Assembly (NCBI GenBank): GCA_030038535.1
Contig: JASHSV010000307.1
Coordinates: forward strand, 33,389 to 97,388
Length of the DNA: 64,000 nucleotides
Reading direction: 5' to 3'
Source: Candidatus Acidiferrales bacterium
GTDB lineage: Bacteria; Acidobacteriota; Terriglobia; Acidiferrales; UBA7541
Positions 1 to 64,000 of this stretch are shown here, one piece after another. The notes under the pieces are model-generated. The model saw only the letters and a program-made list of their open reading frames with translations. It was not told where the DNA came from and did not search any database. Position numbers and translations under genes: made by a program. The first letter of the stretch is position 1. Every line of letters begins with the position of its first letter.

Positions 1-398
1 GCTACGATCACGTCCGCGTTTCCCAGCAGAATCTGTTGCCAGCCGAGCAGGATGGCCCGCAGCCCGGAAGCGCACGCCATGTTCACGGTGAACGCCGGAA
101 CGTCGTCGCCCAGCCCGGCCCGCCAGGCCACCTGCCGCGCCACGTTCGGGCCGATTCCGGCCGGGCGCGCGTTGCCCAGGATCAGTTCGTTCACCGGGCA
201 GGGCAGCGCTGCGGACTCCGTTCGCGTACGGTCTCGGTCTCCAGGCGTTCGCTCCGCCGGCGAGTTTCCAAAGGCGCGCCGCATCGCTTCCCGCACAGCG
301 ATTACTCCCAAATCCGCAGCGGAGAGATCTGCCAGCCCGCCGCCGAATTTTCCGATCGGTGTGCGCACCGCGCTCGCAATGTAAACCGTGCGGTTCAT
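1..398 (-). CDS. Thiolase (acetyl-CoA acetyltransferase family), N-terminal part, truncated by window edge
   Basis: Reverse strand from ATG at 398 is open to base 1: MNRTVYIASAVRTPIGKFGGGLADLSAADLGVIAVREAMRRAF...NELILGNARPAGIGPNVARQVAWRAGL..VNMACASGLRAI; thiolase N-terminal and active-site Cys motif. Not in the ORF track. Confidence 0.9.
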   Translation of the reverse strand, partial: MNRTVYIASAVRTPIGKFGGGLADLSAADLGVIAVREAMRRAFGNSPAERTPGDRDRTRTESAALPCPVNELILGNARPAGIGPNVARQVAWRAGLGDDVPAFTVNMACASGLRAILLGWQQILLGNADVIV

Positions 399-601
399 GG
401 TCTCGGCTGTTGTTTGCTGGTCCAAAGCCCGCAAAGGGCCGACAAGATTTTGATGCTAGCACACTCGGGCCGGTCGATGGCGGGGAGGCGTTCCAGGTGT
501 TCCCTCGCCGGTGTGCCGCCAGCCGGGCGAGCGCACAAGAAAAGGCGGCCTTGGCCTGGGCGCACAGGCGACCGCATTCGGAAGGAAAGATGGCAAGAGA
601 T

Positions 602-1978
602 CTACAGGCGGCGCGCCGTGAAGGTCGTATTGCCGTAACGGCACGTCAGGCCAGTGACATTGCCTTCGGAGTCTTTCAACATCGCAATGTGCCCGAAGAA
701 TGTGCGCTCCAGGAATTCAGTGGCAGAAATCGGGACAAGCGCCCTGTGCCGGTCTCCGATCTGCATCAGCAAGAACCCCGGTTGTACGGTCAAAGTGAAT
801 TTCGCATTGGGGTCGAAATAATCCGGTCCGAACTGATATTGGCCTGCATAGGATGCCAGGAGGGATTCCGCGATCGCGGCGTGCAGAGATGGGGGCGCCG
901 GGGCTTTCTGGCCGAAAACGATAGCGGCAAGAGCGGCTGCAATTGGATTCTGAGAAGCCGTCCCATAACTGTTGCAGAGGAGAATGATCGTAACGTCGTC
1001 ATCCGGAAAACGATCCAGTTCGGCGGTGAAACCAGGACCGTGTCCTTTTGCCGCCAACACACGGTGCCCAACACGCTCAAACATGTACCACCCGTAGCGA
1101 TCCTCCTCGGCTTTGACGTAATGCAGTTGGGGTGTCGAGCTCTTCAAGAGAATGTCCGTGTTGAGCGCGCGATCGAAGCGATAGAGGTCGTCCACGGTCG
1201 AATACAAAGAACCGCTCCCCGTTTTGTTGGACCAGTCCACATAGGGTGCTTTTTCAAAATCCGAGATTCCTGCCGGGTTGTAGCCGGAGGCGGCGAATGG
1301 GATCAGGCGCGAGGCTTCGCCGTCCGACCCCGAATCCTGCATGCCAGCCGGCTGAAAGATGCGATCGCGCAAATACTCCTCGTAGCTCTTGCCGCTGATT
1401 TTTTCCAGAATGAGCGCCAGCAGACTGTAGTTGGAATTGCTATATCTCTCCTTGGAGCCGGGCTCGAACTCCAGGGGCAGACCGGCAAACTTGGCGACGA
1501 GCTGTTCGACGCTATGAGGGCTGCGCGCGAAGGTGTCATAGTCCTCGATGTCATTGATATCCGGAATGCCCGAGGAGTGCGTCAGCAGATTGTCCAGGGT
1601 GATGCGATCACCATTGGGAAAGCCGGGGACGAAGCGGGAAACGCGATCGGAGAGGCCGAGGCGCCCTTGTTCCGCGAGTTGCAGAATCGCCGCGGCGGTG
1701 AATGGCTTTGAAACGGAAGCAATGTGAAAGCGGGTTTCGTTCGAGTTCGGGACGCTCAGCTCGTAGTTCGCCATTCCATAACTCTGGCGAAAAAGAATGC
1801 GGCCACCGCGAGCCACGAGCACAGTGCCAATAAAGTTGCCCGTATCACTAAAGGGTTGGAGATACGCGCGGATGCGGCTGGCCACGACTTTGTCCGGCGG
1901 AACCTGACAGCGGGCAGGCGCGCTCCACAGAATCATGCTTGCAGCTTGCAAGGCACCCAGAAGCGCGAATCGTTTCAT
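602..1978 (-). CDS. Serine hydrolase, class C beta-lactamase/PBP4-like, secreted
   Basis: 458 aa; signal peptide; SVSK (SxxK), YSN and HGPG motifs. Confidence 0.9.
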   Translation of the reverse strand: MKRFALLGALQAASMILWSAPARCQVPPDKVVASRIRAYLQPFSDTGNFIGTVLVARGGRILFRQSYGMANYELSVPNSNETRFHIASVSKPFTAAAILQLAEQGRLGLSDRVSRFVPGFPNGDRITLDNLLTHSSGIPDINDIEDYDTFARSPHSVEQLVAKFAGLPLEFEPGSKERYSNSNYSLLALILEKISGKSYEEYLRDRIFQPAGMQDSGSDGEASRLIPFAASGYNPAGISDFEKAPYVDWSNKTGSGSLYSTVDDLYRFDRALNTDILLKSSTPQLHYVKAEEDRYGWYMFERVGHRVLAAKGHGPGFTAELDRFPDDDVTIILLCNSYGTASQNPIAAALAAIVFGQKAPAPPSLHAAIAESLLASYAGQYQFGPDYFDPNAKFTLTVQPGFLLMQIGDRHRALVPISATEFLERTFFGHIAMLKDSEGNVTGLTCRYGNTTFTARRL

Positions 1979-2144
1979 GGCGATTTCCTCTTCTTTGCTT
2001 TCCGCAGCAGCTCATTCTCCATCGGCGAATCCGCGGAAGGTCTCAAGGTCGAGACACTCTCGCTCGTTTGTGAGCATTCCGATGCTGATTCTATTCGCTG
2101 GCTTCCGAGGGAGTCTTGTCTGATCTAAGCGTCCGGGCACGGGC

Positions 2145-2963
2145 TTAACGTGGCCGAAAAGCCCTGCGGAATTCGGAAGGAGTCATACCCGTCACACGCT
2201 TGAATGACCGCGAAAAATGACTGTGATCGGCGAAGCCGCAGGAAAGAGCAATCTCCACCAAGGAGTCGTTGGACGCCAGAATTCTTTCGCGGGCGTGGCA
2301 GACGCGCAACCGGCGAATGTACTCGCCAATGGTGCAGTGCTGAAACTTCCGGAACGCCCGGACCAGGTGAACGGGATGGATGCCTGCATCTTGCGCCAAT
2401 CGAGCGAGGTTCTGCGGTCTTGAATATTCATCCTTCAAAAGTTCTTCGACCCGGTTAAGCCACGGCGGCCGTTGCGCAGCGGGATACCGCGTTCGATGTC
2501 GCATCGTTTCCGCGATCAGTTCCAGCGTAATTCCTTCCAGTGCAAGTATGGACAGTTCTTCCATCCTGTGAAACTCCCGGTAAAGCTTCGCCGCCAGATA
2601 CGCCGACGACGCGCTGGATTCGGAATTTGGCGCTGTCAGCGCGAAGCCGCACTCCCGTATTTCGTCGATGCGCCAGGGTTCGAGCTCGATCAGAAAATGA
2701 CGGCCGCGCGTGTGATGCGTTTCCGAATGCGGGGTGGCAGCCGGATAGTAAATCAGGGCAGCGGATTTCCGTTCGCTGAGGGATGCCCCCAGCTTTTCAG
2801 AATAGCTGCCGCCGAGAACAAAGCAGTAATGCGCCAGTTCGTGAGCGTGCCGGGGAATAAAAGTGCCGGGCTCGTAGGACTTCTCGGTGAAGTGGAATCC
2901 CGCTACTGACACCGCCTTTGTCGTCGCCCCGTAAAACTGGCCTGATCTCAGCGTAACCAGCAT
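2145..2963 (-). CDS. AraC family transcriptional regulator
   Basis: 272 aa; N-terminal cupin-like region and C-terminal double HTH (IALSCGFADHSHFSRSFKRVTGMTPSEFRR). Confidence 0.92.
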   Translation of the reverse strand: MLVTLRSGQFYGATTKAVSVAGFHFTEKSYEPGTFIPRHAHELAHYCFVLGGSYSEKLGASLSERKSAALIYYPAATPHSETHHTRGRHFLIELEPWRIDEIRECGFALTAPNSESSASSAYLAAKLYREFHRMEELSILALEGITLELIAETMRHRTRYPAAQRPPWLNRVEELLKDEYSRPQNLARLAQDAGIHPVHLVRAFRKFQHCTIGEYIRRLRVCHARERILASNDSLVEIALSCGFADHSHFSRSFKRVTGMTPSEFRRAFRPR

Positions 2964-3204
2964 TCCGACCTGCCTTCTCCGTTCGATTCCCCCGGATCGT
3001 GTACCCGCAGAGTGACGCAGTCACATAGAACTGATGAGAGCACCCGAATGATAGACGTTGGAGTAGAGCGATCCGTGAGCAAAATGTACGTGCGCTCGGG
3101 GCTCGTACACGCGAGGATGGCCCCTTGGAGTTTTTGCGCCGGATTCCGCCCCGGATGCCGATAGAATGGCCCCGCCGACGGCACTGTGCCGATTGCGGTG
3201 ATTC

Positions 3205-4188
3205 ATGCCACCAGGGTTTGGACCCATCGCCGGACTCATCGTTGGCCACGCGCAGGACGAACTCGCGCTCACCGGATGCACTGTGCTCGTCGCAGAACAC
3301 GGCATGACCGCCGCCTGCGACGTTCGCGGTGGCGCCACCGGCTCCCGCGAGCTCGGCGTGCTCAATCCCGCCCACCTAGCTGGGAAAATCAACGCCCTCG
3401 TATTCGCCGGAGGGAGCGCATTCGGTCTCGATGCCGCATCGGGCGTCGTCCGCTGGCTGGAAGAACGCGGCATCGGATTCGACGCCGGCGTCGCGCGCGT
3501 GCCCATCGTTCCCGCCGCGATCCTATTCGATCTTGCGCTTGGCGACGCGGCGCGCCGGCCGGACGCCGCTATGGGCTATCATGCGGCCGCCGCTGCGAGC
3601 GCCGAGCCCGTGGCGGAAGGCAACGTGGGCGTAGGCACGGGCGCAAGCGTCGGAAAACTGTGCGGCATGGAGCGGGCCATGAAGGCCGGCATCGGCTGCT
3701 GGACCGAAGAATGTGCCGGAGCAAACGGGAAAACGGCTCGGGTTGCCGCGCTCGCTGCGGTCAACGCGTTCGGAGATGTGCGCGATCCCTCGACCGGCCG
3801 TCTGCTCGCGGGCGCACGCACCGCGCCCGGCTCGCGGGACCTACTCGACACGGCTGCGGCGCTTCGCCGCGGTCAGGCGCCTGCTGGATTTGGCCGTTCG
3901 CCTGCACCACCGGCAAATACGGTGCTCGTCGCCGTCGCCACCGATGCGGTGCTCGATCGAATCGCCCTTCAGCGCGTGGCCGTGATGGCGTCCGCGGGAA
4001 TGGCGCGCGCGCTTTCGCCAGCCTTCACGCGCTTCGACGGCGATATCGTATTTGCACTTTCCTGCGGGGAGAGCGAAGCGGCGCTGGAAGCGGTTGGCGC
4101 AGCGGCGGCCGAGGCAGTGGCGCACGCCATCGCCCGGGGCGTCTCCCAGGCCCGTTCGGCCAGCGGCCTTCCCGGTCTCGCCGGGTAG
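3205..4188 (+). CDS. P1 family (DmpA/NylC-type) self-processing N-terminal nucleophile peptidase
   Basis: 327 aa; GLIVGHAQD, TGSRELGVLNPAHL, and the NT..VAVATDAVL autocleavage region. Confidence 0.88.
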   Translation: MPPGFGPIAGLIVGHAQDELALTGCTVLVAEHGMTAACDVRGGATGSRELGVLNPAHLAGKINALVFAGGSAFGLDAASGVVRWLEERGIGFDAGVARVPIVPAAILFDLALGDAARRPDAAMGYHAAAAASAEPVAEGNVGVGTGASVGKLCGMERAMKAGIGCWTEECAGANGKTARVAALAAVNAFGDVRDPSTGRLLAGARTAPGSRDLLDTAAALRRGQAPAGFGRSPAPPANTVLVAVATDAVLDRIALQRVAVMASAGMARALSPAFTRFDGDIVFALSCGESEAALEAVGAAAAEAVAHAIARGVSQARSASGLPGLAG

Positions 4189-4229
4189 CATAGGCTTTTG
4201 AGCCTGTGGGCCCTATTTCGGTGCGAGCT

Positions 4230-4982
4230 TCAGCCCCGTCGCAGCTTCTCCGCCCAATGCGACAGATGGTTCAGCGACTGCGTGTGCGTGCGGTCCAGCG
4301 CCAGCGGTGTGATGGAAACTTCCCCGGCAAAAATCGCGGCATAGTCCGTGTCCGGCTCGACGTCGGTGATTCGTTTCTGCTCGCTCAGCCAAACGAACTT
4401 GCGTCCGCGCGGGTCCACTCCGTCTTGCAGATAATTTCGCGTGATTTTCTTCGACTGGCGCGTGAAGCGCACGCCACCTTTCCAGTCCGCCGGCACGTTC
4501 ACGTTCAGCATCACGCCTTCCGGGAAGCCTTCGGTGAGCGCCAGATCTGCCAGAGTGCGCGCAAACGCAGCCGATGCGCTGAAATCCGGATTCGCCCGAC
4601 GGCCCACCAGCGAAATGGCGCACGCCGCATGCCCGTTGATCGTGCCTTCCATCGCCGCGGCCGCCGTGCCGGAGTAATAGACGTTTTCTCCCATGTTGCC
4701 GCCGTGGTTGACTCCCGAGAGCACGAGATCAGGCGGACCGGGCAACAGCCGGTTCAGCGCCAGAATCACCGCATCCGTCGGCGTTCCTGCTACTGCCCAT
4801 TCCCGCTCCGCCACCTGCTCGTAAAAAACCGGATCGAGCAGCGTGATGGATTGTGCCGAGGCGCTGCGTTCGCGGTCCGGCGCCGCAATGTAGATGTCGC
4901 CTAGGCCTTCTAGCGCGGCTGCGAGCGCGCGCAGGCCCGGCGCGGAGATTCCATCGTCGTTCGTCAACAATATGGTCGGCAT
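4230..4982 (-). CDS. surE: 5'/3'-nucleotidase SurE
   Basis: 250 aa; MPTILLTNDDGISAPGLRALAAAL, APDRERSASAQSIT, LVLSGVNHGGNMG. Confidence 0.95.
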   Translation of the reverse strand: MPTILLTNDDGISAPGLRALAAALEGLGDIYIAAPDRERSASAQSITLLDPVFYEQVAEREWAVAGTPTDAVILALNRLLPGPPDLVLSGVNHGGNMGENVYYSGTAAAAMEGTINGHAACAISLVGRRANPDFSASAAFARTLADLALTEGFPEGVMLNVNVPADWKGGVRFTRQSKKITRNYLQDGVDPRGRKFVWLSEQKRITDVEPDTDYAAIFAGEVSITPLALDRTHTQSLNHLSHWAEKLRRG

Positions 4983-5029
4983 GGATCCGGCGTTTCGGAA
5001 CAGCGGTTACTGGCGAGCGCTCAAAAAGA

Positions 5030-5106
5030 TGGTCGGGACGACTGGATTTGAACCAGCGACCTCACGCACCCCAAGCGTGCGCGCTACCAGGCTGCGCTAC
5101 GTCCCG
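5030..5106 (-). tRNA. tRNA-Pro(GGG), CCA encoded
   Basis: Reverse strand CGGGACG-TA-GCGC..., anticodon stem-loop CACGC-TTGGGGT-GCGTG, T-arm GGTTCAAATCC, acceptor CGTCCCG-A-CCA. Confidence 0.93.
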
Positions 5107-5124
5107 ACGGCAAATTTCAGAGTA

Positions 5125-5589
5125 TCACCGCGTTCCGAGTAGGGTCAAGATTGCGCGAAGTTCCTGCCGGACGGCCACCAGTGCGCTGCGCGCATCACCG
5201 GTCAAGGGGGTTATCGGTGCCGCTTCGCTTCGTGCGTCGGAGTAGCCCAGAGAGGTGTGATCCTTCTGGTGCGCCATTCCGCCGCCCTCGCTCATGGTGT
5301 GTCCCAGGGACGCCTCTCGTCCGCCTCCACCGAGCGCCTCGGCCAGATGGCGCCGCGCGCCGGCGATCGTGAAACCCTCCTCGTACAGCAGCCGCTTGAT
5401 GGTGCGGATCAGATCGATGTCTTCCTGTCGGTAGAGCCGGTGCCCCTTTGGCGCCTTCACCGGCTGCAGCATCGGAAATTCCGTTTCCCAGAAGCGGAGC
5501 ACGAAGGGTTTTGTATCGGTGAGGCGGCTGACGTCGCCGATTCGGTAGAGCCGTTCCGGTGCCGGCGCGTTCGATGCGGCTGCAGACAT
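5125..5589 (-). CDS. MerR family transcriptional regulator
   Basis: 154 aa; YRIGDVSRLTDTKPFVLRFWETEFPMLQPVKAPKGHRLYRQEDIDLI. Confidence 0.93.
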   Translation of the reverse strand: MSAAASNAPAPERLYRIGDVSRLTDTKPFVLRFWETEFPMLQPVKAPKGHRLYRQEDIDLIRTIKRLLYEEGFTIAGARRHLAEALGGGGREASLGHTMSEGGGMAHQKDHTSLGYSDARSEAAPITPLTGDARSALVAVRQELRAILTLLGTR

Positions 5590-5700
5590 TCTGCCTGTCT
5601 ATCGTAAGCCCGCGCGGCTGGGTGTCAATCAAAACTGCTGGGCCAATCGGGCCGGCCAGCCCCCCCTTCGCGAACCACGAGTGGAGATCGAAGCTGCCCG

Positions 5701-6198
5701 TCACCGTGGAACCGGGCTTTTCTTCCGCATGTGCAACAGCTTCTCGACTTGGGCGATGACCGTGCCCGCTTCGTCCTTCACCTCGACCGCAAACGTTCGC
5801 TCGATCTTTTCCTGGGTCTCCAGCGCCCCTTTAATCTCTTCAATCTGCTCGTCCGTGAGCCGGAAACTCGCCGAGACGGTTCCTTTTCCGGGCCGCCGGA
5901 AGCGGATGCTCGCCGACTTGTCCCAGACGATGTAGTCCTTCCCCAGATTTTCAATGAGCATGACCATGAAAAAGGGATCGGTCATCGAATAGAGCGAACC
6001 CCCGTAGTGCGTGCCTACGTAATTCGAATTCCACCGGTGAAGCTTCATCTCCACATCCACTTCCTTCCAGTCGGCAGTGAGGCGCTTCACCCGGATTCCC
6101 GCTCCCAGGAAGGGCGGCCAGAAATTCAGCTTCATCCGCATGTTGCGTTTCATCGCCCGTTTCACCCTGTCCTCGCGCCGGTGGTGGCCCAATCGCAT
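5701..6198 (-). CDS. DUF4442 / hotdog-fold thioesterase-like protein
   Basis: 165 aa; RWNSNYVGTHYGGSLYSMTDPFFMVMLIENLGKDYIVWDKSASIRF. Confidence 0.82.
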   Translation of the reverse strand: MRLGHHRREDRVKRAMKRNMRMKLNFWPPFLGAGIRVKRLTADWKEVDVEMKLHRWNSNYVGTHYGGSLYSMTDPFFMVMLIENLGKDYIVWDKSASIRFRRPGKGTVSASFRLTDEQIEEIKGALETQEKIERTFAVEVKDEAGTVIAQVEKLLHMRKKSPVPR

Positions 6199-6405
6199 TC
6201 ATGCTGCCACAGATTTTGCCCTGCCGGCTTGCCCCGCGGACCGCATCCAGGGCAGGCTCCCCTCCCCACCGTCGCCAGGAAAGGAGCCCGCACGGTCTTT
6301 GCCAATCCACTGCGTAAGCGCACCACGGCTGAGTTGGAAGGTGTGACATAGAGTCCAACTCGATCTTCTCTTGCCTTACCTTGTTGGCCAGAGTAGGATT
6401 GAACT

Positions 6406-6651
6406 ATGAAAAACAACTTACGAACGGACACGATCTACTTCACGGTCAAAGGGCAGGTGGTCATCCCCCAGTGGCTGCGCAAGGAGTTCGAGATCGAAGA
6501 TGGCACTCGGGCGCTCGTCTATCAGGAGGATGATCACATCGTGCTCAAGCCGATCACCCCGCAGCACATTAAGCGCTTGCGCGGCTCGCTGAAAGGAACA
6601 GGAGTTCTCCGGGCCTTGATGGCCGACCGCAAGCGCGAGCGAGAGCTCTAG
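6406..6651 (+). CDS. AbrB/MazE-fold antitoxin (VapB-like)
   Basis: 81 aa; YFTVKGQVVIPQWLRKEFEIEDGTRALVYQEDDHIVLKP; directly upstream of a PIN gene. Confidence 0.88.
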   Translation: MKNNLRTDTIYFTVKGQVVIPQWLRKEFEIEDGTRALVYQEDDHIVLKPITPQHIKRLRGSLKGTGVLRALMADRKREREL

Positions 6652-6654
6652 GCC

Positions 6655-7062
6655 ATGGCGCTCCGTGTGCTCGACAGTTATGCCCTCTTGTCTTTTTTTC
6701 AGGATGGAGCAGGCGCCGAGCAGGTGGAAAAGTTGCTGGCCAGAGCCGAACTCGGCGGCCCTAAATTACTCCTCTCCGTGGTGCACTGGGGGGAGGTTTA
6801 CTACACCACGATGCGTCGTGTTTCCCAGCGGGCTGCTGAGGAGAAAGCCCGCGAGATTGCCACTCTTCCCATCGAGTTGGTGCCCATCAACACCGATTTG
6901 GAGATTGTCCGCCAGGCGGCCATTTATAAAGCTACCCGAAGGCTGGCTTACGCCGATGCATTCGCCGCGGCGCTGGCCAAGATGCGCGAGGCAGAGTTGG
7001 TCACCGGCGATACCGATTTCGAGCAAGTGGACGGCGAGATCAAGATTCTCTGGTTGAGATGA
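6655..7062 (+). CDS. PIN domain toxin (VapC-like)
   Basis: 135 aa; acidic residues in VLDSYALL, HWGEV, YADAFAAALA, LVTGDTDF; 3 nt after the antitoxin. Confidence 0.9.
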   Translation: MALRVLDSYALLSFFQDGAGAEQVEKLLARAELGGPKLLLSVVHWGEVYYTTMRRVSQRAAEEKAREIATLPIELVPINTDLEIVRQAAIYKATRRLAYADAFAAALAKMREAELVTGDTDFEQVDGEIKILWLR

Positions 7063-7071
7063 ACGAACAGT

Positions 7072-8427
7072 TCAGCCTTCACGCCGTTTCCGCTGCCGCA
7101 GAAGAAACCGGATAGGCGTCGCAGTGAAGTTGAAGCTGGCGCGCAGCCGGTTCTCGAGAAACCGCTCGTAGCTGAAGTGCAGCGGCTTTCGCTGGTTCGT
7201 GAACAGCACAAACGTCGGCGGCTCAACCGACGCCTGCGTCAGATAGAGCACGCGCACCGGATGCGCGCCAGGGGCCGTCCCCCGCTGCAAATCCGCGGTT
7301 TTCAGCCAGCGGTTCAGCTCTCCCGTGGTGACCCGGCGCCGCCGCGCCTCGCTTGCCTCGCGAATCAGCGTAAACAGCCTTCCTGTGTTCTGCCCCGTCA
7401 GCGCAGAGAGAAAGACCACCGGCGCATACGCCAGAAATTTCAGTTTTGCCCGTATCAACTTTTCAAACTGCTCGCGGAGCAGAGCAGGCGACGCTTTCTT
7501 TTCCATCCTTTCCGCGGCCAGTTTCTGCGCCACGTCCCATTTGTTCAGCACAAGGATGATGGAGCATCCCGAACTCGCGGCATGTTGGGCGATGGAGGCG
7601 TCCTGCGAAGTCACGCCTTCCGAGCCGTCCAGCACCACGAGCGCCACGTCCGCCTGCTCCAGATGCTTTCGCGCCATCACCACGCTCAATTTTTCCGCCA
7701 GCAGTTTGGTTTTTGCTTTTCGCCGGATGCCCGCCGTATCCACGAACTCGTACACCGCGCCACCGTGCTCCACGCGCGTATCCACGGCGTCGCGCGTGGT
7801 TCCCGGCTCGGGCGAAACAATCGCGCGCTCCTCGCCCGCCAGCCGGTTGAGCAGCGTGGATTTGCCCACGTTGGGCCGGCCGATGATGGCCACCCGTACC
7901 GCCCTCGGCAACTCTTCCGCCTCCGCCCGCGGAAAATCCCGCGTGATTTCGTCCAGCAGATCGTCTACGCCGTAGCCGTGCTCGGCGGAAATCCCCACCA
8001 CGCGGTCGCCCAACGAATAGAACTCCGCGGCCATCGCCGACTGTCCGGCCGTGTCCACTTTGTTCGCGGCGATGATCAGCGGCTTTCCGGTCCGCCGCAG
8101 CAGCTGCGCCAGCTCCGCATCCAGCGGCTGCACCCCGGCTCGCGCATCCACCACGAGTACCAGCACGCTCGCGCGCTCCATGGCCGCGCGCGCCTGGCGG
8201 TAGACTTCCCCGGGGATTCCGGCCCTCTCATCGGGCAGAAGGCCGCCGGTGTCCACCAGCTCGAAGGCGCGGCCGTTCCAATGCGCGGTCCCATAAATCC
8301 GGTCGCGCGTGATCCCCGGCTCGTCCGTCACAATCGACCGGCGGCTTTCCGTGAGCCGGTTGAAGAGTGTGGATTTCCCCACGTTGGGCCGGCCCACAAT
8401 CACCACGGATGGAAGATGGTCACCCAT
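7072..8427 (-). CDS. der: Ribosome biogenesis GTPase Der (EngA)
   Basis: Two GTPase domains (VGRPNVGKSTLFNRL and IGRPNVGKSTLLNRL) and a KH-like C-terminus. Start placed at MGDHLPSVVIVG (8427) rather than the longer ORF to 8628. Confidence 0.95.
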   Translation of the reverse strand: MGDHLPSVVIVGRPNVGKSTLFNRLTESRRSIVTDEPGITRDRIYGTAHWNGRAFELVDTGGLLPDERAGIPGEVYRQARAAMERASVLVLVVDARAGVQPLDAELAQLLRRTGKPLIIAANKVDTAGQSAMAAEFYSLGDRVVGISAEHGYGVDDLLDEITRDFPRAEAEELPRAVRVAIIGRPNVGKSTLLNRLAGEERAIVSPEPGTTRDAVDTRVEHGGAVYEFVDTAGIRRKAKTKLLAEKLSVVMARKHLEQADVALVVLDGSEGVTSQDASIAQHAASSGCSIILVLNKWDVAQKLAAERMEKKASPALLREQFEKLIRAKLKFLAYAPVVFLSALTGQNTGRLFTLIREASEARRRRVTTGELNRWLKTADLQRGTAPGAHPVRVLYLTQASVEPPTFVLFTNQRKPLHFSYERFLENRLRASFNFTATPIRFLLRQRKRREG

Positions 8428-8575
8428 GCATTCTCGTATTCCCCCGGACAATCCAAAGCGCTCGCGGGTCCAACAGTGTAGCCTGCCTTCCGCCTGCTTC
8501 CACCACCCCGGCGCGGGACGGGCTATACTCCGCCCGGCATCGGCTGAAAGAAAGAGGGCTCCGGGTGCGTAAAAG

Positions 8576-9205
8576 ATGAAGGGGACAGGGAAACCCGAGG
8601 GCATGGGCGGGGACGACCTTGCGGCCATTGTTTCACGTGCCCGGGCCGGTGACCCCGAGGCCTGGGGCGAGATTTACCGGCAATTTGCCGGGCCGCTGTT
8701 CCGTTTTTGCCGCCGCGTCTTGCCCACCCGGGAGGACGCGGAAGACGCGGCCATGGATGTATTTGTGAAATTGCGCGCCAAACTCGGCCAGTACGACCCG
8801 CAGCGGCCTTTCTCCGCCTGGCTCTACAAAGTGGCGGCCAACCATTGCTGGGACCTTCTTCGCCGCCGCAAGATCCGCCAGGACCTGGAAACCGAAGAGG
8901 CCGAATCGCTGCCTCTCGAGCATCCCGATCCCGGGCAGCTCGACCAGATCATCTCCGAGCAGACCAGCGGCGGCGTTCGCCAGGCGCTCGGCCGGCTCTC
9001 CGATCGTGCCCGCATGGCCCTGGTCCTGCGCTACTACGCGGACATGAGCTACGACGAAATTGCCGAGGCCTTGGGACTCCGCCGCGCTTTCGTCGGCGTT
9101 GTGCTTCTGCGCGCGCGCCACGAATTGCGCCAGGCTCTGGTTCAGGGCGCGGAGAACCCGGCGTCCCCCAGCATCGGGACGGCGGGCGTGCGAGGTGGGC
9201 GATGA
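8576..9205 (+). CDS. ECF RNA polymerase sigma factor
   Basis: 209 aa; region 2 (LPTREDAEDAAMDVFVKLRAKLGQYDPQRPFSAWLYKVAANHCWD) and region 4 (LSDRARMALVLRYYADMSYDEIAEALGL). Confidence 0.93.
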   Translation: MKGTGKPEGMGGDDLAAIVSRARAGDPEAWGEIYRQFAGPLFRFCRRVLPTREDAEDAAMDVFVKLRAKLGQYDPQRPFSAWLYKVAANHCWDLLRRRKIRQDLETEEAESLPLEHPDPGQLDQIISEQTSGGVRQALGRLSDRARMALVLRYYADMSYDEIAEALGLRRAFVGVVLLRARHELRQALVQGAENPASPSIGTAGVRGGR

Positions 9206-10905
9206 GCCAGGCGACGCCCGTGAATCCTTCCGCTCACGTGGACGAAGTGAACGGCCTGCTCTATATCGAGGGACAGCTCGAGCCCGCAGCTGCCCGCGAG
9301 GTGGTCCTGCACCTCGAACAATGCTCGGCCTGCCGCCGGCTGCTGGATACCCTGAAGCGCGAATCCCTGCTTCTGCGCGCGGCGCTCACCGAACAGGATG
9401 AGCCGCTCCCCGCCCGCCTGCTCGCTCCCCGTTCCTCCCAACGCGCCGCGTGGGCATGGCTGATCGCACTGGGGCTCGCCGCCCTTGGCCTCTATACCTT
9501 CTGGAACCTCTACGTCGATCCCTGGCTCGAGCGTCTGGACCAGTCCGGATTCAACGGCCAGTTCATTTTCACCTGGCTCGTCTTCAACGGAGCCCTCTGG
9601 AAAGGATGGAATACCATGTTGCAATTCATTATTCTGGCTTCGCTGGGAGTGCTCGGAGCCGTGCTGCTGTTCCTGTTCCGCAGGAGCTTGCGCCGGTTCT
9701 CCTCCCATTCCCTGTTCTTGCCCCTTCTCCTTCTGGCAGCACTGGCCTGGCCCGCCCCCGCGCACGCCACGGAGTTCGTAAAGCGCCACGGCAGCTACGA
9801 GGTCCCCTACGGCCAGACCGTGCAGGGCGACCTGTACGTGCTCACTCCGTCGATGCACCTGACCGGAACTGTGGAAGGCGATCTGTTCTGCTTTTGCAAT
9901 TCCCTGGACGTGGATGGCCACGTCACGGGCGACGTCTTCGCCTTCTCCCACGCCGTGCGCATCACGGGGAAAGTGGACGGCAGCCTGCGCACTTTCAACG
10001 GTGAGCTCACGATCGAAGGCGAAGTGGGCCGCAACGTGCTGAGCTTTGTGGGCGAATTCCAGTCCACCTCCAGGTCGCACATCAATGGAAGCCTCATGGC
10101 ATTCGTCGGCGAAATGGAGGCGGACGGTCCGATCGGGCACGACCTCACCGCTTTCGTGGGCTCGGCCACGGTGAATGCTCCCATCGGCGGCGACGCCTGG
10201 TTTCGTCAGGCTGTGCAAGACGACGAATGGCACTTCGGGGCGCGCGGCGAGGAAACTCCCATACAGGTCACTTCGCGTGCCGACATCAAAGGCAGTTTCC
10301 GCTACCGCGGGCCATTGAAGCCCGACATTTCACCCCAGGCGCATCTCGCAAGCGCTCCCGAAATCGACATCCGGGAGTGGGTCCCCGCTTATCGTCGGCC
10401 GATGAGCTACTGGTACAACGCTATGATCTGGGGCAGTGCTTTTCTCGTGGGTCTGTTCCTGATCGCTCTGGCTCCAGGGTTCGTCGAGGAGGCCGCTCAT
10501 CAGGTCGCCCGCATCGCGCTTCCGCTGGGACTCGGCCTTGTCATGATGGTCATGATGCCGGTTGTGGCCGCCATCGCTTGTGTCACGGTGGTGGGCCTGG
10601 GATTGGGTATTCCGCTGCTGTTCCTCTGGGTTTTCCTGATCTTCTTCGCACAGGTTTTCCCCGCTGTGTGGATTGGCGAATCCATCCTCGGCACCAGCGG
10701 AGGCGGCTGGGCCATGGCCGGACGCTTGGCTCTCGGTTTGTTCCTGATTCGAGTGGGCGCGCTCGTGCCCTACGTCGGTCCTTGGATTCGATTTATCGCC
10801 GGCATGCTGGGATTTGGCGCTCTCGCTCTGGTGGTGTACCACAGATACCAGCCGCCTGCGGTGCATGCATCCGCGGCTCCCGCGCATGCCGCCGCCGGCG
10901 ACTGA
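9202..10905 (+). CDS. Membrane anti-sigma-like protein: N-terminal zinc finger plus polymer-forming (bactofilin-like) beta-solenoid repeats and multiple TM helices
   Basis: ATG overlaps the TGA of the sigma gene (ATGA). ZF motif HLEQCSACRRLL; TM segments; repeated GDLYV/GDLFCF/GDVFAF/GSLRTF units; C-terminal TM block. Confidence 0.82.
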   Translation: MSQATPVNPSAHVDEVNGLLYIEGQLEPAAAREVVLHLEQCSACRRLLDTLKRESLLLRAALTEQDEPLPARLLAPRSSQRAAWAWLIALGLAALGLYTFWNLYVDPWLERLDQSGFNGQFIFTWLVFNGALWKGWNTMLQFIILASLGVLGAVLLFLFRRSLRRFSSHSLFLPLLLLAALAWPAPAHATEFVKRHGSYEVPYGQTVQGDLYVLTPSMHLTGTVEGDLFCFCNSLDVDGHVTGDVFAFSHAVRITGKVDGSLRTFNGELTIEGEVGRNVLSFVGEFQSTSRSHINGSLMAFVGEMEADGPIGHDLTAFVGSATVNAPIGGDAWFRQAVQDDEWHFGARGEETPIQVTSRADIKGSFRYRGPLKPDISPQAHLASAPEIDIREWVPAYRRPMSYWYNAMIWGSAFLVGLFLIALAPGFVEEAAHQVARIALPLGLGLVMMVMMPVVAAIACVTVVGLGLGIPLLFLWVFLIFFAQVFPAVWIGESILGTSGGGWAMAGRLALGLFLIRVGALVPYVGPWIRFIAGMLGFGALALVVYHRYQPPAVHASAAPAHAAAGD

Positions 10906-10914
10906 AGACTGCGG

Positions 10915-12117
10915 CTAGTGGATGATATCGAGCTTCCGGGCCACTCGGCCCAGGATGTCCAGTGCCTTCTGAAGTTCTTTCGGCGTATGCGTCGCCGTCA
11001 CGATGGCGCGCAGCCTCGCCTTCCCTTCCGCTACCGTCGGATAGCCCACCGCAGGCGCGTACACGCCGGCCTCGAACAGCTCGCTCGACAGTTCATAGGC
11101 CTTCGCCGCATCGCCCACCAGGATCGGCGAAATCGGCGTCTCGCTCGCGCTCGCGGGAAATCCCTGCTGCAATAATCCCTTTTGAAAGTAGCGCGTATTC
11201 TCCCACAGCCGCGAAATCAACTCGGCCCCCGCGCGCGAATCCAGCAGCGAAAACGCCGCCTGGCACGTTGCCGTCACGGACGGCGGGTGCGACGTGGAGA
11301 ATAGAAACGGCCGTGCGCGATGGTAGAGAAACTCAATCAGTTCTCGCGAGCCGCACACGTACCCGCCCATGGCTCCGATGGCTTTGCTCAGCGTGCCCAC
11401 CTGGATGTCCACCCGCCCGTGGCAGCCCAGGTGGTCGATCGTCCCCCGCCCGTTTCGGCCTAGTACTCCCGACGAATGCGCGTCGTCCACCATCATCATG
11501 CAGTTGTATTTTTCCGCCAGGTCGCACAGGCCCGGCAGCGGAGCGATGTCCCCATCCATGCTGAACACGCCGTCCGTGATAAGCAGCTTGCGACCCGGCC
11601 AGTCCTTGGTTTCCTCACAAATTTTCGCGCAGTCCGCCGTGTCTTTGTGCTTGAACACGCGGATGGTGGCTTTCGAGAGGCGGCAGCCGTCGATGATGGA
11701 CGCGTGGTTCAGCTCGTCGGAAATGATCAGATCGTCTTTTCCCAGGATCGCCGCCACCGTTCCCGCGTTGGCCGTGAATCCGGACTGAAACACCACACAT
11801 GCCTCGGTGTGCTTGAATTTCGAGATCTGCCGCTCCAGGTCCATGTGGATGCGCATCGTTCCCGCGATCGTCCGCACCGCGCCCGCTCCCACCCCGTATT
11901 TCCGGATGGCCGCGATCGCTGCCCGCCGCAGCTTCGGGTGGCTGGTCAGTCCCAGATAATTGTTCGAGCTCAGGTTGATCACCTTCTTCCCGTCGAAGGT
12001 GGCCACAGGCTTCTGCTCCGCCGCCAAGACGCGCAGATGAAAGTAGCGGTGCTGCTGCTTCAGCTCTTCGAGTGCGGCTCCGAGATAGGCGAGCTGTGGC
12101 CACTTCGTATTCGGCAT
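10915..12117 (-). CDS. kbl: Glycine C-acetyltransferase (2-amino-3-ketobutyrate CoA ligase)
   Basis: 400 aa alpha-oxoamine synthase fold; NLSSNNYLGLTSHPKL, GTLSKAIGAMGGYVCG; next to tdh. Confidence 0.93.
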   Translation of the reverse strand: MPNTKWPQLAYLGAALEELKQQHRYFHLRVLAAEQKPVATFDGKKVINLSSNNYLGLTSHPKLRRAAIAAIRKYGVGAGAVRTIAGTMRIHMDLERQISKFKHTEACVVFQSGFTANAGTVAAILGKDDLIISDELNHASIIDGCRLSKATIRVFKHKDTADCAKICEETKDWPGRKLLITDGVFSMDGDIAPLPGLCDLAEKYNCMMMVDDAHSSGVLGRNGRGTIDHLGCHGRVDIQVGTLSKAIGAMGGYVCGSRELIEFLYHRARPFLFSTSHPPSVTATCQAAFSLLDSRAGAELISRLWENTRYFQKGLLQQGFPASASETPISPILVGDAAKAYELSSELFEAGVYAPAVGYPTVAEGKARLRAIVTATHTPKELQKALDILGRVARKLDIIH

Positions 12118-12163
12118 GGTTCCTCCTGGTTATCTGGCGGCAGGGCCGGCGGGGGCGATAGCC

Positions 12164-13219
12164 TTACTCCGCTCCGTTGGGGACCAGCAGCACCTTTCCT
12201 GCGGCGCCCTGTTCCAGCAACTCGAACGCGCGCGTGTAATCGCACAGGCGCAGGCGTTCCTTGAACAGGGGATCGAGCTTCAGCCGGCCGTCGCGCAGCA
12301 GCGCGTCCATCTGCAGCCACGTCTCGAACATGCGCCGGCCATAGATGCCCAGCACGGTCGCGCCCTTGAAGATCACGTCCCGCAGCAGGTCTAGCGTCAC
12401 CGGCTCCGACGGGATGCCCAGCAGCGAGGCGCGCCCGCCCGGCCGGAGCATCTCGAATCCCTGCCGGATCGCCGCCGGGTTGCCGCTCATCTCCAGCAAC
12501 ACGTCCACGCCCGCTCCCGCGGTTTCCGATACCACGCGCGCCGCGGCATCACCCTCTCTCGGGTTCAGCACTAGATCCGCCCCCATTTCCTGCGCAAGCT
12601 TCGCGCGATGCGGGGAAATTTCTGTGGCGTACAGCGTCGAGCAGCCGCAGGCTTTGGCCACCGCGATGCTCATCAATCCAATCGGCCCGCACCCCGTCAC
12701 CGCCACCGTCGCTCCTGCAATCGGCCCGGCCAGAACCGAGTGCACCGCGTTGCCCAGCGGGTCCATGATCGCCGCGTAGCGGTCCGGAATCGTCGCGTCC
12801 AGCTTCCACAAGTTCGTCGCCGGCACGCTCACGAATTCGGCGAAGCATCCGTCCTGGTCGATTCCCAGGATGCGCACGTTCTGGCACACGTGCTGCTGCC
12901 CGGCTCGACAGGGACGGCAGTGCCCGCAGGCGACGTGCATTTCCGCCGTCACCCGGTCGCCGCGCTCGAATCGGGTCACGCCTTCGCCCGCCGATTCCAC
13001 CACCCCGCAGAATTCATGGCCGAACGTAAGCGGCGGACGCAGCCGCGAGGCGGACCACGCGTCCCAGTGATAAATGTGGAGATCCGTGCCGCAGATGGAC
13101 GCGGCGCGAACGCGAACAACAACCTCTCCGGGGCGCGCCGCCGGAACGGGAACGCTCTCGATCTGCGCACCCGGCTCGGGACGCGGCTTCCGGAGAGCCT
13201 GCATCGTGGCGATAGTCAT
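12164..13219 (-). CDS. tdh: L-threonine 3-dehydrogenase (zinc MDR family)
   Basis: 351 aa; ASICGTDLHIYHWDAWS, FGHEFCGVVESAGEGV, CGHCRPCRAGQQHVCQN; adjacent to kbl on the same strand. Confidence 0.93.
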   Translation of the reverse strand: MTIATMQALRKPRPEPGAQIESVPVPAARPGEVVVRVRAASICGTDLHIYHWDAWSASRLRPPLTFGHEFCGVVESAGEGVTRFERGDRVTAEMHVACGHCRPCRAGQQHVCQNVRILGIDQDGCFAEFVSVPATNLWKLDATIPDRYAAIMDPLGNAVHSVLAGPIAGATVAVTGCGPIGLMSIAVAKACGCSTLYATEISPHRAKLAQEMGADLVLNPREGDAAARVVSETAGAGVDVLLEMSGNPAAIRQGFEMLRPGGRASLLGIPSEPVTLDLLRDVIFKGATVLGIYGRRMFETWLQMDALLRDGRLKLDPLFKERLRLCDYTRAFELLEQGAAGKVLLVPNGAE

Positions 13220-13415
13220 GCGGCTCCCGGCGCTCAGGCCCGATGACGGATGCTAGCACAGGTGGCACAGGCTTTCAGCCCGCCCAGACCCGCCCCGGAG
13301 GCCGTGCCCTGCTAAGTGCCGAATGGCGCTTGGATCGTCGTGGCGAGGAGGCCGGTGCGCTTTTCTCGCCTTTTCCGCTACAATCCACCGGCTTCCCGCT
13401 CAAGGAGCGAACTCG

Positions 13416-14756
13416 ATGGCCCTCGCAGAACGCCTGGCAGACATCCGCGCGGGCTTCCATCCCTCCTTCTGGGTGGCGAACTTCACGGAGCTCTTCGAGC
13501 GCCTCGCCTATTATGGAACCACGGCCGTCCTGGCCATCTACCTCAGCGAGCAGCTCCATTTTTCATCCGAATTGACCGGATGGCTCATGGGCACGTTCGG
13601 CTTCGTCGTGTGGTTTCTGCCTGTGCTGGGCGGCACTTTGGCGGACCGCTTCGGCTTCCGCCGCGCGCTGCTCTTCGCCTATCTCGTCATGTCCATCGGT
13701 TATTTTCTCCTTGGCTCGCTTTCCGCTCCCTGGATGACGTCCCTCCGCGCCGCGCTCGGCGACAAATGGCTGGTTCTCGCCATCCTCATGATTCCCGCGC
13801 TTGGCCCCGCGGTGGTCAAACCGTGCGTCGCGGGAACCACGGCGCGCGCCTGCTCGGAGAACGTTCGCTCGATGGGCTATTCCTTCTACTACACCCTCGT
13901 CAACGTCGGCGGCACGCTCGGACCCATCATGGCCTGGCTGGTGGGCGAGAAACTCGGCTGGGGCAATGAAAACGTGTTTCGCGTCTGCTCCGCGAGCGTC
14001 TTCCTGATGTTCTGGTTCACCCTGTTCTTCTTTCACGAGACCCCCGCCGAGTCCCGTCCCCAGGTCGCCAGCATCGCCGCCGCGCTCCGCAACATGATCA
14101 CCGTGCTCGCCGATTTCCGTTTTGTGCTCTTCCTTCTGATTTTTTCCGGCTACTGGGTGATTTTCTGGCAGCAGTATATCGGCGCCCCTCTGTTCGTTCG
14201 CCGCTACGTCAGCCCCACGGCGCCCGTGGCGCTGCTGCTCTCCACCGACGCCGCTACGGTGATCTGCTTTCAAATCCTGATGAGCTATCTCACGCGGCGC
14301 ATCCCCGCGATACCCGCCATCTCCCTCGGCATCCTGATTTCCAGCCTCTCTTGGATCATCCTAGCCGTACATCCTGCTTCGCCCGCTCTGGCCGGAGCGG
14401 TCAGTTCTCTCTTCGCCGTTTTCGGCAGCCACGTCAGCATTGATCCGGCTGCGCCTATGTTCGTTCTCACCATGTTCTTCCTCGCCCTCGGAGAAATCAC
14501 GCAATCGCCGCGCTACTACGAGTACGTCTCGCGTCTCGCTCCGCCCGGACGCGAGGGCCTGTTTATGGGCTACGCGTTTCTGCCCATCGCCATCGGCTAT
14601 TTCCTAGCCGGCGTGCTCGGCGGCGGCCTGCTGCATCAGTTCGGTGAAGTGCAGCACCAGCCGCAGCGCATGTGGTGGGTTGTCTGCGCGGTGGGGCTCG
14701 CCACCACGATGATTATGGTCCTCTACGATCGCGTGGTCGTGAAAAGCAAGTCCTGA
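13416..14756 (+). CDS. MFS / POT-like transporter
   Basis: About 446 aa, 12 hydrophobic segments; NFTELFERLAYYGTTAVLAIYL resembles the POT N-terminus. Confidence 0.85.
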   Translation: MALAERLADIRAGFHPSFWVANFTELFERLAYYGTTAVLAIYLSEQLHFSSELTGWLMGTFGFVVWFLPVLGGTLADRFGFRRALLFAYLVMSIGYFLLGSLSAPWMTSLRAALGDKWLVLAILMIPALGPAVVKPCVAGTTARACSENVRSMGYSFYYTLVNVGGTLGPIMAWLVGEKLGWGNENVFRVCSASVFLMFWFTLFFFHETPAESRPQVASIAAALRNMITVLADFRFVLFLLIFSGYWVIFWQQYIGAPLFVRRYVSPTAPVALLLSTDAATVICFQILMSYLTRRIPAIPAISLGILISSLSWIILAVHPASPALAGAVSSLFAVFGSHVSIDPAAPMFVLTMFFLALGEITQSPRYYEYVSRLAPPGREGLFMGYAFLPIAIGYFLAGVLGGGLLHQFGEVQHQPQRMWWVVCAVGLATTMIMVLYDRVVVKSKS

Positions 14757-14878
14757 ACAGGGTGCCCGGAAGATCGATCACACTCGGAGGTATGTCCGCG
14801 CCTGATACCGCCACAGCGCCCCGGCCTTCCCGCTTTCGATCTGTAATTCCCTCTCTGGCTTCCGCAACCGGCCCCTGA

Positions 14879-14941
14879 AAAGACAAAACCCCCGGTGGCC
14901 CTTCGCCTCCGTCAATCGGAGCGGCGGGCGCCGGGGGTCTA
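14879..14941 (-). terminator. Predicted rho-independent terminator of the HU gene
   Basis: Reverse strand AGACCCCCGG...CCGGGGGTTTTGTCTTTTC: GC stem then T-rich tract, just past the stop at 14967. Confidence 0.75.
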
Positions 14942-14966
14942 TACCCCAGAAAAAGATTGCGGGCGC

Positions 14967-15266
14967 TTACTTTCCTCCCAGCACCGCGTCCTTGAACGCC
15001 TTCACGGCGAAGATCTTGACCACCGTCTTGGCCTTGATCTTGATCGCTTCGCCGGTCTGCGGGTTGCGGCCCATGCGCGCGGCACGGTGGCGCTTCACGC
15101 ACCGGCCGATGCCGGGGATCACGAACTTTCCCGCCCCGCCCTTGCACTCTTTGGCCGCGAGAGCCGCGAGCGCTTCAAAGAAGCCTGCTGCCTGCTTCTT
15201 CTTCAACTCGCACTTCTCGGCCATCGCCGCAACGATCTGGCTCTTGCTCATTGGCTTTGCTGCCAT
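14967..15266 (-). CDS. HU family DNA-binding protein
   Basis: 99 aa; MSKSQIVAAMAEKCELKKKQAAGFFEALAALA, FVIPGIGRCVK, GRNPQTGEAIKIKAKTVVKI. Confidence 0.95.
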   Translation of the reverse strand: MAAKPMSKSQIVAAMAEKCELKKKQAAGFFEALAALAAKECKGGAGKFVIPGIGRCVKRHRAARMGRNPQTGEAIKIKAKTVVKIFAVKAFKDAVLGGK

Positions 15267-15398
15267 GGAATTCTTGTCTCCTCTTTAGATATTCAACTTG
15301 GGGTGAATCCGGGCGCCGGGCTGCGCTATTCCCCTGCAACCGAGCACGGCGCACTATAGCCGCCGAACCCGCATAACGCAAGGGAAATATCGCACTCG

Positions 15399-16766
15399 CT
15401 AGGCCCGCGCGAGTTCCTGGTAGAAGTGCGCCGCGGCCTTGATGCCACCGAAGTAGTTCTCCAGCGAGATGTGCTCGTCCGGCGCGTGCGCGTTTTCGTC
15501 CGGCAGCCCGAATCCCATCAGGATGCACGGAATCTTGTAGGCGTCGTACATGTCGGTGACGAAAGGAATCGAGCCCCCCTCGCGGATGAACACCGCCTTC
15601 TTCCCGAAGCCCTTCTCCAGCGCGCGGTGCGCGGCCTCGAAATACGGGTGGTTGTAGGGCGCCACCCACGGTTTGCCCCTGCTGAGCACTTCAATTTTGC
15701 AGTGCACCGTTTTCGGCAGCAGTTTGCGGATGTATTTTTCCACCTGCCGGGCGATTTTCTCCGGTTTCTGGTTCGGCACCAACCGCGTCGAGAATTTCGC
15801 CCAGGCCTTCGACGGGATCACCGTCTTTGCCCCTTCGCTCATGTACCCGCCCCACATCCCGTTCAGCTCCAGCGTGGGCCGGCACCAGAGTTGCTCCACC
15901 ACCGAGTATCCCTTTTCGCCGGAAAGCGCCGGGGCCCCCACGTTTTTCTTAAACGTGCTCAGCTTCCACGGAAGGGAATTGAGCGCCCGCCGTTCTGTCT
16001 TCGTGAGCGTGGCCACGTCGTCGTAAAAGCCCGGAACCGTCACCCGGAAATTCTTGTCGTGCAGCTTGGCAAACAGCTCCGCCAGGATGGTCAGTGGGTT
16101 CGGTACCGCGCCCCCGAACACGCCCGAATGCAGGTCTTGTGCCGGGCCCGTAAGTTCAATCTGGTAATAATTGAGGCCACGAATGGCGTAGGTCACCGAC
16201 GGCACCCCGGGTGCGAGCATGCTCGTATCGGATACAACCAGCACGTCGGCCCGAAGGCGCTCCTTCTGTTCCCTCACGTACGCGTTCAGCGCTGCCCCGC
16301 CCACCTCTTCTTCACCCTCGATAATCACCTTCACATTTACCGGCAGCCGGCCCTCCGTCTTCGTGAGCGCCTCAAACGCCGCCAGATGAATGTGCACCTG
16401 GCCCTTGTCGTCCACGGCCCCGCGGCCGTAAAGGTTGCCTCCGCGCACCGAGGGCTCGAACGCCGGCGTGGTCCAAAGGTTGTCGGGCTCGGAGGGCTGC
16501 ACGTCGTAGTGGCCGTAGAAGAGTACCGTGGGCTTCCCCGGAATCTGCTGGCTTTGCGCGTACACCAGCGGATGGCCCTTCGTGGGGATCAGCTCTACCG
16601 TCTCAAACTGTCCGCGCAGCTTTTCCACCACCCAGCGCGCTGCCCGCTCCACGTCCGCCTTGTGCTCCGACTGCGTGCTGATGCTGGGTATCTTCAAGAA
16701 CTCGACGAGTTCCGCCAAGTTCGCATCCCGCCGCGACTCGATGTACTCGATAGGGGTCATTCGCAA
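15399..16766 (-). CDS. M20 family dipeptidase
   Basis: 455 aa; VLFYGHYDVQP, LYGRGAVDDKGQ, IEGEEEVGG. Confidence 0.95.
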   Translation of the reverse strand: MRMTPIEYIESRRDANLAELVEFLKIPSISTQSEHKADVERAARWVVEKLRGQFETVELIPTKGHPLVYAQSQQIPGKPTVLFYGHYDVQPSEPDNLWTTPAFEPSVRGGNLYGRGAVDDKGQVHIHLAAFEALTKTEGRLPVNVKVIIEGEEEVGGAALNAYVREQKERLRADVLVVSDTSMLAPGVPSVTYAIRGLNYYQIELTGPAQDLHSGVFGGAVPNPLTILAELFAKLHDKNFRVTVPGFYDDVATLTKTERRALNSLPWKLSTFKKNVGAPALSGEKGYSVVEQLWCRPTLELNGMWGGYMSEGAKTVIPSKAWAKFSTRLVPNQKPEKIARQVEKYIRKLLPKTVHCKIEVLSRGKPWVAPYNHPYFEAAHRALEKGFGKKAVFIREGGSIPFVTDMYDAYKIPCILMGFGLPDENAHAPDEHISLENYFGGIKAAAHFYQELARA

Positions 16767-16996
16767 TCTGCTCCTTGTGGTTCGGGCCCTGGGCGGGCGA
16801 AACGACCATTCTACGCATCGTCCTCACCTTGCTCAAGTGGGCCGCCCCTGCCCCTCACTCCAAGTAGTAACAGTTCTGACCTCAAATCCACGGCTCACTG
16901 CGCTCGGAACGCGAATTTCCCCCCTGTGGCGGAAACCAGACGCTGTCGGCTCCCCGGCATTGACGCCACTCCGCGCTTGGGGCAGGATACCCGCCT

Positions 16997-17362
16997 ATGG
17001 CCACGTCTGAGGCAGAAAACAAGCGGCGCAGCTCACGCGTCTTCGCACGCATGCACGTCCGTGCCGCGGGACGCGACACGCGCGGCCACAAATTCACCAA
17101 GCAGGCTGAGACCATCGTCATCAACGCACACGGCGCTCTCCTGTATCTCGACGCGGAGATTGATATGGGGTCTCTGGTCACCCTGCGCAGCCCCGCCACC
17201 GAAGAGGACCAGGAAAGCCGCGTCGTCTATATCGGCGGCGCTTCCGAGCGCGGCATGCGCCTCGGCCTCGAGTTCGTCTCGCCCGCCCCGCACTTCTGGG
17301 GCATCGACTTTCCGCCCTCGGATTGGAAGGCGCCTGTACCTCCTCCCGCTCCCAGCGCCTGA
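16997..17362 (+). CDS. PilZ domain protein
   Basis: 121 aa; NKRRSSRVFARMHVRAAGRD ... ERGMRLGLEFVSPAPHFWGIDFP. Confidence 0.7.
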   Translation: MATSEAENKRRSSRVFARMHVRAAGRDTRGHKFTKQAETIVINAHGALLYLDAEIDMGSLVTLRSPATEEDQESRVVYIGGASERGMRLGLEFVSPAPHFWGIDFPPSDWKAPVPPPAPSA

Positions 17363-17435
17363 CCTTTTCCCCTGGCCCGCTCTCGCCCGGCCCTCGAACT
17401 TCCCCGCCCCGTCTCCTCCATTCGGATCTTTGGAC

Positions 17436-19907
17436 CTATTCGTACCGCAGCGCCGTCAGAGGGTCCACCCGCGTCGCGCGCCGCGCGGGCACGTAGCAGG
17501 CCACCAGCGCAATCACCCCCACCGCCACCGCCGTCCCCGCCAAAACCACCGGGTCCGTCACGCCTAGCCCGAACAGCATCGGCGCCAGCAAGCGCCGCAG
17601 AATTAGAATGCCCCCGGCGAGCCCCAGCGCGATTCCCGCCAGCGCCAGCCGCATCCCCTGCCCCACGACTAGCCCGAGCACGTCCCCCGGCTGCGCTCCC
17701 AGGGCCATTCGGATTCCCAGATCGTGTGTTTGCTGAGTCACCGAATACGAGATCACGCCGTAGATTCCCACCCCGGCAAGCGCCGTGGCCAGTCCGGCAA
17801 ACAAAGCCACCAGTGCCATGCTCAATCGCCGCCGCGACGCCAGCGCCTCCACGTATTGCTCCATCGTTTTGACTTCCGAGACGGGCTGGTCCTTGTCCAC
17901 TGCCTCAACCTCACGCCGTACCGCGGCCGCCAGGCCCATCGGGTCGGAGGCAGTGCGGATCACCAGCCGCATCACCGGAGATGGATTCTGGAGGTAGGGC
18001 ACATAAACGATCGGCGCCTTGGCTTCTCCCACCTGGGATTCCGTTGTGTCGCCCACCACCCCCGCAATCGTGATCCACGACGCGTTCAGCACAGGAAAAA
18101 AGGGCGACGGCGCGTCCACCCGGAACTCGATTTGTTTTCCCGTAGGATCCCCATCACGGAAAAACTCCCGCGCAAACGCCTGGTTCACCACCGCTACTGG
18201 CTGCCGCTGTTCCGCGTCCGCATCCGACAGCTCGCGCCCCTGGAGCAGCGGAATCCGCATCGTCGAAAAGTAGCGTGCATCCACGGCGCGGAATTGCGTC
18301 ACCAGTTCCTCGCCCCGGGCGCGCGGCGCCGCTCCCGCAATCTGGAAGTTGATGTGTCCGATCCACCCGGTGAGCGGCAGATAATTGACCATTCCCGCCG
18401 ATTCCACGCCCGCCAGCGCCCTCACCCGCTCGTCCACCTGGCGGAAGAACGACGCGAACTGCGCCGCCTGCTCGTAGCGGTACGACGGCAGGCTGATTTG
18501 CATCGTCAGCAGATTTTGCGGATCGTACCCCAGCTTCTCCGACAGCACGTTCACAAAGCTCCGCGCCAGCAGCCCCGCGCCCGCCAGCAGCAGCAGCGAG
18601 ATCGCCATTTCGATCACCACCAGCCCGCTGCGCACCCAGTTCCCTCGCCGGCCTCCCGCGCCGCCTCGCCCGCCTTCCTTCAGCGCCTCGCTCAGTCGGG
18701 ATTGCGATACCTGGAACGCCGGCGCCAGCCCGAACAGGATCCCCGTGCCGATGGAAACCGCCAGCGTAAACAGCAGCACGTCCGTGTCGATTCGGATCGT
18801 CCGCGCAAAGGGGATTTCGTACTGGCTGCCCGCCGCCGGCAAAAACAGAGGCAGCAGCCTCAGCCCGCCGAATCCCAGCGCCAGCCCCAAGGCCCCCCCG
18901 CACACGCCCAGCAGCACGCTCTCCGTCAGCACCTGTAGCAGCAGCCGGCCCCGTCCCGCGCCCAGCGACGAGCGCACGGCCATCTCCCGCTCCCGTGAAC
19001 TGGCGCGCGAGAGCAACAGATTCGCGATGTTCACGCACGCGATCAGCAGCACCAGCCCCGCCACCGCTAGCAGCATCTCCAGCGCCGGCCGCAGCGCCTG
19101 CGTTGCTTCCGAGTGCATCGCCGCCACGCGCGCATCAAACGTGGGATCTGCCGCCGGATACTCCTCGTGGAGCTGCCGCACGATGGCTTTTATGTCCGCG
19201 TCGGCCTGCGCGATGGTTACTCCGGGCTTCATCAGCCCGAAGACGATCAGCACGTGCTGCTCCCGGTTCATGTTTCCGCTGTCGAAGGTAAACGGCATCC
19301 ACAGGTCGTACTCCCACCCCGAGTTTCCCCACAGGTTGAAGTCGGGCGGCAGCACCCCGATTACCGTGTACGGCTTGTCGTCCACCGTGATGCTGCGGCC
19401 CAGCGCGTCCGATCGCCCGCCGAAATGTTCCTGCCAGAACCGGTAGCTCAGCAGGGCCACCTGCCCGTGCCCGGGAAGCTCTTCTTCGGGCAGGAAAACT
19501 CGGCCGATCACGGGAGTCACACGGAACACATCAAAAAAGTTTGCCGAAGCCCTCGCTCCCCACACCTGTGCCGGTTCCGCCGTCCCCGCCAGGTTGTAAT
19601 ATCCAGAGGTCCACCCCGCCAATTGCTCGAAGCTGTGATTTCGCGCCTTCCAGTCCAGGTATTCGGCCGCTGAGGCCGCCCCGCGCGTGTAATTCAGCCG
19701 CCGCTCCACCTTCCGCACCATCACAATGCGGTCCGAATCGGGGAACGGGAGTGGACGCAGCAGCACCGCGTTCACCACGCTGAAGATCGCCGCGTTCGCG
19801 CCGATTCCCAGCCCCAGCGTGATGAGCGCCACGGCGGAAAACGCCGGGTTGCGCACCAATCCCCGCAGCCCGAATTTCACGTCTCTCCAGAAGTAGTCCC
19901 CGCCCAT
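17436..19907 (-). CDS. MacB/FtsX-type ABC transporter permease
   Basis: LRGLVRNPAFSAVALITLGLGIGANAAIFSVVNAVLLRPLPF; two FtsX-type TM blocks with C-terminal ...VDPLTALRYE. Start placed at MGGDYFW (19907). Confidence 0.92.
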   Translation of the reverse strand: MGGDYFWRDVKFGLRGLVRNPAFSAVALITLGLGIGANAAIFSVVNAVLLRPLPFPDSDRIVMVRKVERRLNYTRGAASAAEYLDWKARNHSFEQLAGWTSGYYNLAGTAEPAQVWGARASANFFDVFRVTPVIGRVFLPEEELPGHGQVALLSYRFWQEHFGGRSDALGRSITVDDKPYTVIGVLPPDFNLWGNSGWEYDLWMPFTFDSGNMNREQHVLIVFGLMKPGVTIAQADADIKAIVRQLHEEYPAADPTFDARVAAMHSEATQALRPALEMLLAVAGLVLLIACVNIANLLLSRASSREREMAVRSSLGAGRGRLLLQVLTESVLLGVCGGALGLALGFGGLRLLPLFLPAAGSQYEIPFARTIRIDTDVLLFTLAVSIGTGILFGLAPAFQVSQSRLSEALKEGGRGGAGGRRGNWVRSGLVVIEMAISLLLLAGAGLLARSFVNVLSEKLGYDPQNLLTMQISLPSYRYEQAAQFASFFRQVDERVRALAGVESAGMVNYLPLTGWIGHINFQIAGAAPRARGEELVTQFRAVDARYFSTMRIPLLQGRELSDADAEQRQPVAVVNQAFAREFFRDGDPTGKQIEFRVDAPSPFFPVLNASWITIAGVVGDTTESQVGEAKAPIVYVPYLQNPSPVMRLVIRTASDPMGLAAAVRREVEAVDKDQPVSEVKTMEQYVEALASRRRLSMALVALFAGLATALAGVGIYGVISYSVTQQTHDLGIRMALGAQPGDVLGLVVGQGMRLALAGIALGLAGGILILRRLLAPMLFGLGVTDPVVLAGTAVAVGVIALVACYVPARRATRVDPLTALRYE

Positions 19908-20165
19908 GCCCAAGCCGCCCGCTGCCTCTGCGGGCGCTCTCCTCTCGCACTCCACTCGCGGCGCGGCCGATACTACTACAGTTCGCGGGGCGCAGAAGGG
20001 CGGGCATTATCGAAGTTGTGTATGACAAACACCTAACGGCAGGCCGCTTCCGGCCTCTTTGTGCAGCGTTCCCGATTGTTCGCTCTGCTGGTTGTCAGCC
20101 GCGCCCGTCGCGCCTACGATTCCTCTCGCGGCTCATCGCACGGAGAAAAGCATCCGGGAGCACCC

Positions 20166-20813
20166 ATGCCCCAAATCAGAGTCCACGCGTTTGGGATTTC
20201 CATCGATGGCTTCGGCGCTGGTCCCGGCCAAAGCCTCGAAAGTCCGCTCGGCATCGGCGGCTTGGCGCTGTTCGGCTGGATGTTTGCCACACGCACCTTC
20301 GAGCGCCGCATCGGCAAGGAAGGCGGGACAACGGGAGTTGACGATGATTTCGTCGCGCGCAGCTTCCACAACGTCGGCGCCTGGATCATGGGCCGCAACA
20401 TGTTCGGCCCGGTTCGCGGCCCCTGGCCCGACGAGTCCTGGAAAGGCTGGTGGGGCGAAGATCCGCCCTTCCATACGCCCGTCTTCGTCCTCACCCACCA
20501 TGAGCGCGCCTCGATTCCCATGGCCGGCGAAACCACCTTTCATTTCGTCACCGGCGGAATCCACGAAGCCCTCGAGCGCGCCTCCGCTGTGGCAAACGGG
20601 AAAGACATTCGCATCGGCGGCGGCGTCTCCACCATCCAGCAGTTTCTTCGCGCTCGACTCATTGACGATCTGCATCTCGCCATCGCGCCCGTTCTTCTCG
20701 GCTCCGGCGCACCGTTCTTCGCCGGCATCGATCTGCTCCAACTTGGCTACCGCCCGACCGAGCACGTCTCCACGCCCAAAGCCACCCACATCATTCTCAC
20801 GAAACAAAGTTGA
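20166..20813 (+). CDS. Dihydrofolate reductase (RibD-like) family protein
   Basis: MPQIRVHAFGISIDGFGAGPGQSLESPLGIGG ... GGGVSTIQQFLRARLIDDLHLAIAPVLLGSGAPFF. Confidence 0.9.
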   Translation: MPQIRVHAFGISIDGFGAGPGQSLESPLGIGGLALFGWMFATRTFERRIGKEGGTTGVDDDFVARSFHNVGAWIMGRNMFGPVRGPWPDESWKGWWGEDPPFHTPVFVLTHHERASIPMAGETTFHFVTGGIHEALERASAVANGKDIRIGGGVSTIQQFLRARLIDDLHLAIAPVLLGSGAPFFAGIDLLQLGYRPTEHVSTPKATHIILTKQS

Positions 20814-20870
20814 ATCGCCGCGCGCCTACCATCCCGGCAAGTCGCGTCTGCGAGTTATAATTCGGACTGC

Positions 20871-20960
20871 GGAGGGGTGGGTGAGCGGTTTAAACCGGCG
20901 GTCTTGAAAACCGTTAGGCCCGTGAGGGTCTCGGGGGTTCGAATCCCTCCCCCTCCGCCA
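20871..20960 (+). tRNA. tRNA-Ser(TGA), CCA encoded
   Basis: GGAGGGG acceptor, anticodon loop CTTGAAA, long variable arm, GGTTCGAATCC, CCCCTCC-G-CCA. Confidence 0.96.
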
Positions 20961-21268
20961 CCCTTTCCGACCAGGAAAGGGTGTCCTGCCTGCCCGCCGA
21001 AGTCTTGGCGAAGGCGGGCCATCAGCTAAGAATCACCAGTCGCCGCCTACTACGACAAAAAATCCCCTTTTTTTCGATTTTATACGGGGTAGGAATCTCG
21101 GCCGGTTTCTCCTACTCTCCCGCCATGGACGCGTTCACCACCCACTCCCCGAGACTTGCATCCCAGCCACGCTCGTCGATTCCTTCTCTGCTCTTCACCA
21201 GTCAGCAGCCACTAGTCACCAGCCACTGCACAGCTAACTCCTTTAGATTGCACATTTACATCCCTCAT

Positions 21269-21283
21269 GGGGGGGGGGGGGGG
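21269..21283 (+). repeat. 15-nt poly-G homopolymer
   Basis: Direct reading: tccctcat(g)15acatgtt. Confidence 0.95.
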
Positions 21284-21364
21284 ACATGTTGCGGGATACG
21301 GACCCGGCGCATCCCTGACACGATGAACCAACCAAGCCCTGCTCGTCCGGCATTGGCCTTTGCG

Positions 21365-21865
21365 CTAGCGAACCGCTCGCATCTCGCGCTCTCTGCGCTT
21401 CTCACGCCGCCGGTAGGTAATTTCAACCGTAAATTGAATCCTCTTCTCCCTCGTCTCCGGCCGCGCCGCCCGGCAGATCCAGTCGATGATGTGGTTCTGC
21501 TTTCCCGGCGCAAACTTCTCGAAGTGCTCCAGCACCCCTTCACCCCGCAGCGCCGTCTTCAAATCCTCAGGAATCACCACCCTCAAGGGTCGGGTGTGCA
21601 CCCGGATATGAACTCGTACCATGTCCCCGGTGCTTGCTTCTGCGATCTCCCGCGTCCGCGCATTCATCCGCAACCGATGTCGGCCGCCTCCGGCGGGGGA
21701 GAGGCTCGCCGTAAACTCCGCCACATTGTTGATGCGCGCGCTCACAGGAACCGGCCCACGTTTTCCAATCGCCTTGCTAATTTCCGCCGGCACTTCGACG
21801 GCGTAGAATCCGCCACGATCCACCTGCACCAGCCGCGCAGCAAACCTGAATACGCGCTCCTTCAT
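21365..21865 (-). CDS. DUF1905 plus YdeI/OmpD-associated domain protein
   Basis: 166 aa; FYAVEVPAEISKAIGKRGPVPVSARINNVAEFTASLSPAGGGRHRLRMNARTREIAEASTGDMVRVHI. Confidence 0.82.
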   Translation of the reverse strand: MKERVFRFAARLVQVDRGGFYAVEVPAEISKAIGKRGPVPVSARINNVAEFTASLSPAGGGRHRLRMNARTREIAEASTGDMVRVHIRVHTRPLRVVIPEDLKTALRGEGVLEHFEKFAPGKQNHIIDWICRAARPETREKRIQFTVEITYRRREKRREREMRAVR

Positions 21866-22036
21866 GGTTGCCCCTTCTTGGTTCCTTCACTTTCCTTTCT
21901 CCTCTGCGCCAACCACTTACCTCTGACCCCTACCTACCGCCTTGAAAAGTACAGGTTAGCCCTTTCTCACAGGCCAGTACCAATAGTACTAGTGTGTCCG
22001 GGCGGACAGGCCGGTAAAGTCCTCGCTCAGGTCCAT

Positions 22037-23881
22037 ATGTCGCTTGCTCTCACTGCTCAGTCTGCAGCCGCCCGGGGTGTGCCGGACTCTCCCCGGAGCT
22101 CGAAGTTTCTATCTCCTTCGTCTGCCGCGGCTTGGATTGCCGCGGGATGGGTTCTGCTGGTCGGCGGCTATGTGGCCGGCGCGCTGCTCATTCCCCCCGG
22201 TGACCGGCTCACTACCTTCGGCGACGTAGTGCAGTGTTTTGTTCCCCTTCTGGCCAACACAGGCCTGCTGCTGAACGCCGCCTCTCCCCGCTGGAGGCAG
22301 AACTGGTTCTGGCTGCTCTTGGCTGCGGGCTGCACGCTCTGGATGGGCGGACAAGTCCTCTGGACGCATTACGAGGTCTTCCTTCACCAGCCCAACCCGA
22401 ATCCATTTCCCGGCGATCCCATTTTCTTCTTCCACACCGTACCCATGATCGCCGCCCTTACGCTCCAGCCGCAAACGCGTCGGACGGAACCCGGCAGGCG
22501 CTACGGCTTGGTGGATTTCGGCCTGCTCCTGATCTGGTGGACCTTCCTCTACTTTTTCTTCGTCGTCCCCTGGCAGTCCGTGATGCCGAAGCGCGACTAC
22601 TACAACGATGCCTTCAATTATCTCTATTTGTTCCAGAACTCGGTTCTTCTGATCGGCCTCGGTGCGTTGAGCTGGAAGACCCGCGGGGCGTGGCGACGCA
22701 CCTACCTCGCGTTGTTCTTTTCGAGCGGCCTGTATCTGTTGGGTTCGACGCTCATCAATGCGGCCCTGGATCGCAACTCCTACCATGCCGGCAGCCTCTA
22801 CGATGTGCCTCTGGTTGCCTCGTTCGCCATGTTCGGAACCGCGGGATTTGTGGCCTATCGCGCATCGGCCGGCGCGGAGGCGCCCGGCGCGGTCTCCACG
22901 CGCAACAGCGCGTGGCCGGAGCGGCTGGCCATGGCCGCGCTCGTTTCCCTGCCACTATTCGCTCTCTGGAACCAGATCTGGAGCGATGCTCCGGTTTCCG
23001 TTCGCCACTATCGCCTGCTGCTCACGTTGGCCATGATGATTCCTTTCGACGCCCTGGTCTTCTGGCGCCAGCACCTCGTCAACTGCGAGCGCCTGGACCT
23101 GCTGCGCACCTCCGAGGAGTCGCTCGAAAACCTGCGGCGCCTCCAGAACCAGTTGGTGCAGACGGAGAAGCTTTCCTCCCTCGGTCAGCTCGCCGCGGGC
23201 GCTGCGCACGAAATCAACAATCCGCTGACGGCCATCCTGGGCTTCACCGATGTTCTCGAAGCCGACCGCGCTCTGGCCCCGCGCTTCCGCACTCTCGTGG
23301 AAAAAATTCGCGCGCAGGCGCTGCGCACCAAGTCTCTCGTCACCAGCCTGCTCAGCTTTGCCCGGCAGGTTCCCGCGGAAAAGGTCCTGCTCGATATCAA
23401 CCAGGTTCTCGCCAGCGCCGTCCAATTGCGCTCGCTCGACCTGCGCGACAAGAACGTCAAGCTCGAGTTCGCTCCCGAGACGCTGCTGCCCGGCGTTCGC
23501 GGCGATCCCAACCAGCTTCTTCAGGTCTTCTTCCACATCATCAATAATGCCGTGGACGCGCTCGAAGAGGTGGGCGGCGGGATTCTCGCCATCCGCACGC
23601 TTCGCGAGCGCCACCGCGCTGTCGTCGAATTCTCCGACACGGGCCGCGGCGTGGAAGACCCCAAGAGGGTGTTCGATCCCTTCTATACCACCAAGCCGGT
23701 GGGCAAAGGTTCGGGCCTGGGACTTTCCATCTGCTACGGGATCGTGCAGGAGCATGGCGGCGAGATTACCTGTTTCAACCGGCCGGAAGGCGGCGCGACC
23801 TTCCGTGTGGAGTTGCCCGTGCTGCCGGTGATTGTGCCGCAGACGGTCGCTTCGTATTACTCGGCTACGAAGAACTCCTGA
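22037..23881 (+). CDS. Membrane sensor histidine kinase
   Basis: N-terminal multi-TM; HisKA AAGAAHEINNPLTAILGF; HATPase VFFHIINNAVDAL, DTGRGVEDPKRVFDPFYTTKPVGKGSGLGLSICYGIVQEHGG. Start at 22037 is a choice within a longer ORF. Confidence 0.92.
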   Translation: MSLALTAQSAAARGVPDSPRSSKFLSPSSAAAWIAAGWVLLVGGYVAGALLIPPGDRLTTFGDVVQCFVPLLANTGLLLNAASPRWRQNWFWLLLAAGCTLWMGGQVLWTHYEVFLHQPNPNPFPGDPIFFFHTVPMIAALTLQPQTRRTEPGRRYGLVDFGLLLIWWTFLYFFFVVPWQSVMPKRDYYNDAFNYLYLFQNSVLLIGLGALSWKTRGAWRRTYLALFFSSGLYLLGSTLINAALDRNSYHAGSLYDVPLVASFAMFGTAGFVAYRASAGAEAPGAVSTRNSAWPERLAMAALVSLPLFALWNQIWSDAPVSVRHYRLLLTLAMMIPFDALVFWRQHLVNCERLDLLRTSEESLENLRRLQNQLVQTEKLSSLGQLAAGAAHEINNPLTAILGFTDVLEADRALAPRFRTLVEKIRAQALRTKSLVTSLLSFARQVPAEKVLLDINQVLASAVQLRSLDLRDKNVKLEFAPETLLPGVRGDPNQLLQVFFHIINNAVDALEEVGGGILAIRTLRERHRAVVEFSDTGRGVEDPKRVFDPFYTTKPVGKGSGLGLSICYGIVQEHGGEITCFNRPEGGATFRVELPVLPVIVPQTVASYYSATKNS

Positions 23882-24047
23882 GCTCGCCGCGCGTTTCGCA
23901 GCGTTCGAGCCCGGGAAAATGGAAGTGCCGAGGGGGGAATGCCGGCTGGCTCAATTGTTCCGGCTCTGACGCGTCTTGCAGGCGCGCAGCCTCTGGACTA
24001 GAGTCGCGGGCCTGAGGTTGGCCCGCCAGTCGGAATGGGGGATTGTC

Positions 24048-26300
24048 ATGAAATCCGCTGCTCGTTTTTCTATCTTGCTGTCATTCGTTTTTGCTGCCTT
24101 CTCCACTGCTGCCCAGACCGCGCGCGATAGCCTGGCCAAACTCGTGGCCTCGCCCGGAGTCTCCGGCTACGAGGGGGTCGCGGGCGGCCCCGCGGAGCTG
24201 ATTCGGCAGCGCATCGAAGCCTTAAAGCCCGCGCCGATCGTGCAAGTGGACCCGATCGGGAACATCACCGTGACAATCCGTGGGAAGGGCCCCGGCCCAA
24301 ACCGATGGTTCGTTGCGCCCCTCGACGAGCCCGGCTACGTCGTCAGCGAGATCAATCCCGAAGGCTTTCTCCGCCTGCAGCGCCTCCCGCAGCAGTCGCC
24401 GCAGTTTCTGTTTGATGCGCTCCGTTTCGCGCAGCAGGTGACCGTGATTACGCGCGACGGCCGCCGTGTTCCGGGCGTCATCGCGGGACTCTCGGTCCAT
24501 CTGCAGCCGGCCCGGCGCGACGCCCCGAAGATGGACCACCTCGACGAGATGTACGTGGACGTCGGCGCCTCGAGCGAGGCAGAGGCGCGCCAGGCCGGTG
24601 TGGACGTACTCGATCCGCTGATCGTCGATCGGCGGCTCTACAATTTGTCGAACGGCCTGCTGGCCGGATCCGCTGCAGGTGACCGCTACGGCGCCGCTGC
24701 CTTGCTCTCGCTGGCCGACGTGCTCACACGCAAGGAATTCTCGGGAACGATCACTCTCTGTTTTGTGACACAACAGTGGCTGGGCGCGCGCGGCCTGCGC
24801 CGTGCGCTCCAAAGCGGCCACGCGGACGAAATGATTTACGTCGGCCGGTTGTCTTCCGCCCGGGCTTCGGGCGCAGCGGTGGCTTCTCCCGAGCCGGGCT
24901 CGGGCGTCCTCATCGGCACCGCCGATCCCGCTAAGCCTCTGGAAGGGCTCGCGGCCGAGATACAGGCTTTGGCGAAAGCTGACGGCGTGAATGTGCAAGC
25001 CGCGCCGGGGCTCTTCCATTTTCCCGCTACACCCCAGGCGCCCGAGCTACCTGCCCGGTTTGTCCAACTCGCGCTCCCGCTCGCCTGGCCCGTCACACCC
25101 ATTGAAACGATTTCCGGATCCGACCTGGATTCGCTTGTAAGTCTGCTGGACCATGCGGTGCCCGGGAAAATTCTGTCTCCGCCGGGGCCCGGAGGCGGCG
25201 TCGCGGACGGACACTACCACCCCGCGCACACTCCACTCCCTGTCGAGGAGATTTTGCGGAGGCTATCGCTCGTCTACGGCGCGAGCGGGCATGAGGCGCT
25301 GGTTCGCGATGAAGTGAAAAATCTGCTTCCCGAGTGGGCCAAGCCGGAAACCGACGACGCGGGCAATCTGGTCTTGCATTTCGGCGGCGCGAACCCCGGA
25401 GCGCCCGGCTCCGCGGCGCCCGTCGTATTCGTCGCGCACCTGGACGAAATCGGTTACGAGGTCAAATCCATCAGCGATGATGGCCGGCTCGAAGTCGCAG
25501 AACTGGGAGGCGGCTCGCCGCAGTATTTCGTGGGCCATCCCGTTCTGGTACACAGCCAGAATCAGACCTACGACGGCGTGATTGAGCTGCCTGACGGTTG
25601 GGACACGGCGCAGTTCATCTGGCCAAATTTTCGAGGCGATGCACGCGCGCGCGTGGACGTGGGCGCACGCAGCCGCGCGGAGGCCGAGGCGCTAGGCATC
25701 AAGCCGGGAGATTGGATCACTATCCAGAAGGAGTACCATCAGCTCGCCGGCACGCGTGTAAATGCCCGCAGCTTCGACGACCGGGTCGGCTGCACCGCCC
25801 TCGTTGCTGCGGCGTGGAAACTCGGCCCGGAAATTCGCGGCCGGGACGTGACTTTTGTCTGGTCCACCGAGGAGGAGGTCGGCCTGCGCGGCGCCGCTAA
25901 GTTTGCGGAACGCACAGCGGCTGCGGCGGCAGGAAATCCGCCGTTCCGGACCGTGTACGCCATCGATACCTTCGTCAGTTCGGATTCGCCGTTGGAAAAT
26001 CCGCGCTTCGCTCACGCGCTGCTGGGTCAGGGCTTCGTCGTGCGCGCCGTGGATAGCTCCAACGTAGTGCCGCGCGAGCAGGTGGACCGCGTGGTGGCCC
26101 TCGCGCGCGAGCACCACATTCCCGTGCAGTATGGCGCCACCGGCGGAGGCAACGACGGCTCCATGTTTACGCGCTTCGGCGTGGTGGACGTGGCGCTTGG
26201 CTGGCCGCTCCGCTATTCGCACTCGCCCGCCGAGGTCGTCGACACGCGCGACGTCCACGCGCTGGCCGACATTGTTGTGGAATTGGCCAGGGCGGATTAG
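24048..26300 (+). CDS. Tandem M42-like metallopeptidase with degenerate N-terminal copy, exported
   Basis: Signal peptide; C-terminal M42 domain intact (VFVAHLDEIGYEV, RSFDDRVGC, VWSTEEEVGLRGA, YSHSPAEVVD); N-terminal half resembles it without catalytic residues. Confidence 0.88.
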   Translation: MKSAARFSILLSFVFAAFSTAAQTARDSLAKLVASPGVSGYEGVAGGPAELIRQRIEALKPAPIVQVDPIGNITVTIRGKGPGPNRWFVAPLDEPGYVVSEINPEGFLRLQRLPQQSPQFLFDALRFAQQVTVITRDGRRVPGVIAGLSVHLQPARRDAPKMDHLDEMYVDVGASSEAEARQAGVDVLDPLIVDRRLYNLSNGLLAGSAAGDRYGAAALLSLADVLTRKEFSGTITLCFVTQQWLGARGLRRALQSGHADEMIYVGRLSSARASGAAVASPEPGSGVLIGTADPAKPLEGLAAEIQALAKADGVNVQAAPGLFHFPATPQAPELPARFVQLALPLAWPVTPIETISGSDLDSLVSLLDHAVPGKILSPPGPGGGVADGHYHPAHTPLPVEEILRRLSLVYGASGHEALVRDEVKNLLPEWAKPETDDAGNLVLHFGGANPGAPGSAAPVVFVAHLDEIGYEVKSISDDGRLEVAELGGGSPQYFVGHPVLVHSQNQTYDGVIELPDGWDTAQFIWPNFRGDARARVDVGARSRAEAEALGIKPGDWITIQKEYHQLAGTRVNARSFDDRVGCTALVAAAWKLGPEIRGRDVTFVWSTEEEVGLRGAAKFAERTAAAAAGNPPFRTVYAIDTFVSSDSPLENPRFAHALLGQGFVVRAVDSSNVVPREQVDRVVALAREHHIPVQYGATGGGNDGSMFTRFGVVDVALGWPLRYSHSPAEVVDTRDVHALADIVVELARAD

Positions 26301-26318
26301 AGGGATTGCTTGATGGAT

Positions 26319-26636
26319 CTACGCGTCGGTTCCGGCTGCGTTCACGTACGCTTCGATGCGCCGCCGGTCCGCTTCCGTCAACTCGAGAAAGCGGATGCCC
26401 ATGAACGACCCGGGCAACACGTGCTGCACCACGCCGATGGCGTGCACCGGCAAGAGCTCACCGGGGAGCTGGAACTCCAGCCGGAGCTGCGCGCCTTCGC
26501 CCAGCGTTTTTTCCGTCTTCACCAGCATGCCGCCGGCGCTGATGTTGCGACCCTCGACCGAGTACGGCTGGCCCGCGGCCTCCGCGCGCACCACCGCGGT
26601 CAGGGGAACACGCCGGAATTTTCGCTTCTCTACCAT
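26319..26636 (-). CDS. PilZ domain protein
   Basis: MVEKRKFRRVPLTAVVRAEAAGQPYSVEGRNISAGGMLVKTE...MGIRFLEL; start at MVEKRKF (26636). Confidence 0.85.
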   Translation of the reverse strand: MVEKRKFRRVPLTAVVRAEAAGQPYSVEGRNISAGGMLVKTEKTLGEGAQLRLEFQLPGELLPVHAIGVVQHVLPGSFMGIRFLELTEADRRRIEAYVNAAGTDA

Positions 26637-26844
26637 TTCTGTATTGCTATCGGCTGCGATCGGAGAATTCTTTTCCCTGCGTCCGCTCCGCGCTCTCGTC
26701 GCGGAGGCGATGGTAACACGCGCGCGCGCCGGCGCGCACGCGTGCGCGAATTGTTCGAGCGTATAATCCGCGCGAGAACACGCGGTCTGCATCAGGCAGT
26801 GTGCAGTGCCTTGTGACAGTTTCCGCCGGCGTTTGGAGGAGACC

Positions 26845-28197
26845 ATGGAAGCGGATTCGGATAATTCCTCGAGCGAAAAGCAGCCATCTCAGCACCACCA
26901 TTTTTGCGGCAACCTGTTTGGATGCGGTGATGAACTCGGCACGGGCGTTCTTCGCGAAGACTTCAAAGACGCCGCCTATTCGCGGCGTACCGCGGACCGT
27001 CTGCTGCACATGGAAGAGATCCATCAGGAGCGGTTGGACGGTTTCCTTTCCGCGCGCGGCCGCTCGCGGCGCCGCCTGCTGCGCGCCAGCCCTTTTCTGG
27101 GCGCTCTCGCGGTTGCCGGGCCCTGGTTCAACAAGCTGGCGGGCGCCAACGAGCTGCCCGGCACATCAAGGAACGACGTTCTCGATTCGCGCCAGAAGAA
27201 AGAGTATGAAGGCCATGTGCGCGTAGTGGAGTCGAATGACCAAACCGTCCATTTAGGCGTCTATGACACGAACCTGGCACCCGTTCTGAAGGTCGATTCC
27301 GGAGACACAATCAGTTATTCGAATACCTGGTCGCATTTCCTGAACAAAATGCAGCCGGATGTGCCCATCGACGTGCTGGCGAAGATGCGCTTGGACAATC
27401 CCGGGCGCGGCCCGCACTCGATCATCGGCCCGGTCTACGTGAACGGCGCGGAGCCGGGCGACGTGCTCGAGGTGCGCTACAGGCGCATCCGGCCGTTCGA
27501 TTGGGGCGCGGTGTTCAACAATCCGGGTTCGCTGGGCACCGGCCTGCTGGCTAAGGATTTTCCCGATGGACAGGTGAAGTATATGAAGCTCGACCTCGCG
27601 CACATGACCACGGAATTTGCGAAGGACATTCACGTGCCGCTAAAGCCGTTCCAGGGAACCTTGGGTGTAGCGCCCCCGGACGGCTTCTATCCGCCGTTGA
27701 GCCCGGGAGTCACCTCGTCGGTCCCGCCGGGTCCACATGCCGGCAACGTGGACCTGAGCGAAATGTGCGAAGGCTCGACCATGTTCATCCCGGTATGGAA
27801 GCCGGGTGCGCTCATTTATACCGGCGACTCACACGCGGTCCAGGGCGACGGCGAGATTTCTCTGACGGCGTGCGAGACGCGAATGCAGGAGTTGCGCATC
27901 CAGGTGTTCCTGCATAAACAGAAAAATTTCGCCTGGCCCATCGCCGAGACACCCTCGCATTGGATCACGCTGGGACTGGACAAAGACCTGAACGTGGCCA
28001 TGACGCTGGCGGCGCGCAACGCCATTGAATTTCTGGCCGCGCGCACCAGCCTCTCCAAGCTGGACGCTTACGGACTGTGCAGCATGGCGTTCAGTTTCCG
28101 GGTGACGCAGGTGGTGGACATCGTCCGCGGCGTCCATGCCATGATCCCCAAAAGCCTGTTCGCTCCGGCGCTGCGCGAGAAAATCAGCGTGGTCTAG
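26845..28197 (+). CDS. Acetamidase/formamidase family protein with Tat-like N-terminal segment
   Basis: GGAGGA before ATG 26845; SRRRLLRASPFLGALAVAG; GPHSIIGPVYVNGAEPGDVLEVRYRRIRP; GDSHAVQGDGEISLTACE. Confidence 0.9.
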   Translation: MEADSDNSSSEKQPSQHHHFCGNLFGCGDELGTGVLREDFKDAAYSRRTADRLLHMEEIHQERLDGFLSARGRSRRRLLRASPFLGALAVAGPWFNKLAGANELPGTSRNDVLDSRQKKEYEGHVRVVESNDQTVHLGVYDTNLAPVLKVDSGDTISYSNTWSHFLNKMQPDVPIDVLAKMRLDNPGRGPHSIIGPVYVNGAEPGDVLEVRYRRIRPFDWGAVFNNPGSLGTGLLAKDFPDGQVKYMKLDLAHMTTEFAKDIHVPLKPFQGTLGVAPPDGFYPPLSPGVTSSVPPGPHAGNVDLSEMCEGSTMFIPVWKPGALIYTGDSHAVQGDGEISLTACETRMQELRIQVFLHKQKNFAWPIAETPSHWITLGLDKDLNVAMTLAARNAIEFLAARTSLSKLDAYGLCSMAFSFRVTQVVDIVRGVHAMIPKSLFAPALREKISVV

Positions 28198-28268
28198 CTC
28201 GGCAGCCACAGGTCATCGGACCGGCAGGCCGAGGCGCTTGTGCGCCCTTTGCTATAATCTCGCGCGTC

Positions 28269-28934
28269 ATGCCAGAGCACGCTGCGAATCTTCCGGCGTT
28301 CCGGCGGCCGCGCTTTATCGCGCTCGAAGGGCCGATTCGCGTGGGCAAATCCACGCTGGCGCGCATCCTGGCCGAGCGCCTGCACGCCAGGCGCATCTAC
28401 GACTGCGAGGACAATCCCTTCCTTTCGGCGTTTTACGACGATGTACCCGGAAGCTCCTTTCGCACCCAGATGTATTTTCTGTTCGAGCGGCACCGCAGGC
28501 TGAAAGAGGCGACCGTGGACGCAGTGAGCGGGACCGTGGTGAGCGACTTCCTGTTCGAAAAGGACCGCATCTTCGCCAACATCAATCTGGACAATGAAGA
28601 GCTGCGGCTGTACGACAACTATTACGAGATGCTGGCACGCGACCTGCCGCTCCCGGACCTCGTCGTCTATCTCCAAGCCACGCCCGAGGTTCTGCGGCAG
28701 AGAATGGGCAGAAAAAAGGAGCCTTCCGAGGCGCACGTGGCGGACGAATATCTGGACGAGGTGGTGCGTGCCTACGAGCACTTCTTTTTCCGCTACACCG
28801 CCTCGGACCTGCTCGTGGTGAACACCTCGGAGATTGACTTCGTGGAGCGCGACGCCGACTTGCAGCAACTGCTGCGGCGCCTGCAGGAGCCGGTGAAAGG
28901 CACGCAGTATTACCTGCCCCTGGGCCGGGAATAG
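28269..28934 (+). CDS. Deoxynucleoside kinase family protein
   Basis: P-loop FIALEGPIRVGKSTLA; VVSDFLFEKDRIFA; LPDLVVYLQATPEVLRQRM. Confidence 0.92.
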   Translation: MPEHAANLPAFRRPRFIALEGPIRVGKSTLARILAERLHARRIYDCEDNPFLSAFYDDVPGSSFRTQMYFLFERHRRLKEATVDAVSGTVVSDFLFEKDRIFANINLDNEELRLYDNYYEMLARDLPLPDLVVYLQATPEVLRQRMGRKKEPSEAHVADEYLDEVVRAYEHFFFRYTASDLLVVNTSEIDFVERDADLQQLLRRLQEPVKGTQYYLPLGRE

Positions 28935-28957
28935 AGCCGGCCGTTCCGCCGCCTGCC

Positions 28958-30007
28958 TCAGGGCTTGAAGGTCTCTATGCGGATAACGCCATCGGCGTGG
29001 ACGATAGCGTGAATCATGCCCTCGGTATTGAACGGCGTGGCCACATGGCCCTGAGGATCGACGGCGATCACGCCGCCCTCGCCGTGTTGCTCGACCAGTT
29101 CCTTCATCACCACGTCGTTCGCCGCCTGTTCGAGCGGCACGTGAAGATAGCGGACGCGCTCGCAGATGTCCGCGGCCACCACGTTGCGCATGTAGAACTC
29201 ACCAGCGCCCGTGCCGGAGACGGCGCAGCTCTCGTTGTTCGCATATGTGCCCGCTCCGATGATGGGTGAATCGCCGACGCGCCCGGTCATTTTGAAGGCG
29301 GTTCCGCCGGTGGTCGTGCCTGCAGCGAGGTTGCCGTCCTGGTCCAGCGCCACAGCGCCCGTGGTGCCATGCACGCGGTCATCGTCCTCCAGGGATGGAT
29401 TGACGAGGCGGGAACTCTTTTTCTCCTCCGCCGCAACCCGGTCCTGATAACGCTTCCATTCGCGCTCGTTGTAGAAATAGAAGGGGGAAACCAGCGGCAC
29501 GCCCTGGGACTTCGCGAACTCCTCCGCGCCCTGGCCGACGAGCATGACGTGTTTGGTTCGCTCCATCACCATGCGCGCCAGGCCGATGGGATTGGCGATG
29601 TGGCGGACGGAAGCCACGGAGCCAGCCTGGAGCGTTTTGCCATCCATGATGGCGGCGTCGAGCTCGGCCACGCCCGCCCGCGAATAATACGCGCCGCGGC
29701 CAGCGTCGAATGCGCCGGAATCCTCCATGATGCGGAGGGCAGCTTCCACCGCGTCGATGCTGCGCCCGCCGTTACGGAGGATTGCGGCGCCGGTTTCGGC
29801 GGCGTGCGTGATGGCGGTGCGGGCCGCATCCGAACGCTCCGGCGATTGATTCTTGTAACTCCCCGCGCCGCCATGAATCACGAGCACAAAATCGCGGGAC
29901 TGGGAACGAGGCGGAGTTGCGGCGGGCCGGCCGTGGTGCGGGACACGGGCAGCGGCGATCAGGAACAGCGCGGCAGCCGTGAGAATGACGACGCGACTGG
30001 GTTTCAT
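28958..30007 (-). CDS. Isoaspartyl peptidase / L-asparaginase (type 2 Ntn hydrolase), exported
   Basis: FVLVIHGGAGSYK; VHGTTGAVALDQDGNLAAGTTTGGTAFKMTGRVGDSPIIGAGTYANN; signal peptide from MKPSRVVIL (30007). Confidence 0.94.
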   Translation of the reverse strand: MKPSRVVILTAAALFLIAAARVPHHGRPAATPPRSQSRDFVLVIHGGAGSYKNQSPERSDAARTAITHAAETGAAILRNGGRSIDAVEAALRIMEDSGAFDAGRGAYYSRAGVAELDAAIMDGKTLQAGSVASVRHIANPIGLARMVMERTKHVMLVGQGAEEFAKSQGVPLVSPFYFYNEREWKRYQDRVAAEEKKSSRLVNPSLEDDDRVHGTTGAVALDQDGNLAAGTTTGGTAFKMTGRVGDSPIIGAGTYANNESCAVSGTGAGEFYMRNVVAADICERVRYLHVPLEQAANDVVMKELVEQHGEGGVIAVDPQGHVATPFNTEGMIHAIVHADGVIRIETFKP

Positions 30008-30064
30008 GAACTCCTCCCGTGAAGCGAACGATGAGCGGAGCGGACTGTACACCGGAGCGGCGCG

Positions 30065-31303
30065 GTGCACAACGCTGCGACATCGTTTCGCTTTCGAACT
30101 CATTTTCCGTCCGGGCATGATTTAATCACCCACGCGGGCCCTCTCAACGAATCGGGATTCGAAACTCCGCGGAGGTGGGGCATCGAACGGGAAACGGCGA
30201 GTGTGGTGGTCATCGGCGGCGGGGTGGTGGGGTGCGCCGTGGCGATGGAGGTCTCGGCCTTCGCTGAGGACGTGTTCCTGCTGGAGGAAATGCCGCAGCT
30301 CGGTATGGGTGCGAGCTCGCGGAACAGCGGCGTGATCCATTCGGGGATTTATTACGCGCGGGGCTCGCGCAAGGCACGGCACTGCGTCGAAGGGAACCGG
30401 CTAACGTACGAGTTCTGCGAGAAGCACGGGGTGCAGCACCGGCGCACGGGAAAAGTCGTGGTGGCGGCCTCGACGGGTGAAGAGCCGCAGCTCGAGGCGC
30501 TCCAGCGGCGCGGCGAGGAGAACGGCGTCGCCGGGCTGCGTCTGATCGACCGGCGGGAACTCGAGGCGCGCGAGCCGCACGTGGAAGGACGCGCGGCACT
30601 CGAGGTGCCGTCATCCGGTCTGGTGATGAGCGAGGAACTGGTGAAGGCCTACGCCCGCGTGGCTACGGACCGCGGCGCGAATTTGCTGACGCATGCAAAG
30701 GTCACCGCGCTCGAGCCGGCGGGAGCGGGCGTGCGCGTGACGAGCGGGCGCGGAACGATCGAAGCGCGCGCCATAGTGAATTGTGCAGGGCTGTTTGCCG
30801 ACGAGGTCGCGGCGCTGACGGGATTCACGAAATATAGGATCCAGCCGACGCGCGGGGACTATTGCGAGGCAGTGCCCGCAAAATCGCACCTGGTGCATTC
30901 GCTGGTATATCCGTTGCCTGAGGCGGGGATTTATTCTCTGGGCGTGCATTTGACGAAAACATTGTGGGGAACGCTGCTGGTAGGGCCAACGGCACGTCCG
31001 GCAGCGAACAAGACAGACTACGAGAGCGACCGCGTGCCCGTGGCGGAATTCGCGCGAGGCGCCCGAGTGCTGCTGCCGGAGATCACGGAGGCGGATTTGC
31101 GTCCGGCGTACTCGGGAATCCGCGCAAAGCTCGCACCTGCTGACGGAACCGCCCGGCCGAAGGAATTTGCGGATTTCGTGATCGAACGCGACCCGCAAAT
31201 TCGGTGCGTGATTCACATGATTGGAATCGAGTCGCCGGGATTGACGGCGGCGTGGTCGCTGGCAAAAGAAGTGGCGGGGATGGTGAAAGAGACTCTCAGG
31301 TAG
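30065..31303 (+). CDS. FAD-dependent oxidoreductase, L-2-hydroxyglutarate oxidase (LhgO)-like
   Basis: VVVIGGGVVGCAVAMEVS; MGASSRNSGVIHSGIYYARGSRKARHCVEGN; IGIESPGLTAAWSLAKEVA. Start uncertain. Confidence 0.87.
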   Translation: MHNAATSFRFRTHFPSGHDLITHAGPLNESGFETPRRWGIERETASVVVIGGGVVGCAVAMEVSAFAEDVFLLEEMPQLGMGASSRNSGVIHSGIYYARGSRKARHCVEGNRLTYEFCEKHGVQHRRTGKVVVAASTGEEPQLEALQRRGEENGVAGLRLIDRRELEAREPHVEGRAALEVPSSGLVMSEELVKAYARVATDRGANLLTHAKVTALEPAGAGVRVTSGRGTIEARAIVNCAGLFADEVAALTGFTKYRIQPTRGDYCEAVPAKSHLVHSLVYPLPEAGIYSLGVHLTKTLWGTLLVGPTARPAANKTDYESDRVPVAEFARGARVLLPEITEADLRPAYSGIRAKLAPADGTARPKEFADFVIERDPQIRCVIHMIGIESPGLTAAWSLAKEVAGMVKETLR

Positions 31304-31311
31304 GGGCGTTG

Positions 31312-32445
31312 CTACGGAGAGCGGCGCGCGACCTCGGAGGCGGAGACGAGGCGGACACCGCGTGCTTCCACCTCCGGCAGCATTTCCGACAAAACATCCA
31401 GGGTGGCTCCGTGCGGATGGCCGATAGCCACACACATGCCCTGCTCGCGCGCGACGCGCTCGGCGCGTTCGAGCTGGCGGCGGATGGCGGAGGCCAGCTC
31501 ATCGTCGTCGAGAAAAATATTTCGGGCGGCGGCGGGAACTCCGGCGCGGAGCGCGGCATCGAAGGCGCGCGAGCCGGGAGATGTGCGGCTGTCAATGAAG
31601 AACAGGCCGCGAGAGCGGAGCGCGGAGGCGAGCGAAGCCATGAGCGCGGGATCGGCGGTGGCGCGCGAGCCCTGATGATTATTCACGCCGGCGGCGTAGG
31701 GCACAGTTGCCAGCATCTGATCCACCACGCGCGCGACTTCCGCAGCGGGTTCGCCGACGTGCAGCTCGATTTTCTCCGCTTTGTCTTCACCGGCGACGGA
31801 TTCCATGGGCAGATGCAGCAAGACTTCGATGCCGCGGCGATGAGCTTCTTCGGCGATGGCCGAGGATTCGGGCAGATTGGGCAGCACTGCCACGCTGACG
31901 CGCGCGGGGATGGCGAAGACGGCCCGCGCGGCGGAAGGATCGTAGCCGAGGTCGTCCACGATGATGGCGAGTTCGGGCGAGCCGCCGGCGGGCAAGCCGG
32001 GAGCGGCTGCGGCCGGCGGGGCCAGAAGGAAAACGTCGAGCGCGAGCAGGGTGCGTCCCTGGTAGCTGATGGCGTAGGCGGCAGAGGCTGAGCCGGGATC
32101 GCGCCGCTCGAAATTTATGCCGCGAATCCCGGCCGCCTTGCTCCATGACGATTCGAGTGGGCTGAGTTGCGCGGCATTCGGCAGCGAAACGAGCACGCGC
32201 GTGGGTCCGGCGGTGCGCGACCAACCGGAAGGCACGATGCGAATAGGCGAATCCGCGCCGGCGACCGGACGCGCCGCGGCGGCGAAATCGGCAGCGAGTC
32301 GGTTGGTATCCGTCTCTACCGGTTGCTCACTGTGCCGGCAGGCGGTGGGCCCGAAAAGCGCTGAAGCGCAGACGAGGCAAAGAAGAGAGCAAATGAGCGA
32401 GCGCAGAGGAGAGGAAGAGGGCGATGCGAACAGACGACGAGCCAC
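31312..32445 (-). CDS. Divergent polysaccharide deacetylase family protein (YibQ-like)
   Basis: LAIIVDDLGYDPSAARAVFAIPARVSVAVLPNLPESSAIAEEAHRRGIEVLLHLPMES; GSRATADPALMASL; ; lipoprotein-like N-terminus. Confidence 0.9.
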   Translation of the reverse strand: MARRLFASPSSSPLRSLICSLLCLVCASALFGPTACRHSEQPVETDTNRLAADFAAAARPVAGADSPIRIVPSGWSRTAGPTRVLVSLPNAAQLSPLESSWSKAAGIRGINFERRDPGSASAAYAISYQGRTLLALDVFLLAPPAAAAPGLPAGGSPELAIIVDDLGYDPSAARAVFAIPARVSVAVLPNLPESSAIAEEAHRRGIEVLLHLPMESVAGEDKAEKIELHVGEPAAEVARVVDQMLATVPYAAGVNNHQGSRATADPALMASLASALRSRGLFFIDSRTSPGSRAFDAALRAGVPAAARNIFLDDDELASAIRRQLERAERVAREQGMCVAIGHPHGATLDVLSEMLPEVEARGVRLVSASEVARRSP

Positions 32446-32450
32446 CTGCG

Positions 32451-33692
32451 CTACGCGGCTTTCGACGCGGCGGGGACCTGGCTGGGTGTGCGGAGTAGTT
32501 CGAGGGCCTTCTTCAGGACCGGGTCGTCCTGCGGGCGCGGCAGGCCGTTGGTAGCGCGGCCTGATTCCGCACCGCCCGAAGTCTCAGTGCTTTCGGCCAT
32601 GTCGTCCACGACATTGGCCATTTCGAAGGAGGGCTTCACGCCGTTGTCGTTGATCTTCTTTCCCTCCGGATCGTGATAGAGGGCGGTAGTGAGGATGAGC
32701 GCGCCGCCATCTTCCAGCGCGATGATGCTCTGCTCGGAAGCGCTGCCGAAGGTGCGTTCGCCGACGGTAGGCACGGCGCGGTCCTCGGCGAGCGCGGCAG
32801 CCAAGATCTCCGCCGCGCCGGCGGTGCGCGCCGAAAGCAGCACGGTGACCGGACCCGTCCAGACGGTCTTCTGCGCATCCGCCGTGAAGAGCTTGGCCGG
32901 AACCGTCTTTCCGCTCAGCGTCGTGATGGTGCCGGAGTTGAGGAACAAATTCGCCGTGGATACCGCTTCCGAGACGGCACCGGAAGAGCAGTCGCGCAGA
33001 TCGAGCACCACTTTGTGAAGGCCCTGCCTGGAAAACTCCTGGAGCTTTTGACGGATTTCGGCGGCGCGACCGGGACTGAATCCGTGAACGCGGAGATAGC
33101 CGACATCGTCCTCCATCTTGTCCGCGACGAGGCGCGGCGTGGCGAGAGCAGCCCGGGTGACTTCTAAATCGTGCGATTCCGTGCCTCCGTGGCGCACCTC
33201 CGTGATTTTCACGGTGCTGCCGGGTTCACCTTCGAGCAGGAGCTCGGCTTGGCGTATGGACATTTCGCGGGTGGAAAAGCCGGCGATGGTTTCCAGGATA
33301 TCGCCGGTGGAGAGGCCTGCCTTCTGAGCGGGGCTGTCGGGCAGCGCGGTCAGCACCAGCAGATAGCCGAAGCGCTTAGAGAGGACCACGCCGATGTCGC
33401 CGCGCGGATGGGCCTTGAGGCGAGCCTGGTAGTCCTCGTATTCGCGCGCGCTCAGGTAGCCGGACTGCGCATCGAGGGATTCGACGAGGCCGTGCATGGC
33501 GCCCCGGGCCACCTGGCGCATATTGGGCTCTTCGACGTAGCCCTGCTCCACGCGTTCGAGCACCTCGCTGAAGACGCCGAGCGAGCGGTAGGTGTTCTCC
33601 TCGTTGGAGCGAGCCAGGGCGAAGCCGAGGCCGGCATAAAGCAGCACGAGGGCCGAAACCGCGAGTACGAAAATGCGAGTGGCACGGCTCAT
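32451..33692 (-). CDS. S41 (CtpA-like) PDZ protein, probably catalytically inactive
   Basis: PDZ (ALPDSPAQKAGLSTGDILETI) plus S41 core VGYLRVHGFSPG..VVLDLRDCSSGAVSEAV..VLLSARTAGAAEILAAAL..VGERTFGSASEQ; catalytic residues absent (see findings). Confidence 0.9.
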   Translation of the reverse strand: MSRATRIFVLAVSALVLLYAGLGFALARSNEENTYRSLGVFSEVLERVEQGYVEEPNMRQVARGAMHGLVESLDAQSGYLSAREYEDYQARLKAHPRGDIGVVLSKRFGYLLVLTALPDSPAQKAGLSTGDILETIAGFSTREMSIRQAELLLEGEPGSTVKITEVRHGGTESHDLEVTRAALATPRLVADKMEDDVGYLRVHGFSPGRAAEIRQKLQEFSRQGLHKVVLDLRDCSSGAVSEAVSTANLFLNSGTITTLSGKTVPAKLFTADAQKTVWTGPVTVLLSARTAGAAEILAAALAEDRAVPTVGERTFGSASEQSIIALEDGGALILTTALYHDPEGKKINDNGVKPSFEMANVVDDMAESTETSGGAESGRATNGLPRPQDDPVLKKALELLRTPSQVPAASKAA

Positions 33693-34002
33693 AAGGTCAG
33701 ATCCTCACAAAAAGCCAGTATAACACCCTTTGGCGCGGGCGCCGGGCGGTGGATGCGGCTGGTAGTGGGCAATTTCGTGAATCGCTGATGTGAGGACCTC
33801 GAAGGCAAGCATGGCTCTGTGCGCCAGGGCGGTAGAAGGCGGGAGGCGCCTGATCCCGAAGGCTCGGGAGCGGCTCTCGCAGTCCGTGGCCCCGCAGTGG
33901 CGGGGGCTGCTCTCCCAGCGGTGTAGCTGGAGCACGAACAGGGGTGCGCTCGCAGACGAGGAGGGTGCTGTGTCCCACGCGCCGACGTACGGGTGTTTGC
34001 AG

Positions 34003-35796
34003 CTAGTGTGAAGTCGCCGCGGCAGGGACTGCGTCGGGCTCCGCGTAGGTGATATAGGTCTGCGAGATGCGGTCGTGCCAGGTGAGGCCGAGCTCGTCCC
34101 AGGCCGACCAGAAAAACCCGAGCATGCCGGAAGCGGCGGAGAGCAGATAGCCGAACGCGCGCCAGGCCAGTTCGGTGGTCACCGGAGCCTGGCCGTCGAA
34201 GCAGACCACGCGCAGACCGCGCAGGACCATGCCCGGAGTTGCTCCGCCGACGACAGTGAAGAGGAGCACGTACTGCGCGTAAATCAGGAAGGCCGCCATG
34301 AGCGCCACGCCAGCGCCGGAGCGCGAAAGCGCAATCTCGCCGCCGGCCAGATGGAAGGCAAGAAAGAAGCCGGCGACGGTGATTCCCAGGAACGCGACGT
34401 CGAGAAAAGCGGCGCAACGCCGCTCGCGAAGATCGGCGACGGGCTGGAGCTCGACCTTGGGTTGGATCTCCACGTCGTTGGGAGAGAAATCGAAGACTGG
34501 CTGGGGGACGCGAATCTCGATGCGTTCCGTGGCGGTTCCAGGAAGAGGGCGCGAAGCGGTGCGCAGGGCGAAGCGGCGCTCGTTCGCTTCTTCCCCGTCA
34601 GCAGCTTCAATTGCGGGAGGGAACATGCCGCCGGGCAGAGCGGAAGATTCCGCAAGCGCAGCCGCGGCCGGCACTTCCTCGTCCGGAACCGGCGGAATCG
34701 TTTCCGCGCTGGAATCGAGCGAGCGCGCTTCCACGGCGGGGATGAACTCGGGTTCATCTTGCGGGGCAGGCTCTTCGTGGGCGAGTTCTGCGACGGGCGC
34801 GATTGCACTCTCTACTTCGGGAGCAGCGGCTGGCGCGTCCAAGCCCGAAGTCAGGGAACCGCACTCTTCCTCCTCCTCTTCGAGGGTGGGCGTCTCGTGC
34901 CAATACTCCGTGTCGATGCTGGGGATTGCGGCCAGCGGGGCGGCTTCCATCGCCGGCGGTTCCACAGCCGGTTCCACGGACTGCACCTCAGCTAGCTCAG
35001 CGGCGTCGGCATGTACTTCGAGAGTCGCAGAGTCGGCTAGGACAACGCCTGGTTCTGCAGCGATGGGGAGACCAGCGAAGGTTTCCGCCGGTACCTCCGT
35101 GGCGGATTCTGCGGGCGCCTCGACCGCGGCGCCGGCCGGGTCGGCGGCGCTCGAAACGCGCGAGGCAAGTTCGGTGATGTCTGCCGTGAGATCGTCGGTA
35201 AAATCAGCCTCCCCCGCCGGCTGGTAGCTTCGCAGACTTTCCGCGGTGTCCGGAAGCGACGGGGCGGGAGAGGCGGCAACGCTGGCGGCGGCATCGAGAG
35301 CGGCGGGAGCGACGGCAAACTCGGGGGGCGCCGGCGGGAGAGCCACGGAATCCGCGGCGGGTGCTTCCATTGCCGCTGGAGCGGCGGCCGCCGGCTGAGG
35401 AGCGGTTTGGACGGTCTCCCCTTTCGAATGAACGCGGAACTCGAGCACAGATTGGTTGGCGGCCCGCTGGCGTTCGCGGCGGCTGCGGTAGGATTCGAGG
35501 CGCTCCGAAACCTCCCGCCGCCACTCCGGCACTTCGGCCGGCGGCGTTTCCGCGTGGCCGGCAACCAACTGAGGCGCCTCCGTGGAAAGTGAGGCGCCTG
35601 CAGCGGCGGCCGCAGCGCGCACGCGTCCGTGGCGGCGCGATTCTATGGGCACAGCAGCAAGAACGGCGCGAATCCGCGCGGCGGCTTGCTTGCGTGAGTC
35701 GCTTGACGTCTCATCTGGATCGATGCCGACGTAGCCATCGCAGATGGCGGTAGGTTCGTCATGAATCAGACCGCACTTTAGGCAGGGTGTTTTCAC
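34003..35796 (-). CDS. RDD family membrane protein with N-terminal zinc-ribbon-like motif and long Ala/Pro/Glu linker
   Basis: N-terminal VKTPCLKCGLIHDEPTAICDG; C-terminal RDD domain RCAAFLDVAFLGITVAGFFLAFHLAG ... TPGMVLRGLRVVCFDG. GTG start at 35796 proposed; ORF extends to 35931. Confidence 0.8.
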   Translation of the reverse strand: MKTPCLKCGLIHDEPTAICDGYVGIDPDETSSDSRKQAAARIRAVLAAVPIESRRHGRVRAAAAAAGASLSTEAPQLVAGHAETPPAEVPEWRREVSERLESYRSRRERQRAANQSVLEFRVHSKGETVQTAPQPAAAAPAAMEAPAADSVALPPAPPEFAVAPAALDAAASVAASPAPSLPDTAESLRSYQPAGEADFTDDLTADITELASRVSSAADPAGAAVEAPAESATEVPAETFAGLPIAAEPGVVLADSATLEVHADAAELAEVQSVEPAVEPPAMEAAPLAAIPSIDTEYWHETPTLEEEEEECGSLTSGLDAPAAAPEVESAIAPVAELAHEEPAPQDEPEFIPAVEARSLDSSAETIPPVPDEEVPAAAALAESSALPGGMFPPAIEAADGEEANERRFALRTASRPLPGTATERIEIRVPQPVFDFSPNDVEIQPKVELQPVADLRERRCAAFLDVAFLGITVAGFFLAFHLAGGEIALSRSGAGVALMAAFLIYAQYVLLFTVVGGATPGMVLRGLRVVCFDGQAPVTTELAWRAFGYLLSAASGMLGFFWSAWDELGLTWHDRISQTYITYAEPDAVPAAATSH

Positions 35797-36043
35797 GGTC
35801 CAGTTTTTGCGCCGCGGAGTGGCCTCAAACCAGGGACCAGCGGGGAACGTTAGCACGCGTTGCGGCGGCGAGCGCACCGGGCTGCCCTTTGTGTCGCCAA
35901 AAGGACAACGGGGAGCTGTAGCGGAAGCCACTGCCGCCGGACGCGCTTCTTGTACATTTGCCCACCTTTGCGCCCACCTGTGTGTGGATTTGGGCTTGTT
36001 TGGCTTCGGTTTTGGTCGCGTGCTGTGTTACCGTACCTCGCCC

Positions 36044-36745
36044 ATGCCATTGGAACTAGCCAGCAAACCGATTGGAAGGGTGATGGTGATTCAGTGTCGT
36101 GGGCGAATCGCTCTGGGTGTGGAGACGCGCCTGCTGGAAGAGGAGGTGAACAGGGTAACGTTGGGAACCAAAAATGTGGTCCTGAACCTGACGGAGGCGG
36201 ACTTTGTCGACAGCGCGGGTCTGGGGCTGCTGGCGCGGATCCAGCGCTCGCTCAGGACCGACCGGGGCGACCTGAAGATCTGCGGATTGCGGGAGAGCAT
36301 TTCAAGGGTCTTCAAAATCACGCATCTGGACAAGGTCTTTGAACTCTACGAATCGGAGGAACAGGCGGTTGAGGCGTTCCGGCAGAGGGCCAGTTCCGTC
36401 GTCGAGCCAGCAAAGCATACCAAGCGAACGATTTTGTGCGTGGACGAGTCGAAAGATGTGCTGGCGTACCTCGGCGCGCTGCTGCGGCGATTGGGATATG
36501 AAGTGCTGACCACGCGGACGGCGTCTGATTTTGCGCGCTTTCTAAGGGCCACAGGACCGGACGCGGTTGTGGCCGGACCGGGAATGGGCGCGAATGCAGA
36601 GGTGAAGGAAGCACTGCGGCGGAATGGGGCCCAAGTGCCCGTGCTCCTGCTGCCCCCGGAGTTTTCGACGGCGGAAGCGGGAGAGGCCGCGAGTGAAGTC
36701 GCAGGCCGTGTGCAAGAGTTGTTCCGTGAGTCGCCGAGCCCGTGA
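36044..36745 (+). CDS. STAS (anti-anti-sigma) domain fused to receiver-like domain
   Basis: STAS: NVVLNLTEADFVDSAGLGLLARIQ; second half TILCVDESKDVLAYLGALLRRLGYEVLTTRTASDFARFLRATGPDAVV. ATG 36044. Confidence 0.87.
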   Translation: MPLELASKPIGRVMVIQCRGRIALGVETRLLEEEVNRVTLGTKNVVLNLTEADFVDSAGLGLLARIQRSLRTDRGDLKICGLRESISRVFKITHLDKVFELYESEEQAVEAFRQRASSVVEPAKHTKRTILCVDESKDVLAYLGALLRRLGYEVLTTRTASDFARFLRATGPDAVVAGPGMGANAEVKEALRRNGAQVPVLLLPPEFSTAEAGEAASEVAGRVQELFRESPSP

Positions 36746-36896
36746 GAGGATTGCCAGTCAGGATCACGCTCCGGCGCGAGAAAAATGTTCGAGTCTTGCG
36801 GGACGCTCCAGGGTCCGGCGGCATCTTAGTTAACTCCGGGGAACGCGGGACGGGGAATCCAGCAGCTAGGCGCGAAGCCCGAAGAACAGGAAGGGA

Positions 36897-37829
36897 ATGA
36901 GAAAGAAAAAAACGGGAAAGCTGTGCCTTCCACTGGCCGCCGGCTGGCTGGTGCTGGTCGTTTCCTTCTCGACGCCAGCGCGGCAGGCCGAGCCCATGCC
37001 GACCAGCGAACAGACAGCGAGCGGAAATTCGCTGGCCCCTGAATGCCAGCCAGCGGAGGCAGACGAGCCGCAATCCCCGGGAAATGCGCCGGCACAGGCA
37101 CAACCGCAGAACGAGGCACAGCCGCAGACGCCGCCGCAGCCGCAACAGGGCGAGCAGAAGCCCGGCGAGACGGAGAAGAAGCAGGGAGAGCAGTTGGAGA
37201 ACGGAATCTCCCACGATCGGCTTTTTTATCTGTTGCCAAATTTTCTGACTCTGGAAAATGCGGCCAATGTGCCCCCACTTACGGCCTTGGAGAAATATAA
37301 GGCCGTGGCCAAGGGCACTTTTGATCCGGTTCAATTCGGATGGTACGCGGTCCTGGCCGGCTACGGCCAGGAGACCGACAGCTATGCGAGCTACGGCCAG
37401 GGGGCGCTGGGCTACGCAAGACGGTACGCCACCATATTTGGCGACACCACGATTGAGAACTTCATGGTGGGGGCGGTATTTCCGGCATTGCTGCGGCAGG
37501 ACCCGCGCTATTTCCAGATGGGCAAGGGCGGCTTCTGGCGGCGGACGTGGTATGCGATGACGCGCATCGTGGTGGAGCGGGGGGATTCGCGCAACGAGCA
37601 ATGGAACGCCTCGGAGTTCTTTGGGAGCGCGCTCGCCGCGGCGATTTCCACGTACAGCTATCACCCCAGCAGCCAACGGAACATCTCCAACGTGGGGAGC
37701 ACGTGGGGAACGCAGGTGGCGCTGGATGCGGTAGCTAATGAGATGAAGGAATTCTGGCCCGACATTCGGCGGCATTTCCACAAGAAAGACGCGACCGCGG
37801 CGGGGAATGGAAAGAGTCCGGGCGATTGA
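36897..37829 (+). CDS. Exported protein of unknown function with Pro/Gln/Glu-rich N-terminal linker
   Basis: 310 aa; signal-peptide-like N-terminus, PQ-rich segment, C-terminal FDPVQFGWYAVLAGYGQETDSYASYGQGALGYARRYATIFGDTTIENFMVGAVFPALLRQDPRYF. Confidence 0.75.
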   Translation: MRKKKTGKLCLPLAAGWLVLVVSFSTPARQAEPMPTSEQTASGNSLAPECQPAEADEPQSPGNAPAQAQPQNEAQPQTPPQPQQGEQKPGETEKKQGEQLENGISHDRLFYLLPNFLTLENAANVPPLTALEKYKAVAKGTFDPVQFGWYAVLAGYGQETDSYASYGQGALGYARRYATIFGDTTIENFMVGAVFPALLRQDPRYFQMGKGGFWRRTWYAMTRIVVERGDSRNEQWNASEFFGSALAAAISTYSYHPSSQRNISNVGSTWGTQVALDAVANEMKEFWPDIRRHFHKKDATAAGNGKSPGD

Positions 37830-38022
37830 GGAATTCCGTGCCTTACGCGGCACCGAAACCAGGGAGAGTCCGCGCGTTGCGGGAGGCAAAACCGCGTGCT
37901 AGGCTCGCTTGCGTTGAATGAGGAACAGGCGGGGAAACTCCGTGCGGCGCATCGATAGCGCTGTCCCCTCCCACCAGCCGCACCAGGCATTCCAGGGCAT
38001 CGTGAAGATTCGATTCGGCGCC

Positions 38023-40263
38023 ATGCGCCGGCAGGCGGGAGCGTTGCTCGCCGCGTTGCTGGCTGGTGCGGTGGTGGCGCATGGAGGACAGGTCCGGCAG
38101 GCCAAGGCGCCGGGCAAGCAGGGACTGGTGCAACTGGAAGCGCAGCAGCAGCGGAAGGTAGGGAACACGTTTATCGCCGACGGGGACGTGGACATCCACT
38201 ATCAGTCGATGCGGTTGCGCGCCGATCACGCCGAATACAATTCGGACACCGGAGAGGCACGAGCGCGCGGCCACGTGCGCTTCGACAGCGACACGCAGAG
38301 CCTGGAAGCTACCGACGGAATCTACAACGTGCGCACCGGCCAGGGAACGTTCCACCACGTGCATGGGACGGTGCGTGCGGTGCGGATCACGAACAAGAAC
38401 GTGCTGGTGAGCCAGAACCCGTTCCTGGTTTCGGCGCGCGAGGCACGGCGTCTGAGCGATGAGAACTACGTGCTGTACAACGCCTGGGTGACCGTGTGCC
38501 CGGCGGACAGTCCCACGTGGAAGCTCTACACCCGCCGGGCTTACATCCGGATCAACAAGGACGCGCGGCTGCACTACGCAAATTTCCGGCTGCTCGGCAT
38601 GCCCATCCTGTTTCTGCCGTATGCGAGCGTGCCCGTGGGAGAGCACCTGCGGCAGTCGGGATTCCTGATTCCGGAGATCGGGCAATCCACGCTGAAGGGA
38701 TTCATTATCGGCGACGCGTTCTACTGGGCGCCGGTGACCTGGTTCGACTCGACGATCAACAGCGAGCTCTTCAGCCGGCGGGGCCCGGCGTTGTACGTGG
38801 ACCTGCGGGCGAAGCCGAGCGACAGTTTTTCGGCCTCGTATCACTTTTTCGGAGTGGACGACCGCGGCCTGCCCGGGGCCAACGGGGTGCGCGTGCCGCA
38901 AGGCGGGCACGAATCGCGCTTTCAAATGGATGCGGAGCTGCCGGAAGGCTGGCGGGCGGTGGCGGACTTGAATACGCTGACCTCGTTAACGTTCCGACTG
39001 GCCTTTGCGTCCACGTTTGCGGAAGCGGTGAACGCAGAAGTGGCCAGCACGGCATTTGTGACCAAGAATTTTGACGGGTTCAGCCTGAATTTCGGCGCGA
39101 ACGGCTACAAGAACTACTTCAGCGTCTCGCCGGAAACGTCCATCGAGCTGCGCACGGCGCCCGAAGTGCGCTTCGACTCGGTGGACATCGCGCCGTGGAA
39201 GTGGCCAGTATACGTGGGCATCGATACGTACGCGGATGCGGCGAGCCGGACGGACCCGACGCTTTCGACGCCGGACTTCGTCTCGCGGACGGAGATCGCG
39301 CCGCGAGTGACGCTGCCGCTGCGGTGGGGGCCGTGGATCGGGCTGACCACCACGTTTGCCGTGCGCGTGACGCGCTACGGCGACCAGGAGTCCGACGGCG
39401 CGGTGCTGAACAATTCGCTGGTGGAAAAGACCGCGGAGCTAACCGTGGACCTGAGGCCGCCCTCGTTCGACCGCGTGTTCGGTGACGGCGACTCGCGCTG
39501 GAAGCACGTGATCGAGCCGGATGTGACCTACACGTACGTCACCGGGATCACCGATTTCGCCGGCATCCTGCGATTCGACGAGAACGACACGCTGACGGAC
39601 ACGAATCAGGTGGAGTACTCGCTCACCCAGCGGCTGCTCCACGGCACTTCGGACAGCACCAGCGAGCTGCTGAGCTGGCGGCTCTCGCAGATTTATTATT
39701 TCGATCCCACGTTCGGCGGCGCTCTCGTGCCCGGGGCGCGAAACGTGTTCCAGGCGCTGGATTCGCTTTCGCCGTTCGCCTTCGCAGACGGCCGGAGGAA
39801 GTTTTCGCCGCTGACGAGCGAGCTGCGGCTCAGCCCGGGTGGCACCTATGAATTCGAGCTGATTCAGGATTACGACACGCAGAAGAACCAATTGCTGGCC
39901 ACCGGGACGCTGGTGAAAGTCAAACCGGGCCACGAGACCTTTTTCACGCTGTCCCATTTCCTGACTCACGGCGACACGATACTGCAGCCGCGGTCGAACC
40001 AGGTGCGCCTGCAGGCGGGCTACGGGGAGGTGAACCGCCCGGGATTCAATCTGATCACCGGGCTCAGCTACGATTTTATAAATCACTTCATCCAGAACCA
40101 GACGGTGGTGGCGAGCTACAACGGCTCGTGCTGCGGGCTGGCGTTTGAATACCGTCGGCTGGCGCTGGCCACGGTGCGGGACGAAAACCAGTTTCGTGTG
40201 TCGTTTCTGATTGCCAACATCGGAACCGCCGGAAACATCCGCCGGCAGGAGAAATTCTTCTGA
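38023..40263 (+). CDS. lptD: LPS-assembly protein LptD-like outer membrane protein
   Basis: OstA-type N-terminus (FIADGDVDIHYQSMRLRADHAEYNSDTGEARARGHVRF) and long beta-barrel C-terminus; signal peptide from 38023 (ORF extends to 37918). Confidence 0.88.
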   Translation: MRRQAGALLAALLAGAVVAHGGQVRQAKAPGKQGLVQLEAQQQRKVGNTFIADGDVDIHYQSMRLRADHAEYNSDTGEARARGHVRFDSDTQSLEATDGIYNVRTGQGTFHHVHGTVRAVRITNKNVLVSQNPFLVSAREARRLSDENYVLYNAWVTVCPADSPTWKLYTRRAYIRINKDARLHYANFRLLGMPILFLPYASVPVGEHLRQSGFLIPEIGQSTLKGFIIGDAFYWAPVTWFDSTINSELFSRRGPALYVDLRAKPSDSFSASYHFFGVDDRGLPGANGVRVPQGGHESRFQMDAELPEGWRAVADLNTLTSLTFRLAFASTFAEAVNAEVASTAFVTKNFDGFSLNFGANGYKNYFSVSPETSIELRTAPEVRFDSVDIAPWKWPVYVGIDTYADAASRTDPTLSTPDFVSRTEIAPRVTLPLRWGPWIGLTTTFAVRVTRYGDQESDGAVLNNSLVEKTAELTVDLRPPSFDRVFGDGDSRWKHVIEPDVTYTYVTGITDFAGILRFDENDTLTDTNQVEYSLTQRLLHGTSDSTSELLSWRLSQIYYFDPTFGGALVPGARNVFQALDSLSPFAFADGRRKFSPLTSELRLSPGGTYEFELIQDYDTQKNQLLATGTLVKVKPGHETFFTLSHFLTHGDTILQPRSNQVRLQAGYGEVNRPGFNLITGLSYDFINHFIQNQTVVASYNGSCCGLAFEYRRLALATVRDENQFRVSFLIANIGTAGNIRRQEKFF

Positions 40264-40343
40264 GCGGGCGGGCAGCCGAGGCGAGGAAAGAGGCCGAGGC
40301 GGGAGGGCCACGGCGGGCTTCTTCGAAGAGCGACGCGGCGTTT

Positions 40344-41705
40344 TTGCCGATCGAACGGCTGGCGGCGCTGGTGCGCGCGAAGCGGCTCTCGCCCGTCGAA
40401 TTGGTGCGCGTGTTCCTGGAGCGGATCGAACGGCTGAACCCGCGGCTGAATGCCTACATCACGGTGATGGCGGAAAGCGCGCTGGCGGATGCGCGTGCCG
40501 CGGAGCGGGAGATTGTGCGCGGGAAATGGCGCGGGCCACTCGACGGAATTCCCATCGCGGTGAAAGACAACATCTGGACGCGGGGCGTGCGGACGACCGC
40601 GGGCACGAAAATTCTGTCGAATTTCGTGCCAGAGCAGGACGCCACGGTGGTCGCGCGGCTTCGCGCTGCCGGGGCGGTTGTGATCGGGAAAACGCATCTG
40701 CACGAGTTCGCCTACGGAGTCACCAGCAACAACGTCCACTTCGGGCAGGCGCGCAATCCCTACGATCCTGCGCGCATTCCGGGAGGCTCGAGCGGAGGCA
40801 GCGCGATCGCGGTTGCCGCGGGGCTGTGCGCGGTGGCGGTGGGAACCGATACGGGGGGCTCGATCCGGATTCCCGCGGCGCTGTGCGGCGTTACAGGGTT
40901 CAAACCCACGTTTGGCGCGGTGCCCATGGATGGGATTGTGCCGCTGTGCGCGTCGCTCGATCACTGCGGGCCGATTGCGCGTACGGTGAACGACGCGCGG
41001 TTGTTGTACGAGGCGATGCGTGGAGGCCGGGGCGCGCGGACTGCGCACGCGCGTCCCGCGCGACGGCTGCGTCTCGGCTGGCCGGAGAATTACTTCTTCG
41101 AGCGGCTGGCGCCGGAGGTGAAGAGCGCGGTGGATGCCGCGGTGCGGGCGCTCGAAAAGCGCGGCGTGCGGATTACGCCGCTAAAACTGCCGCAGGTTGC
41201 GGCGGCGAATCGCGCGTCGCTTCCGATTGCCCTGGCGGAGGCGTATCAATACCACCGCGAAGCCGGATATTTTCCGGCGCGTGCGGCGGATTATTCGGAA
41301 GACGTTCGCGCGCGACTGGAGTGGGGCGCGGCGATCACCGCGGCGGATTATCTGGACGCGCGCGGCGTGGTCGGGCGGGCAACGCAGGAATTTCTGGAGT
41401 GCGCGCAGCGCGTGGATGCGCTCGTGGCGCCTACCGTGCCCGTTCCGGCGCCGCGCATCGGCGAGGAACGCATAAGGATCATGGGCGAGGAGGAGGAAGT
41501 GCGCGGCGCCCTGCTGCGATTGTGCCGGCCGGCAAATCTGTGGGGCGCGCCCGCCATCTCCATTCCCTGCGGCGCGACGACGGAGGGGCTGCCCATCGGA
41601 GTGCAATTGATCGGATTCGAGGGCCGCGAGGCCGCTTTGTGGCAGCTCGCGGAGCTCTACGAGAGCGCGACGGAATGGCACGACAGGCGGCCAGAGTTCG
41701 ATTGA
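40344..41705 (+). CDS. Amidase (amidase signature family)
   Basis: PLDGIPIAVKDNI; RIPGGSSGGSAIAVAAGLCAVAVGTDTGGSIRIPAALCGVTGFKPT. Start (TTG) uncertain. Confidence 0.93.
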   Translation: MPIERLAALVRAKRLSPVELVRVFLERIERLNPRLNAYITVMAESALADARAAEREIVRGKWRGPLDGIPIAVKDNIWTRGVRTTAGTKILSNFVPEQDATVVARLRAAGAVVIGKTHLHEFAYGVTSNNVHFGQARNPYDPARIPGGSSGGSAIAVAAGLCAVAVGTDTGGSIRIPAALCGVTGFKPTFGAVPMDGIVPLCASLDHCGPIARTVNDARLLYEAMRGGRGARTAHARPARRLRLGWPENYFFERLAPEVKSAVDAAVRALEKRGVRITPLKLPQVAAANRASLPIALAEAYQYHREAGYFPARAADYSEDVRARLEWGAAITAADYLDARGVVGRATQEFLECAQRVDALVAPTVPVPAPRIGEERIRIMGEEEEVRGALLRLCRPANLWGAPAISIPCGATTEGLPIGVQLIGFEGREAALWQLAELYESATEWHDRRPEFD

Positions 41706-41796
41706 AGCCGGAGAGACTTTCGAGGCATCCAATTCACAGGCTTGTTAGAATCGCAGATGGCGCGCGGTTCGACCGACGAAAAACGGGCACGCAATC

Positions 41797-42672
41797 ATGC
41801 AGACGGAAATGGAAATCACGTATCTGGGGGCGTTCGTTGCAGGATTGATATCGTTTCTTTCGCCGTGCGTGCTGCCGCTGGTGCCGGGCTATATCTCGAT
41901 GCTTTCGGGCATCGGAGTGGACCGGCTGCGGAAGGGCGAAGGGGCCCAGAGCACGCTGCTGTGGAGCGCGCTTTGCTTCGTGGTGGGTTTCTCCGCCGTG
42001 TTCGTTTCGCTGGGCGCAGGCGCCACGACGGTGGGGCAATTTCTTCGCGCGAACCGCGGCGCGCTGGCGCCGGTGGCGGGAGCGGTGATCGTGCTGTTTG
42101 GGCTGCACCTGGTGGGACTGCTCGTAAAAATCCCCATTCGGATCGGGCTGATTGCGGGCTGTGTGCTCGTTGTCGCGGGCTTCGCGCTCCTGGAACTCCA
42201 ACCCAGCGCGCGCGCCGGCCTGCAGCCGATCCAGCTTTTTTCCGCGTCCGTGATTTTTCTGGCCGGGCCGTATTTTTCCGGCCGGCTGACGCGCGACGTA
42301 CATCTGCGCAACGTGGGCGGGCAGCCGGGAATGGTGGGGGCGTTCCTGCTGGGGTTCGCCTTCGCCTTCGGATGGACGCCGTGCATCGGGCCGATTCTGG
42401 GGACCGTGCTGGTGATTGCGGGCGCGCAGGAAACCAAGATGCAGGGCGTGCTGCTGCTGCTGGCCTATTCGGCGGGGCTGGCTATCCCGTTCCTGGTGAC
42501 CGCGCTGGGGGTGAGCCAGTTCATGGATTTCTACCAGCGCTTCCGGAAGCACCTGCACGCGGTGGAAGTGCTGAGCGGGGTTCTGCTGCTCGTGGTGGGC
42601 TCGCTGATTTTCACGAATCACTTCACGTGGTTGTCGGGTAAACTCGGATTTTTGCAGCAATTCGCGCGCTGA
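41797..42672 (+). CDS. ccdA: Cytochrome c biogenesis / DsbD-beta-like transmembrane protein CcdA
   Basis: 291 aa; AGLISFLSPCVLPLVPGYISMLSG; GFAFAFGWTPCIGPILG; both conserved Cys present. Confidence 0.94.
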   Translation: MQTEMEITYLGAFVAGLISFLSPCVLPLVPGYISMLSGIGVDRLRKGEGAQSTLLWSALCFVVGFSAVFVSLGAGATTVGQFLRANRGALAPVAGAVIVLFGLHLVGLLVKIPIRIGLIAGCVLVVAGFALLELQPSARAGLQPIQLFSASVIFLAGPYFSGRLTRDVHLRNVGGQPGMVGAFLLGFAFAFGWTPCIGPILGTVLVIAGAQETKMQGVLLLLAYSAGLAIPFLVTALGVSQFMDFYQRFRKHLHAVEVLSGVLLLVVGSLIFTNHFTWLSGKLGFLQQFAR

Positions 42673-42687
42673 AAACGGAAGGAAGCC

Positions 42688-43278
42688 ATGAAAAAGGGAA
42701 GCTGGTTGCTGGTCGCGGTGGCGCTGGTGGCCGCGCTGGCGGTGGTTGTGCAGCGCACGCAACGCAGCGCCGCGGGCGCCTCTCACGCGCAGAACACGGC
42801 GCCGGTGACGAAACTTTCCACCGCCGGGATGCAGTCGGCGCCCGACCTAGTGCTGAAAGACCTGAACGACAAGCAGGTGAGCCTGAAGGATTACGCCGGT
42901 AAAGTGGTGCTGGTAAACTTCTGGGCCACCTGGTGCGATCCCTGCCGCGCGGAAATTCCGTGGCTGATCGAGCTGCGCAATAAGTACAACGGGCAAGGGT
43001 TCGAGGTGCTGGGCGTCTCCATGGACGACGAGGGCAAGAAAGTGGTGCAACCGTTTGTGGAGAAGGAGAAGTTCGACGTCAACGGCCAGAAATTGGGGAT
43101 GAGTTATCCCATCCTGATCGGAGATTCGGACGCGGCGGACAAATTTCTGGGCGGAATCGGCGGAATTGTGGGGCTGCCGACTTCGGTGCTCATCTCGCGC
43201 GACGGCAAGCGGGTGAAGAACACGATCGGCCCGGTGGACCCGGAAAAGCTCGAGCGCGACATCCAGAGCCTGCTTTGA
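42688..43278 (+). CDS. TlpA-like thioredoxin-fold protein
   Basis: 196 aa; VLVNFWATWCDPCRAEIPWLIEL, N-terminal membrane anchor. Confidence 0.95.
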   Translation: MKKGSWLLVAVALVAALAVVVQRTQRSAAGASHAQNTAPVTKLSTAGMQSAPDLVLKDLNDKQVSLKDYAGKVVLVNFWATWCDPCRAEIPWLIELRNKYNGQGFEVLGVSMDDEGKKVVQPFVEKEKFDVNGQKLGMSYPILIGDSDAADKFLGGIGGIVGLPTSVLISRDGKRVKNTIGPVDPEKLERDIQSLL

Positions 43279-43288
43279 GGCGACGGCC

Positions 43289-43618
43289 GTGGACGAGCAC
43301 GAATTCCGCAAACACGCCGACGCGGCGCTCGAGGCGCTGCGCAAGCGCCTGCTCGAGCTGAGCGACGAATTCGAGTTTGAAGTTGAAGGCGAGGGCGAGA
43401 AGCTGGAGTTGCAGTTCGAGGACCAGGACGAGACGCGCTTCGTCATCAGTCCGAACACGGCCGCGCGGCAAATCTGGATTTCGGCGCTCTCCACCAGCTT
43501 CAAGCTGGGATGGTCGGACGCCGCGAGCGCGTTCGTTATGGAGAAAACGGGCGAGACGCTCACGGCAGTGATGAGCCGGATTTTGACGCAGCAGATGGGA
43601 ACCGCGGTAACGGTGTAG
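43289..43618 (+). CDS. cyaY: Frataxin/CyaY-like iron donor protein
   Basis: 109 aa; MDEHEFRKHADAALEALRKRLLELSDEFEFEVEGEGEKLELQFEDQDETRFVISPNTAARQIWISALSTSFKLGW; frataxin acidic first helix and NxxxxxQIW motif. Confidence 0.85.
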   Translation: MDEHEFRKHADAALEALRKRLLELSDEFEFEVEGEGEKLELQFEDQDETRFVISPNTAARQIWISALSTSFKLGWSDAASAFVMEKTGETLTAVMSRILTQQMGTAVTV

Positions 43619-43704
43619 GGAGGCAGAACGCGGTGAGACAAGAAGGAGCTGCTGTGCGAAAGCCCGGATTTTCCAGTCACTCGTCAGTGGTCACGGGTCA
43701 CCGT

Positions 43705-44259
43705 ATGGCGTGGGCCGCGCTTTTCGGCGTGCTCGGGGCGCTGGCTGCCGCGCCTATTGTCCCTGCTCGAGGGCAAGACAGCTCGCACCCGCTGCGCGCT
43801 GCCGATGCGGTAAAGCCGCAGGTGTTTCTCTCGCTCGAGCCGGTGCCGCAAGGACGTCGGTTTGAAGTTGGCGTGGTCGCGCAGGTGGCTCAGGGCTATC
43901 ACGTGCAGGCGAACAAGGTTCTCGAGGATTATCTAATTCCCCTGACGGTGACCGCCGATTTGCCGGCGGGATTCAAACTGGTGAACACCGAGTATCCCAA
44001 GGCGACGGTGAAGAAGTTTCCGTTTGCGAAAGAGCCGATGGCGGTTTACGAAGGGCGCTTCATCGTGCGAATGGAGCTGGAAGCCGGGGCGGGCGCGGCC
44101 ACTGGTGCCACCTCGATTCCCATGACGCTGCGGTTCCAGGCCTGCAACAACCAGCTCTGCTTGCCTCCGGCGAAATTACCGGTCGCGGCGGAATTCACGG
44201 TGGCTCCTGCCGGCGCCCCGGCAAGAGCCCTGCATCCGGAGATTTTCCACAAAGAGTAG
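43705..44259 (+). CDS. DsbD N-terminal (alpha) domain-like periplasmic protein
   Basis: VFLSLEPVPQGRRFEVGVVAQVAQGYHVQANKV ... MTLRFQACNNQLCLPPAKLPV; signal peptide from MAWAALFGVLG (43705), alternative GTG 43633. Confidence 0.85.
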   Translation: MAWAALFGVLGALAAAPIVPARGQDSSHPLRAADAVKPQVFLSLEPVPQGRRFEVGVVAQVAQGYHVQANKVLEDYLIPLTVTADLPAGFKLVNTEYPKATVKKFPFAKEPMAVYEGRFIVRMELEAGAGAATGATSIPMTLRFQACNNQLCLPPAKLPVAAEFTVAPAGAPARALHPEIFHKE

Positions 44260-44505
44260 AGGCATTCGGGACCTTTCGCTCCGCCGGGATGTTCCGTCCT
44301 TTTGGACCCCTGAAATCCTCCCCTTCGCAGGTTTCGCCCCGGAAGGCGCCACTGATCTTCTGAGGGACGCACCGCATTCGCGTGTGCCCCGGGGGCACAG
44401 GGTTCGATTTCTACGGGTAGGGGGTAGAGGGCTAGGCGCGGGGGCGGGGCCGTCCTGGAGGCTCCTAATGCGAAGTTCGGAGGCGGGTTTTTCGATGCGC
44501 GGCGG

Positions 44506-45993
44506 CTACCCGAGATGGCTTACCGCGGCGCGGAGACGGCGGACCGCGCGGTCGCGGCCGAGCGCGACCATCGATTCGAATAGCGGCGGAGCGACGGCCA
44601 CACCGAGGATGGCCACGCGTGTGGCGTTGATGAGCACTCCGGCCTTCACGTTTTCGGCGGCGGCAAGGTCACGCAGGGTCTTGTCGCAGGCGTCGTGATT
44701 CCATTCGGGCTGCGCCGCGTAGCCGTCGGCGAGTTTGGGAAACCATTCGGCCAGGCGCGGCTCCCTCCAGAATTTGGCGCGCGCGGCATCCTCGTAAGCA
44801 AACTCATCGGAAAAGAAGGCGCGGGCCCATCCGGCGAAATCGTGCAGCAGGCGCGTGCGCGGGCGGATCAGGTCCACCGTGCGCGCGAGCCATTCTCGGC
44901 CTGCGCCCGTGGCCCACTCCTCGCGCCAGATGCCCGCGCGGCGCAGCACTCGCTCGACGGAGGGCAGCAGCCTGTCGAGCGGCAGCTTCTGCAAGTATTG
45001 CTGGTTGAACCATTCGAGCTTTCCGCGGTCGAAGACGGCGTTTGTGCGGCTGACGCCCGAGAGCGAAAACTTCTCGATCATTTCGCCAGTGGAAAGCAGC
45101 TCCACGTCGCCGCCGGGCGCCCAGCCGAGCAGCGCGAGGAAATTCCGGAACGCTTCGGGCAACAAGCCTTCCTCCTCGTAGGAGGCGACGCTCGTGGCGC
45201 CGTGGCGTTTCGACATGCGGCTGCGGTCGGGGCCCAGGATCAGCGGCACGTGGGCGAATATAGGCGGCTCGGCGCGCAGCGCGCGGTAGAGCAGCACCTG
45301 TTTGGGAGTGTTCGAGAGGTGATCGGCGCCGCGGATCACGTGCGTGATGCGCATGTCGATGTCGTCCACCACGGCGCCTAGCTGGTAGGTGGGCACGCCG
45401 GTCGAGCGGAGGAGCACGAAATCTTCGAGTTCTTCGTTGGCCACTTCGCGCGGGCCGAAAACGGCGTCGTCGAACCGCGTGGTCCCTGTGCGGGGAACGG
45501 CAAAGCGGATGGCGGGCAATTTTCCCGCGGCGCGCTCGGCGACTTGCTCGCTTGCGGAAAGACTGCGGCAGCCGCAGGCGGATTTTCGCGCGGGTTTTGC
45601 AGGGGCTGTGACCGGCGTGGCCGCATCGTCGTCCGGCGCCTCCTGTGGCGCAGCATCGCCGCCGGCATAGGAAGAGGGCGCGCAGAAGCACCAGTAGGCG
45701 CGGCCGGAATCGAGCACGCGCCGCGCCGCGGCGGAATATAGCTCCATGCGCTGCGATTGGAAGATGGGACCCTCGTCCCACTGGAGGCCGAGCCAGCGTA
45801 GGCTCGCCAGGATTCCGTCCACGAGCTCGGGCCGGTTGCGCTCGACGTCCGTATCTTCCACGCGAAGGATGAATGTGCCTCCCTCACGCCGTGCAAAGAG
45901 CCAGTTGAAGAGCGCCGTGCGCGCGCCGCCCACGTGGAGATAGCCTGTAGGCGACGGGGCAAAGCGCACGCGCGGCTTGGTGGCAGATGGCAT
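44506..45993 (-). CDS. gltX: Glutamyl-tRNA synthetase
   Basis: 495 aa; RFAPSPTGYLHVGGARTALFNWLFAR, GADHLSNTPKQVLLYRAL, SRMSKRHGATSVASY. Confidence 0.96.
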   Translation of the reverse strand: MPSATKPRVRFAPSPTGYLHVGGARTALFNWLFARREGGTFILRVEDTDVERNRPELVDGILASLRWLGLQWDEGPIFQSQRMELYSAAARRVLDSGRAYWCFCAPSSYAGGDAAPQEAPDDDAATPVTAPAKPARKSACGCRSLSASEQVAERAAGKLPAIRFAVPRTGTTRFDDAVFGPREVANEELEDFVLLRSTGVPTYQLGAVVDDIDMRITHVIRGADHLSNTPKQVLLYRALRAEPPIFAHVPLILGPDRSRMSKRHGATSVASYEEEGLLPEAFRNFLALLGWAPGGDVELLSTGEMIEKFSLSGVSRTNAVFDRGKLEWFNQQYLQKLPLDRLLPSVERVLRRAGIWREEWATGAGREWLARTVDLIRPRTRLLHDFAGWARAFFSDEFAYEDAARAKFWREPRLAEWFPKLADGYAAQPEWNHDACDKTLRDLAAAENVKAGVLINATRVAILGVAVAPPLFESMVALGRDRAVRRLRAAVSHLG

Positions 45994-46430
45994 GTGCGAG
46001 CCTCGTCCTCCAGTCTACGGAAAAGTCTAGCATCCTAACCGGGCAAACATGGGGCCTCAACGCCAGGACTCGGAGCGAGAGGGTCGACACCGGCTGGAGT
46101 CTGGCAGGAAGCCGGCTTTCTCTGTTCCGCTATCAGCCTGGGGAGCACGCGAAGGCCATCGGAGAGATCTGGACTGCTCACGTCTGCGGCAGAAGGCGCT
46201 CTCGTTCGGCGATGTGGCGCATGTTCCATCCCAGCAACGATGAGCCTTGACCCCTTCGGAAACGCCCCGTTATAGTCCCAAACTGCGACGTACTCGAAAT
46301 CGAGCCGGCACCGTCGTGAACGAAGCGCGGCGGGAAAGGTGGAGTGCGTCCCTATTCACGACAAGGTCGGGGTGTCTGTGCATTTGGGCGCAGGCGCGCC
46401 GAGAAGGCTTTTTTCCGGACGAGTGAAACC

Positions 46431-49400
46431 GTGGAAGTGCAGGAAAGCACCGTATCTCTGGCGCTGTTCATGGCCGCAGCGTTTACCGGCCTCTTCTTCG
46501 GCTTCCTTTACGGGCTGAAGCGGCAGGTGTATCTGCTGTGGTGGGCAGCGGGATGGGGCGCACTCGCGCTCTATGCGCTGCCGCGCGCGGCCGAATACTG
46601 GCTGGGCAGCGGCGCTTGGGAAGACCCGGTGAGCGCCTGCATGCTGGGCGGCGCGGCGCTGCTGTTCGGGCTGGGTGCGCAGCGTTACGCCGGCACGCCG
46701 CTGGCCAAAACGGAAGCGGCCATTTCCGCGGTAATCCTAGCGGCCTGGGCCGGCGTGGTGTACCTCAAGTGGCTCTCCGTCTCGGCCTCGCTGGTGAGCG
46801 GCGTGCTCTTTCTCTACGTCGCGCTGACGTTCTGGAAAGAAGGGCGCAAGCAGCAGTCGTATCCGGACCTGTTCCTGACCGGCGCGTTTTTCCTGTGGGG
46901 CGCCGTGCTGGCGGTGAGCGCCATCTGGGAGGGCCTGGCGGAGTGGCTGAACTCGGAAGTGCGCCTGCTGTTCGTTGTGCCGCAACTGCTGATTGCGGCG
47001 CTGATGGTGATGGCGCTCTACGAGGAGGAGAAGCGCCGGGTCGAGCGCAACATGCTGGCGCTTTCGAACCTGAACCTGGCGACCTCCGGGTTCGTGGGCG
47101 GCGAAATCCAGCGGATGCTGGCACAGGCGCTCGACCGGGTGCTGAACGTCGCGCGCATCCAGATGGGCGCGCTCTTTCTGCATCACGGCGACCCGCTGGG
47201 GCCGCGGTCTGTGATCGCGGCGGGATTGAGCGACGCGTTCTGCGCCTCGATCCAGGAAGAAAAGCTGGACGATTACCAGGTACAACTGGTGAAGCGCTTG
47301 GGCGGGCTCGTGGTGTTGCGCGATCTGACGCGCGGCGCGTCGTGGGCGCCGCTGGAGCGCGAGGAAAATTTCAAGCGCTTCCGCGAACTGGCGCTGGCGG
47401 AGGGAATCCGCACGCTGGCGGGAATCAGCCTGCAAGCCAAAGAAAAAGTCTTTGGATTGCTGCTGCTGGGCGGCACGGATAACCGCAGCTTCACGCCCGC
47501 GGAGCTGCGGCTGCTCCTGGCGCTGGGCCACCAGATCGGTATGGCTATCGAGAACAGCTACCTGATCCAGCAGACCGCCCGGCGCACCGAAGAGCTGCAC
47601 ACGCTCAACGAAATAGGGCGTGTGTTCAGCTCCACGCTGGACCTCGAGGAGCTGTTCAATCACATCTTCACGGAAATGCAGCGGCTGTTCGACGTGAGCA
47701 ACTTCTTCATCACCATCCACGAAACGAAGACGGCGCAGATCCGCTACGAGGTGGAAATCCTGGACAGCAAGCGGCTGCCGCGGCGCAAGCGGCCGGTGGG
47801 CAAGCACCTGACGGAATACATCATCGAGACGCGCCAGCCTCTGCTGATCCGCGAACGGCTGGAGGACGAACTGAAGCGGCTCGGGCTGGAAGGCTTGCTG
47901 CCGCAGATGAAGTGCTTTTGCGCTGTGCCGCTGATCCTTTACAACCGGGCCATCGGCGTGCTGGGCGTGCACAGCCCGCAGGAGCGCGCCTTCGACGAGG
48001 GTCACCTGGAGCTGCTCCGCGTGCTGGCCAGCGAAGCGGGCATCGCCATGGAAAACGCGCGGCTCTTCGAAGAGGAGCGGAAGAAGGCGCGGCACCTGTT
48101 GCTGCTGAACAATGTGTCGCGGCACGCCATCACCACGCTCGATCCCGACGCGCTGCTGGGGAAAATGACGGCGGAGATGGAAAGTGCGCTGGTGTACGAC
48201 CACGTGGGCATCGCTCTGCTGGACTACGCGACCAAAGAAGTGGTGGTTCACGCCGAGGGCGGGCGGCGCACAGGGGCGAAGGGCAGACGCATTCCCTTCG
48301 ACCACGGGCTGCTCGGCCACGTGGCGCGCAGCGGACAGATGGTCTCCGTGCACGACGTGGCGGGCAGCGGAATTCCCTCCGTTCTGCCCGATTCGGTGTC
48401 GGCCATCGGGTTCCCGCTGATTTATGCGGACCAGTTGCTGGGCGTGCTCTACGTAGAGACGTCTACGGCTTGGGACTTCACGGACGACGAAATTACGCTG
48501 CTGCAAACGCTCACGGACCAGATCTCGGGCGCGCTGCACAACGCGCTCACCTTCCAGCGCGCGCAGGAACAGGCCATCACCGACGGGCTGACCGGCGTGA
48601 AAACGCACCGCTTCTTCATGGAGGCGCTCTCGGTGGAATGGAAGCGGTCCACGCGCGCGGGCCGGCCGTTCGCGCTCGTGCTGATGGACCTGGACCGCTT
48701 CAAATTCGTCAACGATTTCTACGGGCACCTGGAGGGCGACGTGGTGCTCCAGCGCGTGGGCAAAATCCTGGAGCAGAGCTGCCGGCGGTCCGACGTGGTG
48801 GCGCGCTACGGCGGCGACGAGTTCGTGATCCTGATGCCGGAAACCAACGTGGACCAGGCGCGCCAATTGGGCGGCAAACTGCGCGCCTCGGTGGCTTCCG
48901 ATCCCATGCTTCGCGAGAAAAACATCTCCGCGAGCTTCGGAATTGCCGCGTTTCCGCTGCACGGCTCGACGCCGCAGGAGCTGATTCAGGTGGCGGATGC
49001 CTCGATGTACGTTTCGAAACACCAGGGCGGCAACGCCGTCTCCACCGCAGACCATTACGACACGGACGAAGCGCGAAAGTGGAAGCGGGACGTGCTGGAA
49101 GCCTACCTGGGCGTCGAACTCAAGCGGCAATTCACCACCGGGCCGCAGGCCTTCGAGGAAATCCTGCGGCGGCTGCAGCACTTCGTACAGTCGCTGAGCG
49201 GAAATTTGATGGCCGGGACGGACAACGGCGAGGAACTCGGCGGCCCGCAGGCGCCCATGACCTCGGCGGTGATCGAAACGCTCACTCAGCTTTCCCTCGC
49301 CATCGATGCGAAGGATCCCTACACGCAGGGGCACTCGCAAAAAGTGTCGGCTTACGCGGTGATGCTGGCCCAGTCCATAGGCATGACGCCGCACGACATT

Positions 49401-49901
49401 GAAGAAATCCGTCTGGCCGGGCTGTTGCACGACGTGGGCAAAGTGGGCATCCCCGAAGGCATCCTGAACAAGGCGGGCCCGCTCGATACCGACGAGTGGG
49501 AAGTGATGAAGACGCATGCGACGCTGGGAGCCCAGTTGCTGGATCCCCTGTGCGACGTGCCCAGCTCCGCAGGCGATCCGCAGACCGTGGCCAGCGTGAG
49601 GAAAATGGCGGGCCGCTTGCGCGAGATGGTCCTGCATCACCACGAGTTCTTCGACGGCTCCGGCTATCCGGCCGGGCTGGCGGGAACGGAAATCCCGCTG
49701 GGCGCGCGCATCATCGGCCTGGTGGATTCCTACGACACGATCACCAGCGACCGGATGTACAAGCGCGGTCGCACCACGCGCGAGGCCATGGCCGAGCTGG
49801 AGCGCTGCGGCGCCGCGCAGTTCGATCCCGATCTGGTCAAGACGTTCCTCGAAGTTCTGCGGCGGCTGCCGCAGCCGCAGGTGAGCACGCGCGAGCGATA
49901 G
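46431..49901 (+). CDS. Membrane protein with GAF domains, GGDEF and HD-GYP domains (c-di-GMP signalling)
   Basis: N-terminal TMs; GAF-like regions; ARYGGDEFVILMPE; LLHDVGKVGIPEGIL...HHHEFFDGSGYPAGL. GTG start at 46431 proposed. Confidence 0.92.
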   Translation: MEVQESTVSLALFMAAAFTGLFFGFLYGLKRQVYLLWWAAGWGALALYALPRAAEYWLGSGAWEDPVSACMLGGAALLFGLGAQRYAGTPLAKTEAAISAVILAAWAGVVYLKWLSVSASLVSGVLFLYVALTFWKEGRKQQSYPDLFLTGAFFLWGAVLAVSAIWEGLAEWLNSEVRLLFVVPQLLIAALMVMALYEEEKRRVERNMLALSNLNLATSGFVGGEIQRMLAQALDRVLNVARIQMGALFLHHGDPLGPRSVIAAGLSDAFCASIQEEKLDDYQVQLVKRLGGLVVLRDLTRGASWAPLEREENFKRFRELALAEGIRTLAGISLQAKEKVFGLLLLGGTDNRSFTPAELRLLLALGHQIGMAIENSYLIQQTARRTEELHTLNEIGRVFSSTLDLEELFNHIFTEMQRLFDVSNFFITIHETKTAQIRYEVEILDSKRLPRRKRPVGKHLTEYIIETRQPLLIRERLEDELKRLGLEGLLPQMKCFCAVPLILYNRAIGVLGVHSPQERAFDEGHLELLRVLASEAGIAMENARLFEEERKKARHLLLLNNVSRHAITTLDPDALLGKMTAEMESALVYDHVGIALLDYATKEVVVHAEGGRRTGAKGRRIPFDHGLLGHVARSGQMVSVHDVAGSGIPSVLPDSVSAIGFPLIYADQLLGVLYVETSTAWDFTDDEITLLQTLTDQISGALHNALTFQRAQEQAITDGLTGVKTHRFFMEALSVEWKRSTRAGRPFALVLMDLDRFKFVNDFYGHLEGDVVLQRVGKILEQSCRRSDVVARYGGDEFVILMPETNVDQARQLGGKLRASVASDPMLREKNISASFGIAAFPLHGSTPQELIQVADASMYVSKHQGGNAVSTADHYDTDEARKWKRDVLEAYLGVELKRQFTTGPQAFEEILRRLQHFVQSLSGNLMAGTDNGEELGGPQAPMTSAVIETLTQLSLAIDAKDPYTQGHSQKVSAYAVMLAQSIGMTPHDIEEIRLAGLLHDVGKVGIPEGILNKAGPLDTDEWEVMKTHATLGAQLLDPLCDVPSSAGDPQTVASVRKMAGRLREMVLHHHEFFDGSGYPAGLAGTEIPLGARIIGLVDSYDTITSDRMYKRGRTTREAMAELERCGAAQFDPDLVKTFLEVLRRLPQPQVSTRER

Positions 49902-49946
49902 CTCGGGCGTTCGATTTCCGCACCAGGTTTGCTCAGGAGGATTCCC

Positions 49947-50369
49947 ATGCAGACCGCGATGATCCGCTGGCAGCAGGACGAGCGTTTCGAAGCTGTCACA
50001 CCCTCCGGGCATCACCTCGCGCTCGATTCCGACCGCAAGAGCAACACCGGGCCCGGACCGATGGAATTGCTGCTCGTGGCGCTGGGCTCGTGCACAGCCA
50101 CCGACATGGTGATCATCCTGGGAAAGAAGCGGCAGAAGCTGGAGAGCCTGGACGTGAGCGTATCCGGCGAGCGCGCGCCCGAGCCACCACAGGTGTGGAC
50201 GCGCCTCGATGTGGTGTTCCACGTGCGCGGGCGCAACGGCGAGGGCGGCCCGATTGACGAGAAAGCCGTGGCTGATGCCGTGCGCCTGAGCGAAGAAAAA
50301 TATTGCTCCGTGGCCGCAATGCTGCGAAAGACAGCCGCGCTGACGCTGCGGTACGAGATCGGAAGGTAA
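49947..50369 (+). CDS. OsmC family protein
   Basis: 141 aa; GPMELLLVALGSCTATDMVIILGKKRQKLESLDVSVSGERA; EEKYCSVAAMLRKTA; AGGAGG SD. Confidence 0.92.
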   Translation: MQTAMIRWQQDERFEAVTPSGHHLALDSDRKSNTGPGPMELLLVALGSCTATDMVIILGKKRQKLESLDVSVSGERAPEPPQVWTRLDVVFHVRGRNGEGGPIDEKAVADAVRLSEEKYCSVAAMLRKTAALTLRYEIGR

Positions 50370-50442
50370 GGGCGCGAGATCCGGAAGCTTCGGGACGTGC
50401 CCCTACGCCCGTGAGGTTTTCCCTAGCAGCACCGGCGGATGC

Positions 50443-51483
50443 CTACGGCAGAATATCGCGCCAGTCGAGCCACCACCGCTTTGGCTCGCCGAGTCCCAAC
50501 TGGCTACGCCAGGCGTCCATCATCGCTTCATCGCCGCGCAGCAGGCCCGCCCGCGTGACGCCCGGCGGCGGCGGGAGCAGCGCCGTTCCGCGGTCCACCA
50601 GCCTCCGCCGCTCCTCGCCCGATGCGGTTCGCAGCATTTCCTGGAACGAAAATACGTCGCGAGACCGCGCCGCAGCCAGCAGATCGGCGAGCGCGGCGGC
50701 GCGTTTGGCCGCATCCTGCGGGCCGAAATCCAGGCTCGCGAGAGCCACGCGGAATGCCTCCGGCGCGTCCTCAAAGTATGGCGTGCCGAGATTCCCGCCC
50801 GGCCGCAGCGGCGACACAGCGCCCGCAGGGATCAGAATCTGGCGGTCATCCAGTTCGAGCTGCACCCAGCCCGAAGTCACACGGAGAAGCCCCGAGCCGC
50901 GCTCGTCGGTTTCCAGGGTAAACGCGCATCCGACGTCGTAGGCAGTGGGGCCGGGCGTATCCACGACAAACGTAAACGGCGGGGCCAGCGTGCGCGCCGA
51001 AATTTTGCCTCGCTCGAGCGCCATGCGGTAGCGGCCGGGCCTCATTTCCACCATTCGCATGCGCGAGTTCGGCAGCACCGTGACGCGTCCCACCAGGCCG
51101 ATACGGATTTCGGCTTGCGAAGAGCTGTCGGTTTCCACCAGGCCTCCGGTTGCGATCTCGGCAGAGTTCGAAATGGAGCGGCCATTGATTCGCGGCATTC
51201 CGGCCAGGCAAAGCGCGTCGCAGGAGCCGTGCGGATAGGCCACGCGGCGGATGGTCCACGGCGCGATCAGCAGCAGAACCGCCGCGGCCGCTACCGCCGC
51301 GGCCACGCGACACGCCCGCGACCAGTAGAGCACCACCCACCACGGGGCGCGTTCCAGCGCCGGCAACGGGCGCGGCGGCGCGGTTTGCCTGTAGTGCGCC
51401 AACAGTTGCTCGAGGCGGACGATTTCCGCCTCCGGCTGGCCCGCTGCATCCCAAAGATAATCGTGAGCTTCAGACGCCGGCAT
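50443..51483 (-). CDS. FecR domain membrane protein (anti-sigma/regulator-like)
   Basis: TM segment; GGLVETDSSSQAEIRIGLVGRVTVLPNSRMRM; overlaps the end of the upstream ECF sigma gene. Start at MPASEAHDY (51483). Confidence 0.85.
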   Translation of the reverse strand: MPASEAHDYLWDAAGQPEAEIVRLEQLLAHYRQTAPPRPLPALERAPWWVVLYWSRACRVAAAVAAAAVLLLIAPWTIRRVAYPHGSCDALCLAGMPRINGRSISNSAEIATGGLVETDSSSQAEIRIGLVGRVTVLPNSRMRMVEMRPGRYRMALERGKISARTLAPPFTFVVDTPGPTAYDVGCAFTLETDERGSGLLRVTSGWVQLELDDRQILIPAGAVSPLRPGGNLGTPYFEDAPEAFRVALASLDFGPQDAAKRAAALADLLAAARSRDVFSFQEMLRTASGEERRRLVDRGTALLPPPPGVTRAGLLRGDEAMMDAWRSQLGLGEPKRWWLDWRDILP

Positions 51484-52021
51484 GGGGATCTCTCCTTTCC
51501 AGCCGCTCACGGAGCAGCTTCATCCCGCGGTGCAGGTTCACGCGCACGGAGCCTGGAGAAAGGCCCGTGCGTTCGGCGATTTCCGGGCCGTTCATACCCT
51601 CCACCAACCGCAGGACGAGCGTTTCGCGGTACGCGTCGGGAAGCGAGCGGATTAGGGCGAGAACGGCGGCAGCTTCCACCGCGGCGGCAGGATTGCCCGG
51701 CGCGGCGTGCGTGTCGGTCAGCTCCGCGGTTTCCCGCGTCCTGCGGAAATGGTCGCGCGAAAGATTCCTCGCGATGGCCGCCAACCAGCCGCCGATTGCC
51801 GCAGGGTCGCGCAGCCGCGGCAATTGACGGTAGGCCTGGAGAAACACCTCCTGCACCAGGTCTTCGACGGCGTGATGCGGCGCGCAGGCGAGCAGGATCC
51901 CGTGCACCATGCGCGCGTAACAGCGGTAGAGCTGGTGGAACGCGTCCTGGTCGCCGTCGCGAGCCGCCGCCACGAGGCGCGCGAGTTCCGTGCGCGTTGT
52001 TCCCGGCTCCATTTCCGGCAA
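51470..52021 (-). CDS. ECF RNA polymerase sigma factor
   Basis: 183 aa; AVEDLVQEVFLQAYRQLPRLRDPAAIGGWLAAIARNLSRDHFRR ; LPDAYRETLVLRLVEGMNGPEIAERTGLSPGSVRVNLHRGMKLLRERL. Confidence 0.95.
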   Translation of the reverse strand: MPEMEPGTTRTELARLVAAARDGDQDAFHQLYRCYARMVHGILLACAPHHAVEDLVQEVFLQAYRQLPRLRDPAAIGGWLAAIARNLSRDHFRRTRETAELTDTHAAPGNPAAAVEAAAVLALIRSLPDAYRETLVLRLVEGMNGPEIAERTGLSPGSVRVNLHRGMKLLRERLERRDPHAGV

Positions 52022-52038
52022 GCCGCGTCCTCGCCGCG

Positions 52039-52644
52039 TCAGTCCTTGAAATTCGACGTTCGTTCGACCCGGAAGTTCACTCTCGTGTGGAGCGCGCCGT
52101 CCGCGCCGCGCTCGAGCGGGCGAACAGCGGCGAATTTTCCCGCCGCCGCGGCTTCCGCGAGCATCCGGGAAGTCACAAAGGGATCGCCTTCAAAGCGCAA
52201 TTCGTCCACCCATTGCCGCGGATAGCCTGCGCCCCAGAGGATAAAGTGTACATGCGCGGGGATGCTGCGTCCGGGATAGGCGGCGGGACGGATGGTGCGG
52301 AATTCGAACCGGCCCTGGGCGTCGGTTTTTGCCCAGCCCTGCAAGCGCGGGGGACGCATCGTGCCGTTCTTCGTGTAATGTCCGGTCGCGTCCGTGTGGT
52401 ACGCATAGACGATGATTCCGGGCACCGGCGTTTCGCCATCAGGGGCAAAGACGTGCCCGGAAATCACCAGCCGTTCGCCGGGTTCTTCCGGGCCGGCAAT
52501 GTCGGCATGCCAGGTGAGATTTGCCGGAGCGCTCGTCACTTCCGGCGCCTGCTGCGCGTCTCCCGCGCGGGCATAGGCGAAAACCAACACCGCCGCGGCG
52601 GCGAGGGACACGACCCAGTGGAGACGACCGACTTTGTGCGCCAT
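52039..52644 (-). CDS. Intradiol ring-cleavage dioxygenase-fold protein, exported
   Basis: 201 aa; signal peptide; LVISGHVFAPDGETPVPGIIVYAYHTDATGHYTKNG ... FRTIRPAAYPGRSIPAHVHFILW. Confidence 0.88.
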   Translation of the reverse strand: MAHKVGRLHWVVSLAAAAVLVFAYARAGDAQQAPEVTSAPANLTWHADIAGPEEPGERLVISGHVFAPDGETPVPGIIVYAYHTDATGHYTKNGTMRPPRLQGWAKTDAQGRFEFRTIRPAAYPGRSIPAHVHFILWGAGYPRQWVDELRFEGDPFVTSRMLAEAAAAGKFAAVRPLERGADGALHTRVNFRVERTSNFKD

Positions 52645-52796
52645 TGGACGGCCTCCTGTTCGGCTGCATTATGGGGGACGGCGGCGGAAGCCGGGTGTTA
52701 ACACGGCCGAAACTGAAAGGAAAGAAGGAACGCTTGTGCGACCACTACACGTTGCGTAGAATGCCTCTTCCTTATTGAAAGGAGACCACCTGCGGT

Positions 52797-53813
52797 ATGC
52801 CTGTCGACGGCCACAACAGCCGCAAAATCCGGGCGAAAATCTCGGGCGTCTCGGGCTACGCGCCTCCCCGGGTCATGTCCAACACCGACCTGGAGAAGAT
52901 CGTGGATACGAGCGACGAGTGGATCCGTACGCGCACCGGGATTCGCGAGCGTCACGTGGTGGAAAACGGTGTGGCGGCGTCCGATCTAGCCACCGAAGCC
53001 GCGCGTCGCGTACTGGCCCAGACCGGAACACCGGCCGACGAAATCGAACTGATCGTGGTCGCCAGCGTCACACCCGACATGATGTTTCCCGCCACGGCCT
53101 GCCTGGTGCAGGAGCGCCTCGGCGCCAAACATGCCTGGGGCTTCGACCTTTCGGCAGCCTGCAGCGGGTTCGTCTATGCCCTGACCGTGGCGGCGCAGTT
53201 CGTTGGCGCGGGTTCGCACAGAAAAGCCCTGGCCATCGGCAGCGATGTGATGACTTCCATCCTCGATTACAAAGACCGCGCCACATGTGTGCTGTTCGGC
53301 GACGGCGCCGGTGCCGTAATGGTCGAGCCGGCCGGCAGCGGCGAGGACGGCATCCTCGATTTCACCCACGATGTGGATGGCTCCGGCGGGCCGTTCCTCT
53401 ACATGCCCGGCGGCGGCTCGCTGCATCCGCCGTCGCACGAGACGGTGGAGAAGCGCATGCATTACGTCCATCAGGACGGCGCGCAAGTGTTCAGATACGC
53501 CGTGCGGCGGATGGCCGATCTGGCGGAAGGCCTGCTTGCGCGCAACGGATTCACAAAAAAGGATCTGGCGCTGGTTGTCCCCCACCAAGCCAACCTGCGC
53601 ATTATCCGGGCGATGCAGGAGCGCCTGGGCGTGGACGATTCCAAGGTGATGGTCAATATCGATCGTTATGGAAACACTACCGCCGGAACGATTCCCCTGG
53701 GATTGTGCGACGCCGTGGCCCAGGGAAGACTGCACAAAGGCGATTTGGTGATGCTGGTTTCCGTCGGGGCGGGTTATACCTCGGGCGCGATGCTTCTGCG
53801 CTGGGCCTACTGA
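52797..53813 (+). CDS. fabH: Beta-ketoacyl-ACP synthase III
   Basis: 338 aa; ISGVSGYAPPRVMSNTDLEKIVDTSDEWIRTRTGIRERH; FDLSAACSGFVYAL; VPHQANLRII; NIDRYGNTTAGTIPL. Confidence 0.96.
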   Translation: MPVDGHNSRKIRAKISGVSGYAPPRVMSNTDLEKIVDTSDEWIRTRTGIRERHVVENGVAASDLATEAARRVLAQTGTPADEIELIVVASVTPDMMFPATACLVQERLGAKHAWGFDLSAACSGFVYALTVAAQFVGAGSHRKALAIGSDVMTSILDYKDRATCVLFGDGAGAVMVEPAGSGEDGILDFTHDVDGSGGPFLYMPGGGSLHPPSHETVEKRMHYVHQDGAQVFRYAVRRMADLAEGLLARNGFTKKDLALVVPHQANLRIIRAMQERLGVDDSKVMVNIDRYGNTTAGTIPLGLCDAVAQGRLHKGDLVMLVSVGAGYTSGAMLLRWAY

Positions 53814-53876
53814 TCAGCCCGATCACTTCCGTCACACTTCCACTCCCAGGATTTGGCAGGTGGTCGAGAGGGAAAG

Positions 53877-54281
53877 CTAGTAGGAGCGCATGTCCGCAGC
53901 GGCGGCTGCGGTGCGGGCCAGGCGCTGGTCGAGCAATACGGCCGCAAACCGGGCGCACAACGTCTGCTCCCGTTCTGCCCAGCCATTCAGCCCGGGCAAG
54001 AAGCCATTCACCGCTCGCTTGACTGAGACCAGCGCGCGATAATAGGCTCGTGCTGCGCGCAGGCCGCGCGCCTCCGGGCCCACCTGGGGGCAGATGCGCT
54101 GGAGCTGGACGAGATGGGGAAAGTCTTCCGCCTTCAGCGGACGGCTCGGAAACCCTTCAATTTGTTGCACATAGCCGGTCAACGGCTGTTCCGCCACGGA
54201 GGCCAGAACCGCCCGTGCGTAAAACACCACGAACTGCCCCAAGGCAGCAATCGAGAAGGCGAGTATCAGTACTCCGAGCAT
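53877..54281 (-). CDS. Hypothetical membrane-anchored protein
   Basis: 134 aa; N-terminal TM (MLGVLILAFSIAALGQFVVFYARAVLAS) and helical C-terminus; no family recognised. Confidence 0.6.
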   Translation of the reverse strand: MLGVLILAFSIAALGQFVVFYARAVLASVAEQPLTGYVQQIEGFPSRPLKAEDFPHLVQLQRICPQVGPEARGLRAARAYYRALVSVKRAVNGFLPGLNGWAEREQTLCARFAAVLLDQRLARTAAAAADMRSY

Positions 54282-54410
54282 CTCTCTTTTCGCGCGGTTA
54301 GTATGAAGGCGGCGAGCGGAGCCCTCAATGGGGCATCCGTACTAGCCACCTGGACACTGTACTTTCAGCCAGCCTTACCATCACAAACGGTGAAAATCGA
54401 GGAGGTTTCC

Positions 54411-54923
54411 ATGCGCATGAACTGGCACCGGCAAATTGCACGAGGGGCGACACTGCTCCTGCTGCTTGCGGCTTCAACATGGCTGGTTGGGGGCGTGCCG
54501 CCACGTTCGGCGCAGCAAGACCAGTGGGCGCCGGCCGCCGACTCCGCTGTGCGCGCTCTGCTCCGGGACCAGGCCGCGGCCTGGAATCGCGGCGACGTGG
54601 ACGGATTTCTCGCTGGCTACCGGAACTCCGGCCAGATTATTTTCGCCGGTTCGCAGGGAATTATCCGCGGTTGGGAGCAACTCCGGCAGCGTTATCGCAC
54701 CTACTATCCGGATCGCCAAGCCATGGGCACGCTCACGTTTTCCAGCGTGGAAGTCACCTTCCTGTGTCCCGATGCCGCGCTCGCTGTGGGGAATTGGCAT
54801 TTGGACCGGGATGCCGGGCCGGTCGGCGGAGTCTTCAGCCTTGTGCTGCGGCAATATCCGGAAGGATGGCGGATCATCGCCGACCACACGAGCGTGGTTC
54901 CCGAGGCCGCGCCCCCGCGCTGA
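54411..54923 (+). CDS. SnoaL-like / DUF4440 NTF2-fold protein, exported
   Basis: Signal peptide; VRALLRDQAAAWNRGDVDGFLAGYRNSGQIIFAGS ... GWRIIADHTSV; GAGGAGG SD upstream. Confidence 0.87.
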   Translation: MRMNWHRQIARGATLLLLLAASTWLVGGVPPRSAQQDQWAPAADSAVRALLRDQAAAWNRGDVDGFLAGYRNSGQIIFAGSQGIIRGWEQLRQRYRTYYPDRQAMGTLTFSSVEVTFLCPDAALAVGNWHLDRDAGPVGGVFSLVLRQYPEGWRIIADHTSVVPEAAPPR

Positions 54924-55006
54924 TACGGAGCCGGCCATAGCTAGCGGCAATAGCATGTGCAATTCTTCCCGCCGCTGGTTGCCCTTTACGCCGAAATTCC
55001 GGAATA

Positions 55007-56902
55007 ATGTTTAGCTCCATGAGCACTGCCACAGCTTCGTCACTGCCATTCTCGCGGTCCACGGCCGTGCTCATCCTGCTGGCCCTGGCCCTGCTGATTT
55101 ACGTGGGCAATGCGGCGCAGCCCGGCCTGCTCGACGACGCGGATGGGGGCCATGCCGTCGCTTCCCAGGAAATGTTGCGCACGGGCGACTGGGTCGTCCT
55201 GCACATCAACGGGGTCCGCTGGATGGAAAAGCCTCCGCTGCATTATTGGGCCGTGGCGGTCAGTTACCTGCTGCTGGGCGAGAGCGCTTTCTCCACCCGC
55301 CTGCCGCTGGCCCTGGCCGTGGCGGGCCTAGTGGTCATGGTTTACGTCTTCGGCCGGCGGTTCTTCGGCGACCGCGCGGGCTTCTATGCCGGCCTGGTGA
55401 TGTGCACGAGCATCGGCACTTACATGTTCACTCGCATCATGATTCCCGAGGCGATTTACTCGCTGGAATTCACTGCGGCGTTTTACTTGTTTCTGCTCGC
55501 CTGGACCGGCGCGATTTCCCTCCGCAAGGGCTGTTGGAGCGTCGCCGCGCTGTGCGCCCTCGCGGTGCTGACGCGCGCCCTGATCGGCATTGTCTTTCCC
55601 GCGGCCATTCTCACCATCTTCGTCCTTCTTACTGGGCGAAAGTCCCCGGCCTTCACGAAGTGGCGGGAAGTCCCCTTTTTCTCCAGCCTGCTGATCCTCC
55701 TGGCCATCGCCGCGCCGTGGCACATCATTGCCGGCATTCGTGCGTGGCGTCCTGATGCCCCCGGGTTCTTCTGGTACTACTTCATCAACGAACAGGTGCT
55801 TCGCGCGCTCGGGTACCGTTACCCGCACGATTTCTCCGCCGTGCCTCTGGGTATCTGGTGGGCGGCCCACCTGATCTGGTGGTTTCCCTGGAGCGTCTTT
55901 CTGCCGCTCGCGTTTCGCAGGCTGCCGCGGCCGCGCGACTGGCGCCGGCTGGACGCGCCGGGGATGGCGCTTCTGTTCGTGTGCGTCTGGGCGGGCTTTA
56001 TCCTTTTCTTCTTTTCCCTCACCGCCAGCCGCATGGAGTACTACAGCTTCAGCGCCTGGCCAGCCGTGGCCCTGCTGATTGGACGCGGCATTGCCCTCGC
56101 CGAGCAGGAGTCCGAAAAGTGGATGCGCCGCCTGCAGGCCGGAGTCGCCGTGGCTGGCGCGCTCGCCGCCGCCATTCTTGGCTGGCTTGTGTGGGTCTCG
56201 CGGAACGTCCAGGTGCACGGAGATATCAGCGATCTGCTGCAATTGAAGGAGCTGAATTTCTACACCGTGGCCATGGCCAGCTTCTTTGATCTCACCACGC
56301 GCGCATTTGCGTTTCTGCGCGAGCCTTCCATGCTGGCCGCCGGGCTGTTCCTGTTCGGCTTTACCGGCGTTTACCTTCTTCGCCGCCGCGGCTGGGTGCT
56401 GGGCGCCAATATCGCGCTTTCGTTGGTGATGGCCGCGTTCTTTTTTGTGGCCAATCTCGCCTTCCAGGTCTTTGAGCCGCACATGTCGTCCAAGCGCCTG
56501 GCGGACGACCTGCTGCGCTACCTCAAGCCCGACGACGCCGTGGCCATTTACGGTGAGTATTACGGCGGGTGCGCGCTCGGCTTCTACCTGCACCGCCAGG
56601 TGCTGCTCTATAACGGCCAGTATCAGGGTCTGGAATTCGGTTCGTACTACCACGATGCCCCGAAGATTTTCATGGACGATCACAGCTTCCCGCAGCTTTG
56701 GAACGGCTCGCGGCGCGTCTTCCTGTTCGCGCCAAAAGGCGAGACCCAGGAGGTTATCGTCCGGCTGCCCCGGGATTCGAGCTACATCCTGGCCGAAAGT
56801 GGCGGAAAGGTGATTTTCGTCAACCAGCCGCTCACCCCCGACCAGCCTTCGCTCGCGCAGCTTCAGGAACGCGGCACGCTTCCCGCCGTGCTGCGGCCCT
56901 AG
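55007..56902 (+). CDS. ArnT/PMT-like membrane glycosyltransferase
   Basis: 631 aa multi-TM; GLLDDADGGHAVASQEMLRTGDWVVLHINGVRWMEKPPLHYWAVAVSYLLLGESAFSTRLP. Alternative start 55019. Confidence 0.9.
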   Translation: MFSSMSTATASSLPFSRSTAVLILLALALLIYVGNAAQPGLLDDADGGHAVASQEMLRTGDWVVLHINGVRWMEKPPLHYWAVAVSYLLLGESAFSTRLPLALAVAGLVVMVYVFGRRFFGDRAGFYAGLVMCTSIGTYMFTRIMIPEAIYSLEFTAAFYLFLLAWTGAISLRKGCWSVAALCALAVLTRALIGIVFPAAILTIFVLLTGRKSPAFTKWREVPFFSSLLILLAIAAPWHIIAGIRAWRPDAPGFFWYYFINEQVLRALGYRYPHDFSAVPLGIWWAAHLIWWFPWSVFLPLAFRRLPRPRDWRRLDAPGMALLFVCVWAGFILFFFSLTASRMEYYSFSAWPAVALLIGRGIALAEQESEKWMRRLQAGVAVAGALAAAILGWLVWVSRNVQVHGDISDLLQLKELNFYTVAMASFFDLTTRAFAFLREPSMLAAGLFLFGFTGVYLLRRRGWVLGANIALSLVMAAFFFVANLAFQVFEPHMSSKRLADDLLRYLKPDDAVAIYGEYYGGCALGFYLHRQVLLYNGQYQGLEFGSYYHDAPKIFMDDHSFPQLWNGSRRVFLFAPKGETQEVIVRLPRDSSYILAESGGKVIFVNQPLTPDQPSLAQLQERGTLPAVLRP

Positions 56903-57017
56903 GGACCGCCTAAAGGAAACTCACGCTCGGCTCTCCGCGTAGGTATATTGGGTTGACGCGAGAGGCTACCGCCGCCTGGAATACTCTTGCGCCGCGTGGG
57001 GGAGGATTCCAACCCAA

Positions 57018-58814
57018 ATGGACCGTAGAACATTCCTGATGCGCTCGGGTCTTGCCGCGCTTGCACCTCTTTGGCCGCGCTCGCTCTTCGCCGGCAAGCC
57101 GTTTCGCCGCCGGCGCCCCTCGGATCCCGACTGGCCTTCCCCGGCCGCCTGGAAGCGGCTCAACGACGAAGTGGAAGGAAATCTGATTCCCGTCGAGTTC
57201 CCCATCGAGGCCTGCATCAAGGATGTGGAGAGCGACGCCTGCAAAAACCTGCTGGCGACGATTAAGAATCCGTACTACATCGGCGACCAGCCGGGCATGA
57301 CGCAAACCCTCGGCTGGGTGGATGCCTGGTTCACGAAGCCAAGCGTTTATGCGGTTGCGGCCAGGGATGCGAAGCACGTGGCCGCGGCCGTCCGCTTTGC
57401 GCGCGAGAATCAATTGCGCTTGGTGGTGAAGGGCGGCGGCCACAGTTATCAGGGCACGTCTAATTCCGCCGATTCCCTCATGATCTGGACGCGCCATATG
57501 CACGACCTCACCGTGCATGACGCCTTCATTCCGCAGGGCTGTGAAGGAAAACACTTACCGCAGCGCGCCGTCTCTTGCGGTTCCGGCGCCATCTGGATGC
57601 AAGCCTATGACGCCGTCACCACGAAAGCCGGCGGCTACGTGCAGGGCGGCGGATGCACCACCGTTGGCGTCGCGGGGCTTGTGCAAAGCGGCGGCTTCGG
57701 AAGTTTTTCCAAGCATTACGGAACGTGCGCCGCGGGCCTGCTTGAAGCGGAAGTGGTGACCGCCGACGGGAAAATCCGCATTGTCAACGCATGCAACGAC
57801 CCCGAACTGTTCTGGGCACTCAAAGGTGGCGGAGGCGGCACCTTCGCCGCAGTCACCCGCGTGACGCTGCGGGTGCGCGAGCTTCCGGAATACGCCGGCG
57901 GCGCGATTTTTAAGGTGAAGGCGTCCTCCGACGACGCCTTTCGACGCTTGCTGCGCTACTTCGTCGCCTTTTACCGCGACAATCTCTTCAATCACCATTG
58001 GGGCGAGCAGGCCATCATCGGCTCGAACAACACTCTCCGCCTCAGCATGGTTTCCTGGGGATTGACCACGGAAGAAGCGATGAAAACCTGGCAGCCCTTT
58101 CTGGACTGGCTGGCGCGCTCGCCCGCGGACTACACAATCGATCCGGGAATGGTGATCGGCAGCATGCCCGCGCGCCATTGGTGGGATGTGGCGTGGAGAA
58201 AAGAGCACCACCATCCCGTTTTCAATTCCGACTCGCGGCCCGGCGCACCCGAAACGAACGTCTGGTGGACCGGCGACGGCGGCCAGGTGGCCTGGACCAT
58301 CTACGGATACGAATCCTTGTGGCTGCCCGCATCGCTCCTTGAAGACGGTTCGCAGCAGCGGCTCTCCGACGCGCTGTTTGCCAGTTCCCGTCACGATTGG
58401 ATCGGACTGCATTTCAACAAGGGTCTCGCCGGAGCTCCGAGCGAGGCCATCGAAGCGGCCCGGGATACGGCCACAAACCCGTCCGTGTTAAGCGCCTTTG
58501 CGCTCGCCATCATCGCCGAGGACGGTGGCGGCTATCCCGGCGTGCGCGGCCACGAGCCCAACCTGGATGAGGCGAGAAAGGCCCGCGACGATGTCCATCG
58601 CGCTATGAACGAGCTGCGCGCCGTCGCACCCGCGGGTGGAGCGTACGTTTCCGAGAGCGATTACTTCGAAAAGGACTGGCAGCATTCCTATTGGGGTGCG
58701 AATTACGCTCGCCTCGCTGCCGTAAAAAGGAAATACGACCCGGCGGGATTGTTCTTCGTCCACAACGGCGTCGGCTCCGAAGAATGGAGCACCGACGGAT
58801 TCACCAGACTTTAA
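57018..58814 (+). CDS. Tat-exported FAD-binding (berberine bridge enzyme-like) oxidoreductase
   Basis: MDRRTFLMRSGLAALAP Tat signal; LVVKGGGHSYQGTSNSADSLMIWTRHM; GGGCTTVGVAGLVQSGGFGSFSKHYG; C-terminal BBE YWGANYARLAAVKRKYDPAGLFFVHNGVGSE. Confidence 0.93.
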   Translation: MDRRTFLMRSGLAALAPLWPRSLFAGKPFRRRRPSDPDWPSPAAWKRLNDEVEGNLIPVEFPIEACIKDVESDACKNLLATIKNPYYIGDQPGMTQTLGWVDAWFTKPSVYAVAARDAKHVAAAVRFARENQLRLVVKGGGHSYQGTSNSADSLMIWTRHMHDLTVHDAFIPQGCEGKHLPQRAVSCGSGAIWMQAYDAVTTKAGGYVQGGGCTTVGVAGLVQSGGFGSFSKHYGTCAAGLLEAEVVTADGKIRIVNACNDPELFWALKGGGGGTFAAVTRVTLRVRELPEYAGGAIFKVKASSDDAFRRLLRYFVAFYRDNLFNHHWGEQAIIGSNNTLRLSMVSWGLTTEEAMKTWQPFLDWLARSPADYTIDPGMVIGSMPARHWWDVAWRKEHHHPVFNSDSRPGAPETNVWWTGDGGQVAWTIYGYESLWLPASLLEDGSQQRLSDALFASSRHDWIGLHFNKGLAGAPSEAIEAARDTATNPSVLSAFALAIIAEDGGGYPGVRGHEPNLDEARKARDDVHRAMNELRAVAPAGGAYVSESDYFEKDWQHSYWGANYARLAAVKRKYDPAGLFFVHNGVGSEEWSTDGFTRL

Positions 58815-58871
58815 GCTTGCTCGATAGGACCGATACCACGGCGAATTTTGCCGGTCGCGAGATGCGGTAAA

Positions 58872-61271
58872 ATGGAAGTGCCCACTGCCATGGCATCGTC
58901 CGACCCTCCAGTTCCGCCGACCCCGAGCAGCGTCGAAGGGCACAAGCACCTTCCCCGCTGGCTTCGAGAGACTGCGTACGGCTTGCTGATCCTGCTCTCC
59001 ATCGCCCTCGGCGCCTCGGTTGGTGTCTTGTTCGTCTACAGCAGCGAGCTGCCGGAAGTCCGCGCCCTCGAAGACTTCAAGCCCGACACGGTGACGGAAC
59101 TCTACGCCGACGATGGCCAGCTTATCGGCAGCTTCGCGCTCCAGCGCCGCATTTTGGTGAGCTACGACCAGATCCCTGCCGTGCTGCGCGACGCGCTGAT
59201 CGCCACCGAGGACCAGCACTTCGAAAGCCATTGGGGCGTGGACGTTCCGCGCGTCTTCCTGGCCGCCTGGCGCAATGCCGTGAGCGGCCACATCACACAG
59301 GGCGCCAGCACGCTCACGATGCAGCTCGCCGGCACTCTCTTCCTGAACCGCTCCGACCGCAGCTACCGCAGAAAAATCCAGGAAGCCCTGCTGGCCATCC
59401 AGATTGAGCGCTACTACACCAAGCGCCAGATCCTCACCATGTATTGCAACCAGATTTACCTGGGCCACGGCAACTACGGCTTCGAATCCGCTTCGGAATT
59501 TTATTTCGGCAAATCGCTCAAGGATTTGACGCTGCCGGAAGCCGCGCTCCTAGTGGCCGTGGTGCGCGGCCCCAGTTATTCTCCGCTGCTGCATCCGGAC
59601 CGCGCCTTTGCCCGCCGCAACCTGGTCCTCACCCGCGTGATGGCCGCAGGCAAACTCACCCGCGCGGCAATGGAAGAAACTCAGAAGCTGCCCCTCGGAG
59701 TGCACGTCCAGTATCCCCGAAACGATTTTGCCCCGTACTTTGTCGAGGAAATTCGCAAATACCTCGAGCAGAAATACGGCACCGAAGCGGTCCACGAGCA
59801 CGGCCTGCGCGTCTACACCACGCTCAACGTAGCCATGCAGCGCGCTGCCAACCGCGCGCTCAAAGACGGGCTGCACGCTTACACGCGCCGCCACGGATGG
59901 AAGGGGAATCTGCCCAATATCCTCACCGACAATCTCGGCACGCTCGATAAATACCAGTCGGACGACTGGCGCCGCACTCTGGACAAGGGCGATTACACCA
60001 CGGCGCTGGTTCTCGAAGCCGGCGACGCCTTTGCCACTCTGCGCATTGGGCCCTATCGCGCCACGCTCACCTCCTCCGACATGGCCTGGACGGGCCAGAA
60101 AAAGCCTTCGAAGCTGCTGAAGCCCGGCGATCTCGCCACGGTCCGCCTGCGGGAAATTTCCGGCACCACGGCACGCGTTGATTTGGAGGAAAAGCCCACT
60201 GCCCAGGCTGCCTTTGTGGCCATCGAGAATTCCTCGGGCGGAATCAAGGCCATGATCGGCGGCTACAGCTTCGAGGACTCGAAATTCAACCGCGCCACGC
60301 AGGCCACGCGGCAGGTGGGCAGCTCGTTCAAGCCCTACCTCTATTCCGCCGCGATCGAGGAAGGCCACGACCCCTTCGAGACCATCGTAGACGCGCCCCT
60401 CACCCTCCAGAGCGGCGGACAGGATTATTCGCCCCACAATTACGACGGCAAATTCGAGGGCCGCATCACGCTCCGCCGCGCTCTGGCAGGCTCGCGAAAC
60501 GTTCCGGCCGTGAAGCTCGCCGCGGAGATCGGCATCCAGAATGTGATCGAGATGGCCAAGCGATTTGGGGTAACCGCGCCGCTGCAGCCCTACCTGCCGC
60601 TCGTGCTGGGCGCGGCGGAAATTACGCTGCTGGAGCACACTTCGTCGTTCACCGTCTTTCCCAACGACGGCATCCGCATTGAGCCGCACCTGATCCGCCG
60701 TGTGACGGCCTACGACGGCGCCGTGCTGGAAGAAGCTCGGCCGAAGGTGTACGACGTCCTGAAACCGGAAGTGGCGCGCACCATGACGGCCATGCTCGAG
60801 GAAGTCGTCCAGTTCGGCACGGCCACCCGCGCCAAAGAACTGAAGCGGCCGGTGGCCGGAAAGACGGGCACGACGAGCGATTTTACCGACGCCTGGTTTA
60901 TGGGCTTCACGCCTTCGCTCACCGCCGGCGTATGGGTCGGCAACGACGACAATAGCGTCCCGCTTGGCAACAAGGAAACCGGCGCCAAGGCCGCCCTGCC
61001 CATCTGGATCGAATTCATGAAAGAGGTTTACGACGACAAGCCCGCAGAACAATTTGTGAACGTGGTTCCTCTCGAAAAACTGGCCCAATCCCGCCTCGTG
61101 CTGGTGGATACGCCCGACTCCGCACCCACCGAGGACGCGGAGGAGCACGGCGTCCGCGAGAAAAAGACGGGGGCGCCGCAGCAGACACCGCCGAAACCTG
61201 CCGCACCCACTTCCGGCGGGAATTCGCCCCCGGGCGCTCCGCAACGCGAAGGGTCTGCCCGGCCCCGCTGA
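58872..61271 (+). CDS. Penicillin-binding protein 1A-like bifunctional transglycosylase/transpeptidase
   Basis: ATEDQHFESHWGVDVPRV, QGASTLTMQLAGTLFL, RQVGSSFKPYLYSAAIE, AGKTGTTSDFTDAWFMGFTP. ATG 58872. Confidence 0.95.
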   Translation: MEVPTAMASSDPPVPPTPSSVEGHKHLPRWLRETAYGLLILLSIALGASVGVLFVYSSELPEVRALEDFKPDTVTELYADDGQLIGSFALQRRILVSYDQIPAVLRDALIATEDQHFESHWGVDVPRVFLAAWRNAVSGHITQGASTLTMQLAGTLFLNRSDRSYRRKIQEALLAIQIERYYTKRQILTMYCNQIYLGHGNYGFESASEFYFGKSLKDLTLPEAALLVAVVRGPSYSPLLHPDRAFARRNLVLTRVMAAGKLTRAAMEETQKLPLGVHVQYPRNDFAPYFVEEIRKYLEQKYGTEAVHEHGLRVYTTLNVAMQRAANRALKDGLHAYTRRHGWKGNLPNILTDNLGTLDKYQSDDWRRTLDKGDYTTALVLEAGDAFATLRIGPYRATLTSSDMAWTGQKKPSKLLKPGDLATVRLREISGTTARVDLEEKPTAQAAFVAIENSSGGIKAMIGGYSFEDSKFNRATQATRQVGSSFKPYLYSAAIEEGHDPFETIVDAPLTLQSGGQDYSPHNYDGKFEGRITLRRALAGSRNVPAVKLAAEIGIQNVIEMAKRFGVTAPLQPYLPLVLGAAEITLLEHTSSFTVFPNDGIRIEPHLIRRVTAYDGAVLEEARPKVYDVLKPEVARTMTAMLEEVVQFGTATRAKELKRPVAGKTGTTSDFTDAWFMGFTPSLTAGVWVGNDDNSVPLGNKETGAKAALPIWIEFMKEVYDDKPAEQFVNVVPLEKLAQSRLVLVDTPDSAPTEDAEEHGVREKKTGAPQQTPPKPAAPTSGGNSPPGAPQREGSARPR

Positions 61272-61563
61272 GCGGCGGTTCTCCTTCTCCACACTCCGGT
61301 ACGGGCGACACTGGCCTTCGACTGGCCTTCAGGACAGTTGTTCCGCCGTCTTCTCGATGCGTAAGCTGGTAATGCGTCCGCAGGCGATGGATCGCCGTGG
61401 AACTTGAAATTCGTCCGGCCCCTCCTGCCTCGTTTCGAGGGAAGCGCACCTCCTTCTCTGCAACCACCGCTTGCTCGACGGCGATTGGGAATTGGACCGG
61501 CCCCTTTCGGAAGGGGAGCGAGGCGAAGGGCGGCCGGCCGTCCTTCGCAGCGGGGAAGCAGCG

Positions 61564-63552
61564 ATGTTACGACTGATGTTGATGAGCGCGGAAGCGCCCT
61601 ACTTGCCCGGCGGGTATTGCTACCTGTGGGACGGGCCGCTCGTGTGGCTGCACGTGACCGCGGATCTAATCGTGTCGGTCGCCTTCGTCTTGATTCCGGT
61701 TGCTCTCCTGTGGATCGTGGGCAAACGCCGCGATGTGCCTTTCCAGGGTCTGGTGCTCTGGTTCAGCGCGTTTCTGGTTGCGTGCGCCGCGACGAATTTT
61801 CTCGGCGTCTGGAATCTGTGGCACGACGACTACTGGCTGGCCGCCGCCACCAAGGCCGTTGCCGCCATCACCGCCGCTGCCAGCGCGGGTTATCTGGTGC
61901 TGCTGCTTCCCAAAGCCGTCACGCTGCCCAGTCCGCGGCAAATGAAGGAAGCCAACGATCGGCTCGCGCAGGAAGTCGCCGGGCGCGAGCGCGTGATGAA
62001 GCAGCTCCAGACGCTCAACCAGGAGCTTGAAAGCCGCGTCCACAGCCGCACCGAAGAGCTGGAAGTCGCACTGCGCGAGATGCAGAAGGAGAATGCCGAG
62101 CGCCGGACCATCGAAGGGGCCCTCCGTCGGTGGGAAGCCATCTTCGCCCACGCGGGGTGGGGCGTGGCGCTTGCCAATCCTGAAAATTACCGTCTGGACG
62201 CAGTGAACCCCGCTTTCGCCGCCATGCACGGGTGGTCGGCCGATGAGCTCACCGGCAAATCCCTGGAAGAGGTGCTCGCCCCCGAGTGGCGCGCGCGGCT
62301 CCCCGAAATGGCGCACATCGCCGACGAGCTCGGCCACCACATCTACGAGGCGGAGCACATACGCAAAAACGGCTCGCGCTTTCTCGTGCTCACAGACCTG
62401 GTGGCCTGCAAGGACGCCATGGGGCGCGTCCTCTATCGCGCCGCCAATTTCCAGGACATCACCGACCGCAAGCGCGCGGAAACCGAGCGCCAGCAGGCCA
62501 CCGAACGGCTCACCCATCTTCTCCGTGAGACCGAAGAGAAGAGCCGGCAGATCGAAATGATCAAGCAGATGAGCACCCTGCTGCAGACCTGCGCGAACAC
62601 GCGCGAGGCGTTTGACGTGGTGCGCGAATTTGCCGCCCGGCTGTTTCCCCGCGATTCGGGCGCTCTCTGCCTGCTGAATCCCTCCGTTTCGCTGATGGAG
62701 GCGGTTGCGGTGTGGGGCGAGCGGCCGCCGTGCGAGAGCCTGTTCGCGCCCGAAGACTGCTGGGCCCTGCGCACCGGCCGCGTCCACGTCTCCAGTCCCG
62801 ACGGCGTCGCGCTCCATTGCACGCACGTCTCCGTCGCGCCCGGCGCCAGCTACGTCTGCGTGCCCATGGTCGCACACAACGAATCCATCGGCGTGTTCAG
62901 CGTGCAATGCGGCGAGGCGGAAACCCGCCTGCCACGCGACGAACGCGTCGAAGCGCAGCGCGAACGCGAGCTGCTGGCTTCGAACTTCGCCGCCGATATC
63001 GCCCTGGCCCTCGCCAACCTCCGTTTGCGCGAGACCCTGCGCACCCAGTCCACCCGCGACCCGCTCACCGGCCTCTTCAACCGACGCTATCTCACCGAGT
63101 CGCTCGACCGCGAAGTTCGCCGCGCCGACCGCAACGCGCGCCCGCTGGGAATCGTTATGCTCGACCTCGACCAGTTCAAGCCCTTCAACGACGCGCATGG
63201 TCACGAAGCCGGCGACGCTCTGCTGCGTTCCTTCGGCCGCTTTATCCACAAGAATACGCGGGGCGAAGACATCGCCTGCCGTTACGGCGGCGATGAATTC
63301 GTCATCCTGCTCGTGGACGCCGACTTGGACGTGGCGCGCCGTCGCGCTGAAGAATTGCGCGAGGGGTTCGGCCGGTTGGTTGTGCGCCACCTGAACCAGA
63401 AGCTCGATGCCGTCTCGTTTTCAATGGGCGTGGCCGCATTCCCCGTGCACGGCACCACGTCTGAAGATTTGCTGGCCGCGGCCGACGAAGCGCTCTACGA
63501 CGCCAAGGCCCAGGGGCGTAACCGCGTGAGCATTTACAAGGGGCGCGCATGA
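61564..63552 (+). CDS. Ethylene-receptor-like membrane domain plus coiled coil, PAS, GAF and GGDEF (diguanylate cyclase)
   Basis: GYCYLWDGPLVWLHVTADLIVSVAFVLIPVALLWIVGKRRDVPFQGLVLWFSAFLVACAATNFLGVWNLW; PAS; GAF; CRYGGDEFVILLVDADLDVARRRAEEL. ATG 61564. Confidence 0.9.
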   Translation: MLRLMLMSAEAPYLPGGYCYLWDGPLVWLHVTADLIVSVAFVLIPVALLWIVGKRRDVPFQGLVLWFSAFLVACAATNFLGVWNLWHDDYWLAAATKAVAAITAAASAGYLVLLLPKAVTLPSPRQMKEANDRLAQEVAGRERVMKQLQTLNQELESRVHSRTEELEVALREMQKENAERRTIEGALRRWEAIFAHAGWGVALANPENYRLDAVNPAFAAMHGWSADELTGKSLEEVLAPEWRARLPEMAHIADELGHHIYEAEHIRKNGSRFLVLTDLVACKDAMGRVLYRAANFQDITDRKRAETERQQATERLTHLLRETEEKSRQIEMIKQMSTLLQTCANTREAFDVVREFAARLFPRDSGALCLLNPSVSLMEAVAVWGERPPCESLFAPEDCWALRTGRVHVSSPDGVALHCTHVSVAPGASYVCVPMVAHNESIGVFSVQCGEAETRLPRDERVEAQRERELLASNFAADIALALANLRLRETLRTQSTRDPLTGLFNRRYLTESLDREVRRADRNARPLGIVMLDLDQFKPFNDAHGHEAGDALLRSFGRFIHKNTRGEDIACRYGGDEFVILLVDADLDVARRRAEELREGFGRLVVRHLNQKLDAVSFSMGVAAFPVHGTTSEDLLAAADEALYDAKAQGRNRVSIYKGRA

Positions 63553-63584
63553 GCGCGCAGCCGGCAGCCCCGTTGTCGTGCCCG

Positions 63585-64000
63585 CTATCTGGGTTCGCCC
63601 GGGTTCAGCGGATGGTTCGCGATGGGCGGCTTCGAGGCCGCGATTCGGCGCGCATCGTCCAGAAGCTGAGAGATCAGCCGGTTCATCGCGGTGGTATCGC
63701 GGTCGGGGTCGCCCAGCGACGCAGTGATTCGCTCGAGGCTCATGGAGACGGTGGCGAACACGGCCGGCGTGGGCAGCAGGAATTCGCCCGGCTGCGGGGC
63801 GTGCGGCACGTCTTCGCGGGCCAGCTCCCGGAACTCGATATTCAGTTGTGTCGGGGGCGTTCCGGCGGCTATCGCCGCTCTCAGCTTCTGGATGGCCTCC
63901 ACTATTCTGTCGTACACGCGCCCGCGGTTCTCGACCATGAGTCGCACGAAATCGGGATCGCCCACCGAGGAGCCGTCGCGGTACACGATCGCCTTGAACG
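63585..64000 (-). CDS. Hypothetical protein, 5' end beyond window
   Basis: Frame continues upstream of the listed start (...FKAIVYRDGSSVGDPDFVRLMVENRGRVYDRIVEAIQKLRAA) to base 64000; family not recognised. Confidence 0.6.
   Translation of the reverse strand, partial: FKAIVYRDGSSVGDPDFVRLMVENRGRVYDRIVEAIQKLRAAIAAGTPPTQLNIEFRELAREDVPHAPQPGEFLLPTPAVFATVSMSLERITASLGDPDRDTTAMNRLISQLLDDARRIAASKPPIANHPLNPGEPR

Follow-up and report, generated by a model that had tools for sequence, protein, structure and literature searches.

An acidobacterial GGDEF protein whose ETR1-type sensor domain has an altered copper site

The DNA analysed here, a stretch of 64 000 nucleotides hereafter called the window, comes from an acidobacterium, and a protein 96% identical to the one described below is encoded in a Candidatus Acidiferrales MAG (L026). 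The L026 contig belongs to the only other genome of the window's genus in the searched set (G001, the same as G521), and in window and congener alike a PBP1A gene lies upstream of the gene of interest. In the window, this gene starts with an ATG at 61564, its stop codon ends at 63552, and no sigma-70-like promoter was found upstream of it. A second c-di-GMP protein of the window, encoded at 46344–49901 (+), combines three GAF domains, a GGDEF domain and an HD_5/HD domain. The features of the locus are as follows:

61552..61558, + strand: ribosome-binding-site-like GGGGAAG, 5 nt upstream of the ATG (read in the sequence)
61564..63552, + strand: gene for a 662-aa ETR1_N-PAS-GAF-GGDEF protein (open reading frame and translation; counterpart in L026)
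61639..61923, + strand: ETR1_N membrane sensor domain, aa 26–120 (Pfam PF25487, E 8.6e-27; hydropathy)
61933..62121, + strand: long helix after the membrane domain, aa 124–186 (predicted helix, pLDDT mostly >90)
62125..62487, + strand: PAS domain, aa 188–308 (Pfam PAS_9, TIGR00229)
62602..63012, + strand: GAF domain, aa 347–483 (Pfam PF01590, 3.2e-6)
63052..63525, + strand: GGDEF domain, aa 497–654 (Pfam PF00990, 1.7e-45)
63259–63270, + strand: I-site RGED (RxxD motif), five residues before GGDEF
63286–63300, + strand: GGDEF motif, aa 575–579, intact

The match to ETR1_N spans model positions 2–96 of 97 and scores 93.7 bits, against a curated cut-off of 27. Three membrane helices (aa 24–54, 60–86 and 91–118), followed by a cytoplasmic signalling part, are predicted from hydropathy peaks and a low-confidence single-sequence model, and the long helix that comes next is likely a coiled coil. 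The single-sequence structure prediction reached a mean pLDDT of 71.5 and a pTM of 0.34, with values of approximately 54–73 in the membrane part, which make it too weak a basis for pocket geometry; a search for PDB relatives of this part returned chance matches only. In the signalling part, DLDQF and FNDAHGHEAGD are found in addition to the GGDEF motif, so that the A-site, metal and substrate motifs are all present. As these motifs and RGED are intact, the protein should, judging from what is known of the family, be an active, product-inhibited cyclase. A Pfam search detected no histidine kinase domain in the 662 residues, and the initial annotation was thus right to describe the output as PAS-GAF-GGDEF with an intact GGDEF motif rather than as a histidine kinase. 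The PAS-GAF-GGDEF part (aa 210–656) is 46% identical to a receiver-linked regulator from a Rokubacteriota MAG (L027), which has a phospho-receiver input and no membrane sensor, whereas the window protein carries the ETR1_N membrane sensor; this match suggests that the membrane module was added to a cyclase module that already existed.

We aligned the sensor domain with Arabidopsis ETR1 using MAFFT. The alignment is free of gaps from before Asp25 to past His69, and the sole gap within the domain (three residues in the helix 2–3 loop) is common to bacterial members. I44 and P45, which correspond to Ile35 and Pro36, are both kept. The other positions of the site, read from this alignment, are the following:

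61663..61665, + strand: Asp34, equivalent to ETR1 Asp25, kept
61684..61686, + strand: Phe41, equivalent to ETR1 Tyr32, changed
61774..61776, + strand: Leu71, equivalent to ETR1 Ile62, changed
61783..61785, + strand: Cys74, equivalent to ETR1 Cys65 (copper ligand), kept
61795..61797, + strand: Asn78, equivalent to ETR1 His69 (copper ligand), changed (also from the codons; codon AAT)
61852..61854, + strand: Lys97, equivalent to ETR1 Lys91, kept
61861..61875, + strand: Ala100 and Ala104, equivalent to ETR1 Thr94 and Ser98, both changed

Phe58, Phe61, Thr68, Ala95 and Pro110 are kept as well, and further changes affect Gly66 (G66A), Thr101 (T101S), Ile28 and the His of an N-terminal ‘PHG’ segment, which is lost. 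The initial annotation had proposed an ungapped alignment to ETR1 residues 25–69, conserved equivalents of Asp25, Ile35, Pro36 and Cys65, a Phe in place of Tyr32 and an Asn in place of His69, all of which the MAFFT alignment confirms, with Asn78 falling at the His69 position; it had not listed I62L, G66A, T94A, S98A, T101S, the loss of the ‘PHG’ His or the retained Lys91 (K97). An error of sequencing or assembly at Asn78 was considered and rejected, as the same AAT codon occurs in the congener gene, which carries approximately 140 synonymous differences.

In ETR1, Cys65 and His69 hold Cu(I) and are described as essential ligands (PMC13012798), and in models Asp25 positions His69 and pairs with Lys91, a residue with a role in output (PMC11819568). 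Seven residues are needed for ethylene binding by ETR1, and bacterial receptors keep all seven (PMC11819568). Three of them (Tyr32, Ile62 and His69) are changed in the window. We take the full set to be residues 25, 32, 35, 36, 62, 65 and 69. Asn is a poor ligand for Cu(I). The window protein shares with Arabidopsis ETR1 the three-helix domain and, within it, Asp25, Ile35, Pro36, Cys65 and Lys91, but differs in the replacement of His69 by Asn, of Tyr32 by Phe, of Ile62 by Leu and of Thr94 and Ser98 by Ala, and in its PAS-GAF-GGDEF output, where ETR1 has GAF, kinase and receiver domains. Its ETR1_N domain is of the bacterial type, as in AzoEtr1 of Azospirillum brasilense and SynEtr1 of Synechocystis, and is approximately 40% identical to the A. 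brasilense domain; however, these two proteins are functional ethylene receptors and histidine kinases in which the seven residues are kept (PMC11819568), whereas the window protein has lost three and ends in a GGDEF domain. By sequence, it belongs both to the ETR1_N family and to the GGDEF cyclase family. Because it lacks the pair of copper ligands, the full binding set and a kinase output, it is not to be filed as an ethylene receptor, and a canonical Cu(I)–ethylene receptor appears very unlikely. In the open-access literature, to which the search was confined, we found no description of an ethylene-type domain fused to a c-di-GMP cyclase, which is weak evidence that there is none, and nothing on ethylene receptors together with Acidobacteria.

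Conservation was gauged on 108 high-scoring ETR1_N members, picked for an intact Cys65/His69 pair. Indeed, Tyr32 (99%), Ile62 (98%), Gly66 (98%) and Ser98 (98%) are so strongly conserved in these members that the changes seen in the window are not attributable to chance; Thr94 (96%), Thr101 (95%), Ile28 (94%) and the ‘PHG’ His (91%) come close. Compared with the same members, the three-helix region of the window protein has gained no replacement His, Cys or Met, which, as far as sequence allows, leaves the initial view of the site as altered intact. His30 and His87 were examined as substitutes near the site and rejected, since both are common in relatives that bear His69 (74% and 31%, respectively) and hence represent no gain.

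We then surveyed ETR1_N domains with PF25487 in approximately 1,740 genome searches and in plasmids. Near the window, the survey covered its relatives and its order (101 and 95 genomes, overlapping) and its phylum (396 sampled); further away, it covered another acidobacterial family (250 sampled), a few single genomes, plasmids and the phyla to which an Acetobacteraceae genome (399), another bacterium (291) and a Chloroflexi genome (201) belong. From the 161 distinct domains obtained, a count that includes related sequences, leans to Acidobacteriota and represents cyanobacteria by plasmids only, 142 have His at position 69. The remaining 19 carry Arg (8), Tyr (3), Gln (3), Asn (3), Ile (1) or Val (1), and the three with Asn are the window gene, its congener and a remote domain (L078) that also has Ser at the Cys65 position. 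Asn is therefore not the usual residue in any sampled ETR1_N subfamily, which again agrees with the site being called altered. Within the order of the window, His is present in all other domains readable at position 69 with the exception of one (L061, Tyr), and all other recognized outputs of ETR1_N proteins are histidine kinases; two domains of this order (L176 and L177) keep His69 and have lost Cys65. Across the family, in counts that ignore relatedness, departures at Tyr32, Ile62, Gly66 and Thr94 accompany the loss of His69, unlike departures at Asp25; a pocket that changes as one unit would give this pattern.

Several other members caught our attention in this survey. Two histidine kinases from the phylum of genome G522 (L127 and L128) keep Cys65 and have Arg at His69, Phe at Tyr32 and Leu at Thr94, and are another altered-site lineage, with a kinase output. 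The reverse of the window's change, Gly at Cys65 with His69 kept, occurs in two acidobacterial ETR1_N kinases that are highly typical in all other respects (L244 and L253). On plasmid pMB03 of Acaryochloris sp. ‘Moss Beach’ (L096, 3345–4174), an IS1 transposase gene lies between the ETR1_N frame and a downstream ATP-binding kinase gene, in what looks like an interrupted receptor. In the window's own family, the ETR1_N domain of L022 (G007:C184) is split over two reading frames with a TAG inside, and is perhaps a pseudogene or an assembly error.

Like the window protein, six acidobacterial proteins (L173, L223, L073, L175, L076 and L237) join ETR1_N to c-di-GMP enzymes, some of them also without His69 (Gln or Tyr) and some with the copper site intact; they differ in being mostly GGDEF-EAL, with or without PAS, in lying elsewhere in the tree and in that none combines Asn with Cys65. 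More generally, other ETR1_N-GGDEF or GGDEF-EAL proteins occur in another acidobacterial family, and several lack Cys65 or His69. A group with GGDEF or GGDEF-EAL output and without Cys65 or His69 comprises L175, L076, L237, L088, L181, L239, L240 and L241, in which the residues are Gln, Tyr or Arg, or Glu/Phe at Cys65. In raw counts, with outputs assigned by home-made profiles that left some proteins without one, Cys65 or His69 is absent from 10 of the 15 GGDEF proteins versus 14 of the 107 kinases (Fisher p 2e-5). That GGDEF output goes with copper-site loss in general was nevertheless rejected, as the tree offers 3–6 independent contrasts, in which the association is not significant; it is a lead only. 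In the tree itself (155 domains, 99 columns, many open forks), from which the columns of residues 32, 65, 66 and 69 were left out, the window pair falls inside a large His69-bearing group, near members of its own family. Its stem measures, at this low resolution, approximately 1.0 change per site and is followed by almost no change.

The two congeners allowed selection to be assessed. Over the ETR1_N domain (aa 25–122), they show 0 amino-acid differences in 98 codons for approximately 29.5 synonymous changes (dS 0.52), and the omega of 0.023 is as low as in PAS and GGDEF. Elsewhere, identity to the congener is 98.3% in PAS, 97.6% in GGDEF, 94.6% in GAF and 67% in the first 24 residues. As controls from the same contig, a polytopic membrane protein (55007–56902) has at least one difference in each hydrophobic 98-residue stretch, and a DsbD_TM protein (41797–42669) has some 98-residue stretches with no difference. 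The constraint on the ETR1_N domain matches that on the most conserved membrane proteins of the contig, and the module is under purifying selection.

This result bears directly on the reading of the sensor as a decaying relic, for which the loss of several conserved residues and the long stem branch would speak. Because the domain is unchanged at dS 0.52, with so low an omega, decay is ruled out, and we regard a relic as scarcely credible; a sensor and a packing module are not separated by this alone. The initial interpretation is supported in part: an altered copper site in an ethylene-receptor-like diguanylate cyclase stands, and the relic that it had also offered does not. The protein may be a receptor for another ligand, or it may contain a ligandless membrane module kept by selection, which the initial annotation had not split from the relic.

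This second reading is the main rival to the one that we favour. The domain would be a membrane anchor and a dimer scaffold of fixed geometry, with PAS and GAF, both present, doing the sensing, or with the cyclase limited only by its I-site. The polar pocket residues Tyr32, His69, Thr94 and Ser98 have indeed been lost with no new candidate metal ligand, and the likeness to L027, which has no membrane domain, indicates that the PAS-GAF-GGDEF part can work with other inputs. However, a plain anchor should tolerate hydrophobic exchange, and none of the 98 residues differs between the congeners; Cys65, Asp25 and Lys91 are, moreover, kept. We consider a scaffold a serious contender, with somewhat less than an even chance of being correct. 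A receptor of weakened or altered type, binding Cu(I) with or without ethylene through Cys74 and Asn78, or through backbone or water in place of His69, would account for the kept Cys65, Asp25, Ile35, Pro36 and Lys91. By established chemistry, Asn would nevertheless serve Cu(I) poorly, and Tyr32, Ile62 and His69 are changed among the seven binding residues. Since both Cys65 and His69 are essential copper ligands in ETR1 (PMC13012798), such a receptor seems improbable.

The reading that we favour, which we hold to be about evenly balanced between right and wrong, is that an ETR1-type sensor lost its copper site, was rebuilt and, fused to a c-di-GMP cyclase, is maintained by selection, with a cue that is likely not copper-bound ethylene. 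It is based on the joint change of the site residues while Asp25, Ile35, Pro36, Cys65 and Lys91 were kept, on the prevalence of His69 in the survey, near kin included, on the contrast between 98 residues without a difference and a poorly kept N-terminus, on the departure of pocket residues together with His69 across the family, on the position of the pair among His69-bearing kinases, with a long stem and then near-stasis, and on an ETR1_N match far above cut-off together with intact cyclase motifs. Against it, selection may act on packing alone, as 98-residue stretches free of change also occur in a second membrane protein of the contig, and the combination of Asn with Cys65 was found in two species only, in a tree of few columns and many open forks.

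According to this rebuilt-sensor reading, the N-terminal three-helix module would descend from a bacterial ethylene-receptor domain, here placed in a membrane-bound diguanylate cyclase. Its copper site and surroundings would have been rebuilt before the split of the genus's two known species, through His69 to Asn, Tyr32 to Phe, Ile62 to Leu, Gly66 to Ala and Thr94/Ser98 to Ala, and ethylene binding by way of Cu(I) at Cys65 and His69 would not be expected. With the Asp25–Lys91 pair, Cys65 and the helix packing kept, the module probably still dimerises, and changes in helix geometry may pass through the long helix to PAS/GAF and on to the GGDEF dimer, thereby setting c-di-GMP production. The cue of the remodelled pocket (Cys74, Asn78 and neighbours) would most likely be other than copper-bound ethylene. 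The simplest reading would be that coupling was retained and the ligand site rebuilt. More tentatively, and with rather less than an even chance, the ETR1 fold may now be a receptor for a different small ligand, in which Cys74–Asn78 replaces the Cys65–His69–Cu(I) arrangement and directly controls c-di-GMP synthesis.

If this last proposal were true, the window protein would be a natural neofunctionalised ethylene receptor, and a wider class of repurposed sensors would include the ETR1_N proteins in which residue 69 is Gln, Arg or Tyr. The ETR1-type receptors characterised in the papers cited here work through a copper–ethylene site. With a relative that has no such site and is nevertheless maintained by selection, nature provides a means of telling the ligand-binding part of the domain from the signal-passing part. 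This relative also links the ETR1_N domain to c-di-GMP in a single polypeptide, and it hints that cues other than ethylene may act through the fold.
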